From positions 1-45,821 of the forward strand of contig WUQU01000500.1 of assembly GCA_009889605.1 (NCBI GenBank): DNA of 45,821 nucleotides, written 5' to 3'. Below the pieces are notes generated by a model. It saw only the letters and a program-made list of their open reading frames with translations. It had not been told where the DNA came from and did no database searches. Positions 1 through 45,821 of this stretch are shown here, piece after piece. Position 1 is the stretch's first letter, and the number at the start of each line of letters is the position of its first letter. Both the position numbers and the translations under genes were made by a program. The DNA is from Candidatus Bathyarchaeota archaeon. GTDB lineage: Archaea; Thermoproteota; Bathyarchaeia; Bathyarchaeales; Bathycorpusculaceae.

Positions 1-1
1 C

Positions 2-664
2 ATCGGAGATATTACAAAGCTTGGCAAACAAGAAACTTTCATTCGGCAAATCCTTAAAGAAATCAGCGAGAAATATGGAAGCCGTTACAGCTTCTCTAAA
101 CTTGCAAGTGACATAGAAACTACACATGTTACGACAATTGACTATCTTGAAACTCTCGAAGAATCCTTCATTGTCAATATCCTATATGCTTTTGACTTTA
201 ACAAAAAAGACATAAAATTCAAAGGAGACAAGAAAATATTCTTCCAAGACCCGTTCATATTCCACTCCATCAAAAGTTTCCTTACAGGAAAAGACGTAAA
301 CGAAGTCATCGACGAAACACTGCAAAATGAAGAACTCGTTGGTAAACTGGTTGAAGGAATTGTTTCATCACACCTGATAGCAAACCAAGAAATCCCTATG
401 ATGCGCGCACCCAAGACCTTCTTATGGTTCTACTATGACACACGAGGAAAAGAAATAGACAACATACTTAGAACTGACGAAAAATACACAGCAATTGAAA
501 CCAAATATCAATGCGAAGTCTCTTCCAGAGACATTTGGAGAATCCCTCAGATAAGAGAATACATAATACTTACTAAAGAGGACCTGAGAACAGAGGACAA
601 TGTCATCTTAGCGCCCGTAGATTTAATGCTTGCAATTATCGAAAAATCAAACTGGACTTTATAG
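2..664 (+). CDS. AAA-type ATPase, C-terminal DUF4143 part (5' truncated by window edge)
   Basis: The frame is open from base 2 to the TAG at 662-664, so this is the last ~220 residues of a gene that starts before the window; the listed ORF from 398 is only its tail. The C-terminal part (FLWFYYDTRGKEIDN, then AIETKYQ and a final APVDLMLAIIE stretch) resembles the nuclease-like C-terminal region of archaeal AAA ATPases of the ATP-binding/DUF4143 family, where a conserved E-x-K sits in the beta core. The ATPase domain itself is not in the window. These proteins are common accessory genes of uncertain role. Family assignment is by pattern only. Confidence 0.75.
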   Translation: MGDITKLGKQETFIRQILKEISEKYGSRYSFSKLASDIETTHVTTIDYLETLEESFIVNILYAFDFNKKDIKFKGDKKIFFQDPFIFHSIKSFLTGKDVNEVIDETLQNEELVGKLVEGIVSSHLIANQEIPMMRAPKTFLWFYYDTRGKEIDNILRTDEKYTAIETKYQCEVSSRDIWRIPQIREYIILTKEDLRTEDNVILAPVDLMLAIIEKSNWTL

Positions 665-842
665 ATTTTGGCCAAATTAACGACGAAAAAAGAAAAATGA
701 GGATTTGCGGGGGAAATCTCCGCTAAAAGCGCAAATAGGCTACCCCGGCATGTTTTCCGGATTAAGTATGATTTTAGTGCTTGCTTATTTACGTTTTCTG
801 AAGAATAGTAGTCCGTCATTTTCGCAAACGTATTCAAATCCT

Positions 843-1726
843 TTACTCGACAGTTTCTAATTCTTTGAAGGTTAGTTCAGATTTCACTCTTTTGCTGCAT
901 AAACAATCTAGTTTACATACAAAAGCTAGGACGATGGCGAGAATGATAGCTATCGGAAAATAGAATGGGAAGATGGAACTGGCAATATTTGCTTCAACAA
1001 ATAGTATGGTGTTTGCTGCGTTTGTGGATGATGATATAGCCATGCAGTAAACAAGCTTCCTTTAGTGGAGTTATAAATCCACGTATAAGAGATCGAGTAA
1101 AAAAGCATGAAAACAACGAACCAAAGGAAATTATGATAGTTAACTGCCATGGCGCTATCTTTGACTGCAAAATGTGGCCAATGCCACAATGCCCAAAACA
1201 CTCCAATAATTAGGCTCGAAATTAACGCATTGTATTTCTTTTGCAGTGCGGGTAAAGCGTAGTCTCTCCATCCTATTTCTTCCCACATATTCATCAAGAA
1301 GCTCACAATTAGAATCGGCGGAAACTCAGCCAGCTTCATCAAGTCCAGAGCATATGTTCCTCCAGCTATAGACCATAACAAGACTGCACAGAGCGCAAGA
1401 ACCAAGGGAACAAAAACAGCTACTAAAAACCATAACTTTGAAAAGCCCTTACGACTGAACTGACCGAACAAATATTCCGCTCCGCCTCTCCCAAATTCAA
1501 GTTTGGCCACTATAAGCGCGGCAATCGTTGGAGAAACGCCGCCAACAATCACAAAAACAAAAACAAAATCTGAGGGAAACATGCCATACGAAGCCAATAT
1601 CCACGGAGCATATGCTATACCGCCAATTAACAGAACCAAGCTGAAATAATAAACAATGAACCTATCCAAAATAAATGAACCTCCACCCCATGTATTGTCA
1701 GTCTTTTCTCCAGCAATATCTCGCAT
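843..1726 (-). pseudogene. CPBP-family intramembrane metalloprotease, frameshifted
   Basis: Multi-pass membrane protein of the CPBP (Rce1/CAAX-like) protease family. Visible motifs are the EEIGWR glutamate/arginine motif, the FWALWH motif and, after a frame change, YHSSTN (the third metal-binding H-x3-N motif). The listed ORF 950..1726 runs out of frame after GSLFTAWLYH. Restoring one base near 1031-1034 joins it to the frame 843..1043 (SSTNAANTILFVEANIA), which supplies the last membrane segments. The start overlaps the 3' end of the permease gene by about 29 bases, so it is the last gene of a three-gene operon. In archaea such proteases often accompany ABC exporters. Either a true pseudogene or an assembly indel. 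Confidence 0.75.
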
Positions 1727-2470
1727 AGATCGCCAAACCTATAATGAAAAATATGATCGATGATGATGCCGTTAGGGTTATTTGGCTAAGCTCCAATGGG
1801 TTGTAGCCAGCCATTTTTCTCCTATCAAAATGTAGATGAGAGAAGAGTTAGATGCGGATATCGGATAGATGCGTGAAAAGAACTGTAAAACAGGAATAAG
1901 TTGGCTATAAGTCGTGAATATTCCAGACGTGAAGCTTGTTATCAAGGCCACTCCTATTCCTGTATAGAGCGCACCTTGCTCACCCTTAATCATCGTTCCC
2001 AAAATGAGCCCTATTCCACTCGAGGCGAGGATCGACAGTAAAATGTAGCCAGCGCACTGCAAAAGACCGACCTCTGTCGTTGAGAACTTTGACCCTAAAA
2101 GAACCCCGATCAGAAGGACAGCAATAATGGCTATGAGGGAGAACACTAGAAACGCTAGATTCCGCCCTACAAAATCCTTAAACTGGCTGACTGGCATCGA
2201 TTTAAGCTTTGAGAGCATTCCTTTATTTCTATCAGCTGCAATGTTGCCGGGTAGATCCACCATTCCCGCAATCATTACCGCATAAACAATCATTGAAATG
2301 GTGAACGTGCCTCTGAAGGGCACTGCCTCGCTTTCCGGGGCATTTGCCAAGAATACAACTTTAGCCATGATAAGCCATATAATGGGAAAGAAGACTGACC
2401 AGAAGACTAAAACCTTGTCTCTCAAGAGCTCCTTTATTACCCTAACAAATGTAGCGATTATCTGGCTCAT
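1698..2470 (-). pseudogene. ABC-2 type transporter permease, frameshifted near the 3' end
   Basis: Membrane subunit of an ABC-2 exporter with about six hydrophobic segments; a typical N-terminal cytoplasmic start (VIKELLRDKVLVFWSVFFP) and the LSKLKSMPVS motif are visible. The ORF track stops at 1778, but the expected C-terminus (MAGYNPLELSQITLTASS, then a last membrane helix and YARYCWRKD) continues in another frame to a TGA at 1698-1700. Adding one A to the A5 run at 1814-1818 restores the full protein. Its ATG overlaps the stop of the upstream ATPase gene by four bases (ATGA), a classic coupled ABC pair. Substrate cannot be deduced. Confidence 0.8.
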
Positions 2471-3415
2471 TGGGGTTCACCGCTTTGTAGGCTTTTCTGA
2501 GTTAACTTGAAGAATACATCCTCAAGCGAAGGTTTCACCGTTTCTATCTTGGTTACCTTGCATCCTAGCCCGTCAAGTATTCTAACTATTTTAGGAGTAG
2601 CCTCCTCTGCCTTATTTGAGTAGATTCTGTATCCTGTTTCAGTTTCAAGCGGCATTTTGCCCTCGTTGAAGCCGGATAGGATTCCAGAGACTTTTTGCTC
2701 TTTATCGAAGTTTCAACGTTTATCGCGTTCTTAAGCCCTATTTTATTTGTCAACTCCTCAGGTTCGCCTTCTGCAAGTATTCGGCCTTTATCCATCAGCC
2801 CAACTCTTGACGCAGCTTCAGCATCTGCGCCTATGTGCGTGGTCATCAGCACGGTTATACCCTCCTTTCTCAAATCATTAAGCATGCCGAGAAAATCTCT
2901 TCGACCTGACGGATCAACACCCGTGGTGGGCTCATCTAAAATGAAAACTTTAATTGAGGGAAAAAGCGCTGTCCCAATCTCAAGCCTTTTACGCATTCCA
3001 CCAGAATATGTAGAAACCCTCTTGTCAGCATCCTTGCGGAGTTCAATTTGCCCAAGATTTCATCAACCGTCTTCTTTGCTTCGCCTCCTGAGTAGCCAAG
3101 TAAACCAGCAAAATACATCAAATTCTCCCTTCCAGTAAGCAATGTAGAAGAAAAGTTTTCTTGGGGAATATAGGCGACAAGTTCTTTTGCTCTCTCAGGA
3201 GGTTTACCGTAAATTTCCACCCTTCCACTAGTTGGAAGTCTCACCGAAGCAATTATAGACGTAAGCGTGGTTTTACCCGAGCCATTTGGTCCCATTAAGG
3301 CATAAAATTCGCCCTCCTCAATTTCCAGATTCACACCCCTAAGAACCTCAATGTCACCATATTTTTTCGTCAAATTTTGCACGAGAATAGCATTTTCAAT
3401 TCTCATATTCTTCAA
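2467..3415 (-). pseudogene. ABC transporter ATP-binding protein, two frameshifts
   Basis: ATP-binding subunit of the exporter. The pieces lie in three frames: 3415 to ~3047 carries Walker A (GPNGSGKTT) and the Q loop (YIPQENFS); ~3045 to ~2706 carries the signature YSGGMRKRL, Walker B (VFILDEPTTGVDP) and the switch histidine (TTH); ~2706 to 2467 carries the C-terminal regulatory tail ending in LEDVFFKLT. Each junction is explained by one missing base (near 3045-3049 and 2704-2708). All catalytic motifs survive, so the damage is recent or technical. Upstream sequence (>3415) is intergenic. Confidence 0.82.
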
Positions 3416-3834
3416 AGCGTTCCCCGCCTTAAACTAAATACCAAATTTGGCAGAATGACGAGAAAGTAAGGAAAGCGGTAACTTCCTCAAACACCCAAAC
3501 CAAATCTGACTGAAATTTATTATACATATCTATTTAATTTTTTCGTAAACCATCAAAATCATAACAATTTTGACTTTTACAGGTTAAAGCAAGTTTGCCC
3601 GACTTCCGGAAAACTCCATTTAGTTACGCTTAAGGGAGGCGATGTCACAATTGAACATTTAAAGCATTTCCAAGCCCTCAGTTCACTTCTGTGGTGTTTT
3701 AGATTTTTCAACCTACTGCTTTTCTACGCGCAACATGCAAAGGCGGTTTATCGCTTCAAACACACTACGCATGCTCTAAGCGCACAAAAAATTATTTATT
3801 TTTGGACTGGCGTCATGGTTGACGATGAGGAATT
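3416..3834. other. Intergenic region between divergent ABC operon and sufC
   Basis: About 420 bases with no convincing gene. One plus-strand frame stays open for over 100 codons up to the stop at 3835-3837 but has no ATG, GTG or TTG in a useful place, so I do not call it. The right end holds the sufC promoter; the left end must hold the promoter of the minus-strand ABC operon (A/T-rich stretch around 3510-3545). Confidence 0.5.
3789..3803 (+). promoter_or_regulatory. TATA-like promoter of sufCB
   Basis: A/T stretch AATTATTTATTTTT ends about 30 bases before the sufC ATG, and a purine-rich GATGAGG Shine-Dalgarno lies at 3824-3830. Spacing fits an archaeal TATA box with a short leader. Confidence 0.45.
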
Positions 3835-4587
3835 ATGAGCTATTTGTTGGAGGTTGAAGATCTAAAAGTTGAATTGGGGGATAGGCTTGTACTTGAGGAT
3901 GTAAGCTTCGGGCTTAGAAGCGGCGAGATTCATGTTCTCTTTGGGCCTAATGGTTCTGGGAAAACAACTCTGGTTGGCGCCATAGCTGGGTTACCAACAT
4001 ATAGGGTTGTTTCTGGCAGAATACTTTTCATGAATGAAGATATTACGAACAAAAGTGTCGAGGAAAGGGCGAAGCTTGGGATTAGTGTGGGTTTTCAGAA
4101 CCCGCCTGAAATCACAGGCGTAAAACTTGAGGATCTTCTGAAGCTTTGTCTGGGCAAAAGCCGGAGAGATGAATTCAGCATGGATGAAATACGCCTCATA
4201 GAGTCTTTTAAGCTTAAGGATTTCCTAAAGAGAGAAACTCATGTAGGCTTCTCCGGAGGTGAAAGGAAAAGGTCTGAAATCTTGCAGCTGTTGTTTTTAA
4301 AGCCTAAAATATTGCTTTTGGACGAACCTGATTCAGGAGTTGATGTTGAAAGCTTAAAGCTTATCACGGGCGAAATCCAGCGGTATATCGACTCCAGCGG
4401 AGCCTCAGCGCTCATTATAACCCATAAAGGTGACATACTGGATTACATCAACGCAAAGTACGGCTGTGTGTTGCTCAACGGCAAAATTCACTGCTTTGCA
4501 GATCCTATGCGTGTTTTTGAAGACATCAAACGAGAGGGGTACGAAGGCTGCGTTAAATGCCAACTGAAAAGTGAGAAGAAGTGGTAG
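3835..4587 (+). CDS. sufC: SufC, Fe-S cluster assembly ATPase
   Basis: Soluble ABC-type ATPase that drives the SufBCD scaffold for iron-sulfur cluster assembly in the cytoplasm. 250 residues, the usual SufC size. Walker A GPNGSGKTT (about residues 38-46), the FQNPPEI segment typical of SufC, signature GFSGGERKR, Walker B LLLDEPDSGVD and switch histidine ITHKG are all present. ATG with a GAGG Shine-Dalgarno. Its 3' end overlaps sufB by seven bases, so the two are translated together. This two-gene sufCB set is the minimal archaeal form; it would serve the many Fe-S proteins of the CODH region. Confidence 0.95.
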   Translation: MSYLLEVEDLKVELGDRLVLEDVSFGLRSGEIHVLFGPNGSGKTTLVGAIAGLPTYRVVSGRILFMNEDITNKSVEERAKLGISVGFQNPPEITGVKLEDLLKLCLGKSRRDEFSMDEIRLIESFKLKDFLKRETHVGFSGGERKRSEILQLLFLKPKILLLDEPDSGVDVESLKLITGEIQRYIDSSGASALIITHKGDILDYINAKYGCVLLNGKIHCFADPMRVFEDIKREGYEGCVKCQLKSEKKW

Positions 4588-5708
4588 ATTTGGCTGAAAA
4601 AGGCGACTTAAAAAGCATACCTCACGAGATTCTTGAGGAAGCCTATAAAGCTGGAGCCGCAAGTGATGATAAGCGAGCCGGAACCTTTTTCCACATAGAC
4701 CAGTCAACGGTATACTCGAAGGTAAACGAATTATTCAAAGGAAAAATAGAACTCATGGACATAAAGGATGCACTGCAAGAATACCCGTGGCTTAGCAGTT
4801 ATATGTGGAGGACAATACAAAAAGAGAAGGACGAATTCACAAGAAGGGTTGCTGAAGACTTCAGCGGAGGCTACTTTTTAAGGATTCTACCTAACACTGA
4901 GGTGATATTCCCTCTCCAATCATGTTTAGTGATAACACAGGAAAACTTAGAGCAACGCTTACACAACATTATAATCGCAGAGGAAAACTCAAAAGTTCAC
5001 CTAATAACAAGTTGTCTTCAACATTCCACCGCGACAGCTGCAACTCACATAGGAGTAACCGAGATCTACGTTAAACGTGGAGCCTACTTAAACTCAACAA
5101 TGGTGCACCAGTGGAGAGAAGAAACTGTTGTAAGACCTAGAACCGCAGCACTAATAGAGGAAAACGGAACTTTCGTCTCCAATTACATTTGCTTAAAACC
5201 TGTAAGAGACGTGCAAATGTATCCCGTGGCTTATTGTAAAGGGAACGGCTCAAAAGCGATTTTAAACAGCATATTGTATGGACATAGGAACACCTTCATG
5301 GACATCGGATCAAAGGCCATTCTTGATGGTAGGGAAAGCCGAGCTGAAATGATCAGTAGGGCAGTGACTAGAGAAGGCTCAAAAATAATTGTTAGAGGCT
5401 CTATTGAGGGAAACGGGCAGGAGTGCAGAGGACACTTGGAATGCAAGGGACTTATCCTCGACGATGAATCATTTATGCAATCTATCCCGGAATTGACTGC
5501 ACGAAGCAAAAGCATAGAAATAACCCATGAAGCCGCAGTAGGCAAGATATCCGATAAAGAAATTGTCTATTTGATGACGAGAAGGCTCTCTAAGGAACAG
5601 GCAGTATCCCTAATCGTAAGAGGTTTTATGGATGCAAGCATAATGGGACTCCCAGAAGCCCTAACCACCGAAATCTCTAGAATAATTGAAATTGCAGCCA
5701 AATCCTAA
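4581..5708 (+). CDS. sufB: SufB/SufD-family Fe-S cluster assembly scaffold
   Basis: Partner of SufC; forms the beta-helical scaffold on which the cluster is built. GTG start within the last codons of sufC. 375 residues, shorter than bacterial SufB and typical of archaeal SufBD proteins. The C-terminal half shows the family's beta-helix core (e.g. REETVVRPRTAALI, then RAVTREGSKIIVRG and the E-C-R-G-H-L-E-C element) followed by a helical tail ending with RRLSKEQAVSLIVRGF, the family hallmark. One protein probably serves both SufB and SufD roles. Confidence 0.93.
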   Translation: MVDLAEKGDLKSIPHEILEEAYKAGAASDDKRAGTFFHIDQSTVYSKVNELFKGKIELMDIKDALQEYPWLSSYMWRTIQKEKDEFTRRVAEDFSGGYFLRILPNTEVIFPLQSCLVITQENLEQRLHNIIIAEENSKVHLITSCLQHSTATAATHIGVTEIYVKRGAYLNSTMVHQWREETVVRPRTAALIEENGTFVSNYICLKPVRDVQMYPVAYCKGNGSKAILNSILYGHRNTFMDIGSKAILDGRESRAEMISRAVTREGSKIIVRGSIEGNGQECRGHLECKGLILDDESFMQSIPELTARSKSIEITHEAAVGKISDKEIVYLMTRRLSKEQAVSLIVRGFMDASIMGLPEALTTEISRIIEIAAKS

Positions 5709-5861
5709 AAGCTAGGCATTAAAACTGCAAAAACACATAAACCCACTCTTTTAGCCCACTGTTAATAAAAAAGGTAAATTTCACAAGGGATTTCTCCATT
5801 AAAAACGTAAATGGATCCACCCTAGCATCCCTTTTATTGATTATTGAGAAAGTGTTTCTCG

Positions 5862-6572
5862 TTATTTCTTTCGCTCTAACTTTTCAACTTTATAATGTTT
5901 TCCCAGATAAACTATATCTGTCATGCCTACAAAAAGTCCTGTTTCTACAACTCCTGGAATTGCTTTAATTTTTCTTTCCAGTTCAGCGGGGTTTTTTATA
6001 AGTCCGAAGTAAGCGTCTATAATGAAGTTGCCGTTGTCGGTTACAACTGGTCCAACCTTTCCCGCGCCTTCTCTTATCTGAGGCTTTCCTCCCAACGCTT
6101 TTATTTTTAGCGTTACGTGGCTAACGGCGAAGGGTAAGACTTCTATTGGGACTGGTTGACTGTTTTCTCCCAAAATTTTGGCTTTTTTCCTCTCGTCTGC
6201 AATTATTATTAGAGTTTCGGATGCGGAGGCAACAATTTTCTCGCGGGCAAGTGCTCCCCCCATGCCCTTAATCAAGTTTAGCGCTTCGTCTATTTGGTCA
6301 GCTCCATCTATTGTCAAGTCTAGCCGCGGGTTTTCATCTAAAATTGTTGTCGGAATCCCGTATCTAACAGCCAACATTAACGTTTGGTAAGATGTTGGAA
6401 CAGCCTTAACGCGTAAATTTTCAAGTTTTATTTTTTTGCCCAATTCTTCAACTGCGTAAGCAATGGTGCTTCCGCTTCCCAAACCTATTACACAGTTATC
6501 CTCAACATGTTTAACGGCTTCTAAGGCTGCATTTTTCTTTGCTTTCTCAACCCAATTGTTTTCATGTTTCAA
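5862..6572 (-). CDS. rpiA: Ribose-5-phosphate isomerase A
   Basis: Interconverts ribose 5-phosphate and ribulose 5-phosphate, supplying ribose for nucleotides. 236 residues. Diagnostic segments: GLGSGSTIAYA (phosphate loop), TIDGADQID and KGMGGALAREKIVA with the catalytic glutamate region. Start is a TTG at 6570-6572, overlapping the 3' end of the upstream membrane-protein gene by 11 bases; no ATG in frame lies nearby. Intact. Confidence 0.95.
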   Translation of the reverse strand: MKHENNWVEKAKKNAALEAVKHVEDNCVIGLGSGSTIAYAVEELGKKIKLENLRVKAVPTSYQTLMLAVRYGIPTTILDENPRLDLTIDGADQIDEALNLIKGMGGALAREKIVASASETLIIIADERKKAKILGENSQPVPIEVLPFAVSHVTLKIKALGGKPQIREGAGKVGPVVTDNGNFIIDAYFGLIKNPAELERKIKAIPGVVETGLFVGMTDIVYLGKHYKVEKLERKK

Positions 6573-7272
6573 TTTCCATCTGCCCCAGTCTTTCCAAGAC
6601 TTTTTCCACTTCAGCCCTAATTTCTTCTATGCGCTTTTCTGCCTCGGTTATAGGGCTTGGCTTAGCCACAGGAGGTTTTCGCTTTTTCTTGACCACTGCT
6701 TTTTCTTCAGCAGCCTCTTTTTCTGTTTCTTCTTCAACTGTTGGAGTTGGTTTCGCAGCGGGTATTGCTATCTCTTTTATGGGTTTAACCTCAACCCGCG
6801 AGCGCAACTCCTCAATTTTAGTGTTTATTTCGTCGAAACGTTCGCTGAAAAGTTTCACTAGGTCTTCTTGCATGGCTTCAAGCTCGTGCAAGGCAACTAG
6901 AGACTCGTCTTTTGAAATGGCTTCGTTCACGGCCATAATCCTAGCTTTATAAGTTTGTGCAAGCCTTTCACGTTCCTCTTCGGTTATTTTGCCTTCCGCG
7001 TGCGCTTCATAAAGCCTCCTAATGGCGTCGCTTAAAATCTCCCTTTCCAAATCCAATATTCTAAGCTCTTCCTTAGCCCTCTTAGCCTCTTCAGCAGAAA
7101 TTGTCTTCACAACTTTAAATGGTAAACTTTTCAGTTCAGTTTCCCCTCTTTCCTCTAAAGGCTTTTCCTCCTTTTTTCCACCATTTTTCACCATAGCATA
7201 AACAATAATGAAACATGCGACAATAACCCCTACAATTACAAACACGAAAGTTAGCGGCTCGTCAAACGCCAA
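6562..7272 (-). CDS. Membrane-anchored coiled-coil protein, function unknown
   Basis: 236 residues, TTG start with a purine-rich AGAGGGA upstream. One N-terminal membrane segment (about residues 8-28, FVFVIVGVIVACFIIVYAMV), then charged Lys/Glu-rich helices up to about residue 160 with heptad-like spacing, a Pro/Thr/Glu linker, a basic KKKRKPP patch and a final helix. No enzyme motif. The long cytoplasmic coiled coil suggests a scaffold or tether. It is translationally coupled to rpiA, but this need not mean a shared pathway. Confidence 0.75.
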   Translation of the reverse strand: MAFDEPLTFVFVIVGVIVACFIIVYAMVKNGGKKEEKPLEERGETELKSLPFKVVKTISAEEAKRAKEELRILDLEREILSDAIRRLYEAHAEGKITEEERERLAQTYKARIMAVNEAISKDESLVALHELEAMQEDLVKLFSERFDEINTKIEELRSRVEVKPIKEIAIPAAKPTPTVEEETEKEAAEEKAVVKKKRKPPVAKPSPITEAEKRIEEIRAEVEKVLERLGQMEIET

Positions 7273-7380
7273 AAGCGTTTCCCTCTAACACTTCATTAAC
7301 AATTTATGGATATTATGGATATATAAATTATCCAACCAGCCGCTTAAATCGCTTAACACAACCATCACTAACAAAAGTTT

Positions 7381-7401
7381 AAGAAAAACATAGAAAAATG
7401 A
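7381..7401 (-). terminator. T-rich terminator of tRNA-Thr
   Basis: Read on the minus strand, the bases just after the tRNA 3' end are TTCATTTTTCTATGTTTTTC, two T5 runs, the usual archaeal oligo-T termination signal. Confidence 0.5.
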
Positions 7402-7488
7402 AGCCTCGGGCGGGATTTGAACCCGCGACCACCGCCTCTCTGGAAATGTTTACCAAGGCGATGCCCCACCAGGCTAGGCCACCGAGGC
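7402..7488 (-). tRNA. tRNA-Thr (anticodon GGU) with 13-nt intron
   Basis: Folds as a full cloverleaf: acceptor GCCTCGG/CCGAGGC, D stem GCCT/GGGC, anticodon stem TCGCC/GGCGG, T stem GCGGG/CCCGC with TTCAAAT loop, discriminator T. The anticodon loop reads TTGGTA-(intron)-A, so the anticodon is GGT (threonine). CCA is not encoded. The precursor needs intron removal between positions 37 and 38. A TATA-like AAAAAATAG lies about 35 bases upstream. Confidence 0.93.
7438..7450 (-). other. tRNA-Thr intron (13 nt, canonical 37/38 site)
   Basis: AACATTTCCAGAG interrupts the anticodon loop. A bulge-helix-bulge can be drawn: helix TTGG/CCAG (one G-U pair) flanked by three-base bulges TAA and AGA, with cuts after the second base of each bulge giving exactly the 37/38 join. 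This is the substrate of the archaeal splicing endonuclease. Confidence 0.8.
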
Positions 7489-7596
7489 GCATCTTCAGCA
7501 TTATTTACACAACTATTTTTTAAAGAGTTTCGCAGATAAACGCCTAAAAACAAATAATTTATTATTAAGGTTTTCATGCAAATGATGACTAGAAAA

Positions 7597-7681
7597 GCGG
7601 GGGTCGCCAAGCCTGGTCAAAGGCGCAAGGCTTAGGACCTTGTCCCATAGGGGTTCGTGGGTTCAAATCCCACCCCCCGCA
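7597..7681 (+). tRNA. tRNA-Leu (anticodon UAG)
   Basis: Acceptor GCGGGGG/CCCCCGC, anticodon stem CAAGG/CCTTG with loop CTTAGGA (anticodon TAG), a long variable arm with CCC/GGG stem typical of class II tRNA-Leu, T stem GTGGG/CCCAC, discriminator A. No intron, CCA not encoded. Divergent from tRNA-Thr with about 108 bases between them; a TATA-like AATTTATTATTAA lies about 30 bases upstream. Confidence 0.95.
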
Positions 7682-7734
7682 CTAATTTACCTAGGCGTAT
7701 TGGGATGGTAATCGCTTTTGTGTGTGGAAACTTG

Positions 7735-7746
7735 ATTTAAATATGC
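7735..7746 (+). promoter_or_regulatory. TATA box, possible leaderless promoter
   Basis: GATTTAAATATG is a good archaeal TATA element. Its centre lies 25-27 bases before a GTG at 7766, the distance expected if transcription starts on the start codon. Confidence 0.4.
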
Positions 7747-7765
7747 GCGGGGTAATGTTTTTGCG

Positions 7766-7933
7766 GTGGGCTTTCTTTTTCAGAAAGGTTTGCTTACAAT
7801 CAATTGCTGGTTAATGTGGGACTGCGCTTTGCATGGTATTAGGAAACCCTATTTGTCAACGGTACTTTCAGGATTTCTAGGTGTTTTACTAGTTTTAGGC
7901 GCCTCATTTGCCACTTGTAAAAGTTATGGCTAA
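7766..7933 (+). CDS. Possible small membrane protein, 55 aa
   Basis: GTG-initiated frame of 55 residues, below the ORF-track cutoff. It is basic and polar at the N-terminus and has one hydrophobic segment (VLSGFLGVLLVLGASFA) near the C-terminus. The only support is the well-placed TATA box, which would make a leaderless mRNA, and the lack of another gene in this 267-base gap. I recognise no family. It could be a chance frame. Confidence 0.28.
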   Translation: MGFLFQKGLLTINCWLMWDCALHGIRKPYLSTVLSGFLGVLLVLGASFATCKSYG

Positions 7934-7948
7934 GCCTGCCCAATTAGC

Positions 7949-8668
7949 TTATTCTCTGCTTGCAAGTATCACTATGTAGTCTGCGGTATCAGCGCACATG
8001 TCCGCGGCATGTTCAATGAACTCTACTAGGTCGTCGAATATAACCATGGAGCCGCTGTCCATTTCATTTGCGTATTTAATGAACAAAGTCTTAGTTTTGA
8101 GGTATTCGTCGTCTATTTTCTTTTCAATTTCTTCAACTTTTTTCGCTCCGTTAATGGCGCCTGCAGAGTCCACTGCGATTTTTTCTATGCTTCCTCGCAA
8201 AGCGTGGGCGCAGTCCACCAAAATTGAGGTTGCATTGGTTGTGTTCTCCCAAAGTTCTTTTGGAATCTTGGCGCCTTCAAGCATTTTGATACATCTTGCC
8301 GCGTCCTTGACGTGATCTGCAATGGTGTCAATCCTTTTTACAAGATGCATGAGATCTTCACGGTACTCTGCGAATAGAGCTACGCCTCTTGAGAGCTCTT
8401 TGAAAACCTCTGTTCTCAAGCTGTCCACTTCTTTCTCTACTTTGAAAAGGTTATCGATGTGCTGCATGGCTTCTTTCCTATTGTTTTCTAACATTTTCTG
8501 CATTGCTTGGTGAAGCAAAGTTACTGTGTCAAGGGCTTTTGTTATTTGTTCTTGAGCCAAGTCTAAGGCCCTGGTTCTCCGTCTCCTTTCAAACCACGCG
8601 TAACTCTTCTTCTCCAAATTCTCATCTCCAACAATAAGTTTGAAGATAAGCTTAATAACACTTCGCAA
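7949..8668 (-). CDS. DUF47 family PhoU-like protein
   Basis: 239 residues, entirely helical in character, with the family's regular pattern of long amphipathic helices (KEVDSLRTEVFKEL, RIDTIADHVKDAARCI, EFIEHAADMCADTADYI) carrying the E/D-rich metal-binding repeats typical of PhoU-like bundles. DUF47 proteins usually partner a PiT phosphate permease and modulate phosphate uptake; no permease gene is in the window. TTG start; no clear Shine-Dalgarno seen. Confidence 0.85.
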   Translation of the reverse strand: MRSVIKLIFKLIVGDENLEKKSYAWFERRRRTRALDLAQEQITKALDTVTLLHQAMQKMLENNRKEAMQHIDNLFKVEKEVDSLRTEVFKELSRGVALFAEYREDLMHLVKRIDTIADHVKDAARCIKMLEGAKIPKELWENTTNATSILVDCAHALRGSIEKIAVDSAGAINGAKKVEEIEKKIDDEYLKTKTLFIKYANEMDSGSMVIFDDLVEFIEHAADMCADTADYIVILASRE

Positions 8669-8678
8669 AATAAAGGAA

Positions 8679-9143
8679 CTAATGCTTCTCCTTTTCAGCT
8701 ACCCAATAGGCTTTCGCTTCGCCTTTCCCATCCACTACAAACTCTTTTTTAAAGAGTGGCGCCTCTTTCTTGTATCTTTCAACAGCTTCTCTCAAAACTG
8801 GAAAAACATTTTCCCTATGAGAGCCTGCCACTAGAACATAAACCAGGTCTTCGCCTACGGAAAACTCTCCTAGAAAATGATGAATTTGAACATCCACAAT
8901 TCCCTCACGCTTCTTTAGGTCTTGGCATATGGTTGAAAGCACCTCGTTTGCCTTTTCTTCATAAGCTTCTATCTCCAATTTTTGCACTTTTTCCCCGTCT
9001 TCATTTTCGCCCCGAACTACCCCCACGAACATGGCGATGGCCCCGGCCTTTTTGAAATTTTCCTCTTTCTTAACCATCTCGATTAAGCTTTCAAGAGGGA
9101 AAGAACCCTTTGCGTGAACACACCCATTGGACATGCACTTCAT
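8679..9143 (-). CDS. moaE: Molybdopterin synthase catalytic subunit MoaE
   Basis: Inserts sulfur into precursor Z to make molybdopterin for molybdenum or tungsten enzymes. 154 residues. Family segments: GAIAMFVGVVRGENEDG, LEIEAYEEKANEV, HHFLGEFSVGEDLVYVLVAGSHRE and the catalytic lysine region KKEAPLFKKE. ATG start. No moaD or other cofactor genes are adjacent, so the sulfur carrier must be encoded elsewhere. It implies the host uses Mo/W enzymes. Confidence 0.92.
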   Translation of the reverse strand: MKCMSNGCVHAKGSFPLESLIEMVKKEENFKKAGAIAMFVGVVRGENEDGEKVQKLEIEAYEEKANEVLSTICQDLKKREGIVDVQIHHFLGEFSVGEDLVYVLVAGSHRENVFPVLREAVERYKKEAPLFKKEFVVDGKGEAKAYWVAEKEKH

Positions 9144-9176
9144 CCCATGCTAAATGGAATACTTTTGGCTTAATAT

Positions 9177-10232
9177 TTACTTTGAGTCCGACTGCTTAAG
9201 GGTTGAAACGTGATTCCTTAAATCTCCAAGTGCGGCTGATGGAACTGGCAAATCTTTCATGGTGAGCAAACCGGCAGGCGCTTTAAGCACTTTGGGAATC
9301 GAGTTAACAACAATTGCTACTGTGCCCATGTCGCCGTGTATGCATGGCTGGATCTTCTGTTTAACGGTTGGAACGCCTTGAATGGTTATGGCGTCATATT
9401 CCTCTTTTGCATCGATGTACGCTTGAAAATCTAAGCGGATGATTTCTCTGCCTTCAATTAAACCTCGAACTGTCTGCCGTAAACCCGATACTTTTCCAGC
9501 TTCAACTTTTACAAGGTTGTTTTCCACGGTTTTGTTTGCTATTACTGGTTGGACAGCCTCGGCTTTTATTACGTCAAGTTTCCATGATAGGGCATCCGCA
9601 ATCATCGCAATAGACTGCTCAAGTCCAACATGCCCAGTTATTTGCTTGCAAGCAATTTTCTCTTTAAACTCCTCAACTGTTAAGCCTACGCCTATTTTCT
9701 TTTGGAAAGACAGCCGCCTCGTTGCAGCGTTCAGAACCCTCATTACTTCAATTTTCTCTATTTTTTGGCATACTGCTGTCAACGTTATCACGAGGGTATC
9801 CATTAAAAAGCCTGGGTTTATGCCTGTTCCTAAAATGGTTACGCCATGTTTTTTAGCGAGGGCATCCAGCTTTTCGGCGAGTTTTGGCTCTGAATAATAG
9901 GGATAGGATAGTTCTTCGCAAGTGGATATTACGTTTGCACGGCGTTTCACGATGGAAACTATTTGGGGATAAGTTTCTCTAAGGTATGATGTCGTCGTAT
10001 GAATAACCACATCTGCCCCGACATTTGAAAGCGCTGAGGCGGCATCTTTGGAAACAATTATTCCCAATTTTTTGTTCAAGCCTAGAACCACGCCTAGGTC
10101 CTTTCCAACCTTGTCTTCAGCCACGTCAACTGCACCCACTATCTTCACGCCTTGCTTTTCCAGCAAAAACCTAGCTATTAATTCGCCGACAGCACCAACC
10201 CCATATAAAACAACCTTAACTTCTTCCATCAT
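9177..10232 (-). CDS. Rossmann NAD(P)-dependent dehydrogenase, DapB/2,4-diaminopentanoate dehydrogenase-like
   Basis: 351 residues. The N-terminus is a dinucleotide-binding fold (VVLYGVGAVGELIARFL), followed by VIHTTTSYLRETYPQIV and VISTCEELSYPYY, patterns of the dihydrodipicolinate-reductase N-domain family that includes 2,4-diaminopentanoate dehydrogenase; GTGINPGFLMDTL marks the start of the catalytic domain. The substrate is not certain: an amino-acid (ornithine-type) or diamine dehydrogenase is likelier than lysine-pathway DapB given the length. No catabolic partners adjoin. Confidence 0.75.
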   Translation of the reverse strand: MMEEVKVVLYGVGAVGELIARFLLEKQGVKIVGAVDVAEDKVGKDLGVVLGLNKKLGIIVSKDAASALSNVGADVVIHTTTSYLRETYPQIVSIVKRRANVISTCEELSYPYYSEPKLAEKLDALAKKHGVTILGTGINPGFLMDTLVITLTAVCQKIEKIEVMRVLNAATRRLSFQKKIGVGLTVEEFKEKIACKQITGHVGLEQSIAMIADALSWKLDVIKAEAVQPVIANKTVENNLVKVEAGKVSGLRQTVRGLIEGREIIRLDFQAYIDAKEEYDAITIQGVPTVKQKIQPCIHGDMGTVAIVVNSIPKVLKAPAGLLTMKDLPVPSAALGDLRNHVSTLKQSDSK

Positions 10233-10354
10233 ATCTTCCTCACCATTTATAGCCCACCCTTTTGCTCACTTATAGGAAAAACAGTTTAGCTTAAGCGATT
10301 TTATTAAGCGTTAAAAATGATATAGGCTTGACAAAAACGTGCGGAAAACTGTTA

Positions 10355-10966
10355 TCAACCTGTTTTTTGCAGCGGTGGCTGGACTAGCTGGGATATTTGC
10401 ATTAGAAGTTTTGATTTTCTAACGCCAACATGGCGAAGAGGAGCTATTTTTTTAGCTTCATTATAAACGTCTGAGGCTATTTTGCCTAGAACCATCTCTT
10501 GGACAAACTGGTCCATAGTCAAGCTTGCACTTTTTTCTTTAACTATCTTTGCCATAATTTTGCGTATCGCATGCTCTTGGGAAGTTTCAATTCGTGAAAG
10601 AGTAAAAGCGCAGACAGCTACTCTAAACTTGTAACCGTCCTTTGTTGAGACATCGAATATTCCATCCACTTTTGTTGTTCTCCGCCTCACGAGACTTCTC
10701 AAATGATCGCGGGAATATTCATGTCCCTTAAACATGGTGTGGGCTGTTTTTCCTTCAACCCGCGTTATTTGGAAATACAGTTTCAGATATTGGTGGGTGA
10801 AATCGCCTGTAATATCGTAAAGTGTCGCCTCGATCACTCGGCCTACAAGTTTTTCAGGTTCATCAGCTGGAACAGCGCCTAACTCGGCGTTCCCAAAATA
10901 GGATGGCGCTAACACAGTGTACCAGGCTTTGCTACGCCATTTGTCCCTTACCTTTTTTGTAGACAC
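10355..10966 (-). CDS. rps3ae: 30S ribosomal protein eS1 (S3Ae)
   Basis: Small-subunit ribosomal protein specific to archaea and eukaryotes. 203 residues, GTG start. Characteristic segments: DKWRSKAWYTVLAPSYFG near the N-terminus, DITGDFTHQYLKLYFQI and SLVRRRTTKVDGIFDV. It follows serS on the same strand. Intact. Confidence 0.96.
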   Translation of the reverse strand: MSTKKVRDKWRSKAWYTVLAPSYFGNAELGAVPADEPEKLVGRVIEATLYDITGDFTHQYLKLYFQITRVEGKTAHTMFKGHEYSRDHLRSLVRRRTTKVDGIFDVSTKDGYKFRVAVCAFTLSRIETSQEHAIRKIMAKIVKEKSASLTMDQFVQEMVLGKIASDVYNEAKKIAPLRHVGVRKSKLLMQISQLVQPPLQKTG

Positions 10967-11013
10967 TTACATCATCCCGTTCGCAACAGCGAAGAAAATC
11001 ACACAATATAATA

Positions 11014-12309
11014 TTAAGCTTTACCTTTCGGTTCTATCTTTTCTATACCGCCCATATATTTTCTCAAAACTTCTGGAATTATCACTGAACCGTCTTCTTG
11101 CTGATAGTTTTCGAGAATTGCAACCATTGTTCTTCCAGTGGCTAAAGCCGTGGAATTTAGGGTGTGCACAAACCCTTTAGGCGGCTCACCTTCTTTCTCG
11201 CGGTACTTTATGTTTAGCCTCCGCGCTTGATAGTCCGTGCAGTTGCTACATGAAACTATTTCTCTATAGGCTTTTTGAACAGGCATCCAAACTTCAATAT
11301 CGTATTTTTTGGCAGCAACTGTTCCAATCTCGCCAGTGCAAATGTTAACTACACGATAAGGCAAACCGAGCTTTTGTACAAGTTCCTCAGCATTTCTTAT
11401 TAGTTCTTCATGTAAATTCCAAGAATCTTCAGGCTTACAAAAGATAAACTGTTCAATCTTGTTAAACTGGTGGGTGCGGAAAATTCCCCGTGTGTCTTTG
11501 CCGTGGGCTCCTGCTTCTTTCCTAAAATTGGTGCTTATACCAACAAATTTTATGGGCAAGTCTTCTGCTTTTAAAACTTCATCCATAAACATTGCAGCCA
11601 TGGGATGCTCCGAAGTGGCGATTAGGTATAGGTCTTCGCCTTCAATTTTGTAGAGGTTATCTTCAAAGTCGCTTAACGCTGTGACGCCTTCGTAAGGCTT
11701 GCGCCTCATGAGGAATGGCGGTTCTATAGGCGTGTAACCCTTTTTAACCATCTCTTCCAGTGCATAATTAAGTAAAGCCATATCCAATAGGACGCCTTCA
11801 CCTTTCAAGTAGAAGAATCTGGCGCCTGCAATTTTCCCAGCTCTTTCAATGTCCATTATGTCTAGGCTTAACCCTAAATCTATGTGGTCTTTTATTGGAA
11901 AACCGAATTTGGGTATTTCCCCCCATGTTCTAACTGTTACATTGTCAAGCTCGCTTTTGCCGACTGGAACAGACTCGTGCAAGAGATTAGGGAGGTTCAT
12001 AAGGTATTGACGCGTTTTTTCTTCATACTCGCCTACTTGCCCTTCCAGCTCAGTTATTTTTTCGTCTATTGTTTTTGCCTTCGCAACAACCGCAGAGATG
12101 TCCCCACCCTTCTTTTTCGTCGCGGCAATCTCTGCAGTAATGCGGTTTCTTTCACGGCGAAGCTCATTTAGCTCTGCGAGTTTTTGCCGCCACAATTTGT
12201 CGCATTCCATTAACGCTTCAAGCATATCCAAATATTCCGGGTTGCCCCTCCGTTCAAGGTTTCTTTTAACAAACTCTGGATTTTCGCGGATCAATTTTAT
12301 GTCCAGCAT
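11014..12309 (-). CDS. serS: Seryl-tRNA synthetase
   Basis: Class II aminoacyl-tRNA synthetase charging tRNA-Ser. 431 residues: an N-terminal coiled-coil tRNA-binding arm (about 1-110), then the catalytic core with motif 2 (FRKEAGAHGKDTRGIFRTHQF) and motif 3 (NSTALATGRTMVAILENYQ). The YQARRLNIKYR element is typical. This is the common (bacterial/eukaryotic-like) SerRS, not the rare methanogen zinc type. ATG start; upstream neighbour pcc1 on the same strand. Confidence 0.97.
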   Translation of the reverse strand: MLDIKLIRENPEFVKRNLERRGNPEYLDMLEALMECDKLWRQKLAELNELRRERNRITAEIAATKKKGGDISAVVAKAKTIDEKITELEGQVGEYEEKTRQYLMNLPNLLHESVPVGKSELDNVTVRTWGEIPKFGFPIKDHIDLGLSLDIMDIERAGKIAGARFFYLKGEGVLLDMALLNYALEEMVKKGYTPIEPPFLMRRKPYEGVTALSDFEDNLYKIEGEDLYLIATSEHPMAAMFMDEVLKAEDLPIKFVGISTNFRKEAGAHGKDTRGIFRTHQFNKIEQFIFCKPEDSWNLHEELIRNAEELVQKLGLPYRVVNICTGEIGTVAAKKYDIEVWMPVQKAYREIVSCSNCTDYQARRLNIKYREKEGEPPKGFVHTLNSTALATGRTMVAILENYQQEDGSVIIPEVLRKYMGGIEKIEPKGKA

Positions 12310-12399
12310 CTTTACCCCATATGCCCTTTTCCTAGTTTCTTCTACAGACTTTAACAGCTCAAACTCAACTATTTAATCTTATCAAAAATAAAGCTTCCA

Positions 12400-12675
12400 C
12401 TAAGTTTCCTTCACAGTTTTCAAAGTTTTCTCAGCTATTGAGATGGAAGAGAGCAAATCATCAATTGTAGCTATAAATGTGGGAAGCTCTTTTCTGCATT
12501 TTATAAACGTTAAAACCGCATTTCCATTCAACAATGTTTTAACAAGCAAACCAGGCGGCACTTTAAAATTGTCGGGTGAAACGGCTTCTGCCACAGCCTT
12601 TGCGCTTGTAGGATCATCGTATTGAATGATGATTTCAGCTTCCAGTTTTTCCACCAGCCAACTGTTTTCCAACAA
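12400..12675 (-). CDS. pcc1: KEOPS complex subunit Pcc1
   Basis: Small dimerisation subunit of KEOPS, which makes the t6A37 base of ANN-decoding tRNAs. 91 residues from a TTG at 12675; a GTG at 12657 is an equally good start. EIIIQYDDPTSAKAVAEAV, SPDNFKVPPG and the end TIDDLLSSISIAEK follow the Pcc1/CTAG pattern. It overlaps the 3' end of the recJ-like gene by up to 41 bases. Kae1 and Bud32 lie 2.7-4.4 kb upstream in the same directional cluster; Cgi121 was not seen. Confidence 0.88.
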   Translation of the reverse strand: MLENSWLVEKLEAEIIIQYDDPTSAKAVAEAVSPDNFKVPPGLLVKTLLNGNAVLTFIKCRKELPTFIATIDDLLSSISIAEKTLKTVKET

Positions 12676-14092
12676 GCTCGTTTACAAGTTTTAGGAACAT
12701 GTCAATGTTTTCTGTGGGAACTTGGGCTCCGGCAGCCACGTTGTGGCCTCCGCCTTTTCCAAGGCATTTTTCAGCGGCAACATGCATAATTTCTCCAAGG
12801 TTGAGCCCTCTGCTGGTTAGCAGATCGGTGGTTCTGGCGGAAACTTTCACTATCCCCTCTTCTTTCACATCTGCATATGCTATTAACGGTTTTTCAGGGT
12901 TTGGGAGGCTTGTTGAAAGTATGGATGAGACAGCCCCGATTATTTTGTCATTTATGAAGTCTTCGCCGTAAACAACATAGATGTTTTCCATTTCCCTCAT
13001 CCGTTCAGGTTTTTCCATAACCCATCCGAGGTATTTGTTGATGGTTCTTCGATAATTTTCAAGAACCTTGTTTGCCTCTTCCAAGGCTGGGCCTCTGTCG
13101 CCCATGCAAACCGCTATACCTAGGCTTGGTTTGTCCATACGTCCCGTAGCATTAAGTAACACTGCGAACTCTCGGCCATCCCTCAAGGGAGTCCATGGTT
13201 CTTCACGGTTCAAAGTGTAAACATGCCCAATTAGGTTTGATATTTCATAATGCAAGCCCTTTGACAGCAAATAATCCGCAAGAGCCGAGCAGAGTCTCTT
13301 TTTCTCCTCTTCCGAAAGATCCCGTAAAGCTCGCCATTTATCATCATATTTTGGTTTAATGTCAAGGCTCACAAGAAAGGCTAGGCTTTTGTCTTCCGCG
13401 CCGCTTATTTCTGGAATAAATGGGCTTGTTGTGGACGCCAGTGCTTTGTGGATTGGGCGGGTTTCTCTGCCAAAGAAAATCAAGTCTTTTTCAACTGTTA
13501 ATAGGCCAGCGTTTTTCGCGTCTTCAACTATTTTCTCATTTAACCCGCCAAGCATTCGCTGGTCATATTTGTCCTGCAGATCTCCTAGGGCCCCGACGAC
13601 TGCTATAGGTGCTAAATCCACATTGGCATTGTCCATGGCTTTGGCTACAAAATACGTTACACCAGAACCGCTAATGTCACGGGCTCCATCGATGCCATGT
13701 AAATGTGGGTTAACGCATACAAAACCTTCAGTTAGTTCTCCGCCTACTTGATGGTGGTCTAAAGCCAATATTTTCAGTTCTGAAGTTTTCTGGCTTAGCA
13801 AACTTGCATATTCTGTGCCTAGGTCTGTGAATATGACCATTTGAGGCTTTTCTTGGAGGATTTCAGTTACGAGTTTCTCGTCGACCCATTGGGTTATCCT
13901 AATGCGAAATTTGGCGTCAAGTCTACACAGGGCTTTGCCCATGATTCCAGCGGCAGCTATCCCATCAGCGTCTAAGTGAGAATAAACATGGATTAGGCCT
14001 TCTGCTTTAACGGTTTCCAGAATAATCTCAGAAGCCTTAAAGACGGAATTGAAAAAGCTTGCATTTTGAGCTGCATCCATACTCGTTGCCAT
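12635..14092 (-). CDS. RecJ-like DHH/DHHA1 phosphoesterase
   Basis: Archaeal RecJ/GAN-type single-strand exonuclease or phosphoesterase, 485 residues from the ATG at 14092. Motifs: SHLDADGIAAAG (motif I), VIFTDLG, ALDHHQ (DHH) and, near the C-terminus, KCLGKGGGHNVAAGA of the DHHA1 domain. The ORF track extends to 14155, but a TATA box centred ~27 bases before 14092 suggests a leaderless start there. Archaeal homologues bind GINS/CMG or act in repair. It sits between uS15 and pcc1. Confidence 0.88.
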   Translation of the reverse strand: MATSMDAAQNASFFNSVFKASEIILETVKAEGLIHVYSHLDADGIAAAGIMGKALCRLDAKFRIRITQWVDEKLVTEILQEKPQMVIFTDLGTEYASLLSQKTSELKILALDHHQVGGELTEGFVCVNPHLHGIDGARDISGSGVTYFVAKAMDNANVDLAPIAVVGALGDLQDKYDQRMLGGLNEKIVEDAKNAGLLTVEKDLIFFGRETRPIHKALASTTSPFIPEISGAEDKSLAFLVSLDIKPKYDDKWRALRDLSEEEKKRLCSALADYLLSKGLHYEISNLIGHVYTLNREEPWTPLRDGREFAVLLNATGRMDKPSLGIAVCMGDRGPALEEANKVLENYRRTINKYLGWVMEKPERMREMENIYVVYGEDFINDKIIGAVSSILSTSLPNPEKPLIAYADVKEEGIVKVSARTTDLLTSRGLNLGEIMHVAAEKCLGKGGGHNVAAGAQVPTENIDMFLKLVNELVGKQLAGGKTGS

Positions 14093-14111
14093 CACAACAA
14101 TGTAATTAGGA

Positions 14112-14125
14112 GAATTATTTAAAAT
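14112..14125 (-). promoter_or_regulatory. TATA box before the recJ-like gene
   Basis: On the minus strand CTATTTTAAATAATTC has a TATA centre ~27 bases before the ATG at 14092, consistent with leaderless transcription and deciding the start of the RecJ-like protein. Confidence 0.5.
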
Positions 14126-14165
14126 AGCAAGGTCTTTGCAGACGCTTAAGAACAATAATTGAAGG

Positions 14166-14606
14166 CTAGGTTATAGAGGCTATTTTCGGTTCATATTTCC
14201 AGTTTGGAGGCAAAACGCCTTCACGTTTATAGTATTTTGCAAGTTTGTGAATTTTCGCCTCGATAAGCTGCAGCGCCCGTTTATTGTGCAAGTCTTTCTT
14301 GTTCTTTTCAAGGTGCGCTGAAAGCCGAGAAGCCTTCTTAAGCAGTTCACCAAGATCTTCAGGTGTCGATGGCGCAAGCCCCGCATCTTTTAGAATTTGA
14401 GTTATGGTTTTTCCAGTTATAGGCTTAACCAGCGGAATTGCATATTGATCTCTCAGGATTGTGCCTATACGACTTGGAGGATAACCTTCTTTAGCAAGTT
14501 TGATAACAAGGGCTTCAACTTCTTCAGGTTGGTATTTACACCAGCTTGGGGAACGCTTGCTCACCGGTCTTGTTGAATGGGATTTACCTTTTTCCTGTTT
14601 GGGCAT
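14166..14606 (-). CDS. rps15: 30S ribosomal protein uS15
   Basis: 146 residues, the archaeal/eukaryotic long form with an N-terminal extension before the S15 fold. Segments SPSWCKYQPEEVEALVIKLA, GYPPSRIGTILRDQYAIP, the helix rich in Lys/Leu, and the end YYKREGVLPPNWKYEP are diagnostic. ATG start. It lies next to the RecJ-like gene and KEOPS genes, an arrangement also found in other archaea. Confidence 0.96.
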   Translation of the reverse strand: MPKQEKGKSHSTRPVSKRSPSWCKYQPEEVEALVIKLAKEGYPPSRIGTILRDQYAIPLVKPITGKTITQILKDAGLAPSTPEDLGELLKKASRLSAHLEKNKKDLHNKRALQLIEAKIHKLAKYYKREGVLPPNWKYEPKIASIT

Positions 14607-14691
14607 GACATATCCCTTGCGAATTCTGTAAGAGCCATGATATACGCATATTTAAAACATTCGATGCTATTTAAATTTCATGTTACCATTT

Positions 14692-15291
14692 TTACAAATC
14701 TGATTCCTTCGTGTACCATTCTGCAAAACTCTTTAACGCTCTTGCGCGGTGCGAAAGCTTATTCTTTTCTGAGGTGGGCATTTCTGAAAATGTTTTGTCA
14801 CTGTTTACCGGTTTAAATATGGGGTCGAAGCCAAAGCCTGAATTTCCATCATGTATTTTAACAGTGATTTCGCCATGGACTTCGCCTTTAAAGCATACCG
14901 GGGATTTTAATTCTTCTGAAAAGTAGGCTACAACTGACTGGAACTTTGCGCGCCTATTTTCCACGTTATTCATAAGCCTAAGCAGTCCTTCGTTGCCAAT
15001 TGTCTTGTACACATATGAAGAATAGGGGCCTGGAAAGCCGTTTAAGGCATCCACAAACAGTCCGGCGTCCTCAACTATTATGGGCAAGCCGCATTTTTCG
15101 AAGGCGTATAAAGCGCTGGTTTGGGCTATTTCTTCTAGGCTTTCGCTTTGGATTTCTATGGTTTTAACTCTTAGCATGCCAACTGCAATTTTATAATGGT
15201 TCAACATCTCGCGGGCTTCGTTAAACTTGTTGATATTGTTTGTAGCGAAGAAAATAACCTTGCCCTTAAGTTGAAAACTCATTTGGCACAC
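14692..15291 (-). CDS. rdgB: XTP/dITP diphosphatase (RdgB/HAM1 family)
   Basis: Hydrolyses non-canonical purine nucleoside triphosphates so that they do not enter DNA or RNA. 199 residues; the M4 start (MSFQLKGKVIFFATNN) is also possible. Conserved FATNNINKFNEAREML, VEDAGLFVDALNGFPGPYSSY, GFGFDPIFKP and the closing SHRARAL are present. Same strand as kae1-bud32. Confidence 0.95.
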   Translation of the reverse strand: MCQMSFQLKGKVIFFATNNINKFNEAREMLNHYKIAVGMLRVKTIEIQSESLEEIAQTSALYAFEKCGLPIIVEDAGLFVDALNGFPGPYSSYVYKTIGNEGLLRLMNNVENRRAKFQSVVAYFSEELKSPVCFKGEVHGEITVKIHDGNSGFGFDPIFKPVNSDKTFSEMPTSEKNKLSHRARALKSFAEWYTKESDL

Positions 15292-15350
15292 ACTGTTTTC
15301 TTTTAGCTTCCTTTAACTTACGTGTTTAAAATCTTTTCCAGTCGGTTTTA

Positions 15351-16016
15351 TCAACTTTCGCTTTTCCTCTCAGCAATATAGCGGCCTCTTCTTTCGATTT
15401 CCTTTATTTTTTCTAAGACCGCCCTCACCGTTTCACAGTCGAAAACGTTTGAATAACCCTTAATAACCGCGCCGAAACATTTGTCAGCGTATTTGAAATG
15501 AGTGCTTTGCAAGGCTCTTTTCATAAGGTGCAGGTCAACGCCTCGGGCTTCCAGTTCCCATGTTTTCTCGCCTAGTCCAAAATCTACAAAGAATATTTTG
15601 CCTTCAGAACTTTGAATCATGTTGGACGGTGTTAAGTCGCCGTGGATTATTCCATGCTTGTGAAGTTTTCCAATTAACTCGCCTATTTCCTCACATAGGC
15701 TTTGTCTACTGCTTTCAGAAACATCATTTAGCAACTTTTTTATTTGCACACCTTCAATGAACGCCATTATTATTGTGGCGTTTTTAACGTCTACTAAAAA
15801 TATTGTGGGTGTTGGCACCCCAGCCTTTTTGGCTTCATGCATGAGCTGCGGCTCGTGAATTGTTCTGTAAGTTCTAATCTGCTCGTCTAAAGCTGGAAGC
15901 CTGTAACCCTTTGGCAAACGCTTCTTGATTACCGCTTTTCTGCCATGCCAATCTATAAGGTAGAGGCTGGCTTCAGCGCCCTTCTTAATTAACTGCGGCT
16001 GGTTTATTTCACCCAA
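15351..16016 (-). CDS. bud32: KEOPS kinase/ATPase subunit Bud32
   Basis: Atypical small protein kinase of KEOPS that regulates Kae1 in t6A synthesis. 221 residues: single kinase domain with no glycine-rich loop, ATP-binding Lys in KAVIKKRLPKGYR, catalytic loop HGDLTPSNMI and metal motif VDFGLGEKT. The C-terminal tail ends in basic residues as usual. It overlaps the 3' end of kae1 by 13 bases; in many archaea these two are fused, here they are separate but coupled. Confidence 0.95.
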   Translation of the reverse strand: MGEINQPQLIKKGAEASLYLIDWHGRKAVIKKRLPKGYRLPALDEQIRTYRTIHEPQLMHEAKKAGVPTPTIFLVDVKNATIIMAFIEGVQIKKLLNDVSESSRQSLCEEIGELIGKLHKHGIIHGDLTPSNMIQSSEGKIFFVDFGLGEKTWELEARGVDLHLMKRALQSTHFKYADKCFGAVIKGYSNVFDCETVRAVLEKIKEIERRGRYIAERKSES

Positions 16017-17026
16017 GGAACTTCAACCTCGTCAAGCCGCCACTTCAGCCTAACAAAGCTTTTGTCAACTGGCGTCACAAGACCATGAGTGAAAGCTAAA
16101 ACGCCTGTCCACGCAACCATGGCGCCGTTATCGACGGCAAATTCGCTTGGCACAACACAGAACACCGCGTCATGCTCTTCAGCTATAGACTTAACCATTT
16201 CCTGGAGTCTTTTGTTGGCTGCAACCCCGCCAGTTAACAACACTTCTTTCTTTTCTGTGTGGGCTAGGGCTCTTTCAGTTACCTCAGTGACCATGGAGAA
16301 GGCGGTTTCTTGAAGGCTATAGCATAAATCTTCAAGGCTATATTCACCCTTTTTCAGCAGGCTAATCGTGGCTGTTAACAAGCCGCTGAAAGAGATGTCC
16401 ATGCCTTTAACCGTGTATGGCAGCTGAATGAATTTTTCTCCTTTTAAGGCAAGCTTTTCCACAATTGCACCTAGAGGCGCGCCTGCTTTTTGCCGCAGCC
16501 CAGCCTCCCTCGCAAACACGTCCAGACAGTTTCCAAGGGCAATGTCTAAGGTTTCGCCGAAAACTCTGTAGCGTCCAGAATCAAAAGCAGCCACTATGGT
16601 ATTCCCGCCAGAAACATAAAGCGTAACAGGGTCTTTAGCGCCAGTTTTAAGCTTCCCAATCTCAATGTGCGCAACACAGTGGTTGACACCGACAAGGGGA
16701 ACACCCAAATAGGATGCTAAGGCTCTTGCCACGGTGGCGCCTGTTCTCAGACATGGCCCAAGCCCCGGGCCCTGTGCAAAAGCTATAACCGACAGGTTTT
16801 TAGGCTTAATTCCAGCTTTTTTAAATGCTTCTTCCAAGACTTTGCTTGCAACTTCAGCGTGGTGCCGCGCCGCCTCTCTGGGGTGTATTCCCCCTTCAGG
16901 AGGGATATAGGCGCTTATAACATTTGCAAGTATTTTCCCTTCAAAGTCAGCTATCCCTACGCTGAAGTCATCTGCGGTGCTTTCGATTCCAAGGCAGTAG
17001 CCTTCTCCAGATTTCTCATATTTCAT
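16004..17026 (-). CDS. kae1: KEOPS catalytic subunit Kae1 (TsaD family)
   Basis: Transfers threonylcarbamoyl to A37 of tRNA. 340 residues, ASKHA fold. Metal ligands are visible in NHCVAHIE (H-x3-H) and AVDNGAMVAW (Asp); AQGPGLGPCLRTGA and YVSGGNT are the nucleotide-binding turns; GGVAANKRL is near the C-terminus. ATG start. Divergent from the TFE-beta-like gene with about 95 bases between, which must contain both promoters. Confidence 0.96.
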   Translation of the reverse strand: MKYEKSGEGYCLGIESTADDFSVGIADFEGKILANVISAYIPPEGGIHPREAARHHAEVASKVLEEAFKKAGIKPKNLSVIAFAQGPGLGPCLRTGATVARALASYLGVPLVGVNHCVAHIEIGKLKTGAKDPVTLYVSGGNTIVAAFDSGRYRVFGETLDIALGNCLDVFAREAGLRQKAGAPLGAIVEKLALKGEKFIQLPYTVKGMDISFSGLLTATISLLKKGEYSLEDLCYSLQETAFSMVTEVTERALAHTEKKEVLLTGGVAANKRLQEMVKSIAEEHDAVFCVVPSEFAVDNGAMVAWTGVLAFTHGLVTPVDKSFVRLKWRLDEVEVPWVK

Positions 17027-17085
17027 TTTGAGGCACTTCTAAGCAAATTGTTTTATTTTCGAATAAACATATTTTATCTAGAAAA

Positions 17086-17097
17086 ACCTATATATTA
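17086..17097 (+). promoter_or_regulatory. TATA box before the TFE-beta-like gene
   Basis: CCTATATATTA is a strong TATA element whose centre lies ~28 bases before the ATG at 17121; the GTG at 17100 used by the ORF track would lie upstream of the expected transcription start. Confidence 0.5.
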
Positions 17098-17120
17098 ACG
17101 TGAAAACTGGAACGGTCAAA

Positions 17121-17498
17121 ATGCCAAAACATAATGATTTAGAGCAAAAAGCCTTGCAGATAATAACTAACACTGGAAAGGATGGGCTGCTTCAGTCTGA
17201 ATTATGGAGAAAACTTGGAGCAAGCAGCAGGGAAGGCTCCAGAATAGCCTTAAGACTTGAAAGCAAAGGGCTGATACGTAGAGAAAAGGAACTCTGTAAT
17301 GGCAGATGGACGTATAGGCTTTATCCAAAAAGGCTTCCAGCATCAATAAACTCCATACTGGATTGTCCATGCATGATGTGCCCAGACGGACAGAGATGCG
17401 GCCCCACCGGCGCCATAACACCGCAAACCTGTGAAAAACTGACAGACTGGCTTCTCCGCACGGCTGAAAACCATTACGGCTCATTAGGTGACAGCTAG
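17121..17498 (+). CDS. TFE-beta / Rpc34-like winged-helix protein with C-terminal cysteine cluster
   Basis: 125 residues from the ATG at 17121. An N-terminal winged helix (KALQIITNTGKDGLLQSEL to LIRREKELCNGRWTYRLYP) is followed by CPCMMCPDGQRCGPTGAITPQ and a further Cys, resembling the Fe-S-binding C-terminal region of archaeal TFE-beta, the orthologue of RNA polymerase III subunit RPC34/RPC39. TFE-beta pairs with TFE-alpha in transcription initiation. It is cotranscribed with rlmE, two bases apart. An alternative is an unrelated B-block/winged-helix regulator; the order of domains and the cysteine spacing favour TFE-beta. Confidence 0.65.
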   Translation: MPKHNDLEQKALQIITNTGKDGLLQSELWRKLGASSREGSRIALRLESKGLIRREKELCNGRWTYRLYPKRLPASINSILDCPCMMCPDGQRCGPTGAITPQTCEKLTDWLLRTAENHYGSLGDS

Positions 17499-17500
17499 TT

Positions 17501-18112
17501 TTGCCTAAAGCTTGGCTTCAGGAAAGAAAAAAAGACTATTATTATAGAAAGGCTAAAGAGGAAAAATATCGTTCAAGGGCAGCCTACAAACTCTTTCAAG
17601 CCGTGGAAAAGTACCGGTTTATCAAGGAAGGCGACGTGGTTGTTGATTTGGGCGCTGCGCCAGGCGGTTGGGTTCAAGCGGCAAGGAAAATTGTTGGAAA
17701 AAAGGGTTTTGTTCTAGGAGTTGACTTGAAACCCATTGAACCCTTCCAAGAACCCAATGTTAGAACAATAATAGGTGATATAACAGAAGAGGAAACTGTC
17801 CAACAGATTTTAGAAATGCTCCCGCGAGAGGCAGACGCCGTAATTTCAGATGTCTCGCCGAACATTTCTGGAATATGGGAAGTAGATCACGCCCGCCAAA
17901 TAGAATGTGCATATAAAGCGTTGGAAATAGCTCTAGAAACCCTTAAGCCCCATGGAAACTTTTTCGTAAAGGCTTTCCAAGGAGACATGTTAAACGATTT
18001 CATAAGTAAAGTTAAGCGGTATTTTGAAGAGGTGAAAGTGATAAAGCCTAAGGCCAGCCGCGCCAAAAGCTCGGAAATATTCATTCTTGGACTACGTTTA
18101 AAGAGCCCTTAA
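17501..18112 (+). CDS. rlmE: rRNA 2'-O-ribose methyltransferase RlmE (FtsJ)
   Basis: SAM-dependent methyltransferase acting on 23S rRNA. 203 residues. Start TTG two bases after the upstream stop. KYRSRAAYKLFQ, the SAM loop VVDLGAAPGGWVQ, DVSPNISGIWEVDHAR, and VKAFQGDM define RrmJ/FtsJ; catalytic Lys/Asp/Lys/Glu positions are all occupied (K in RAAYK, D in SDVSPN, K in FVKAF, E in SSEIFI). Intact. Confidence 0.95.
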   Translation: MPKAWLQERKKDYYYRKAKEEKYRSRAAYKLFQAVEKYRFIKEGDVVVDLGAAPGGWVQAARKIVGKKGFVLGVDLKPIEPFQEPNVRTIIGDITEEETVQQILEMLPREADAVISDVSPNISGIWEVDHARQIECAYKALEIALETLKPHGNFFVKAFQGDMLNDFISKVKRYFEEVKVIKPKASRAKSSEIFILGLRLKSP

Positions 18113-18163
18113 AGTGCGGTAAAGCTAAATTCTTTTTAAGCTTATTGAATGAAGGTGAATAAG

Positions 18164-18853
18164 TTGAGGGTAATTGCTGCAGACTCTTCGGCAGCCATAT
18201 TAGACAACAAGTTTGAACCCATCTGCATAGTTGCGGTTGCAGCGGTGCTTGTTAATCCGCCATACAGGGAGCCTAACGAATACTTGGCTGGGCCAATTTT
18301 TGAAAAAGCTGGAAACGGCCATAACCTAATAGTGTATGAAGCAGAATACTGCATGAAACTTTTGGAAAGGGTTAAAGCGGATGCTGTTCATCTGGACATG
18401 TCTTTAAGGGCCGTTCCCCTTGAGCAACTTTCGCCCATACAGTTTTCAAGCATGAAAATTTCAAATAAGGCAAGGAGTAATCTTCTGAAAGTTCTGCCCA
18501 GATTGAGGAAAAATGCTGGTGAAATCACGCAAAAGTATGGCATTGAGGTTTTGGCGATAGGTAAAGAAAGCATCCCTGTTAGGGTTGCAGAGTTAACCGC
18601 TGGAGCCCACGCTGTAATATACGCGTCAGAAAAAGCTTTAGAAGAAAACAGTTCGTTGGTGCTTGGTTTGCCCTCAAAATGTCAGCCGAGAATAATGGAA
18701 AACCGTGTTTACCTTTACTCTCTTATGGCGGCGGAACATGATGTCAGAGGATACGCAGAAGACAGGGCTGGAATTCTGAAAAAGGTTAATATCGTGGAAA
18801 TGCTAAACCCATGTGCAAGAGGTTTCAGAGCATTAAAAATAAGCCCAAAATAA
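18164..18853 (+). CDS. DUF4152-like archaeal protein
   Basis: Start chosen at TTG 18164, six bases after a GGTGA Shine-Dalgarno; an ATG at 18149 is the ORF-track alternative. About 230 residues, beginning RVIAADSSAAILDNKFEPI, with an RNase H-like looking N-terminal strand (AADSSAAIL), an acidic helix pair and HLDMSLRAVPLEQLSP in the middle. I associate it with DUF4152, found in many archaea; a nuclease role has been proposed for that family as far as I recall, but I see no complete catalytic set to confirm it. It sits between rlmE and a SpoIIM-like gene. Confidence 0.6.
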   Translation: MRVIAADSSAAILDNKFEPICIVAVAAVLVNPPYREPNEYLAGPIFEKAGNGHNLIVYEAEYCMKLLERVKADAVHLDMSLRAVPLEQLSPIQFSSMKISNKARSNLLKVLPRLRKNAGEITQKYGIEVLAIGKESIPVRVAELTAGAHAVIYASEKALEENSSLVLGLPSKCQPRIMENRVYLYSLMAAEHDVRGYAEDRAGILKKVNIVEMLNPCARGFRALKISPK

Positions 18854-18875
18854 TAAAGTTTAAGGAGTCAAGGTA

Positions 18876-19439
18876 TTGGTGCTTAATATTTGGAGAAATG
18901 CTTCCCCGAGAAGAAAAAGAATCCTTACAATATTGGCGTTTTTTATCCTTTCATTTATTGTAACCATTGCAGGTGTATTAACGCCGCTTAGCGCTGAAGA
19001 GGCGGAAGAAATCAATAAGGAAATGAAGCAGACACAAGAATATGTTTCAAATGCGGGAACACTTCGCGGAACATCGTTTATTTTCGGAAACAATTTTATG
19101 CTATGCCTTTTATTTTTTATCCCTGTTGCGGGTCCACTTTTTGGCTGTTATGTACTATATAGCACTGGAGTTGTAATTGCGGCGCAAAGCATGAGTGCAA
19201 GCGTGCACCCTGCACTTACTTTGCTTCTACTATTTGTTTTCCCATTTACGTGGCTGGAGTTTTCGGCTTATTCCACAGCTTTCGCCCAGAGTTTTTGGTT
19301 GACTTGGCGCATTATACAACGTAAGGCGAAAAGAGAACTCTTAAACACGGGTATAATGATTTCCATATGTGCAGTAACGCTGTTAGCGGCCGCCGTCATA
19401 GAAATATTGGCTATTCAGGCGCTTGGCTCTGCAGTTTAA
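18876..19439 (+). CDS. Stage II sporulation protein M (SpoIIM/DUF95) family membrane protein
   Basis: 187 residues with four to five membrane segments (ILTILAFFILSFIVTIAGVL, FMLCLLFFIPVAGPLFGCYV, LTLLLLFVFPFTWLEF, MISICAVTLLAAAVIEIL). The FGNNFMLCLLFFIPVAGPLFG and FPFTWLEFSAY elements are typical of SpoIIM-like proteins, which in archaea have no sporulation role and unknown function. TTG or GTG start after GGAG. Its 3' end overlaps convergent nadC by 29 bases. Confidence 0.82.
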   Translation: MVLNIWRNASPRRKRILTILAFFILSFIVTIAGVLTPLSAEEAEEINKEMKQTQEYVSNAGTLRGTSFIFGNNFMLCLLFFIPVAGPLFGCYVLYSTGVVIAAQSMSASVHPALTLLLLFVFPFTWLEFSAYSTAFAQSFWLTWRIIQRKAKRELLNTGIMISICAVTLLAAAVIEILAIQALGSAV

Positions 19440-20298
19440 AACCTGTGATTTCTAGGCTTATGTCCAAGGCTTTTACGCTGTGGGTTATTTCGCCGAGGCT
19501 TATAATGTCAACTTCCTTTGAGGCAAAATCCAAAACGTTGTCAAAGGTTATTCCTCCACTGGCTTCTATTAGGACTTTTCCAAAAAATCCACTCTTTTTA
19601 AGAAGACTAACCGCTTTTTCCACATGTTTAAGTGAAAAGTTGTCTAACATGATTATATCTGCTCCAGCCCTTGCCGCCACCAGAACATCTTCAACACGAG
19701 TTACTTCGACTTCGATTTTCTTGCTGAAAGAGGCTTTCGCCTTAACCATTTTAACCGCGTTCTCAACGCCTCCTGCAATGATAATGTGGTTGTCCTTTAT
19801 CAGAATCATGTCGTCTAAGTGGAGCCTATGAGGGTCGCCGCCCCCTACGAGAACAGCTTTTTTATCGAAATATAAAAGCCCGGGCGCAGTCTTCCGTGTG
19901 CAAGCAATTCTGGCTTTGTATCCAGCCTCTCGAATTTTATTTACGAGTTTTCGTGTTGTAGTGGCTATGCCGCTCATTCGAGAAACAAGGTTTAGAAGGG
20001 TGCGTTCAACGGAAAGTATGGTTCGCGCATCTCCAGAAATCTTCATCAGAACCTGCTTAAGCTTTAGTTCATCACCATCCTTCGCTTGCGCCTCACATTT
20101 TAAGCCTAGGCTTTCGAGAAACGCTTCAGCCTCTTCGATTCCCGCTGCGACGCCATATTCCTTTGCTATCATTTCAGCTTCTGCAATGCTTCCTTCGGGA
20201 ACTATTATGGCGGAGGTTACATCGCTTTGTCCAAGGTCTTCGGCAAGCATCTGCTTAAGCTTTTCTTCTAGAAGTTTCTTTGGCAGGAACATTGTCAT
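19411..20298 (-). CDS. nadC: Quinolinate phosphoribosyltransferase (decarboxylating)
   Basis: Converts quinolinate and PRPP to nicotinate mononucleotide in NAD synthesis. 295 residues. Motifs: LAEDLGQSDVTSAII (N-terminus), LNLVSRMSGIATTTRKLV, ARIACTRKTAPGLLYFDKKAV with the substrate-binding Arg/Lys, GGGDPHRLHLDDMILIKDNH, and LIEASGGI near the end. nadA and nadB are not in the window. Convergent with the SpoIIM-like gene with overlapping 3' ends. Confidence 0.96.
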   Translation of the reverse strand: MTMFLPKKLLEEKLKQMLAEDLGQSDVTSAIIVPEGSIAEAEMIAKEYGVAAGIEEAEAFLESLGLKCEAQAKDGDELKLKQVLMKISGDARTILSVERTLLNLVSRMSGIATTTRKLVNKIREAGYKARIACTRKTAPGLLYFDKKAVLVGGGDPHRLHLDDMILIKDNHIIIAGGVENAVKMVKAKASFSKKIEVEVTRVEDVLVAARAGADIIMLDNFSLKHVEKAVSLLKKSGFFGKVLIEASGGITFDNVLDFASKEVDIISLGEITHSVKALDISLEITGFKLQSQAPE

Positions 20299-20413
20299 GT
20301 TTCACAGAAAACACTCTTTGTTAATTGTTATTTTAAAGTTATGGAATTTGTTGTCTAATGGAAAGGGAGCTTTACGAACAATTGAAATAGATGTCGTCTG
20401 CTATTTTGAAATT

Positions 20414-21556
20414 ATGAAAGTGCTATTCAGTTGTTCAGAATTAGGCTTGGGACATGTTTCAAGAGTTGTACCTTTAGGGGAAAGGCTTGAAAAAAGGGGG
20501 CATGAAGTATTCTTTTTTTCTGGAGGAGCAGCCTATCAACGGTTGAAGGGAGAGTTTGGGAATGTTTATTATTGTAGGCCTGTGGCTTGGTATGAAAACG
20601 CTCACGGGATAATCACTTCTGCTTCTGTCCTGAATATTTTGTTTCCGCTTCCAAATTTCAACTATACAAGGAACGCCTTTGAAATTAAAAGCTCGAATGC
20701 AATGGAAACTATTCATCGCTATTATGACTTGAGAAGGAACATACGGAAAATTAAGCCAGACGTTATTGTTTCTGACGGGGACATGCATGCCTTGCGTCTT
20801 GCCCAAAGATGGAAAATCCCGTCAGTTTACATTACAAATGTTATTAGACCGACTTACGGCTTTCCTAAACTATTAATCCTCGGCGAGAGGTTTACAGAGC
20901 GTTACGTAAGAAACTGTTCAAAAATAATAGTTCCAGACAACCCGCCGCCTTGCACCATTTGCGAATACAATTTAGGCAATTTAGAGGATATTGGAATTGA
21001 GGATAAGGTTGAGTTTGTAGGCGGTTTTCTTGACATGACATCTATTGAGGGAAGGGAAGAGCATATATTCGCTCCGATAAGTGGGCCTCTTGGGACTAGG
21101 GCTAAACTGACAAACTTGATAATTCCAGTGTTAAAAGAGTTAGAGTTAAAGAGCGTAGTAAGTTTGGGAGTTTTCGGTGAGAAAATCTCTGCAAAAATTG
21201 GAAAGTGTGAAGTGCATACTTGGCTTACTCCGCAGGAACGCCAAGAATGCATGAAAGACGCTCGGTATATAATTTTCAGCGGTGGACACACAACATGTCT
21301 AGAGACTATAAAATATGCGAAGCCAAGTGTTTGTATTCCAACCCAGCCTGAACAGTTGGGAAACGCCAAGAAAATGCAACATTTAAATTGTTCTATAGTG
21401 GCGAAAAACGGTAAAGATTTGAGACAAGCCATACAAAAACTGGAGGAAAAAAGACACTTTTATAAAAGTAATGTAAGAGGTTTAAGCCAATACTCTGGCA
21501 GGTTTAACGGCATAGAAAACGCGGTTAAAATCATTGAAAGTATTGCAAAGTCTTAG
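20414..21556 (+). CDS. MurG/GT28-like glycosyltransferase
   Basis: 380 residues from ATG 20414. The ORF-track start at 19898 is spurious because its first 172 codons lie antisense within nadC. Begins MKVLFSCSELGLGHVSRVVP, the donor/acceptor Rossmann start of GT28-type enzymes, and has IFSGGHTTCLETIKYAKPSV and IPTQPEQLGNAKKMQ, the donor-nucleotide-sugar region of the family. Likely an UDP-sugar-dependent glycosyltransferase for lipids or glycoconjugates, soluble or peripheral; no partner gene adjoins. Confidence 0.8.
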   Translation: MKVLFSCSELGLGHVSRVVPLGERLEKRGHEVFFFSGGAAYQRLKGEFGNVYYCRPVAWYENAHGIITSASVLNILFPLPNFNYTRNAFEIKSSNAMETIHRYYDLRRNIRKIKPDVIVSDGDMHALRLAQRWKIPSVYITNVIRPTYGFPKLLILGERFTERYVRNCSKIIVPDNPPPCTICEYNLGNLEDIGIEDKVEFVGGFLDMTSIEGREEHIFAPISGPLGTRAKLTNLIIPVLKELELKSVVSLGVFGEKISAKIGKCEVHTWLTPQERQECMKDARYIIFSGGHTTCLETIKYAKPSVCIPTQPEQLGNAKKMQHLNCSIVAKNGKDLRQAIQKLEEKRHFYKSNVRGLSQYSGRFNGIENAVKIIESIAKS

Positions 21557-21642
21557 GGAAGTCAGCAGTTTATTTTTTGTGAATTTCTTACACTGTCTCT
21601 TTTTTAACGAAAAACGTCCATAAAATGACGAAAAAAGGATAG

Positions 21643-21656
21643 AAAAGTTTAAAAAA
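21643..21656 (+). promoter_or_regulatory. TATA box of the CODH/ACS operon
   Basis: AAGTTTAAAAAATA lies ~45-55 bases before the cdhA TTG; transcription would start near 21675, leaving a ~24-nt leader that carries the CGAGGT Shine-Dalgarno at 21685-21690. The seven genes that follow overlap or are nearly abutting, so this is likely the single promoter. Confidence 0.5.
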
Positions 21657-21698
21657 TAGTGCTCTGGTATTCCATAAAACCATGTCGAGGTAACCAGT

Positions 21699-24047
21699 TT
21701 GGCTAACAAAAACGTTCGCATAAAAATCGACGAATTAAAAACCGGTGCAAGCCTAATTAAAAATTTGGAGTTGTCCCTTGGAAAAGTGGCTGTGGAGTCT
21801 TGGACAGAACCTATGGGACCAACGCCTTTCCCATCGCTTACCAGTCTAAGAGAGTGGGATATGAAACTTTTACAGCGCTACAAGCCTTTTTACGTGCCAT
21901 TATGTGACTTATGTTGCCTTTGCACTTTTGGCAAATGTGACTTAACAGGGAACAAACGTGGTGCATGCGGAATAGATATGGCAGCGCAGCAATCTAGAAT
22001 AGTGTTATTAGCCTGCTGTATTGGCGCGGCAACTCATATTGGCCATGCGCGTCACATGGTAGAACATTTGATTGAAAAATTCGGCCGTAATACTCCATTG
22101 GATGTTGGAGGGCTAAATGTTCAGGTTGAGGCGCCCATAATTCGCCTTGTTTGTGGAATTAAACCTGAAACCTTAGGCGATTTGGAAGAAGCTTTAGATT
22201 ATGTTGAAACCCAGCTTACTCAGCTTTTAGCTTCAACTCATACTGGGCAAGAAGGAAACAACCTTGATTTTGAGTCAAAGGTTTTCCATGCTGGAATGAT
22301 AGACCATGTGGGCCTGGAAGTTGCAGACATAGCCCAAATCGCTGCCTATGGTTTTCCAAAGGCAGACCCTGAAGCTCCTTTGGTTGATTTAGGATACGGC
22401 ACCGTAGACTCATCTAAACCCGTAATACTGTGCATTGGGCACAATGTTATTCCTTCCATCGGAATTATTGATTATATCACTGACAATGCTCTAAACGATA
22501 AAATCGAAGTTGTAGGTTTGTGTTGCACCGCCCACGACATCACGCGCTACTACTCCCGCGGAAAAATAATTGGGCCTATCTCTTGGCAATTGCGTTTTAT
22601 AAGGAGCGGCATTGCCGACTTAGTAATTCTTGACGAGCAATGCATAAGATGCGATGCTTTTGAAGAAGCTGGCAAAGTTAAAGCGCCCGTCATAGTTACC
22701 TCAGAGAAAAACTGCATGGGTCTCCCAAACCGCACCAACGATAGTGTGGAAGCCATAGTGGAAGATCTTGTAAGCGGCAAAACTCCTGGTGTTTTAATCC
22801 TAGACCCTGAAAAGGTCGGCAAAGTAGCTGTCGAAGTAGCCTTTAAAGTTGCTCCTCTACGAAAGAAACTGAAAGCCCTTCCAGAAATCGAAGAAATCAT
22901 AAATATGGCGGTTACTTGCCGCCAATGCAACCTCTGCAAACGTGCGTGTCCTCAAAATCTCAATATTCCCGAGGCAATAAACGCTGCCCTTCAAGGCTCA
23001 CTGGGTAAGCTTGCCGAACTTTACGAAGCTTGCGTGGGATGCGGCCGTTGTGAACAAGCATGCCCCGTGGATTTACCCGTTCACAGTTTCATAATAAAAG
23101 CTGGCGAACAAAAACTAAAATCAGAAATCTACAAGTGCCGAGCTGGAAGGGGCGCTATACAAGACTTAGAAATAAGAAAAGTTGGCAGTCCAATAGTGCT
23201 CGGCGAAATCCCCGGTGTAATAGCAATGGTGGGATGCGCCAACTATCCTAAAGGAGGCCAAGAAGTCGCTGAAATGTGCCGCGAATTCGCAAAAAGACGT
23301 TACATAGTGGTTGCCTCTGGCTGCGCGGCAATGTCCGCTGGAATGTACAAAAACGAAGAAGGAAAAACCGTTTACGAAGAGTTCCCAGGCGAATTTACCG
23401 CTGGCGGCGTTGTAAACGTCGGCTCGTGTGTTGCAAACTCCCACATAGCAGGGGCAGCAATAAAAATTGCCAACATTTTTGCGAAACGCAATCTCAGAGG
23501 CAACTATGAAGAAATAGCCGACTATATATATAACCGAGTTGGCGCAGTTGGCCTTGCGTGGGGTGCATATTCGCAAAAAGCTGCAGCCATTGCCGCAGGG
23601 TTCTGGAGGCTTGGTGTTCCAGTTATAGTTGGCCCTCACGGTAGCAAATACCGACGCATGCTTTTAGGAAGAGCCGATAAAGAAGAAGACTGGTATGTTT
23701 ACGACGCAAGGACAGGAGAAAAAGTGTATGGTGGGCCGGCGCCTGAGCATTTATTCATAGCTGTTGAGACAAAAGAAGAGGCCATGGTTAAAGCTGCCAA
23801 GCTATGTATGAGGCCTAATGACACGTCAAAGGGGAGATCTATTAAGCTCACCCACTACTTAGACTTGCATAAGCGTTTTTACGGCGTATTGCCTGATGAC
23901 ATTCACTTATTTGTAAGAACCTTTGCGGATATACCTATAACTATGAAGGATGAGATAATAAAGGTCCTTGAAGAGAAGAATTGGAAAGAGAAAGCGATTC
24001 CCGACCCTACGCTTATTCCAAGAATGATTAGAAAAAAACCAGCATAA
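21699..24047 (+). CDS. cdhA: CODH/ACS alpha subunit (Ni-Fe CO dehydrogenase)
   Basis: Catalytic CO dehydrogenase of the archaeal acetyl-CoA decarbonylase/synthase; reduces CO2 to CO for acetyl-CoA synthesis (or the reverse). 782 residues, the full archaeal CdhA length. The first cysteine cluster is CDLCCLCTFGKC (C69-C80); two ferredoxin-like clusters are CRQCNLCKRACP (from C407) and CVGCGRCEQACP (from C445). C-cluster regions include GLCCTAHDITRYY and VNVGSCVANSHIAG. TTG start with a GAGGT Shine-Dalgarno. First gene of the operon; normally followed by cdhB (epsilon), but here three redox genes follow and epsilon is fused to the last. Confidence 0.97.
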   Translation: MANKNVRIKIDELKTGASLIKNLELSLGKVAVESWTEPMGPTPFPSLTSLREWDMKLLQRYKPFYVPLCDLCCLCTFGKCDLTGNKRGACGIDMAAQQSRIVLLACCIGAATHIGHARHMVEHLIEKFGRNTPLDVGGLNVQVEAPIIRLVCGIKPETLGDLEEALDYVETQLTQLLASTHTGQEGNNLDFESKVFHAGMIDHVGLEVADIAQIAAYGFPKADPEAPLVDLGYGTVDSSKPVILCIGHNVIPSIGIIDYITDNALNDKIEVVGLCCTAHDITRYYSRGKIIGPISWQLRFIRSGIADLVILDEQCIRCDAFEEAGKVKAPVIVTSEKNCMGLPNRTNDSVEAIVEDLVSGKTPGVLILDPEKVGKVAVEVAFKVAPLRKKLKALPEIEEIINMAVTCRQCNLCKRACPQNLNIPEAINAALQGSLGKLAELYEACVGCGRCEQACPVDLPVHSFIIKAGEQKLKSEIYKCRAGRGAIQDLEIRKVGSPIVLGEIPGVIAMVGCANYPKGGQEVAEMCREFAKRRYIVVASGCAAMSAGMYKNEEGKTVYEEFPGEFTAGGVVNVGSCVANSHIAGAAIKIANIFAKRNLRGNYEEIADYIYNRVGAVGLAWGAYSQKAAAIAAGFWRLGVPVIVGPHGSKYRRMLLGRADKEEDWYVYDARTGEKVYGGPAPEHLFIAVETKEEAMVKAAKLCMRPNDTSKGRSIKLTHYLDLHKRFYGVLPDDIHLFVRTFADIPITMKDEIIKVLEEKNWKEKAIPDPTLIPRMIRKKPA

Positions 24048-24055
24048 ACTAAAGT

Positions 24056-24062
24056 TGGAGGC
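24056..24062 (+). promoter_or_regulatory. Ribosome binding site deciding the start of the NuoG-FrhB gene
   Basis: TTGGAGG (GGAGG 24057-24061) lies eight bases before GTG 24070, ideal spacing. The ORF track uses TTG 24055, which lies inside this signal and is therefore unlikely. Confidence 0.6.
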
Positions 24063-24069
24063 TATTGAT

Positions 24070-25506
24070 GTGGAAAACCAAGAAGTAACTTTAACAATCG
24101 ACGGAGTAAAAGTGAAAGCTCAAAAGGGAACCCCAATATTGGAAGTTGCAAGGCAAATTGGCATAGAAATTCCTGCGTTATGTTATCTCCGTCTTCTTTC
24201 ACCATATGGTTCCTGTAGGGTTTGCTCCGTCGAAGTAACCACCCCCACTGGCCGTAAAAGGATAGTCACTTCCTGCAATTATCCTGCTGAAGAAGGCCTC
24301 ATTGTTGAAACAAAATCTGAAAGAGTTGTAAAAATTCGCAGAAAACTTCTAGAGCTTTTGCTGGCACGTTGTCCCAAAGTTGTAAGAATAAAGAATCTCG
24401 CTTCGCTTTATGGTGTTAACGAAACCAATTTGTGGGTTGAAAATGACTCTGAAGATTGTATTCTCTGCGGATTGTGTGTACGTGTATGCAGCGAGTTAAT
24501 CGGTGTTTCAGCCATAAACTTTGCAAACCGGGGAGTAAAACGGGTAGTAACTACACCGTACAATGAGTTTTCAGAAGATTGTATAGGATGTGGGGCTTGT
24601 GCCATCGTCTGCCCAACTGGATCAAAAAGGGTTCGCACCAATAATTATTCAACCATGAGACCACTGGCTGGCCCTAAAAAAGATGAACAAATAGGCGTTT
24701 ACAGCGACATTACATCCGCAAAGAGTTCCATTGAAGGACAAGACGGAGGCGTAGTCACCGCCCTGCTTGTTTCTGGATTGGAAAAAGGCTTTTTCAACAA
24801 AGCGATTGTGGTTAAACGCAAAAACAGTTACAAAGCTGAAGCCTTCATAGCTGAAAAAGTTGAAGACTTAATCAACGCAAGAGGAACCAAATATCTCCGA
24901 GTAAAAATCGTCCCCAAACTGAAAGAGTTAATAAAAAATGGAGAAAGAAAAATCGCTGTTGTAGGCACTCCATGCCAAGCCAGAGCCGCCAGAAAAATTC
25001 AGCAAACCCTCCAACAAGAATATCCCGATTTGGACATCACAATAATTGGTTTATTCTGTTATGAAGCTTTCGATTATGATAAACTTAAGGAAGAAACAAA
25101 ACGCCTTTTGAACGTGGATCTGGACTCTTCAGAAAAAACTCAGATACGCAAAGGAAAGTTTATCGTAACAGTGAACGGGCAAGAATACTCTTGCAAAGTT
25201 AAAGATTTGAATAGCGCCATAGAAAAAGGATGCGTTTATTGTAACGATTTTCCGGCGTTATTTGCAGACATATCAGTCGGCGCTGTGGGAAGCGATGAAG
25301 GCTTCTCAACAGTGATTATCCGAACAGAAAAAGGTAAGAAACTTTTCGAAAACACCGATTTGACATTTGGGCAAGTCAAAATTGAAGAAGTTTCAAAATT
25401 AACTGCCTTGAAAAAGAACCGCGCAAAGGAAAATTTTGCGCCATTCATCGAAGAAATCCATGTAACGCGCTCAACTGGCAAATGGGTGGTTGGAGATGGT
25501 GCTTGA
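24070..25506 (+). CDS. NuoG-type iron-sulfur N-terminus fused to FrhB-type F420 oxidoreductase
   Basis: 478 residues from GTG 24070. Residues ~5-75: NuoG/HydA-type [2Fe-2S] domain (C38, C49, C52, C69; PYGSCRVCSVE). The usual H-x3-C-x2-C-x5-C [4Fe-4S] site is missing, with only LLARCPKVV left. Residues ~125-185: two [4Fe-4S] sites CILCGLCVRVC and CIGCGACAIVC. Residues ~215-478: FrhB/FpoF domain (GQDGGVVTALLVSGLEKG, VVGTPCQA, IIGLFCYE, KGCVYCND), which in known relatives binds FAD, F420 and Fe-S. It therefore resembles HydA of bifurcating hydrogenases with the H-cluster domain replaced by an F420 module. Coupled to cdhA and the NuoE gene. Confidence 0.88.
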   Translation: MENQEVTLTIDGVKVKAQKGTPILEVARQIGIEIPALCYLRLLSPYGSCRVCSVEVTTPTGRKRIVTSCNYPAEEGLIVETKSERVVKIRRKLLELLLARCPKVVRIKNLASLYGVNETNLWVENDSEDCILCGLCVRVCSELIGVSAINFANRGVKRVVTTPYNEFSEDCIGCGACAIVCPTGSKRVRTNNYSTMRPLAGPKKDEQIGVYSDITSAKSSIEGQDGGVVTALLVSGLEKGFFNKAIVVKRKNSYKAEAFIAEKVEDLINARGTKYLRVKIVPKLKELIKNGERKIAVVGTPCQARAARKIQQTLQQEYPDLDITIIGLFCYEAFDYDKLKEETKRLLNVDLDSSEKTQIRKGKFIVTVNGQEYSCKVKDLNSAIEKGCVYCNDFPALFADISVGAVGSDEGFSTVIIRTEKGKKLFENTDLTFGQVKIEEVSKLTALKKNRAKENFAPFIEEIHVTRSTGKWVVGDGA

Positions 25507-25975
25507 AGAAAAAACAGAAAACAAAATAGATCAAATTATAGACAAATACGTGGGCAAAGAAGGCGTCCTAATACAGTTACTGCTTGAAATCCAGCGGGAA
25601 CTCAACTGGATACCGCGTGAAGCCGTAAAGAAAATTAACGAGAGATTAAAAATTCCTGAAAGCGAAGTATATCGGGTGGTAAGCTTTTACACCGCCATGA
25701 GCCTTGAACCACGAGGCAAATACTTAGTTAGGGTATGTGAAGGAACTGCTTGTTATGTACGAGGTGCGCAACGCATTCTTACAGCAGCTGAACGCGCGAT
25801 AGGCATTAAAGCCGGGGAAACAACAAGCGACTTAAAATTCACGTTGCAAACCGTGAACTGTCTAGGTTGCTGCGCCTTAGGACCAGTTGTAGAGATAAAC
25901 GGAAAGTACTACGGTTTACTTACACCCAAAACTCTTGAAAACATTGTGTCACATTTGGGAAGTGAACACTCATGA
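25496..25975 (+). CDS. NuoE/HydC-type [2Fe-2S] thioredoxin-like subunit
   Basis: 159 residues from ATG 25496 (TTG 25490 is the ORF-track start). N-terminal helical bundle (VLIQLLLEIQRELNWIPREA), then a thioredoxin-like [2Fe-2S] fold with VCEGTACYVRGA and VNCLGCCALGPVVEING, the C-x4-C / C-x3-C ligand set of NuoE. In HydABC-type enzymes this subunit relays electrons from the HydB FMN. It overlaps the upstream gene by 11 bases and the downstream gene by four (ATGA), so all three redox proteins are translated as a unit. Confidence 0.95.
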   Translation: MVLEEKTENKIDQIIDKYVGKEGVLIQLLLEIQRELNWIPREAVKKINERLKIPESEVYRVVSFYTAMSLEPRGKYLVRVCEGTACYVRGAQRILTAAERAIGIKAGETTSDLKFTLQTVNCLGCCALGPVVEINGKYYGLLTPKTLENIVSHLGSEHS

Positions 25976-28443
25976 TAAAGCTTAACTCAATTTCCGACCT
26001 AGAAAAACTGAGAAAAGAAATACTGGCAAAAAGAGATCCTAAAAAGCCTGTCATAGCCGTATGCATAAGCACGGGTTGTCTAGCTCTTGGGGCCCAAGAA
26101 GTTCTGGCTGCCCTCAAAGAAGAGATCCAAAAGCATGGTTTGGAAGGAAAAGTTGACATCCGATGCACAGGTTGTCTTGGCTTCTGTGAAGGCGGCCCCC
26201 GCATTGTTGTTTATCCCCAAGAGGTTTTCTACTTCAAAGTTAAGCCTTCAGATGTGCCGCTGTTAATCTCTAAAACATTGCTGAAAAACGAGGTGTTGCC
26301 CCACCTGCTTTATAAAGACACGGCAACAGGCAAAATTGCTTTAAGTCTTTCTGAAGTACCTTTCTATCGTTACCAAACCCGGCTTCTTTTGGAGGCAAAC
26401 GCCAAAATCGACCCCACAAGCATAGAAGACTACATTGCTCTAGGAGGCTATTCTGCTTTAGCTAAGGTTTTATCCGGCATGACCCCCCAGCAAGTTATCG
26501 AGGAAATTAAAAAGTCGAATCTTCGCGGCCGCGGTGGAGGAGGTTTTCCAACTGGGCGTAAGTGGGAAACTTCGCGCAACGCTCCTGGAGAGCCCAAATA
26601 TGTGATAGTGAACTGTGACGAGGGAGATCCTGGAGTCTTCGCAAACCGTGCTCTAATGGAGGGTAATCCTCACTCGATTCTCGAAGGTTTAATTATAGGT
26701 GCTTATGCTGTGGGCGCAAGTGAAGGCTTCATCTACGTTAGAGAAGAATATCCTTTAGCAGTAAAGCATATGCAAATAGCCATAGAGCAAGCTGAAAAAT
26801 ATGGGCTGTTAGGCGAAAACATTCTAGGTTCAGGATTTTCATTTAAAGTCAAAATTCACCGTGGCGCAGGCGCCTTTGTTTCCGGCGAATCCACTGCCTT
26901 GATGAATGCGATAGAAGGCAGAGTAGGGGAACCCCGGCCAAAGTATGTGCATACTGCCGAAAAAGGTTTGTTTGGAAAGCCAAGCGTACTAAACAATGTT
27001 GAAACATGGGCCAATGTGCCCCTAATAATAAACAACGGTGCAGAATGGTTCCGTTCCATAGGCACTGAAGGAAGTAAAGGCACGAAAATTTTCACTTTAG
27101 CCGGCAAAGTTAACAACACAGGCTTAATCGAAGTTCCCATGGGCATAACACTGAGAGAAATTATCTACAAAATAGGCGGAGGCATTCGAGGCAACAAAAA
27201 GTTCAAGGCTGTACAGGTTGGCGGTCCCTCTGGCGGAGTTATCCCTGAGCAGCATCTGGATACTCCAGTGGACTTCGATGAACTCACCAAGTTAGGCGCC
27301 ATGATGGGTTCCGGCGGAATAATCGTAATGGACTCTGACACTTGTATGGTGGATGTTGCCAGATATTTCATAAATTTCCTTTGCGGTGAATCTTGCGGTA
27401 AATGTGTACCTTGCCGTGAAGGGTTGAAGCAGGCTCGCAAAATATTGGATGAAATAGTTGCTGGGCGCGGAAAACCAGAACACATAAAGACTTTGCTAGA
27501 ACTAGCCGAAACAATGAAGGACGCTGCATTGTGTGCATTGGGCCAAACTGCTGCAAACCCCTTGTTAACCACCTTTCGGTACTTTGAAGATGAATATTTA
27601 GCCCACATTATCGATAAAAGATGCCCCGCGCTAGTGTGTAAGGGACTGTTAACCTTCTACATAGACCCTGAAGGGTGCTCAGGCTGCCATCAATGCTACC
27701 GAATATGCCCAGAACAAGCAATAGAAGGAGAACAGGATCAAATTCACGTTATAATACAAACTAAATGTACAAAATGTGGCCAATGCCATGATATATGCCC
27801 CCCAGAATACAAAGCTGTGCAGAAAATATCTGGAGAAGCGCCACCTCCAACAATTCCCCAAGAATACCGATGGATTAAGCAGCCTTGGCAAACCGCTGAA
27901 GTTACCTCCACCCGACGCGCCAAGGTCATCGCCAACGCCAATGTTGCGGTAAACCTAATTCAAAAGTCTCTGCGCCCAGTCCTAGTTGTTGGCAACACCG
28001 TCACCGAAGTTGAATTCGAAGGCAAGAAGCTGATCGACTATGTGATTGAACTTGCAAGAGAAACAAACATTCCGGTCATCGCAACATCTCATGTGGTTGG
28101 AGAGTTTCTAAAAAGAAATTATAGGCCCGCCGCTGTTATGTCTTTAATGGAGGTAGGAAACCGCATAGTAGATAAAGAATGGAATAGCGTTGACGGCGAA
28201 GGCTCATATGACATGGTTCTGTTCATAGGATTACCCTACTACATGAGCTACGAAATTTTGTCTGCTCTGAAAAACTTTGCCACAAAACTTGTAACCATAA
28301 ATTTGGATAATATGTATAATCCTCAAGCAAGCTGGTCGCTTCCAAACGCAAGCGTTAAAGAGTGGATCAACTTTCTCATGGGTATGACTTTAAAATTTAA
28401 AGAAGTGAAACAAAATGAGCATGTTCCAAGATATCCCAGTTGA
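25972..28443 (+). CDS. HydB/NuoF-type flavoprotein fused to CODH epsilon subunit (CdhB)
   Basis: 823 residues. Domains: thioredoxin-like [2Fe-2S] (C31, C36, C65/C68, C72); FMN/NAD(H) domain (RGRGGGGFPTGRKWE ~185-199; NCDEGDPGVF ~214-223; GAGAFVSGESTAL ~298-310), with the DEGDPG form seen in bifurcating HydB; SLBB ~370-450; [4Fe-4S] CGKCVPC (475-481) and C521; two ferredoxin sites (C569-C579, C599-C609); linker; and residues ~645-807, which match the CODH epsilon fold (LIQKSLRPVLVVGN, NIPVIATSHVVGEFL, DGEGSYDMVLFIG, ATKLVTINLDNMYN). No in-frame ATG lies between Met515 and Met723, and only a GTG at codon 616 without Shine-Dalgarno, so epsilon is not separately translated. The 3' end overlaps cdhC by 29 bases. 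Confidence 0.9.
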   Translation: MIKLNSISDLEKLRKEILAKRDPKKPVIAVCISTGCLALGAQEVLAALKEEIQKHGLEGKVDIRCTGCLGFCEGGPRIVVYPQEVFYFKVKPSDVPLLISKTLLKNEVLPHLLYKDTATGKIALSLSEVPFYRYQTRLLLEANAKIDPTSIEDYIALGGYSALAKVLSGMTPQQVIEEIKKSNLRGRGGGGFPTGRKWETSRNAPGEPKYVIVNCDEGDPGVFANRALMEGNPHSILEGLIIGAYAVGASEGFIYVREEYPLAVKHMQIAIEQAEKYGLLGENILGSGFSFKVKIHRGAGAFVSGESTALMNAIEGRVGEPRPKYVHTAEKGLFGKPSVLNNVETWANVPLIINNGAEWFRSIGTEGSKGTKIFTLAGKVNNTGLIEVPMGITLREIIYKIGGGIRGNKKFKAVQVGGPSGGVIPEQHLDTPVDFDELTKLGAMMGSGGIIVMDSDTCMVDVARYFINFLCGESCGKCVPCREGLKQARKILDEIVAGRGKPEHIKTLLELAETMKDAALCALGQTAANPLLTTFRYFEDEYLAHIIDKRCPALVCKGLLTFYIDPEGCSGCHQCYRICPEQAIEGEQDQIHVIIQTKCTKCGQCHDICPPEYKAVQKISGEAPPPTIPQEYRWIKQPWQTAEVTSTRRAKVIANANVAVNLIQKSLRPVLVVGNTVTEVEFEGKKLIDYVIELARETNIPVIATSHVVGEFLKRNYRPAAVMSLMEVGNRIVDKEWNSVDGEGSYDMVLFIGLPYYMSYEILSALKNFATKLVTINLDNMYNPQASWSLPNASVKEWINFLMGMTLKFKEVKQNEHVPRYPS

Positions 28444-29839
28444 TGTAGGCGTAGTCTACGAAGGCGAAAGAATTCGAAGAAAAGACATGCAAGTTGAGCT
28501 CGGCGGACCGGACGTCAAAGAAAAATTTGAACTAGTGCGCGTCAAGAAAGCGGATGAAGTTGAAGACGGCAAAATAACCCTCATAGGCCCAGACATCAAG
28601 GATATGGAAGAAGGCAAAAGCTACCCCCTCGGTATATTCATAGAGGTCGCAGGCGCAAAACTTGACCCTGAACTTGAAGGAGTAATCGAAAGACGCATAC
28701 ACCAATACTGCAACTACATCGAAGGCTTCATGCACCTCAACCAACGCTACGACATATGGATTCGACTAAGCAAAAAGTCCTTCCAGAAAGGCTTCAACTC
28801 CTTCCAACTTCTTGGAAAAGTTTTGCATAGGCTTTTCAAAAGCGAACTGCCCATAGTAGAGAAACTGCAAATAACCTTCATAACCGACCCAGAAAAGATA
28901 AAGCCAATTTATGATGAAGCCTTGCAAATTTATGAGGCAAGGGACGCGAGGGCAAGAGGCCTCAAAGACGAGGAAGTGGACAAGTTTTACGGATGTGTTC
29001 TATGCCAGTCTTTTGCGCCGACACACTGCTGTGTCATAACTCCTCAGCGCTATTCCAACTGTGGAGCCATAAGCTGGTTTGACGGGAGAGCCTCAGCAAG
29101 CATAGATCCCAAAGGCCCGGTGTTCGAAATTGAGAGAGGTGAAATCTTGGACCCTGTTAAAGGCGAGTTTTCCGGAGTAAACGAAGCTGTCAAAAAGAGG
29201 ACCTTGGGTGAAGTTACCCAAGTTTGGCTTTACACTGCCTTTGGTAAGCCTCATACTTCATGCGGCTGCTTCGAGGCTGTGGCCTTCTACATACCTGAAG
29301 TAGACGGTTTCGGCATAGTGCACAGAGGCTATCCAGACGTAGCGGTGAATGGGCTTCCATTCTCAACGATAGCCGACTCAACGGCTGGCGGACGCCAGGT
29401 AGACGGTTTCCATGGAGTTTCCATAGAATATATGCGCTCCAAAAAGTTTCTGCAAGCTGACGGTGGATACACCCGTGTGGTCTGGATGCCAAAAGAGGTT
29501 AAAGAACGGGTTAAGAATTTCATTCCAGCCGAGCTTGTGGATAAAATCGCCACTGAAGAAGACGCAAAAACAATTGACGAGTTGAAAGCTTTCCTAGAAG
29601 CGCGAGGCCACCCTCTTGTGCAGCGTTGGAAGAAAGAAGTTGAAGCTGTTGCTGAAGAAGCTGCTGCGCCTGTAGAGGTGAAAGAAGAGGCTCCAGAAGC
29701 TGTGTCAACACCAACGTTAACTGCGGCAACGTTACCGGTAACTGTAGGCGGTGTCAAAATAATCTTAAAAGATGCTAAAATCTACGCGAAGAAAGTCATA
29801 ATTCGCACAGTGAAAAGCGAAAAGGAAAACAAAGGGTGA
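28415..29839 (+). CDS. cdhC: Acetyl-CoA synthase beta subunit
   Basis: Carries the Ni-Ni-[4Fe-4S] A-cluster where CO, methyl and CoA are joined. 474 residues, the short archaeal form without the bacterial CODH-binding domain. A-cluster ligands are in GCVLCQSFAPTHCC (from C194) and TSCGCFEA (C283, C285). The last ~70 residues are an Ala/Glu-rich linker followed by a short basic beta tail, which varies among archaea. ATG start eight bases after GAAGTGA, inside the 3' end of the epsilon fusion gene. Confidence 0.97.
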   Translation: MSMFQDIPVDVGVVYEGERIRRKDMQVELGGPDVKEKFELVRVKKADEVEDGKITLIGPDIKDMEEGKSYPLGIFIEVAGAKLDPELEGVIERRIHQYCNYIEGFMHLNQRYDIWIRLSKKSFQKGFNSFQLLGKVLHRLFKSELPIVEKLQITFITDPEKIKPIYDEALQIYEARDARARGLKDEEVDKFYGCVLCQSFAPTHCCVITPQRYSNCGAISWFDGRASASIDPKGPVFEIERGEILDPVKGEFSGVNEAVKKRTLGEVTQVWLYTAFGKPHTSCGCFEAVAFYIPEVDGFGIVHRGYPDVAVNGLPFSTIADSTAGGRQVDGFHGVSIEYMRSKKFLQADGGYTRVVWMPKEVKERVKNFIPAELVDKIATEEDAKTIDELKAFLEARGHPLVQRWKKEVEAVAEEAAAPVEVKEEAPEAVSTPTLTAATLPVTVGGVKIILKDAKIYAKKVIIRTVKSEKENKG

Positions 29840-29846
29840 AAATTCT

Positions 29847-31061
29847 TTGCCGGAAAAAGAAAAAGACCTGCTAGGGCTAAAACTGGATCCACGTTTGCTT
29901 GAGGCGCTGGCCAAATTTCAGGAAATCGAAATTGAAGACTTTGAAATGGACGTGGGCGATTTAGAAATATGGCTTCAACCGGGCGTCATTAAAGGCGTTC
30001 CGGCTGTTCCAACAGTAAAAGCTTTGCCTACAAAAGCAAAACCATCAAAAATTGTTGAAGTAGATTTTGTTCCACCAGTTGAAACTTACCCTGGCAGGGT
30101 GGTTGAAGTCAAGCTTGGAGCCAAGAAAGGCGAAGGCGGCACTCGTGGAAAATCCATAATCATCGGCGGGGAAACCACTCCTGCCTTCTACACTTTTGAA
30201 GGAACAACGCCTCACCCACCAGTCATCGCTTTAGATGTTTTCGACATGGAAGTTCCCCTTGCAAAAGCTGTGAAAATGCATGTAAAAGACGTTGTAGGCG
30301 ACCCGGCGGCTTGGGCCAAACTTGCCGTGGAAAAGTTCGGTGCAGACCTGATAACCATTCATTTGATAAGCACAGACCCGCTTCTTAAGGATGCTTCGCC
30401 AAAAGAGGCAGTGAAAACCGTTGAGGCAGTGGCTCAAGCAGTAGATGTGCCCCTCATAATTGGCGGTTGCGGCGACCCCGTCAAGGATGCAGATGTTTTT
30501 CAAGAAATTGCTGAAACATTTGCTGGCGAAAGATTCTTGATAAGCTCGGTTACCAGAGACATGGATGTGGAAAGATGCGCCAAATTCATCAAGAAAACTG
30601 GACATGCGGTTCTCTCTTTTACACCTATGGATCTTAACTTGGCTAGAGAGTTGAATAGGAAACTCTATGATTATTTGGCGAAAGAGGACATTGTTATGGA
30701 CTTGACGACGGCGGCTCTTGGCTATGGCCTTGACTACGCTTTCACTAACATGGAGCGGGCTAGGTTGGCAGCGTTGATGGGCGACCCCGAACTGGCTCAT
30801 CCAATGTCTTCTGGAACAACAAACGCTTGGGCAGCCAGAGAAGCTTGGATGAAAATGACTCCAGAGTTTGAACCCCGAGAGCTTAGGGGGCCCCTATGGG
30901 AATTAACCACTGCTGTTACGCTTTTGCTTGCAGGCGTAGACCTATTCATGATGATGCATCCTGCCGCGGTAAAAACAATGAAAGACATTATAAACCAGCT
31001 TATGAGCGGCGGAGCTGGAAACGCTGGGAAACTTGTTGAATGGGTTTCTATGAAAATATAG
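29847..31061 (+). CDS. cdhD: Corrinoid Fe-S protein small subunit CdhD
   Basis: Delta subunit of the corrinoid/iron-sulfur protein that passes the methyl group from methyl-tetrahydropterin to the A-cluster. 404 residues: an N-terminal ~100-residue region with a proline-rich linker, then a TIM-barrel (VIALDVFDMEVPLAKAVKMH, VPLIIGGCGDP, GHAVLSFTPMDLNLAREL, MSSGTTNAWAAREAW). TTG start seven bases after the cdhC stop. Partner of CdhE downstream. Confidence 0.95.
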   Translation: MPEKEKDLLGLKLDPRLLEALAKFQEIEIEDFEMDVGDLEIWLQPGVIKGVPAVPTVKALPTKAKPSKIVEVDFVPPVETYPGRVVEVKLGAKKGEGGTRGKSIIIGGETTPAFYTFEGTTPHPPVIALDVFDMEVPLAKAVKMHVKDVVGDPAAWAKLAVEKFGADLITIHLISTDPLLKDASPKEAVKTVEAVAQAVDVPLIIGGCGDPVKDADVFQEIAETFAGERFLISSVTRDMDVERCAKFIKKTGHAVLSFTPMDLNLARELNRKLYDYLAKEDIVMDLTTAALGYGLDYAFTNMERARLAALMGDPELAHPMSSGTTNAWAAREAWMKMTPEFEPRELRGPLWELTTAVTLLLAGVDLFMMMHPAAVKTMKDIINQLMSGGAGNAGKLVEWVSMKI

Positions 31062-31079
31062 CCTTGGAGCGTTGGCTGA

Positions 31080-32513
31080 ATGAGTGGAAAAGGAGCTAAG
31101 GCCAAAGCAAGCGTGAAAGAATTAAGCCCCATAGACGTTTACAAGCTTTTGCCAAAGATAAACTGTAAAGAGTGCGGCGAAGAAAACTGTATGGCTTTCG
31201 CCACGAAACTTGTCAACCGCGAAGCCACCCTTGAAAAGTGTAAACCGCTTCTGAAAAAGGAATATGAGAAATCCTATAAACAGTTGAAGGAGCTATTGAA
31301 GCCGGCAGTAAAAGAAATAGTCATAGGCGAAGGCGAGAGGGCTGTTAAAATCGGCGGAAAACTTGTAATGTACCGCCATGAACTTGCATACTTTAACCCA
31401 ACAGCCATAGCCATAGACGTAACAGACGAAATGAACGAAGAAGAAATAGTAAGCCGGATAAAAAGCGCTGAAGAATTAAAATTTGATTATATTGGGAAAA
31501 CTTTGAAGCTTGACATGATTGCGGTGCGTTCCACATCAAACGACCAGGACAAATTTAAGGCAGCGGTCAAAAAAGTGGCTGAAACCACCGCGTTGCCGCT
31601 TATCCTATGTTCTTTAAACCCGAACGTTTTAGAAGCCGGACTGATGGCTGTGCCCAAAGCGAGACCCCTTCTTTACGCAGCCACTCAAGATAATTGGCGG
31701 GATATGGCTGAACTTGCCCTAATGTACAATTGCCCCTTAACAGTTTTTGCGCCTAATAACCTTAAATTGTTAAAGTCTTTGGTGAAGACTCTGCTGGAAT
31801 ATGGTGTTGAAGATTTAGTGCTTGACCCAGGAACTATGCATGGTGAAGGCTTGGCTGAAACCCTAAACAATTTCGTGATGATTCGCAGAAGCGCATGTAA
31901 GCAAGGCGACGAGCTTTTAGGCTTTCCACTGCTCGGAGTGCCCATGACTGTTTGGATGGAAAGCGCTGGAACTGCTCATGAAATTGTTACGTGGCGGGAG
32001 GCGGGGTTGGCAGCCATGCTTATTGTGCGTTTTGCAGACGTTCTAGTGATGCACAGTCTAGACGGTTGGGCGTTGCTTCCTAACCTTGTGCTGAGACAGA
32101 ACATTTATACAGATCCGAGGAAACCTGTGGCTGTAGAAGCCGGCCTAAAGGCCTTTGGAAACCCTGATGAAAACTCGCCTGTGATGTTTACTTCAAACTT
32201 TGCCATAACCTACTATACCGTAGCCGCGGACATTGAGGCGTCGAAAATAAACGCTTACCTGCTTGTGGTTGACACCGAAGGCTTAGCCGTTGACCCTGCT
32301 GTTGCTGGAAGAAAACTTACCGCAGACAAAGTGGCGGAAGCCCTAAAGGCTTCGGGTGTAGAAAACAAAGTAAAACATAGAAAACTTATAATTCCTGGAA
32401 AAGCAGCACGCTTAAGCGGAGAAATCGAAGAATTAACCGGATGGCAAGTCCTAGTTGGCCCAAGAGATTCTTCAGAAATCCCAAAATACTTGCAGGAAAA
32501 ATGGCAACCTTAA
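31080..32513 (+). CDS. cdhE: Corrinoid Fe-S protein large subunit CdhE
   Basis: Gamma subunit of the corrinoid/iron-sulfur protein. 477 residues. N-terminal [4Fe-4S] domain KINCKECGEENCMAFATKLV with C29, C32, C37 and C54, then a TIM barrel that binds the methyl-pterin and a C-terminal B12-binding domain (GLAVDPAVAGRKLTADKVAE through GWQVLVGPRDSSEIP). ATG start 18 bases after the cdhD stop. Last gene of the operon; no cooC maturation ATPase or methyltransferase gene follows within the window. Confidence 0.96.
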   Translation: MSGKGAKAKASVKELSPIDVYKLLPKINCKECGEENCMAFATKLVNREATLEKCKPLLKKEYEKSYKQLKELLKPAVKEIVIGEGERAVKIGGKLVMYRHELAYFNPTAIAIDVTDEMNEEEIVSRIKSAEELKFDYIGKTLKLDMIAVRSTSNDQDKFKAAVKKVAETTALPLILCSLNPNVLEAGLMAVPKARPLLYAATQDNWRDMAELALMYNCPLTVFAPNNLKLLKSLVKTLLEYGVEDLVLDPGTMHGEGLAETLNNFVMIRRSACKQGDELLGFPLLGVPMTVWMESAGTAHEIVTWREAGLAAMLIVRFADVLVMHSLDGWALLPNLVLRQNIYTDPRKPVAVEAGLKAFGNPDENSPVMFTSNFAITYYTVAADIEASKINAYLLVVDTEGLAVDPAVAGRKLTADKVAEALKASGVENKVKHRKLIIPGKAARLSGEIEELTGWQVLVGPRDSSEIPKYLQEKWQP

Positions 32514-32596
32514 AAATATTTTGAAGCCCTCTTTATCCTACACCAATCCATTTTTGGAATTCGTTTCTATTAGAACATAATCAAGCGTGTGAAACG

Positions 32597-33061
32597 TTAG
32601 GGCACCATTGAAGGTTTATATCTTTTCAAGTATTCCTTTGGTGTTGGAAAAACTGATTGAACGCGTTTAATGCGTTTTTTCGCGTTAATGGTGTCCTGTA
32701 AAATTATAAAGCCTCTAGGTGTGCTGAAGTTTTCAACTTCACCGTTTTCCCTTTTCCTCCAAACCTTTATGCAGTGGTCAACCATGCAGCTTAAAACACA
32801 GGCACCGCAGTATATGCATAACTCTTTTGTTATGCCGACTTCACCTTTTTTCCAAAACAGCGCGTTTGTCGGGCAAACTTTAATACAAAGCTTACATTCA
32901 ACCCCTAAACAAGTAAACTTGTTAATGCTTATGTCACCATCAACAAAAAACTCTTTAACCCCTAAAGGAGAAAGAAGCTCTGTTCTCCGTTGTTTTTTCT
33001 CCTTTTCAGCCGTTTCCACTAATAACTGGAATATGTCTGAACCTGAAGAACCGGCAAACAT
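32597..33061 (-). CDS. Dicluster ferredoxin-like protein beside the CODH operon
   Basis: 154 residues from ATG 33061 (ORF track extends to 33118; a TATA-like TTTTTAAAG about 37 bases upstream favours 33061). It has an N-terminal helical region (~1-50), then CLGVECKLCIKVCP and CIYCGACVLSCMVDHC, which give two potential [4Fe-4S] sites, and a basic C-terminus. The second site is followed by KVWRKRENGEV. Convergent with cdhE and divergent from cooT. A role as electron carrier for, or assembly helper of, the CODH complex is inferred only from position. Confidence 0.75.
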   Translation of the reverse strand: MFAGSSGSDIFQLLVETAEKEKKQRRTELLSPLGVKEFFVDGDISINKFTCLGVECKLCIKVCPTNALFWKKGEVGITKELCIYCGACVLSCMVDHCIKVWRKRENGEVENFSTPRGFIILQDTINAKKRIKRVQSVFPTPKEYLKRYKPSMVP

Positions 33062-33204
33062 GTTTTCGCCGTTCAACTTTAGCTTTTGGCGTTTCTTTAA
33101 AAAGTAGAGAATCTGCATATTATAACTATTTGTTTGGAAACTCTTTTTCCCTACATCAAAAGGAATATAACCAGCAAAGGTTCTATTCTGGCTCGGCGAA
33201 AAAT

Positions 33205-33384
33205 ATGTGCGAATTCAAAGTAATCCTAAACGGGAAGGAAGTATTCAAGGATGTTGTCTACGCTAAAGCAGAAGACGGAACTGTTACGGTTCGAGACGTT
33301 ATAGGTGAATCTAAAGAATTCAAAAACTGCAAAATAACCGAAGTAGACGTAAACAATACGCGGCTAGTTTTATCAAAGACTTGA
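33205..33384 (+). CDS. cooT: CooT-type nickel-binding protein
   Basis: 59 residues from ATG 33205; the ORF track begins too early at 33130. MCEFKVILNGKEVFKDVVYA with Cys2, then DGTVTVRDVIGE and a closing beta strand match the small CooT family, whose Rhodospirillum member binds nickel through Cys2 and helps mature CO dehydrogenase. A TATA-like GAATATAACC at 33168-33176 would give a short leader. Its place 0.7 kb from the CODH operon supports a role in nickel supply to the C- or A-cluster. Confidence 0.85.
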   Translation: MCEFKVILNGKEVFKDVVYAKAEDGTVTVRDVIGESKEFKNCKITEVDVNNTRLVLSKT

Positions 33385-33391
33385 GGCTTGG

Positions 33392-34210
33392 CTAAAATAA
33401 AGCAGCAAGAAAACCGGAGACCAACCCAAAAATTATTGGGAAAGGCAGCCCTGGAAACATTCCTTGTTTCTCCAAAATTTTAAAAGTCAAAAAGCATCCA
33501 GCTAAAATTCCCACGATAGAGGCTGTGCAAGATAAAAATCCAAAATTTAAAAGCATATGCCCGGAAAGCATAGAATAAAATGTCAAGTCGCCAAGTCCCA
33601 TTTGAACATCTTTAAAAGAGAAGCTTAAGCCACGGAAGCGTTCAAGCCCTTCTTTGGCTATTTTTCCAACAGGGCCTCGGTAAACTGCGATTGCGTCGTA
33701 AACAGCCAAAAAACATAGAATTAGAACGGTGCTCAAAGTTTGAATTGAAGCGCCTAAAAATGTTCCAAGAGCGCCGCCCAACAGAATAACTATGAAGTCG
33801 CCGATTTTACTGCGCGTCCTAAAAATTATGTAACAAGCAAAAGCCGTTATGGCAATTGAACCTGAAATTGCCAGCTCGTTTCGTGGTAAAGGGGCAAAAG
33901 AAAGCGCGGCAAACAAGTATACTAGCGAAAGCGTGAAAAACGCCGTTGTCAACGCGAAGCCCGTAACAAAAGCAATCAGCCTGTGGCTTTTGGTTTTTAA
34001 AAGGAAAAGTAAAAGGGTAGCTCCAGCTCCAACTAAAAGGACAAAATAGAAAGCGTTACCAACTGAGCCGACTGGATCTTCAGGAAAAGGTGCAACGTTG
34101 TATGGTTTAATGGAAGCCCACATTAGAAGGGAAGCGCATGCAACTCCGAAAAGCAAACTAACCAAAACAGGCGCTAGATAGACTAAATCGGCTTTGAAAC
34201 CATTGCTCAA
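33392..34210 (-). CDS. Presenilin/SPP-type intramembrane aspartyl protease (family A22)
   Basis: 272 residues, about nine membrane segments. The two catalytic motifs are visible: LAVYDAIAVY (YD) and QMGLGDLTFYSM (GLGD), followed by MFPGLPFPI, a PAL-like element. Archaeal members cleave membrane proteins or signal-peptide remnants. ATG overlaps the archaemetzincin stop by four bases, so it is translationally coupled to another protease. Intact. Confidence 0.9.
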   Translation of the reverse strand: MSNGFKADLVYLAPVLVSLLFGVACASLLMWASIKPYNVAPFPEDPVGSVGNAFYFVLLVGAGATLLLFLLKTKSHRLIAFVTGFALTTAFFTLSLVYLFAALSFAPLPRNELAISGSIAITAFACYIIFRTRSKIGDFIVILLGGALGTFLGASIQTLSTVLILCFLAVYDAIAVYRGPVGKIAKEGLERFRGLSFSFKDVQMGLGDLTFYSMLSGHMLLNFGFLSCTASIVGILAGCFLTFKILEKQGMFPGLPFPIIFGLVSGFLAALF

Positions 34211-34767
34211 GGCTTTGCACCAGACTTAGCAGCAAACCCTTGAACTTTCAAATGGCATTGGCTGCAGAATAAACTTTTCTTTCTGTCGGTTTCGAAAATC
34301 GAATTGGAAAAATACATAACGCAAAAAGGGTTTGCACAGTGTCCCAAACCAAAAGTGTGCCCAAGCTCATGCACAGCCTCCTTTGTGCTTCTCTCAACGA
34401 AAAGCTCAAAATTTGGAGGTGCACCGTAAAATTCCTGTCTAAGCCTCCACAAAGATATCAACGCCGCTTTTCCCGGGCATTCTGCCTCTCCAAAAACAAA
34501 GTTCAGATTTGGAACAAACAGATCGGCGTCTATAACCCCCAAAACCCGATCTGGGGTTTTTGCTCTTTCGGCATAGCTGTGGACTAAGCTCAAGATTATG
34601 TCTGAACGATATTGCCTTCTTATTTTGTCAAAAGCTTCTTGAGGCACCGGCGCTGTTTTGGGAATTAGCTGGGTTTCTGTTTCGGGGAAAATCATGTTGA
34701 GGTTTTCTTTAACCCTTTCTATAACGCTTAAATCCACTGGTCCGATGCGCAAAATTCCTATTTTCAT
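34207..34767 (-). CDS. amzA: Archaemetzincin zinc metalloprotease
   Basis: 186 residues. Zinc-binding HELGHTFGLGHCANPFCVMYF has the HExxHxxGxxH metzincin core and the C-x4-C-x-M continuation typical of archaemetzincins; a second pair, LFCSQCHLKV, completes the structural zinc site. Cytoplasmic, no signal peptide. ATG start nine bases downstream of the beta-CASP gene stop; coupled to the presenilin-type gene. Natural substrates are unknown for the family. Confidence 0.95.
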   Translation of the reverse strand: MKIGILRIGPVDLSVIERVKENLNMIFPETETQLIPKTAPVPQEAFDKIRRQYRSDIILSLVHSYAERAKTPDRVLGVIDADLFVPNLNFVFGEAECPGKAALISLWRLRQEFYGAPPNFELFVERSTKEAVHELGHTFGLGHCANPFCVMYFSNSIFETDRKKSLFCSQCHLKVQGFAAKSGAKP

Positions 34768-34776
34768 TGTTTTGCA

Positions 34777-36042
34777 CTAAACCTCAAAAGTGTCTCCGGG
34801 TTTAGGCGCCACCGCGTCTAATCCAACTTCGCTTTTTATCCATTTTGCAAAAAGTTCGCAGTTTCCTTCAGCTCCGTGCATAACGTAGAATTTTGCGTTC
34901 CCATCAACCTTTTTAACGGCTTCTTTGAGTTCTTTAGCGCCGCAGTGGGATGAGAAATCAAAGTGTTCAACCTTCGCCTTAACTTTCTTAAGCTTTCCAT
35001 CGATTACACATACGCCCTTTTCTAGAAGTTCCCTCCCAGGAGTGCCTGGAATCTGGTAGCTGACGAGAAAAACCGCGTTATGCGCCTTTTTTCCGATTTT
35101 TGAAATGTAAAACGCTGCGGGGCCGCCTTTAAGCATTCCAGCAGGCGAAATTATTACGCAGGGCGTTTTTGTCGCTCTTCTACGGTCTCTCCAACCTTCA
35201 ACCCAGTTGGCGGAATGCACTGCGTCCATAAACAGTTTTGGATCCCTTAGGAACTGGGTGTAATTCATCATTACTCGGTTTGCTTCCCGCGTCATTCCGT
35301 CGATGTATATTGGGTATTCAAAATGGTGGGCGGCGAGCACGCATAGTAGCTCCTGGGATCTTCCGATGCTGAATGAGGGCACTAAAACTGTGCCGCCTTT
35401 CTCAATCACGTCGGTAACTGCTTCTACAAAGCGTTTTTCAAGTTCTGGGCGTTCTGGATGGTCCTCATTGGCGTAGGTGCTTTCAATTATAACCGCGTCC
35501 AAGTTATCGTAATCCATTTTTGCGCCTTCCAAAAGCCGCGTATCTATAAGATTAAAGTCGCCGGTGTAAAGAAGCCTTCTTCCCTCGGCTTCGATGAGCA
35601 CTTGAGCGCTTCCGGGAATGTGTCCAGCGTTAAAAAGCTGCAGGGTCATGTCTCCAACGTTTTCTTCGACGCCAAAGTCCAAGTGTCTTACATTTCGCAT
35701 CATGCTTCTTAGCTCAAGATACTCGTAGGGCAGGTAGTAACTTGAAAGGTGTATGAAGTCTGAGATTAACAGTTGGCTCAATTCTGCTGTCAGCTTGTTG
35801 GTGTATACCGGCTTTTTTCCTTGAATATAGAAAACCGGTATGGCGCCTGAATGGTCCAAGTGGCTGTGGCCTAAAATTATGGCGTCAACCTCTTTAGGGG
35901 GAACATGCATCGGAAACCCTGGTTCATGGTTCAACATAACGCCATAGTCTAGCAAAACCTGAGTCTTCTCAGTTTTAACCGCTATGGCTGCTCTGCCAAC
36001 TTCATGGGTTCCGCCTAGAAATTTAATTTGCATGGGGGTCAT
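34777..36042 (-). CDS. Beta-CASP metallo-beta-lactamase ribonuclease (aCPSF2-like)
   Basis: 421 residues. MBL motifs LDYGVMLNH, LGHSHLDHSGAIP, NAGHIPGSAQVLIE, LLYTGDFNL and the beta-CASP part (STYANEDHPERPELEKRF, ISPAGMLKGGPAAFY, FDFSSHCGAKEL, YVMHGAEGNC). No N-terminal KH domains, so it is the short aCPSF2-type rather than aCPSF1; RNA 5'-3' exonuclease or endonuclease activity is expected. First gene of a three-gene operon with two proteases. Confidence 0.9.
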   Translation of the reverse strand: MTPMQIKFLGGTHEVGRAAIAVKTEKTQVLLDYGVMLNHEPGFPMHVPPKEVDAIILGHSHLDHSGAIPVFYIQGKKPVYTNKLTAELSQLLISDFIHLSSYYLPYEYLELRSMMRNVRHLDFGVEENVGDMTLQLFNAGHIPGSAQVLIEAEGRRLLYTGDFNLIDTRLLEGAKMDYDNLDAVIIESTYANEDHPERPELEKRFVEAVTDVIEKGGTVLVPSFSIGRSQELLCVLAAHHFEYPIYIDGMTREANRVMMNYTQFLRDPKLFMDAVHSANWVEGWRDRRRATKTPCVIISPAGMLKGGPAAFYISKIGKKAHNAVFLVSYQIPGTPGRELLEKGVCVIDGKLKKVKAKVEHFDFSSHCGAKELKEAVKKVDGNAKFYVMHGAEGNCELFAKWIKSEVGLDAVAPKPGDTFEV

Positions 36043-36160
36043 TTCTTTTCATCTGTTAACTCTGTAAACATTCGCAAGCCTATTTTAAAAATATTTAGTA
36101 TTTGGGGATTATATTTATCATTGCACCCAATTCATTTTGGCTACATATATGCTAATTAAT

Positions 36161-38239
36161 TTATTGCTGAGCGTTTGCCTCCTTTAAGGAGGGGTTTCCT
36201 ATCTGCTTTCTTGATTTTCTAAAGGCTAGAAGAGCTGCAGTTGCCCGCCGATTACTGTTAAGGCCAGAATAACTGCGATCCATGTTGTTGGAAAAAGCTC
36301 TATTTGAGGGATGCCATCCGAAAAGGTTTCCACAGTGAAGTAAATGGTCTCAGAAGCACCAATATTTCCGTCGACATCTTCTGCATAAACGGTTATGCGG
36401 TGGGAAACGACGGATAACCCGGTTAGGGTTATGTTTCCAGCGATGGTTACGTTGGCTTGTCCGTCTAAACTATAAGCAATCCATAAAACTGGCTTACTTA
36501 CAGTGAAGGTTAATGGAACATCTGGTACGTTATATGTTTTGTTTTCTGGCGAAATAATAGGAATAACAGGAGGCTTAACGTCCACAATGTTTTCTAGGAA
36601 CTCTGGAATTGCAACTGGTTTCATTAGTGGGTGATTGTCTTGGTTATTCTCATTGATAATGTAAGGAGTGTCTCCTATACAATCACCATCAGCGTCTGTG
36701 CCGTTGTAGTCGCTCCAATAGTTTCCTTCATTGCCGTCGTCCCAAAAATTGGCGGCGCCGCCTACTAGTTTTGGCGGTTCCGGTTCGCCGGGGAAAACCC
36801 AGATTGGGGCAACATGCGCTTGAAGTTTTTCTGCGGGGCTGTTATTGATGAAGTTATTGTGGTGTATTGTGTTATTTTTGTGGGATCCCTCTAGTTCGAT
36901 GCCCCAACCATTGTTCTTTGCGATAGTGTTTAATGTAATTGTGTTTTCGAATGCATTGCTAATCCATATGCCCTTATCATTCCTTGAAATGTAATTTCCA
37001 ATGATTGTGCCGTTTGGACCGTATCCGAAGCCGATTCCGCAGCCCTTGTTTAGTGAGATGCTGTTTCCGGTGACGTTTGAATTTTTAATGTTGCGGAAGA
37101 AAATTTCGTTTCCCCCCATTCCTTGTTATATGGTTCATTGTAACAGTATTGCTGGTTGCGGGTTCGAAGTTTATGCCATCTCCAGCATTAGCGGTTATTG
37201 TGTTGTTTGAAATGACGTTGTTGTTCGAGTTGCCATCAAGACGGATGCCATATCCATTGTTATTCGTGATGGTATTGCCAGAAATCATGTTATTGGAAGA
37301 TCCCCAGAGGATTATGCCATTCAAATTGTTTGCTATGGTGTTGCCGCTAACTCTTGAATTAGTCGTGTAGCAAAGCAAAAGCCCACCTCCGTTGTGTTCA
37401 AGGTGTAAACCCTGAACTGTTATGCCGCTGCAGTTCCTTAATACCACCCAACCCGCGTTGGAGGGCACGGTTCTATTGTGCTGTCCTACCCAATAATAGA
37501 TTGGTTTGCCGTTTATCTTGTTCGAGGTGTCAATGTTACTGACAACATAGACGCTTTCTGAAATTGCGTAATTGTTGTTCGCAAACTGGTTATTTCTAAA
37601 AACAACGTTTGAAGCGTAAACCGCCACTCCATAAGTGTTATTCGGTGTTATTCGCAATGTAGTTATCTGAAACTTCGCTTCCGGATGAAAAATCGTAAAA
37701 TGCGATGGCGCAAGTGTTGTTAGTTATCGTGTTGCCCAAGACTTTGTTGCTTCTTGGGGATGCTGGCAGACCATAGTTTAACCAGGTAAATTTAATGCCG
37801 TATGTGAAGTTGCATATTTTTAGGTTCCTTATTGTGACGCCGTTTCTTTCTTGAAGGAAGATTCCTGTCCCGTTTCCATTACCTTGGAGAGCGTGGCCTG
37901 CACCATCAACAACTATACCATCACATAGAATCACAATAGTGTTGTAGATGTCGTCTGTTAAAGTGTAAACATTACCGCTGCGGCGAATTTTGGCGGTTCC
38001 TTCAACTGTTCCATCGCTGTTAATTAGGATACCGGGGGGATTGTTTCTGGAATGAAATTTGCTGATGATAGATTAACAAGTATCGTCTCAGCTACTGCAA
38101 AGAACAAGAGGGCTGCAAGAACCAAGGCCACGAGAAGACTTCTCGGCAAATGTCCGTTCCCTAAGTGGAGACTTGAAAAGGCAAAAATAAAATTTTTTGG
38201 ATCTCCTTTACCGCTAACTATGTTAGACAGTTTTCGCAA
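36161..38239 (-). pseudogene. Right-handed beta-helix (NosD/PbH1-type) cell-surface protein, four frameshifts
   Basis: TTG at 38239. Signal-anchor SLLVALVLAALLFFAVAETI; then NPPGILINSDGTVEGTAKI and an Asn-rich parallel beta-helix (VVDGAGHALQG, then repeats such as SGNTITNNNGYGIRLDG); a YWSDYNGTDADGDCIGDTPY closing motif; an Ig-like domain (ISPENKTYNVPDVPLTFTV); and a C-terminal membrane anchor TTWIAVILALTVIGG with basic tail. The pieces are in successive frames with switches near 38030, 37645, the G6 run at 37112-37117 and 36244. Restoring these gives one ~690-residue surface protein ending at TAA 36161. Either decaying or assembly indels. Confidence 0.8.
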
Positions 38240-38325
38240 TTAAATTTATTGCGGTTAAACAAAATTGCTTGTGTTCTTTGTTAAATGGTTTGCCACAGCC
38301 GGATTTTCAACAGTATGCGTGTGCA

Positions 38326-38937
38326 TTATATTTTGAGAGTATTGGGCTTTTCCATGTGGCCAACTCTAACAAGCCCAGTTTTGATAGCCTTTAAAATCTC
38401 ATCCAAGTTTGTGGAAGCTTTAATTTCCGTATAAACTGACCATAATTCTTCAACTCTATGTGCGTCGCTTCCAGCCACTCCTGGCAGTCCCATTTTTTTA
38501 GCTAACTTTTCAGCTAACGCGTTACACTGTCGGGCGCTTCCACCATTTAAAACTTCAATAGCGTCAACCTTATAATCCTTAGTCAAGTCTCCTAAACCAT
38601 ACTCCCTGTAAGGATGAGCCGCAACAACTACGGCTCCAACGCTTCGTGCAAAATCAATCACGTTTTCCACGGTCCACGGTTCCGGTGGGACTTCTGCAAC
38701 ACCCAGCAAGAGCAGGTCGCCGTCAACGGTGCTTACCTCGATTCCGGGAATTATGGTGACATCTGGGTGTGCAGAGGCTAGCTCCCTCACTTTGTAATAG
38801 CCTTTAACAGTATTGTGATCTGTTATAGCCACTGCATTGATGTAGGGCTGGGCGATGAGCTGTTGCACTAGAGTTTTCGGGTGGATTGAAGAATCGTTTG
38901 AAAATAATGTGTGAATGTGTAAATCAGCTCGAATCAA
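38326..38937 (-). CDS. PHP-domain metal-dependent phosphoesterase
   Basis: 203 residues, TTG start inside the last 14 bases of tgtA. Metal ligands: DLHIHTLFSND (H-x-H), AITDHNTVKG, IPGIEVST, VVAAHPYRE and GSDAHRVEE. The length fits stand-alone PHP phosphoesterases (3'-nucleotide or RNA phosphoesterase activity in relatives); it is not part of a polymerase. Function with tgtA is unknown. Confidence 0.88.
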   Translation of the reverse strand: MIRADLHIHTLFSNDSSIHPKTLVQQLIAQPYINAVAITDHNTVKGYYKVRELASAHPDVTIIPGIEVSTVDGDLLLLGVAEVPPEPWTVENVIDFARSVGAVVVAAHPYREYGLGDLTKDYKVDAIEVLNGGSARQCNALAEKLAKKMGLPGVAGSDAHRVEELWSVYTEIKASTNLDEILKAIKTGLVRVGHMEKPNTLKI

Positions 38938-40567
38938 GGCAAATCGCCAGGCTTTTCTTGCGCAACTCTTTCTTTAAGAACGTCGACATGGCTTTAATCC
39001 ACTTTCCCTTAACATCAAGGTATTTAAACCTAACGCCTTTGGCTAAACAAGCCTTTCTGCAAGCCTTCAAAATTTCGCCGTTCCAATTTTCGGGGTCATG
39101 TAGCAAAACCACCAGCCTATAGTCTCTTTGGGTTATGTAATTTGCAACTTGAGAAGCCACGTATACTAATGTTTCCTTGTCAAGTGGAAGGACGCTTTCA
39201 TGCTGAGAAAGAGGATAAACTTCATCAATTTCAACTGGAACCACGCCGAAAGGAGCGCTGTAAAAACATGTGTGAACGCTGTTTGAGTTGTTTCCAAGAA
39301 CCTTTTTAAGCATCTTAACTGTCTCTTTGTATTCTTTTGATCTATGGAAAGGTTTAGTTCTGGTTTGAGGCACAAGCAGAAGAACATCGGCATTTCGGGG
39401 TTTCAAATATCTTTCAGCCATTCTCATTCTGTGGCGGACAACTTCAGGCCGGGCAAGATCAAGAGCGCTGAAGAAGAAAAGGCCGCTTCGCTTTACTGTT
39501 GGACTGTGCCTCTCAATAAAGGCCTCGTAGTTCCCAAGCTTCTTTAAGGCTTGAAACAAAGCTGGATGTCCATGCATCCGCAATTCTAAATGCTCCCAGA
39601 GGCGGCCTTCCTTTATAGCTTGTTTTATGTATCTTATTTCCGAAAGGCATGCGTAGAGGTTGTGTTCTGCAAGGAAAGTTTGCCTTTCCTCTCGGGGCAT
39701 TTCTGAAACGTCCTTTGGTTTTCTGCTTAAACATTTTGGACAATTGCAGGGGAAATATTCCAGTTCTTCAAGTCTAATGGTGCCAGTGGCAGTCATGTAA
39801 CGATTTTCTTTGGCGTATATCGCATAGGCTGCGGAGTCAAAGAGGTCGCATCCAAGGGCGACAGCTAAGGAAAACATGAAGGGGTGGCCGGCTCCGAATA
39901 GGTGAAGAGGTTTTTCAATGGGAAGGTTAATTTTTGCAGCCATAATCATGTCCGCTAAAACGTCGAAACGGTAGCGTTCCATAACTTCTGTTGGACTGCC
40001 TAACGCGTAAATTTGGAAGGGAAGTTTTCCCATTTCAACGGCGGACTTGGCTACAAGATCTAAATAGCGTCCTCCTTGAACAGGCCCAACCCAGAGGATG
40101 TCCTCTCTGGTTTTGAATTTGAAAAATTCTTTCGCTCTTCGAAGGGTTTCGTTCACTGTTTGCTCTGCGTTTTCCTTTGAAACTTCCCAGCCTGTGGGCA
40201 AGTCTAGGATCGTGGCTATGTCTGAGCCTATTTTTTCCTGGTACGCAACGATTTCCTCGGGGGTTGTTTCTATGTCTCCGTAAACGAGAATCTGGTAGGC
40301 TCCGGAATCCGTCATCACCACTCCGTCAAAGCCTAGAAAATTGTGTATGCCCTTTTCTGCCGGCTGATTTTGGAAACGTTTCTTTAAAATGTATGCGTTT
40401 GTTATTAATGCTTCAAATCCAAAGTTTTCACGAATTTTTGACGGTGGAACGGGTTGAATGCTTGGGTTTATCACTGGAAAAAGCAGAGGAGTTTCTACGG
40501 TTCCACTTTTGGTTCGCAGCTTCCCAATTCGCGCAAGTAAGTCTCTATCTTTTATTTCAAAGCTCAT
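38924..40567 (-). CDS. tgtA: Archaeosine tRNA-guanine transglycosylase
   Basis: Exchanges G15 of archaeal tRNAs for preQ0, the first step to archaeosine. 547 residues from ATG 40567 (ORF track extends too far upstream). Catalytic part: MTDSGAYQILVYG with the nucleophile Asp, LFGAGHPFMFSLAVALGCDLFDSAAY, and the zinc site CNCPKC with a downstream His. The C-terminal ~200 residues are the C1/C2-type region (VLLLVPQTRTKPFHRS, VPVEIDEVYPLSQHE). No PUA domain is visible at the end (KKSLAICLDSS), unlike full-length euryarchaeal enzymes. Confidence 0.95.
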   Translation of the reverse strand: MSFEIKDRDLLARIGKLRTKSGTVETPLLFPVINPSIQPVPPSKIRENFGFEALITNAYILKKRFQNQPAEKGIHNFLGFDGVVMTDSGAYQILVYGDIETTPEEIVAYQEKIGSDIATILDLPTGWEVSKENAEQTVNETLRRAKEFFKFKTREDILWVGPVQGGRYLDLVAKSAVEMGKLPFQIYALGSPTEVMERYRFDVLADMIMAAKINLPIEKPLHLFGAGHPFMFSLAVALGCDLFDSAAYAIYAKENRYMTATGTIRLEELEYFPCNCPKCLSRKPKDVSEMPREERQTFLAEHNLYACLSEIRYIKQAIKEGRLWEHLELRMHGHPALFQALKKLGNYEAFIERHSPTVKRSGLFFFSALDLARPEVVRHRMRMAERYLKPRNADVLLLVPQTRTKPFHRSKEYKETVKMLKKVLGNNSNSVHTCFYSAPFGVVPVEIDEVYPLSQHESVLPLDKETLVYVASQVANYITQRDYRLVVLLHDPENWNGEILKACRKACLAKGVRFKYLDVKGKWIKAMSTFLKKELRKKSLAICLDSS

Positions 40568-40687
40568 GCTGGAATCTAAACAAAATCGGTTAAACATGCT
40601 TATAAGAATGTGGTGCAAAGCTTGCAACTGGTAAACTTATATGGCAATTCCTTATTCTATTAATGGCTCTAAACGGAAGGAAAAAGC

Positions 40688-41437
40688 ATGGTTTGCACAA
40701 TCCAAATTGAAGAAAAACCCGTACTTAACAATCCTGTACTTATTGAGGGGCTGCCTGGAATAGGGTTTGTGGCTAACATTGTAGCTTTACATTTAATCCA
40801 AGAGTTGAAGGCAAAACGTTTTGCCAAAATTTTTTCAGCAGCTTTCCAAGATTTAGCGGTAACAACGGAGGATGGGAAGCCCCGCTCGCCCATAAACGAG
40901 CTTTACTATTGCAAGGGCGCGGGCAACACCCGAGACCTAATAATATGGTATGGCAACACTCAAGCCTTAACAACCTTTGGGCAGTACGAACTTTGCGGAC
41001 GCATTTTAGACATCGCTGAAGATTTGGGCTGCCGCTACCTAATAACGCTTGGAGGGTTTAAACAGGAAGAAGTCAAAGAAGTTCCAGAAGTTTACTGCGC
41101 AGCTTCAGATCCTGAAACCCTAAAAGAAGTATTAAACCTTGGGACAAAAATCATGGTGGGAAACATTTTCGGTATTGCAGGGCTCTTGATAGGCCTCGGA
41201 AGCCTTAGAGGGTTTAAGGGTTTTTCTCTTCTTGTGGAAACCGTTGGAACTTATCCAGACGCGAACGCTGCGCGTTATGCGCTTTCCACGTTAAGCAAGT
41301 TCTTAAACTTGGATGTTGACGTTTCGAGATTGGATTTGGCGGCCCAGCAGACAACAAAAATACTTGAGTCCTTCGGCTGGATTAAGCCAACTGTTGAAGA
41401 AAAGAAAAGGGAAGAGCAGTTCCGCTGGTTTGTTTAG
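40688..41437 (+). CDS. PAC2-family protein
   Basis: 249 residues, ATG with GGAAGGA Shine-Dalgarno. NPVLIEGLPGIGFVANIVAL, LYYCKGAGNTRDLIIWYGNTQ, LITLGGF and IAGLLIGLG match the PAC2 family, which includes eukaryotic proteasome-assembly chaperones; archaeal members may aid proteasome assembly. C-terminus overlaps the convergent Lsm gene by four bases. Confidence 0.9.
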   Translation: MVCTIQIEEKPVLNNPVLIEGLPGIGFVANIVALHLIQELKAKRFAKIFSAAFQDLAVTTEDGKPRSPINELYYCKGAGNTRDLIIWYGNTQALTTFGQYELCGRILDIAEDLGCRYLITLGGFKQEEVKEVPEVYCAASDPETLKEVLNLGTKIMVGNIFGIAGLLIGLGSLRGFKGFSLLVETVGTYPDANAARYALSTLSKFLNLDVDVSRLDLAAQQTTKILESFGWIKPTVEEKKREEQFRWFV

Positions 41438-41856
41438 CCTTTTGTTTCGCTGATGAATTGCTCGTAAACTTTTTGCACTCTTTCAGCAGCCGGACCTGAA
41501 CCTTCAACAACGCCTTTCTCAGTAACTTTAACCTTGTCCATAACCCATATGAACCCTTTATCTTCATACAGTTTAACCATTGTTGGGAATACTCTTTCAA
41601 GGCGGTCAGCTAAAGCCTTCAAGTCGAAGGGTTTTTCCACGCTTAAAATTTGCGCTACAACATTTCCGTTTAAGAAAACCCTATGAAGCTTTTTCCCTTC
41701 CTCGTCCTTCGCTTCTGCTAAGCATAGGCTCAAATTGTCCGGGTTTATGCCTATCAAAGTTCCATTGTAGGTTTTGCCAGCTGTAGTTGTGACAATCACT
41801 GTTTTGTCAACCAGAGCTGAAACTTCTGTGAAGAACCTTCTCTGTGCAACTGACAA
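41434..41856 (-). CDS. Sm-like archaeal protein with C-terminal extension (SmAP3-type)
   Basis: 140 residues, TTG start after a strong AAGGAGG. N-terminal Lsm fold (VDKTVIVTTTAGKTYNGTLIGINPDNLSLCLAEA; RVFLNGNVVAQILS as Sm2), then a ~65-residue helical/beta extension (KALADRLERVFPTMVKLYED). SmAP3 proteins have this architecture and form RNA-binding rings. Function probably in RNA metabolism. Confidence 0.9.
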   Translation of the reverse strand: MSVAQRRFFTEVSALVDKTVIVTTTAGKTYNGTLIGINPDNLSLCLAEAKDEEGKKLHRVFLNGNVVAQILSVEKPFDLKALADRLERVFPTMVKLYEDKGFIWVMDKVKVTEKGVVEGSGPAAERVQKVYEQFISETKG

Positions 41857-41968
41857 AGTTTAACCTCCTTCACTGCACTACACGTTATCTAAACACGCAT
41901 TTTAGGATTTAAACTGCACAAGGGTTATTAGGTATATTCTGTTGCTAAATTATTTTGTGGTTTAGGAA

Positions 41969-43024
41969 TTGGCGCAAATAGATAGAGAAAGGGAGGCGCT
42001 TTACGCCAGACTCAGGTCTATAGAGTCTGACCTTGCCAGCGTTTCCGGAGCGATAAGCGATGTTGAACGCAAACTGGCTTCCATTGACGGGGCTACGGCT
42101 TCTCTTCCAAGCAGACTTGCAACAGTCCGTGGGCGCGGTTACGCGGCTATGGGGCATCTGGAAAAAGAGCATAGAGCTTTTAACAAAAAAGTGGATGGAA
42201 GTTTCTACAACAATCAAGCAGAACTTCTACAACAACGTTCAACCATTAACCGCTCAGATTCGTGCGCTTAAATCGGAAGTTCAAGGGTTAAAGGCTGGAG
42301 CAGGCTTTGGCGGCATGGTTTTCGGATGGGCTTCAGTGGGGCGCCTTTCAGCGGAAGCCTCAACCCTAAAAGCGCGGGTTATCCCTGAAACATCCAAGAT
42401 TAACGCTTCCCTAGGCGAGTTTTTTGGAAGCATAGACGCCATAGACAGAGACTTGAAAATAGCTGAAAAAACCATGGAGCTTTTCTCATTCGCGGGTTTC
42501 CAGCTGAAACCCGAAGAAAGCCCAGTGTTGGCTATTGAAGGAAAAATAATGTTAAAAGACAAATGTGAGGGAACACTTTACTTCACCAACCAACGGTTCA
42601 TCTTCGAAGGAAAGAAAGAAGTGGTGTTGGAAAAGAAGCTTTTCATAACCACAAAAAAGAAGATGGAACGCACGGTGTTAATAGAACAGCCCATAGGGGC
42701 GCTTCAGGAAATCTCTAAAGGACGAGTTGGGTTGGTGGCGTGGACAGGCGTCTACATACGTTTTAAGCCAGAACGTAGGCTGGAAGAAACCCCTTCGACG
42801 TTAAAGACTGGAAAGCCGACGTGATAACACGGTTCTTCCAGTATATTATCAGAGGCGAAGCTGACAGAGACATAGCAACCATAAAAGGCATAACTCCTAA
42901 AGAGGCACCAACCATAAGAGTTGTCCGCTGTCCCCACTGTGGAGCGCCATACACAAAGGAAATTTACAAGGGACAAACTTCCGTACAATGCGAATACTGC
43001 GGAACCTCAATAATCATAAGCTAA
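41969..43024 (+). pseudogene. Coiled-coil / PH-like / zinc-ribbon protein with two frameshifts
   Basis: Three track ORFs are one gene. Frame 1 (41969 to ~42185): coiled coil (MAQIDREREALYARLRSIES). Removing one A from A6 at 42185-42190 joins frame 2: VSTTIKQNFYNNVQPLTAQI, an Ala/Gly-rich turn, and a PH/GRAM-like beta domain (EGTLYFTNQRFIFEGKKEVV). Adding one C at 42790-42793 returns to frame 1: FDVKDWKADVITRFFQYIIR, then a zinc ribbon CPHCGAPY and CEYCGTSI at the end. I recognise no named family; the PH-like plus zinc-ribbon layout suggests a membrane- or protein-binding adaptor. TTG start, uncertain. Confidence 0.65.
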
Positions 43025-43026
43025 AA

Positions 43027-44304
43027 CTAGCCAATTTTCGTCTCTTCTAGACTCTGCTTTAGAAACACGGCGGTGTCGGACGGCACATCACGGTAAACAA
43101 CGACATTTGGACCAATCCAACAGTTAGCGCCAACTTTCACACCGGGCATCAAAAGCGCGTTTATCCCAGTTTTAACATTATCCCCTAAAACTGCTCCAAG
43201 CTTTGTTCTTCCACTATCCACCAGCTTATCTTTAACCATCATTTTTATTGTTCCAGCGTCAAGCCGATAATTTGCCGTTATCGTTCCAGCGCCGAAATTG
43301 CCTTTTTCTCCTATTATGCTGTCGCCAACATAAGACAAATGCCCAATATGCGTTCCATCCATGATTATGCTGTTTTTTATTTCACAAGCGTTTCCTATGC
43401 GCACCTTTTTGCCGATGCTTGTGCAAGGGCGTATGTAACAGTTAGGCCCTATATCACTCTCCTCATCTATGAAAGCTGGTCCCTCAATATAGGCTCCGGA
43501 ACGTATCCGCGCAGTTTCCGCAACCGTCACCGGACCAATTATGCGCGCGCCTATCTCCACGTTTCCAAGAATACGGTGCTCCATCCTTGTCAGCATCCAA
43601 CGGTTAGCCTCAAGCAAATCCCAAGGTCTGCCAATGTCAAACCACTCGCCCTTCGGAATTTCGGCAGCAAAAATAGGCTTTCCTTCGCTAAGCAGAAACG
43701 TAATGGCGTCGGTGATTTCCCATTCTCCTCTAGACGAGGCAGATATCCGCTTTGCCTTTTCGAAGATTTCCGTTGAAAGCACATAAAGCCCAGCGTTCGC
43801 CAACCGTGTAGGTGCCTCTTCCCTTTTCGGCTTCTCGACTATGCGTTTGACTCGTCCTTCAGCCTCAAGCTCCACTATCCCATACTCTTCGGGCTTTTCC
43901 ACCGGAACAACAGTTAAAGTGGCAGACGGCCTCTTTTTTTCATGCATGTCTAAAACCTTTTTTAGGGCTTCTGGCGTGAACAGCAAATCGCCGTAAACAA
44001 GCAGAAAATCCTCATCCACATATGATTCTGCAGCGCTCACAGCGTTTCCAGTTCCAACAACCGCCTTTTGATAGGCGTACTCAATCTTTAACCCCAACTT
44101 TTCTCCAGAACAAAAATATCCACGAATAACATCAGCCATATAATTGACAACTATTACAACCTCGTTTATCCCACATGCCTTAATGGCGTTTAAACAGTGT
44201 TCAAGTATCGGCTTTCCGCCTACGCTTATCATGTGCTTTGGCCTAGTTAAAGTGAGGGGCCGCAGTCTCACGCCTTCGCCAGCAGCCAAAACCACCGCCT
44301 TCAT
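43027..44304 (-). CDS. GlmU-like bifunctional nucleotidyltransferase / acetyltransferase
   Basis: 425 residues. N-terminal nucleotidyltransferase (VVLAAGEGVRLRPLTLTRPK, VYGDLLF, NAGLYVLS, EWFDIGRPWDLLEAN) and C-terminal left-handed beta-helix with hexapeptide repeats (VEIGARIIGPVTVAE; GAGTITANYRLD, which is the GlmU-type active-site region). In archaea such enzymes make UDP-GlcNAc (or glucose-1-phosphate dTTP products) from glucosamine-1-phosphate. ATG start overlapping the glmM stop by four bases, so the two steps are coupled. Confidence 0.88.
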   Translation of the reverse strand: MKAVVLAAGEGVRLRPLTLTRPKHMISVGGKPILEHCLNAIKACGINEVVIVVNYMADVIRGYFCSGEKLGLKIEYAYQKAVVGTGNAVSAAESYVDEDFLLVYGDLLFTPEALKKVLDMHEKKRPSATLTVVPVEKPEEYGIVELEAEGRVKRIVEKPKREEAPTRLANAGLYVLSTEIFEKAKRISASSRGEWEITDAITFLLSEGKPIFAAEIPKGEWFDIGRPWDLLEANRWMLTRMEHRILGNVEIGARIIGPVTVAETARIRSGAYIEGPAFIDEESDIGPNCYIRPCTSIGKKVRIGNACEIKNSIIMDGTHIGHLSYVGDSIIGEKGNFGAGTITANYRLDAGTIKMMVKDKLVDSGRTKLGAVLGDNVKTGINALLMPGVKVGANCWIGPNVVVYRDVPSDTAVFLKQSLEETKIG

Positions 44305-45668
44305 CTTCTAAAACCCTCCACAACTTCCTTAACAACGGCCGCAGCCTTCTCCATTATGCTTTCGGCAGCCTTTAAAGATTCACCTTCAACAGTTAATCGC
44401 AAAAGAGGCTCAGTGCCCGAAGCCCTAACCAGAACCCAACCTTCTTCAATGGCTAAACGGACACCATCAACCGTCGAAATCTGCGTATACCTTGGAAAAT
44501 GCGCCTTCAAAGATTCCCCGGCCCTCTCAACAACAGCATATTTCACTTCATTATTACATGGAACATTCTCCCTAAGAACGGGATAAGCGGGGACTTCAGC
44601 GACAAATTCTGAGAGGTTTTTGCCTTCGTCTTCTAAAGCCTTTAGAAGAAGCGCTGACGAGAGTATTCCATCTGGGCAATAATGGAATTCTGGGTGTATC
44701 CAGGCCCCGCAAGGTTCCCCGCCGAAAACCGCATCAAACTTCTTTACCGCCTCTGCAACGTAAACGTCTCCAACCTTCGTTCTCACAACTTTTCCGCCAT
44801 AAGGCTCCACCATCCTTTCAACGCACATGGAAGCCTCAACATTCGTAACCATAATCCTGTTCTTTCCCTTTTTTAAAACGTGAGCAGCATAAGCAGCTAA
44901 AACCCTGTCAAAATCCACAAAAACGCCATTCTCATCCAAAAAAGCTGCGCGGTCGCCATCGCCGTCATAGGCAACTCCAACATCCGCCCCCATCTCCCCA
45001 ACAATTTTTGATAACGACTTTAAAGACTCAGCGTTAGGCTCTGGGCTTCTCCCCGGGAAAAAACCGTCAAACTGGGCGTTAATCGCTACGTTCTTGCATT
45101 CTAAACTCTTAAAGATTGCAGGAGCTACTTGACCTGTGGCCCCGCATCCCGCGTCAACCACAACATGCCAACTCTTGCGCAGCCGCACATTTTCATGTAT
45201 CATCTCTATGTATAAACGGCTTTCATTTAAGGGAAAAGCACCGCCTAGATTCTGCCAATCAGCCAAAAGAAAATTTTCCTGTTCAATTATTTGTTCCACC
45301 TTGTTTTGGCGTTCTTCATCGTATGCCGTGCCATCTCCGTCGAAAATTTTTATCCCATTGTATTGAGGCGGATTATGCGACGCAGTAATCATCACACCAG
45401 CATCAGCGCCCAACCTACTTGTTAAATAGGCTAAAACTGGAGTTGGCAAAACACCGAGACAGAAAACTTTTGCACCACACGACAACAAACCTGAAACCAA
45501 AGCGTTTTCAAGCATCAAACCAGAAGTGCGCGCATCCCTAGCCACAAAAATTTTTCCCGCATTAGCAAAAGTGCCTAAAGCTAAGCCCACTTTAACCGCC
45601 AAAATCGGAGTTAAATCCTTGTTAACTACGCCTCGCACCCCAGAACTTCCAAACAACTTCGCTTGCAT
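44301..45668 (-). CDS. glmM: Phosphoglucosamine mutase (GlmM-type) phosphohexomutase
   Basis: 455 residues. Phosphoserine loop VMITASHNPPQYNGIK, metal loop AYDGDGDRAAF, sugar loop FGGEPCGAWIHPEF and phosphate loop LVRASGTEPLLRL are all complete. Together with the downstream GlmU-like gene it converts glucosamine-6-phosphate to UDP-GlcNAc, the precursor for N-glycans and archaeal glycolipids; a general phosphohexomutase role is the alternative. ATG start; TATA-like TTTAAATAA lies upstream near 45718. Confidence 0.92.
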   Translation of the reverse strand: MQAKLFGSSGVRGVVNKDLTPILAVKVGLALGTFANAGKIFVARDARTSGLMLENALVSGLLSCGAKVFCLGVLPTPVLAYLTSRLGADAGVMITASHNPPQYNGIKIFDGDGTAYDEERQNKVEQIIEQENFLLADWQNLGGAFPLNESRLYIEMIHENVRLRKSWHVVVDAGCGATGQVAPAIFKSLECKNVAINAQFDGFFPGRSPEPNAESLKSLSKIVGEMGADVGVAYDGDGDRAAFLDENGVFVDFDRVLAAYAAHVLKKGKNRIMVTNVEASMCVERMVEPYGGKVVRTKVGDVYVAEAVKKFDAVFGGEPCGAWIHPEFHYCPDGILSSALLLKALEDEGKNLSEFVAEVPAYPVLRENVPCNNEVKYAVVERAGESLKAHFPRYTQISTVDGVRLAIEEGWVLVRASGTEPLLRLTVEGESLKAAESIMEKAAAVVKEVVEGFRR

Positions 45669-45821
45669 GCCCCATGCACCCTGCCAACAACCCTGCTATG
45701 GTTAAATACCAACGTGGTTTAAATAATTTGAGCAGAAAAATACTTGGCATACAACTGTTAAAATGTTTTTTAACCAAAAATGAAAAGTGACACGCTCTTA
45801 TCCATCCTATAAAACAATTAA

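Follow-up and report, generated by a model that had tools for sequence, protein, structure and literature searches.

In some uncultured Bathyarchaeia, the epsilon subunit (CdhB) of CO dehydrogenase (CODH) is covalently joined to BfuB/HydB, the NAD(H)-handling flavoprotein of the Bfu family of electron-bifurcating enzymes, and the genes for the accompanying Bfu subunits lie within the same cdh operon. This arrangement suggests a direct connection between carbon monoxide chemistry and NADH in these archaea, in place of a free electron carrier. The operon is contained in the window, that is, the whole 45,821-nucleotide stretch of a Candidatus Bathyarchaeota archaeon contig (WUQU01000500.1) analyzed here (Table 1).

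Table 1. The cdh operon and the parts of the fusion gene, in coordinates of the window
Feature	Position	Strand	Evidence
cdhA, CODH alpha subunit	21699..24047	+	TIGR00314, 1207.6 bits; motifs
hydA/frhB, BfuA/HydA-type subunit	24055..25506	+	Domain models, motifs, Foldseek
hydC/bfuC, NuoE-type, C1 [2Fe-2S]	25490..25975	+	PF01257, E 3.2e-51
hydB(bfuB)-cdhB fusion gene, 823 aa	25972..28443	+	Single open frame, Pfam/NCBIfam domains, seven further assemblies
BfuB/HydB part, residues 1-612	25972..27807	+	Pfam domains, solved-chain matches, alignment
Junction, residues 613-635	27808..27876	+	Alignment with stand-alone HydB
CODH epsilon (CdhB) domain, residues 636-823	27877..28440	+	PF02552, TIGR00315, PDB epsilon chains, pLDDT
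cdhC, ACS beta subunit	28415..29839	+	TIGR00316, 677 bits; model begins at residue 3
cdhD, delta	29847..31061	+	TIGR00381, 460 bits
cdhE, gamma, corrinoid iron-sulfur protein	31080..32513	+	NF003195, 635 bits

Domain architecture of the fusion and its operon

The first-pass annotation of this DNA described one uninterrupted frame of 823 codons encoding a complete HydB followed by CODH epsilon. This is confirmed: the frame contains no internal stop and holds both parts in full. In the BfuB part, Pfam domains 2Fe-2S_thioredx (residues 23-101), Complex1_51K, the FMN/NADH domain (179-350), SLBB (373-423), NADH_4Fe-4S (461-545) and a dicluster Fer4 (563-610) follow one another. With cluster names (B1-B5, C1) as in PMC9304861, the ligands of the N-terminal [2Fe-2S] cluster B5 are C31, C36, C68 and C72, the [4Fe-4S] cluster B1 is present, B2 has the ligand set C458/H545/C551/C556, and the C-terminal dicluster B3/B4 spans C569-C609. 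Neither the B2 ligands nor the two C-terminal [4Fe-4S] motifs vary across 32 aligned sequences. At the fifth B2 position, where most Bfu enzymes have Cys or Thr, the fusion has Val496; we considered this residue as a hallmark of the fusion and dropped it because Val is also found in most stand-alone relatives. Among chains of known structure, bifurcating BfuB/HydB proteins align with residues 19-612 at E values down to 1e-227, the nearest being the bifurcating enzymes 9mqx, 7t2r, 8a6t and 7q4v.

The junction keeps the tail of stand-alone HydB (AVQKISGE..PPxIPxEYRW), with the stop codon lost. A profile search assigns the domain behind it to the CdhB family, with a match to CO_dh (PF02552; residues 636-802, E 3.3e-27) and, above the cut-off of 101.2, to NCBIfam cdhB (TIGR00315; 111.9 bits, residues 639-804); by these models the domain begins near residue 636, not at residue 645 as originally annotated. 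CODH epsilon chains of known structure (1ytl, 9c0q, 3cf4 and 8riu_C) match residues about 635-800, and pLDDT is mostly 86-95 across residues 651-810 and low at residues 637-647. The top 50 Foldseek matches of the fusion model are HydB-like chains only, with no epsilon chain among them; the case for the epsilon fold is therefore made by sequence and pLDDT and not by a structural hit.

In agreement with the first-pass annotation, no stand-alone cdhB gene lies between cdhA and cdhC; at E<=10, the rest of the 2.35 Mb assembly yielded none either. The observation that no in-frame ATG lies between codons 516 and 722 also held up (ATG occurs at codons 515 and 723); GTG codons at 616, 691 and 708 are the further in-frame starts. 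An internal start yielding free epsilon was rejected, given that the fusions share no start codon at a common position near the junction.

CdhA carries two CxxCxxCxxxC motifs (407-417 and 445-455; the E and F clusters) and is of the archaeal type, scoring just 69.5 with the bacterial model TIGR01702 against a cut-off of 478. The A subunit combines one [2Fe-2S] and two [4Fe-4S] clusters (Fer2_4 at 9-88, Fer4 models at 126-189) with a C-terminal domain of the F420-reductase family (FrhB_FdhB_N, and FrhB_FdhB_C at E 5.5e-38), in which the QDGGVVTALL and GTKY motifs are intact. Its structure model, weak at residues 127-216, retrieves Fsr, Frh and the zeta subunit of an F420-reducing CODH (8riu_B) in Foldseek, and residues 135-442 match the same zeta chain by sequence (E 2.8e-35). 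The end of hydC overlaps the start of the fusion by 4 nt, and cdhC in turn begins before the fusion gene ends.

Together, these genes encode the full domain set of the Bfu family (Schut et al. 2022, PMC9304861). BfuB has PF01512, PF10531, PF10589 and Fer4 models within residues 179-610 (IPR011538, IPR019554, IPR019575 and IPR017896) along with the B2 ligands, including the His missing from non-bifurcating homologs; BfuC has the NuoE-type domain (IPR002023); and the A subunit has the BfuA minimum (IPR001041 and IPR017896) and, as in F420-Bfu, a fused FrhB-type domain.

Recurrence, selection and exchange of the cassette

The same fusion, at 813-823 aa, is present in seven other Bathyarchaeia assemblies (eight in all, from five genera), one of which is a single 2.73 Mb contig. 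The whole set cdhA - hydA/frhB - hydC - hydB/cdhB - cdhC-D-E is kept in all eight, and no free cdhB is left in these genomes; in the other Bathyarchaeia examined, CdhB is a free subunit of about 170-180 aa. A sample of 398 genomes from the phylum yielded no fusion outside Bathyarchaeia, nor did a plasmid collection. Apparent stops within the relatives in G059, G061 and G062 suggested split genes, an idea discarded when the ORF maps revealed single frames of 814 aa with the stops beyond the true end.

The fused epsilon domain is under purifying selection (dN/dS 0.05-0.13), which rules out a degenerate domain. The first-pass annotation had named three findings that would undo its reading: a profile search placing the domain outside the CdhB family, a decayed copy backed by a separate cdhB, and a frameshift or assembly join at about 27.8 kb. 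The first two proved not to apply, and an assembly join is in effect excluded by the seven other assemblies. In the HydB, HydA and CdhB trees, the fusions form a single clade (support 100/99, 97/95 and 98/98, respectively), and CdhA, CdhC and CdhD reject this clade (p-AU <= 2e-4). The cassette hydA/frhB - hydC - hydB/cdhB is thus one unit of single origin that has apparently moved between resident cdh operons. No co-adapted CdhA residues common to both fusion groups were seen near the E and F clusters, and a fusion-specific CdhA interface, which such convergent sites would have marked, was accordingly rejected.

Possible electron paths between CODH and NADH

We favor, by a modest lead over doubt, the view that an F420-Bfu-type bifurcating module is tethered through epsilon to CODH, which would replace free ferredoxin in the low-potential branch. 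The cassette would add a complete, HydABC-like Bfu module to archaeal CODH/ACS. Epsilon would stay in its usual seat on CdhA, with which its operon position and its status as the sole copy agree. Being linked to the BfuB C-terminus, it would keep the mobile, ferredoxin-like B3/B4 domain close to the exposed F-cluster of CdhA, where ferredoxin normally binds; in that position, B3/B4 would act as a tethered ferredoxin. NAD(H), which is assumed from the family in preference to NADP(H), would react at the BfuB FMN as the high-potential branch. A third, middle-potential partner X, putatively F420 by homology, would react in the A subunit, at its FrhB-type FAD domain. The predicted net reaction is reversible: CO + NADH + 2 X(ox) <-> CO2 + NAD+ + 2 X(red). 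From left to right, it would disperse electrons from acetyl-CoA cleavage; from right to left, it would power the reduction of CO2 on the way to acetyl-CoA. The broader proposition, that a Bfu enzyme has CO2/CO as its low-potential substrate, reached via a swinging domain fixed to epsilon, and that movement of the cassette between archaeal cdh operons changes the carrier feeding the Wood-Ljungdahl pathway, strikes us as evenly balanced. The first-pass annotation had proposed that the fusion tethers NAD(P)H chemistry to CODH; the physical tie of an NAD(H)-handling flavoprotein is supported, and the BfuA subunit with its FrhB-type domain adds a third redox partner, which makes the complex more than a simple connection between NAD(P)H and CODH.

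The tethered-ferredoxin arrangement is consistent with the Bfu core-defining domains in BfuB and BfuC, with the bifurcating nature of the nearest solved chains, with the invariant B2 and C-terminal cluster motifs and with the placement of epsilon directly behind the B3/B4 dicluster. The constant gene set of all eight fusions and the shared history of the cassette genes speak for it as well. In the F420-CODH of Ca. Ethanoperedens, the ferredoxin domain of zeta docks at the alpha/epsilon junction (PMC11493965). The potential of CO2/CO (-520 mV; ferredoxin, -500 mV) fits the low branch, and that of F420 (-360 mV) fits the middle branch (PMC9304861). Against this arrangement count Val496, the lack of CdhA co-adaptation near the E and F clusters, and the loss of QDGG and GTKY from the FrhB domain in five of the eight fusions (L034, L112-L115). 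Both motifs are intact in the window, SKYB89 and SKW196, and G063 has an intact FrhB gene of its own close by. F420 is doubtful as the third substrate. CofE is present in the source genome, CofD was not found in the fragmented source assembly or in G072, and the FO-synthase genes CofG and CofH were below the cut-off in all 13 genomes tested; the host may scavenge F420 or make it by a divergent route.

It is possible, if rather unlikely, that CODH is instead the middle substrate. The A subunit could, as an alternative to B3/B4 docking, sit on alpha/epsilon like zeta, which its dicluster and FrhB half resemble, and hand electrons from CO on to the BfuBC core, with B3/B4 continuing to serve free ferredoxin; the fusion would merely bring together the parts of an archaeal Codh-Bfu, an enzyme class for which CODH is predicted to feed BfuA (PMC9304861). 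However, the covalent link is on the ferredoxin-side domain of BfuB, not on BfuA, the A/FrhB subunit is also found in stand-alone complexes away from cdh, and CO is a poor middle-potential donor beside ferredoxin, as the authors of the Codh-Bfu prediction concede.

Less probable still is a plain, non-bifurcating CO:NAD+ (or NADH:CO2) oxidoreductase running from CODH through B3/B4 to FMN, with the FrhB part a structural relic. The loss of the FrhB motifs in five of the eight fusions, the incomplete F420 synthesis gene set and Val496 would fit such an enzyme, but the invariant B2 His/Cys set and B3/B4 are absent from non-bifurcating homologs (PMC9304861), and FrhB is intact in the window, SKYB89 and SKW196 and, as a separate gene, in G063. 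We regard as improbable that the fusion fixes only stoichiometry or assembly, leaving epsilon and HydB electronically uncoupled and CODH on free ferredoxin: fusion of neighboring genes can be neutral, and CdhA gives no sign of co-adaptation, yet all eight genomes have retained the fusion across deep divergence and transfer, with free cdhB gone and no shared start codon at the junction. An assembly or binning artifact is, despite a fragmented source MAG (621 contigs, 7% estimated contamination) and a coverage of just 3.3x for the SKW196 contig, practically dismissed, because a chimeric join would not recur at the same junction in the other assemblies.

Low-potential electron supply is key to CO2 reduction by CODH and to energy conservation in archaeal acetogens, and Loh et al. 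(PMC7886697) state that where the Wood-Ljungdahl pathway of Bathyarchaeia obtains its electrons is unresolved. If true, a bifurcating enzyme covalently bound to CODH would settle this question in one group by way of a definite complex open to testing. No earlier Bfu enzyme would have had an enzyme, in place of soluble ferredoxin, as the low-potential partner, and nature would thereby provide a design for reducing CO2 to CO with NADH-level reductants. Since the cassette has been exchanged between operons, a complex supposed to be ancient can evidently have its electron input swapped.

Relation to known systems

As the first-pass annotation surmised, the covalent HydB-CdhB architecture appears to be undescribed: we found no CdhB-NuoF/HydB fusion in open-licence papers. 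The closest counterpart is F420-Bfu, described from Methanosaetaceae only and uncharacterized there (PMC9304861), which shares the BfuBC core and likewise has an FrhB-type domain on BfuA; the present system differs in the fusion of BfuB to CODH epsilon and in the location of the genes within a cdh operon. Stand-alone relatives in other Bathyarchaeia have exactly the same Bfu gene set at 60-74% identity.

The first-pass annotation overlooked two precedents. In Ca. Ethanoperedens, an archaeal CODH is coupled to a carrier other than free ferredoxin: this F420-reducing alpha2-epsilon2-zeta2 enzyme (PDB 8riu; Lemaire et al. 2024, PMC11493965) likewise has a dicluster and FrhB subunit from the ACDS operon, docked beside epsilon, but without an NAD(H)/BfuBC module, bifurcation or covalent fusion. 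Unlike zeta, which consists of a dicluster ferredoxin domain and FrhB alone, the FrhB half here is part of a Bfu A subunit with an extra HydA-type N-terminal [2Fe-2S] domain and BfuBC alongside. The second, the predicted Codh-Bfu of Firmicutes (PMC9304861), also interleaves Bfu core genes with CODH genes; there, the CODH catalytic subunit is bacterial, epsilon, FrhB and fusion are lacking, and CO is the third substrate, entering through BfuA, whereas the CdhA found here is archaeal.

The fused epsilon domain shares fold, family and operon place, between cdhA and cdhC, with archaeal CdhB (PDB 3cf4, 1ytl and 9c0q), which is otherwise a free subunit. In ANME-1, FrhB paralogs also adjoin CODH or NuoF-like genes, as FrhB7 with CODH alpha-epsilon and FrhB8 with NuoF-thioredoxin (Chadwick et al. 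2022, PMC9012536); these two associations are separate there, whereas a single operon and a single polypeptide unite them in the present case.

Architecture and recurrence of the HydB-CdhB fusion

The gene joining HydB (BfuB), of the HydABC-like electron-bifurcating (Bfu) family, to CdhB, the CO dehydrogenase (CODH) epsilon subunit, is open in one frame over 823 codons. Curated profiles recover both halves as complete, BfuB/HydB at residues 1-612 and epsilon at residues 636-804 (PF02552, E 3.3e-27; TIGR00315, 111.9 bits, cut-off 101.2), and by sequence, residues 19-612 and ~635-800 match solved chains of bifurcating HydB/BfuB and CODH epsilon, respectively. The single-frame fusion proposed in the first-pass annotation is thus borne out, as is the lack of an in-frame ATG across the junction (the flanking ATG codons are 515 and 723); no in-frame start codon at the junction is common to the eight fusion genes compared. 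The annotation's claim that a separate cdhB is absent between cdhA and cdhC also holds, with no second copy found anywhere in the window genome assembly (2.35 Mb, 621 contigs, completeness 98.7%, contamination 7.0%), although with these statistics absence claims for this genome are somewhat risky.

Seven other Bathyarchaeia assemblies (table), one of them (G063) a single 2.73 Mb contig, carry the same fusion in the same gene order, namely cdhA, hydA/frhB, hydC, hydB/cdhB, cdhC, cdhD and, on contigs that extend far enough, cdhE, which rules out an artefact as its origin. The eight proteins span 813-823 amino acids, and the fused copy is the sole cdhB match at E<=1e-20 in each of the seven. A search of genome contigs found three loci besides that of the window, all from Bathyarchaeota; among 398 sampled genomes of the phylum, no fusion was found outside Bathyarchaeia. 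Every other mapped Bathyarchaeia cdh cluster with cdhB on the stretch has the canonical arrangement, a free cdhB (~180 aa) directly after cdhA.

Among G063, G061 and G059, dN/dS is 0.07-0.13 for the CdhB part, 0.05-0.07 for HydB and 0.05-0.09 for CdhA, values that are rough because dS is close to saturation; despite this, these sequence comparisons exclude relaxed evolution of the fused epsilon. AlphaFold2 pLDDT is mostly 86-95 over residues 651-810 and below 50 over 637-647, which predicts a folded epsilon domain on a flexible joint.

Upstream of cdhA, SKYB89 carries two NifH/ParA-type (CooC-like) P-loop ATPase genes, and many relatives have ORFs of similar size there; in the window, the neighbour of cdhA is a glycosyltransferase-like ORF. 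Immediately downstream of cdhE, in convergent orientation, a gene encodes a small protein that carries two [4Fe-4S] motifs of the ferredoxin type. Elsewhere in the window, a presenilin/signal-peptide-peptidase-type protease gene adjoins those for an M54 (archaemetzincin) peptidase and a beta-CASP nuclease, and two overlapping ORFs in different frames, both matching NosD/right-handed beta-helix proteins, are possibly one frameshift-split gene.

Coordinates of features in the window and in compared loci (L) and genomes (G)
Genome	Locus	Positions	Strand	Fusion carrier	Feature
Window		24055-25506	+	yes	A subunit (BfuA/HydA)
Window		25972-28443	+	yes	hydB-cdhB fusion
Window		32597-33118	-	yes	[4Fe-4S] protein
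Window		33392-34210	-	yes	membrane aspartyl protease
Window		36226-37657	-	yes	overlapping ORFs
SKYB89 (G050)	L032	2994-4588		yes	ATPase gene pair
SKW196 (G173)	L033	7960-13109		yes	mixed affinities
SKW11 (G072)	L034	7092-8537		yes	A subunit without FrhB motifs
G063	L112	8353-9777		yes	A subunit without FrhB motifs
G063	L112	3200-4060	-	yes	separate FrhB gene
G059	L113	8569-9990		yes	A subunit without FrhB motifs
G061	L114	8218-9642		yes	A subunit without FrhB motifs
G062	L115	11630-13048		yes	A subunit without FrhB motifs
Actinomycetota MAG	L048	255-9059			Bfu genes
G028	L116	7937-14650			stand-alone cluster
G015	C164	24479-26203			HydB-like match

Probable origin and apparent exchange of the cassette

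Other Bathyarchaeia carry the hydC-hydB-hydA/frhB genes as stand-alone clusters (L035, L036, L116-L118, L125 and L126 among others), which in two cases (L119 and L122) lie near a canonical cdh cluster. Stand-alone HydB ends in ...ISGEPVPPPIPEEER-KR, and in the alignment the fusions retain this tail, with the first CdhB residues following at once. The most parsimonious scenario has the three genes entering between cdhA and cdhB and the hydB stop codon being lost.

In the trees of HydB (support 100/99), the iron-sulfur portion of HydA (97/95) and CdhB (98/98), the fusions group as a single clade, whereas in the CdhA, CdhC and CdhD trees, their carriers are scattered among canonical relatives, and AU tests reject a single fusion clade even with SKW196 left out (p = 1.6e-4, 2.7e-5 and 1.8e-4, respectively). 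In SKW196, CdhC and CdhD cluster with family f5, and CdhA and the cassette with the window. Because of this discordance, the cassette (hydA/frhB-hydC-hydB/cdhB), sometimes with cdhA, appears to have been swapped between resident cdh operons; repeated regain of a free cdhB by reversion would be a less economical explanation. The SKW196 contig, at 3.3x coverage, is either chimeric or reflects recombination within one operon.

The G028 stand-alone cluster lies near a gene with a methylene-tetrahydromethanopterin dehydrogenase N-terminal domain. In G015, a HydB-like match (residues 2-560) within a 1055 aa stop-to-stop frame is possibly another HydB fusion.

The A subunit and F420

The A subunit contains a [2Fe-2S] site, two [4Fe-4S] sites and, at the C-terminal end, an FrhB-type domain. 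Its predicted model resembles F420-dependent sulfite reductase, Frh and zeta, the FrhB-containing subunit of the F420-reducing CODH of Ca. Ethanoperedens (8riu_B), as well as another FrhB relative, plant HCAR, which is not known to use F420. The QDGGVVTALL and GTKY motifs are intact in the window, SKYB89 and SKW196 and lost in the other five fusion operons, where the rest of the protein is retained and the FrhB site may be inactive; one of these genomes, G063, also encodes an intact FrhB in a gene of its own, ~2 kb upstream of cdhA.

Searches of the window genome recovered CofE homologs and FrhB-type proteins but no CofD; across the family, CofD has a patchy distribution, in 57 of 91 genomes, and CofE-family proteins occur in 90 of 91. 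In none of the 13 genomes tested (the window genome and 12 other Bathyarchaeia, including the seven other carriers) did either FO synthase component, CofG or CofH, reach its cut-off. For Bathy-6, Loh et al. reported F420-synthesis enzymes, leaving open where F420H2 comes from (PMC7886697). Scavenged F420 or a different substrate may react at the FrhB site, and this third substrate is the weak point of the mechanism proposed below.

Proposed coupling and relation to known systems

In Bfu enzymes, the BfuB FMN serves NAD(H) as well as bifurcation, and the proposed exit for low-potential electrons leads via clusters B2, B3 and B4 to ferredoxin (PMC9304861). B3 and B4 lie in the C-terminal domain of HydB, which is mobile and ferredoxin-like, of the 2x[4Fe-4S] type (PMC9499530). 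In the Ethanoperedens CODH, zeta docks through its ferredoxin domain where alpha and epsilon meet, the authors' model for ferredoxin docking (PMC11493965). Because epsilon is fused directly behind B3/B4, by analogy BfuB's own ferredoxin-like domain would occupy the normal binding place of free ferredoxin. The potentials of CO2/CO (-520 mV), F420 (-360 mV) and NAD (-320 mV, about -280 in cells; table in PMC9304861) are compatible with low, middle and high branches, respectively. By alignment, the fusion has all B1-B5 ligands except the fifth B2 position, Val496. Most Bfu enzymes have Cys or Thr there; FrhB-containing relatives mostly have Val or Ile, as do the ANME relatives L039 and L040. Complex assembly, docking, coupling and direction are all proposals.

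In an Actinomycetota MAG (L048), hydC-hydB-hydA Bfu genes adjoin CdhE/AcsC-, pterin-binding- and CooC-like genes. This is a distinct, bacterial link of a Bfu enzyme to the Wood-Ljungdahl pathway.

Judged by domain content, the module is a Bfu enzyme, and F420-Bfu is the closest known type. It differs from bacterial Codh-Bfu in the archaeal CODH and a different partner arrangement, and from the Ethanoperedens F420-CODH, which is without BfuBC. We found no description of a HydB-CdhB fusion in the open-licence literature searched; one may exist elsewhere. Both halves were already known, and the covalent architecture and the mobility of the cassette appear to be new.
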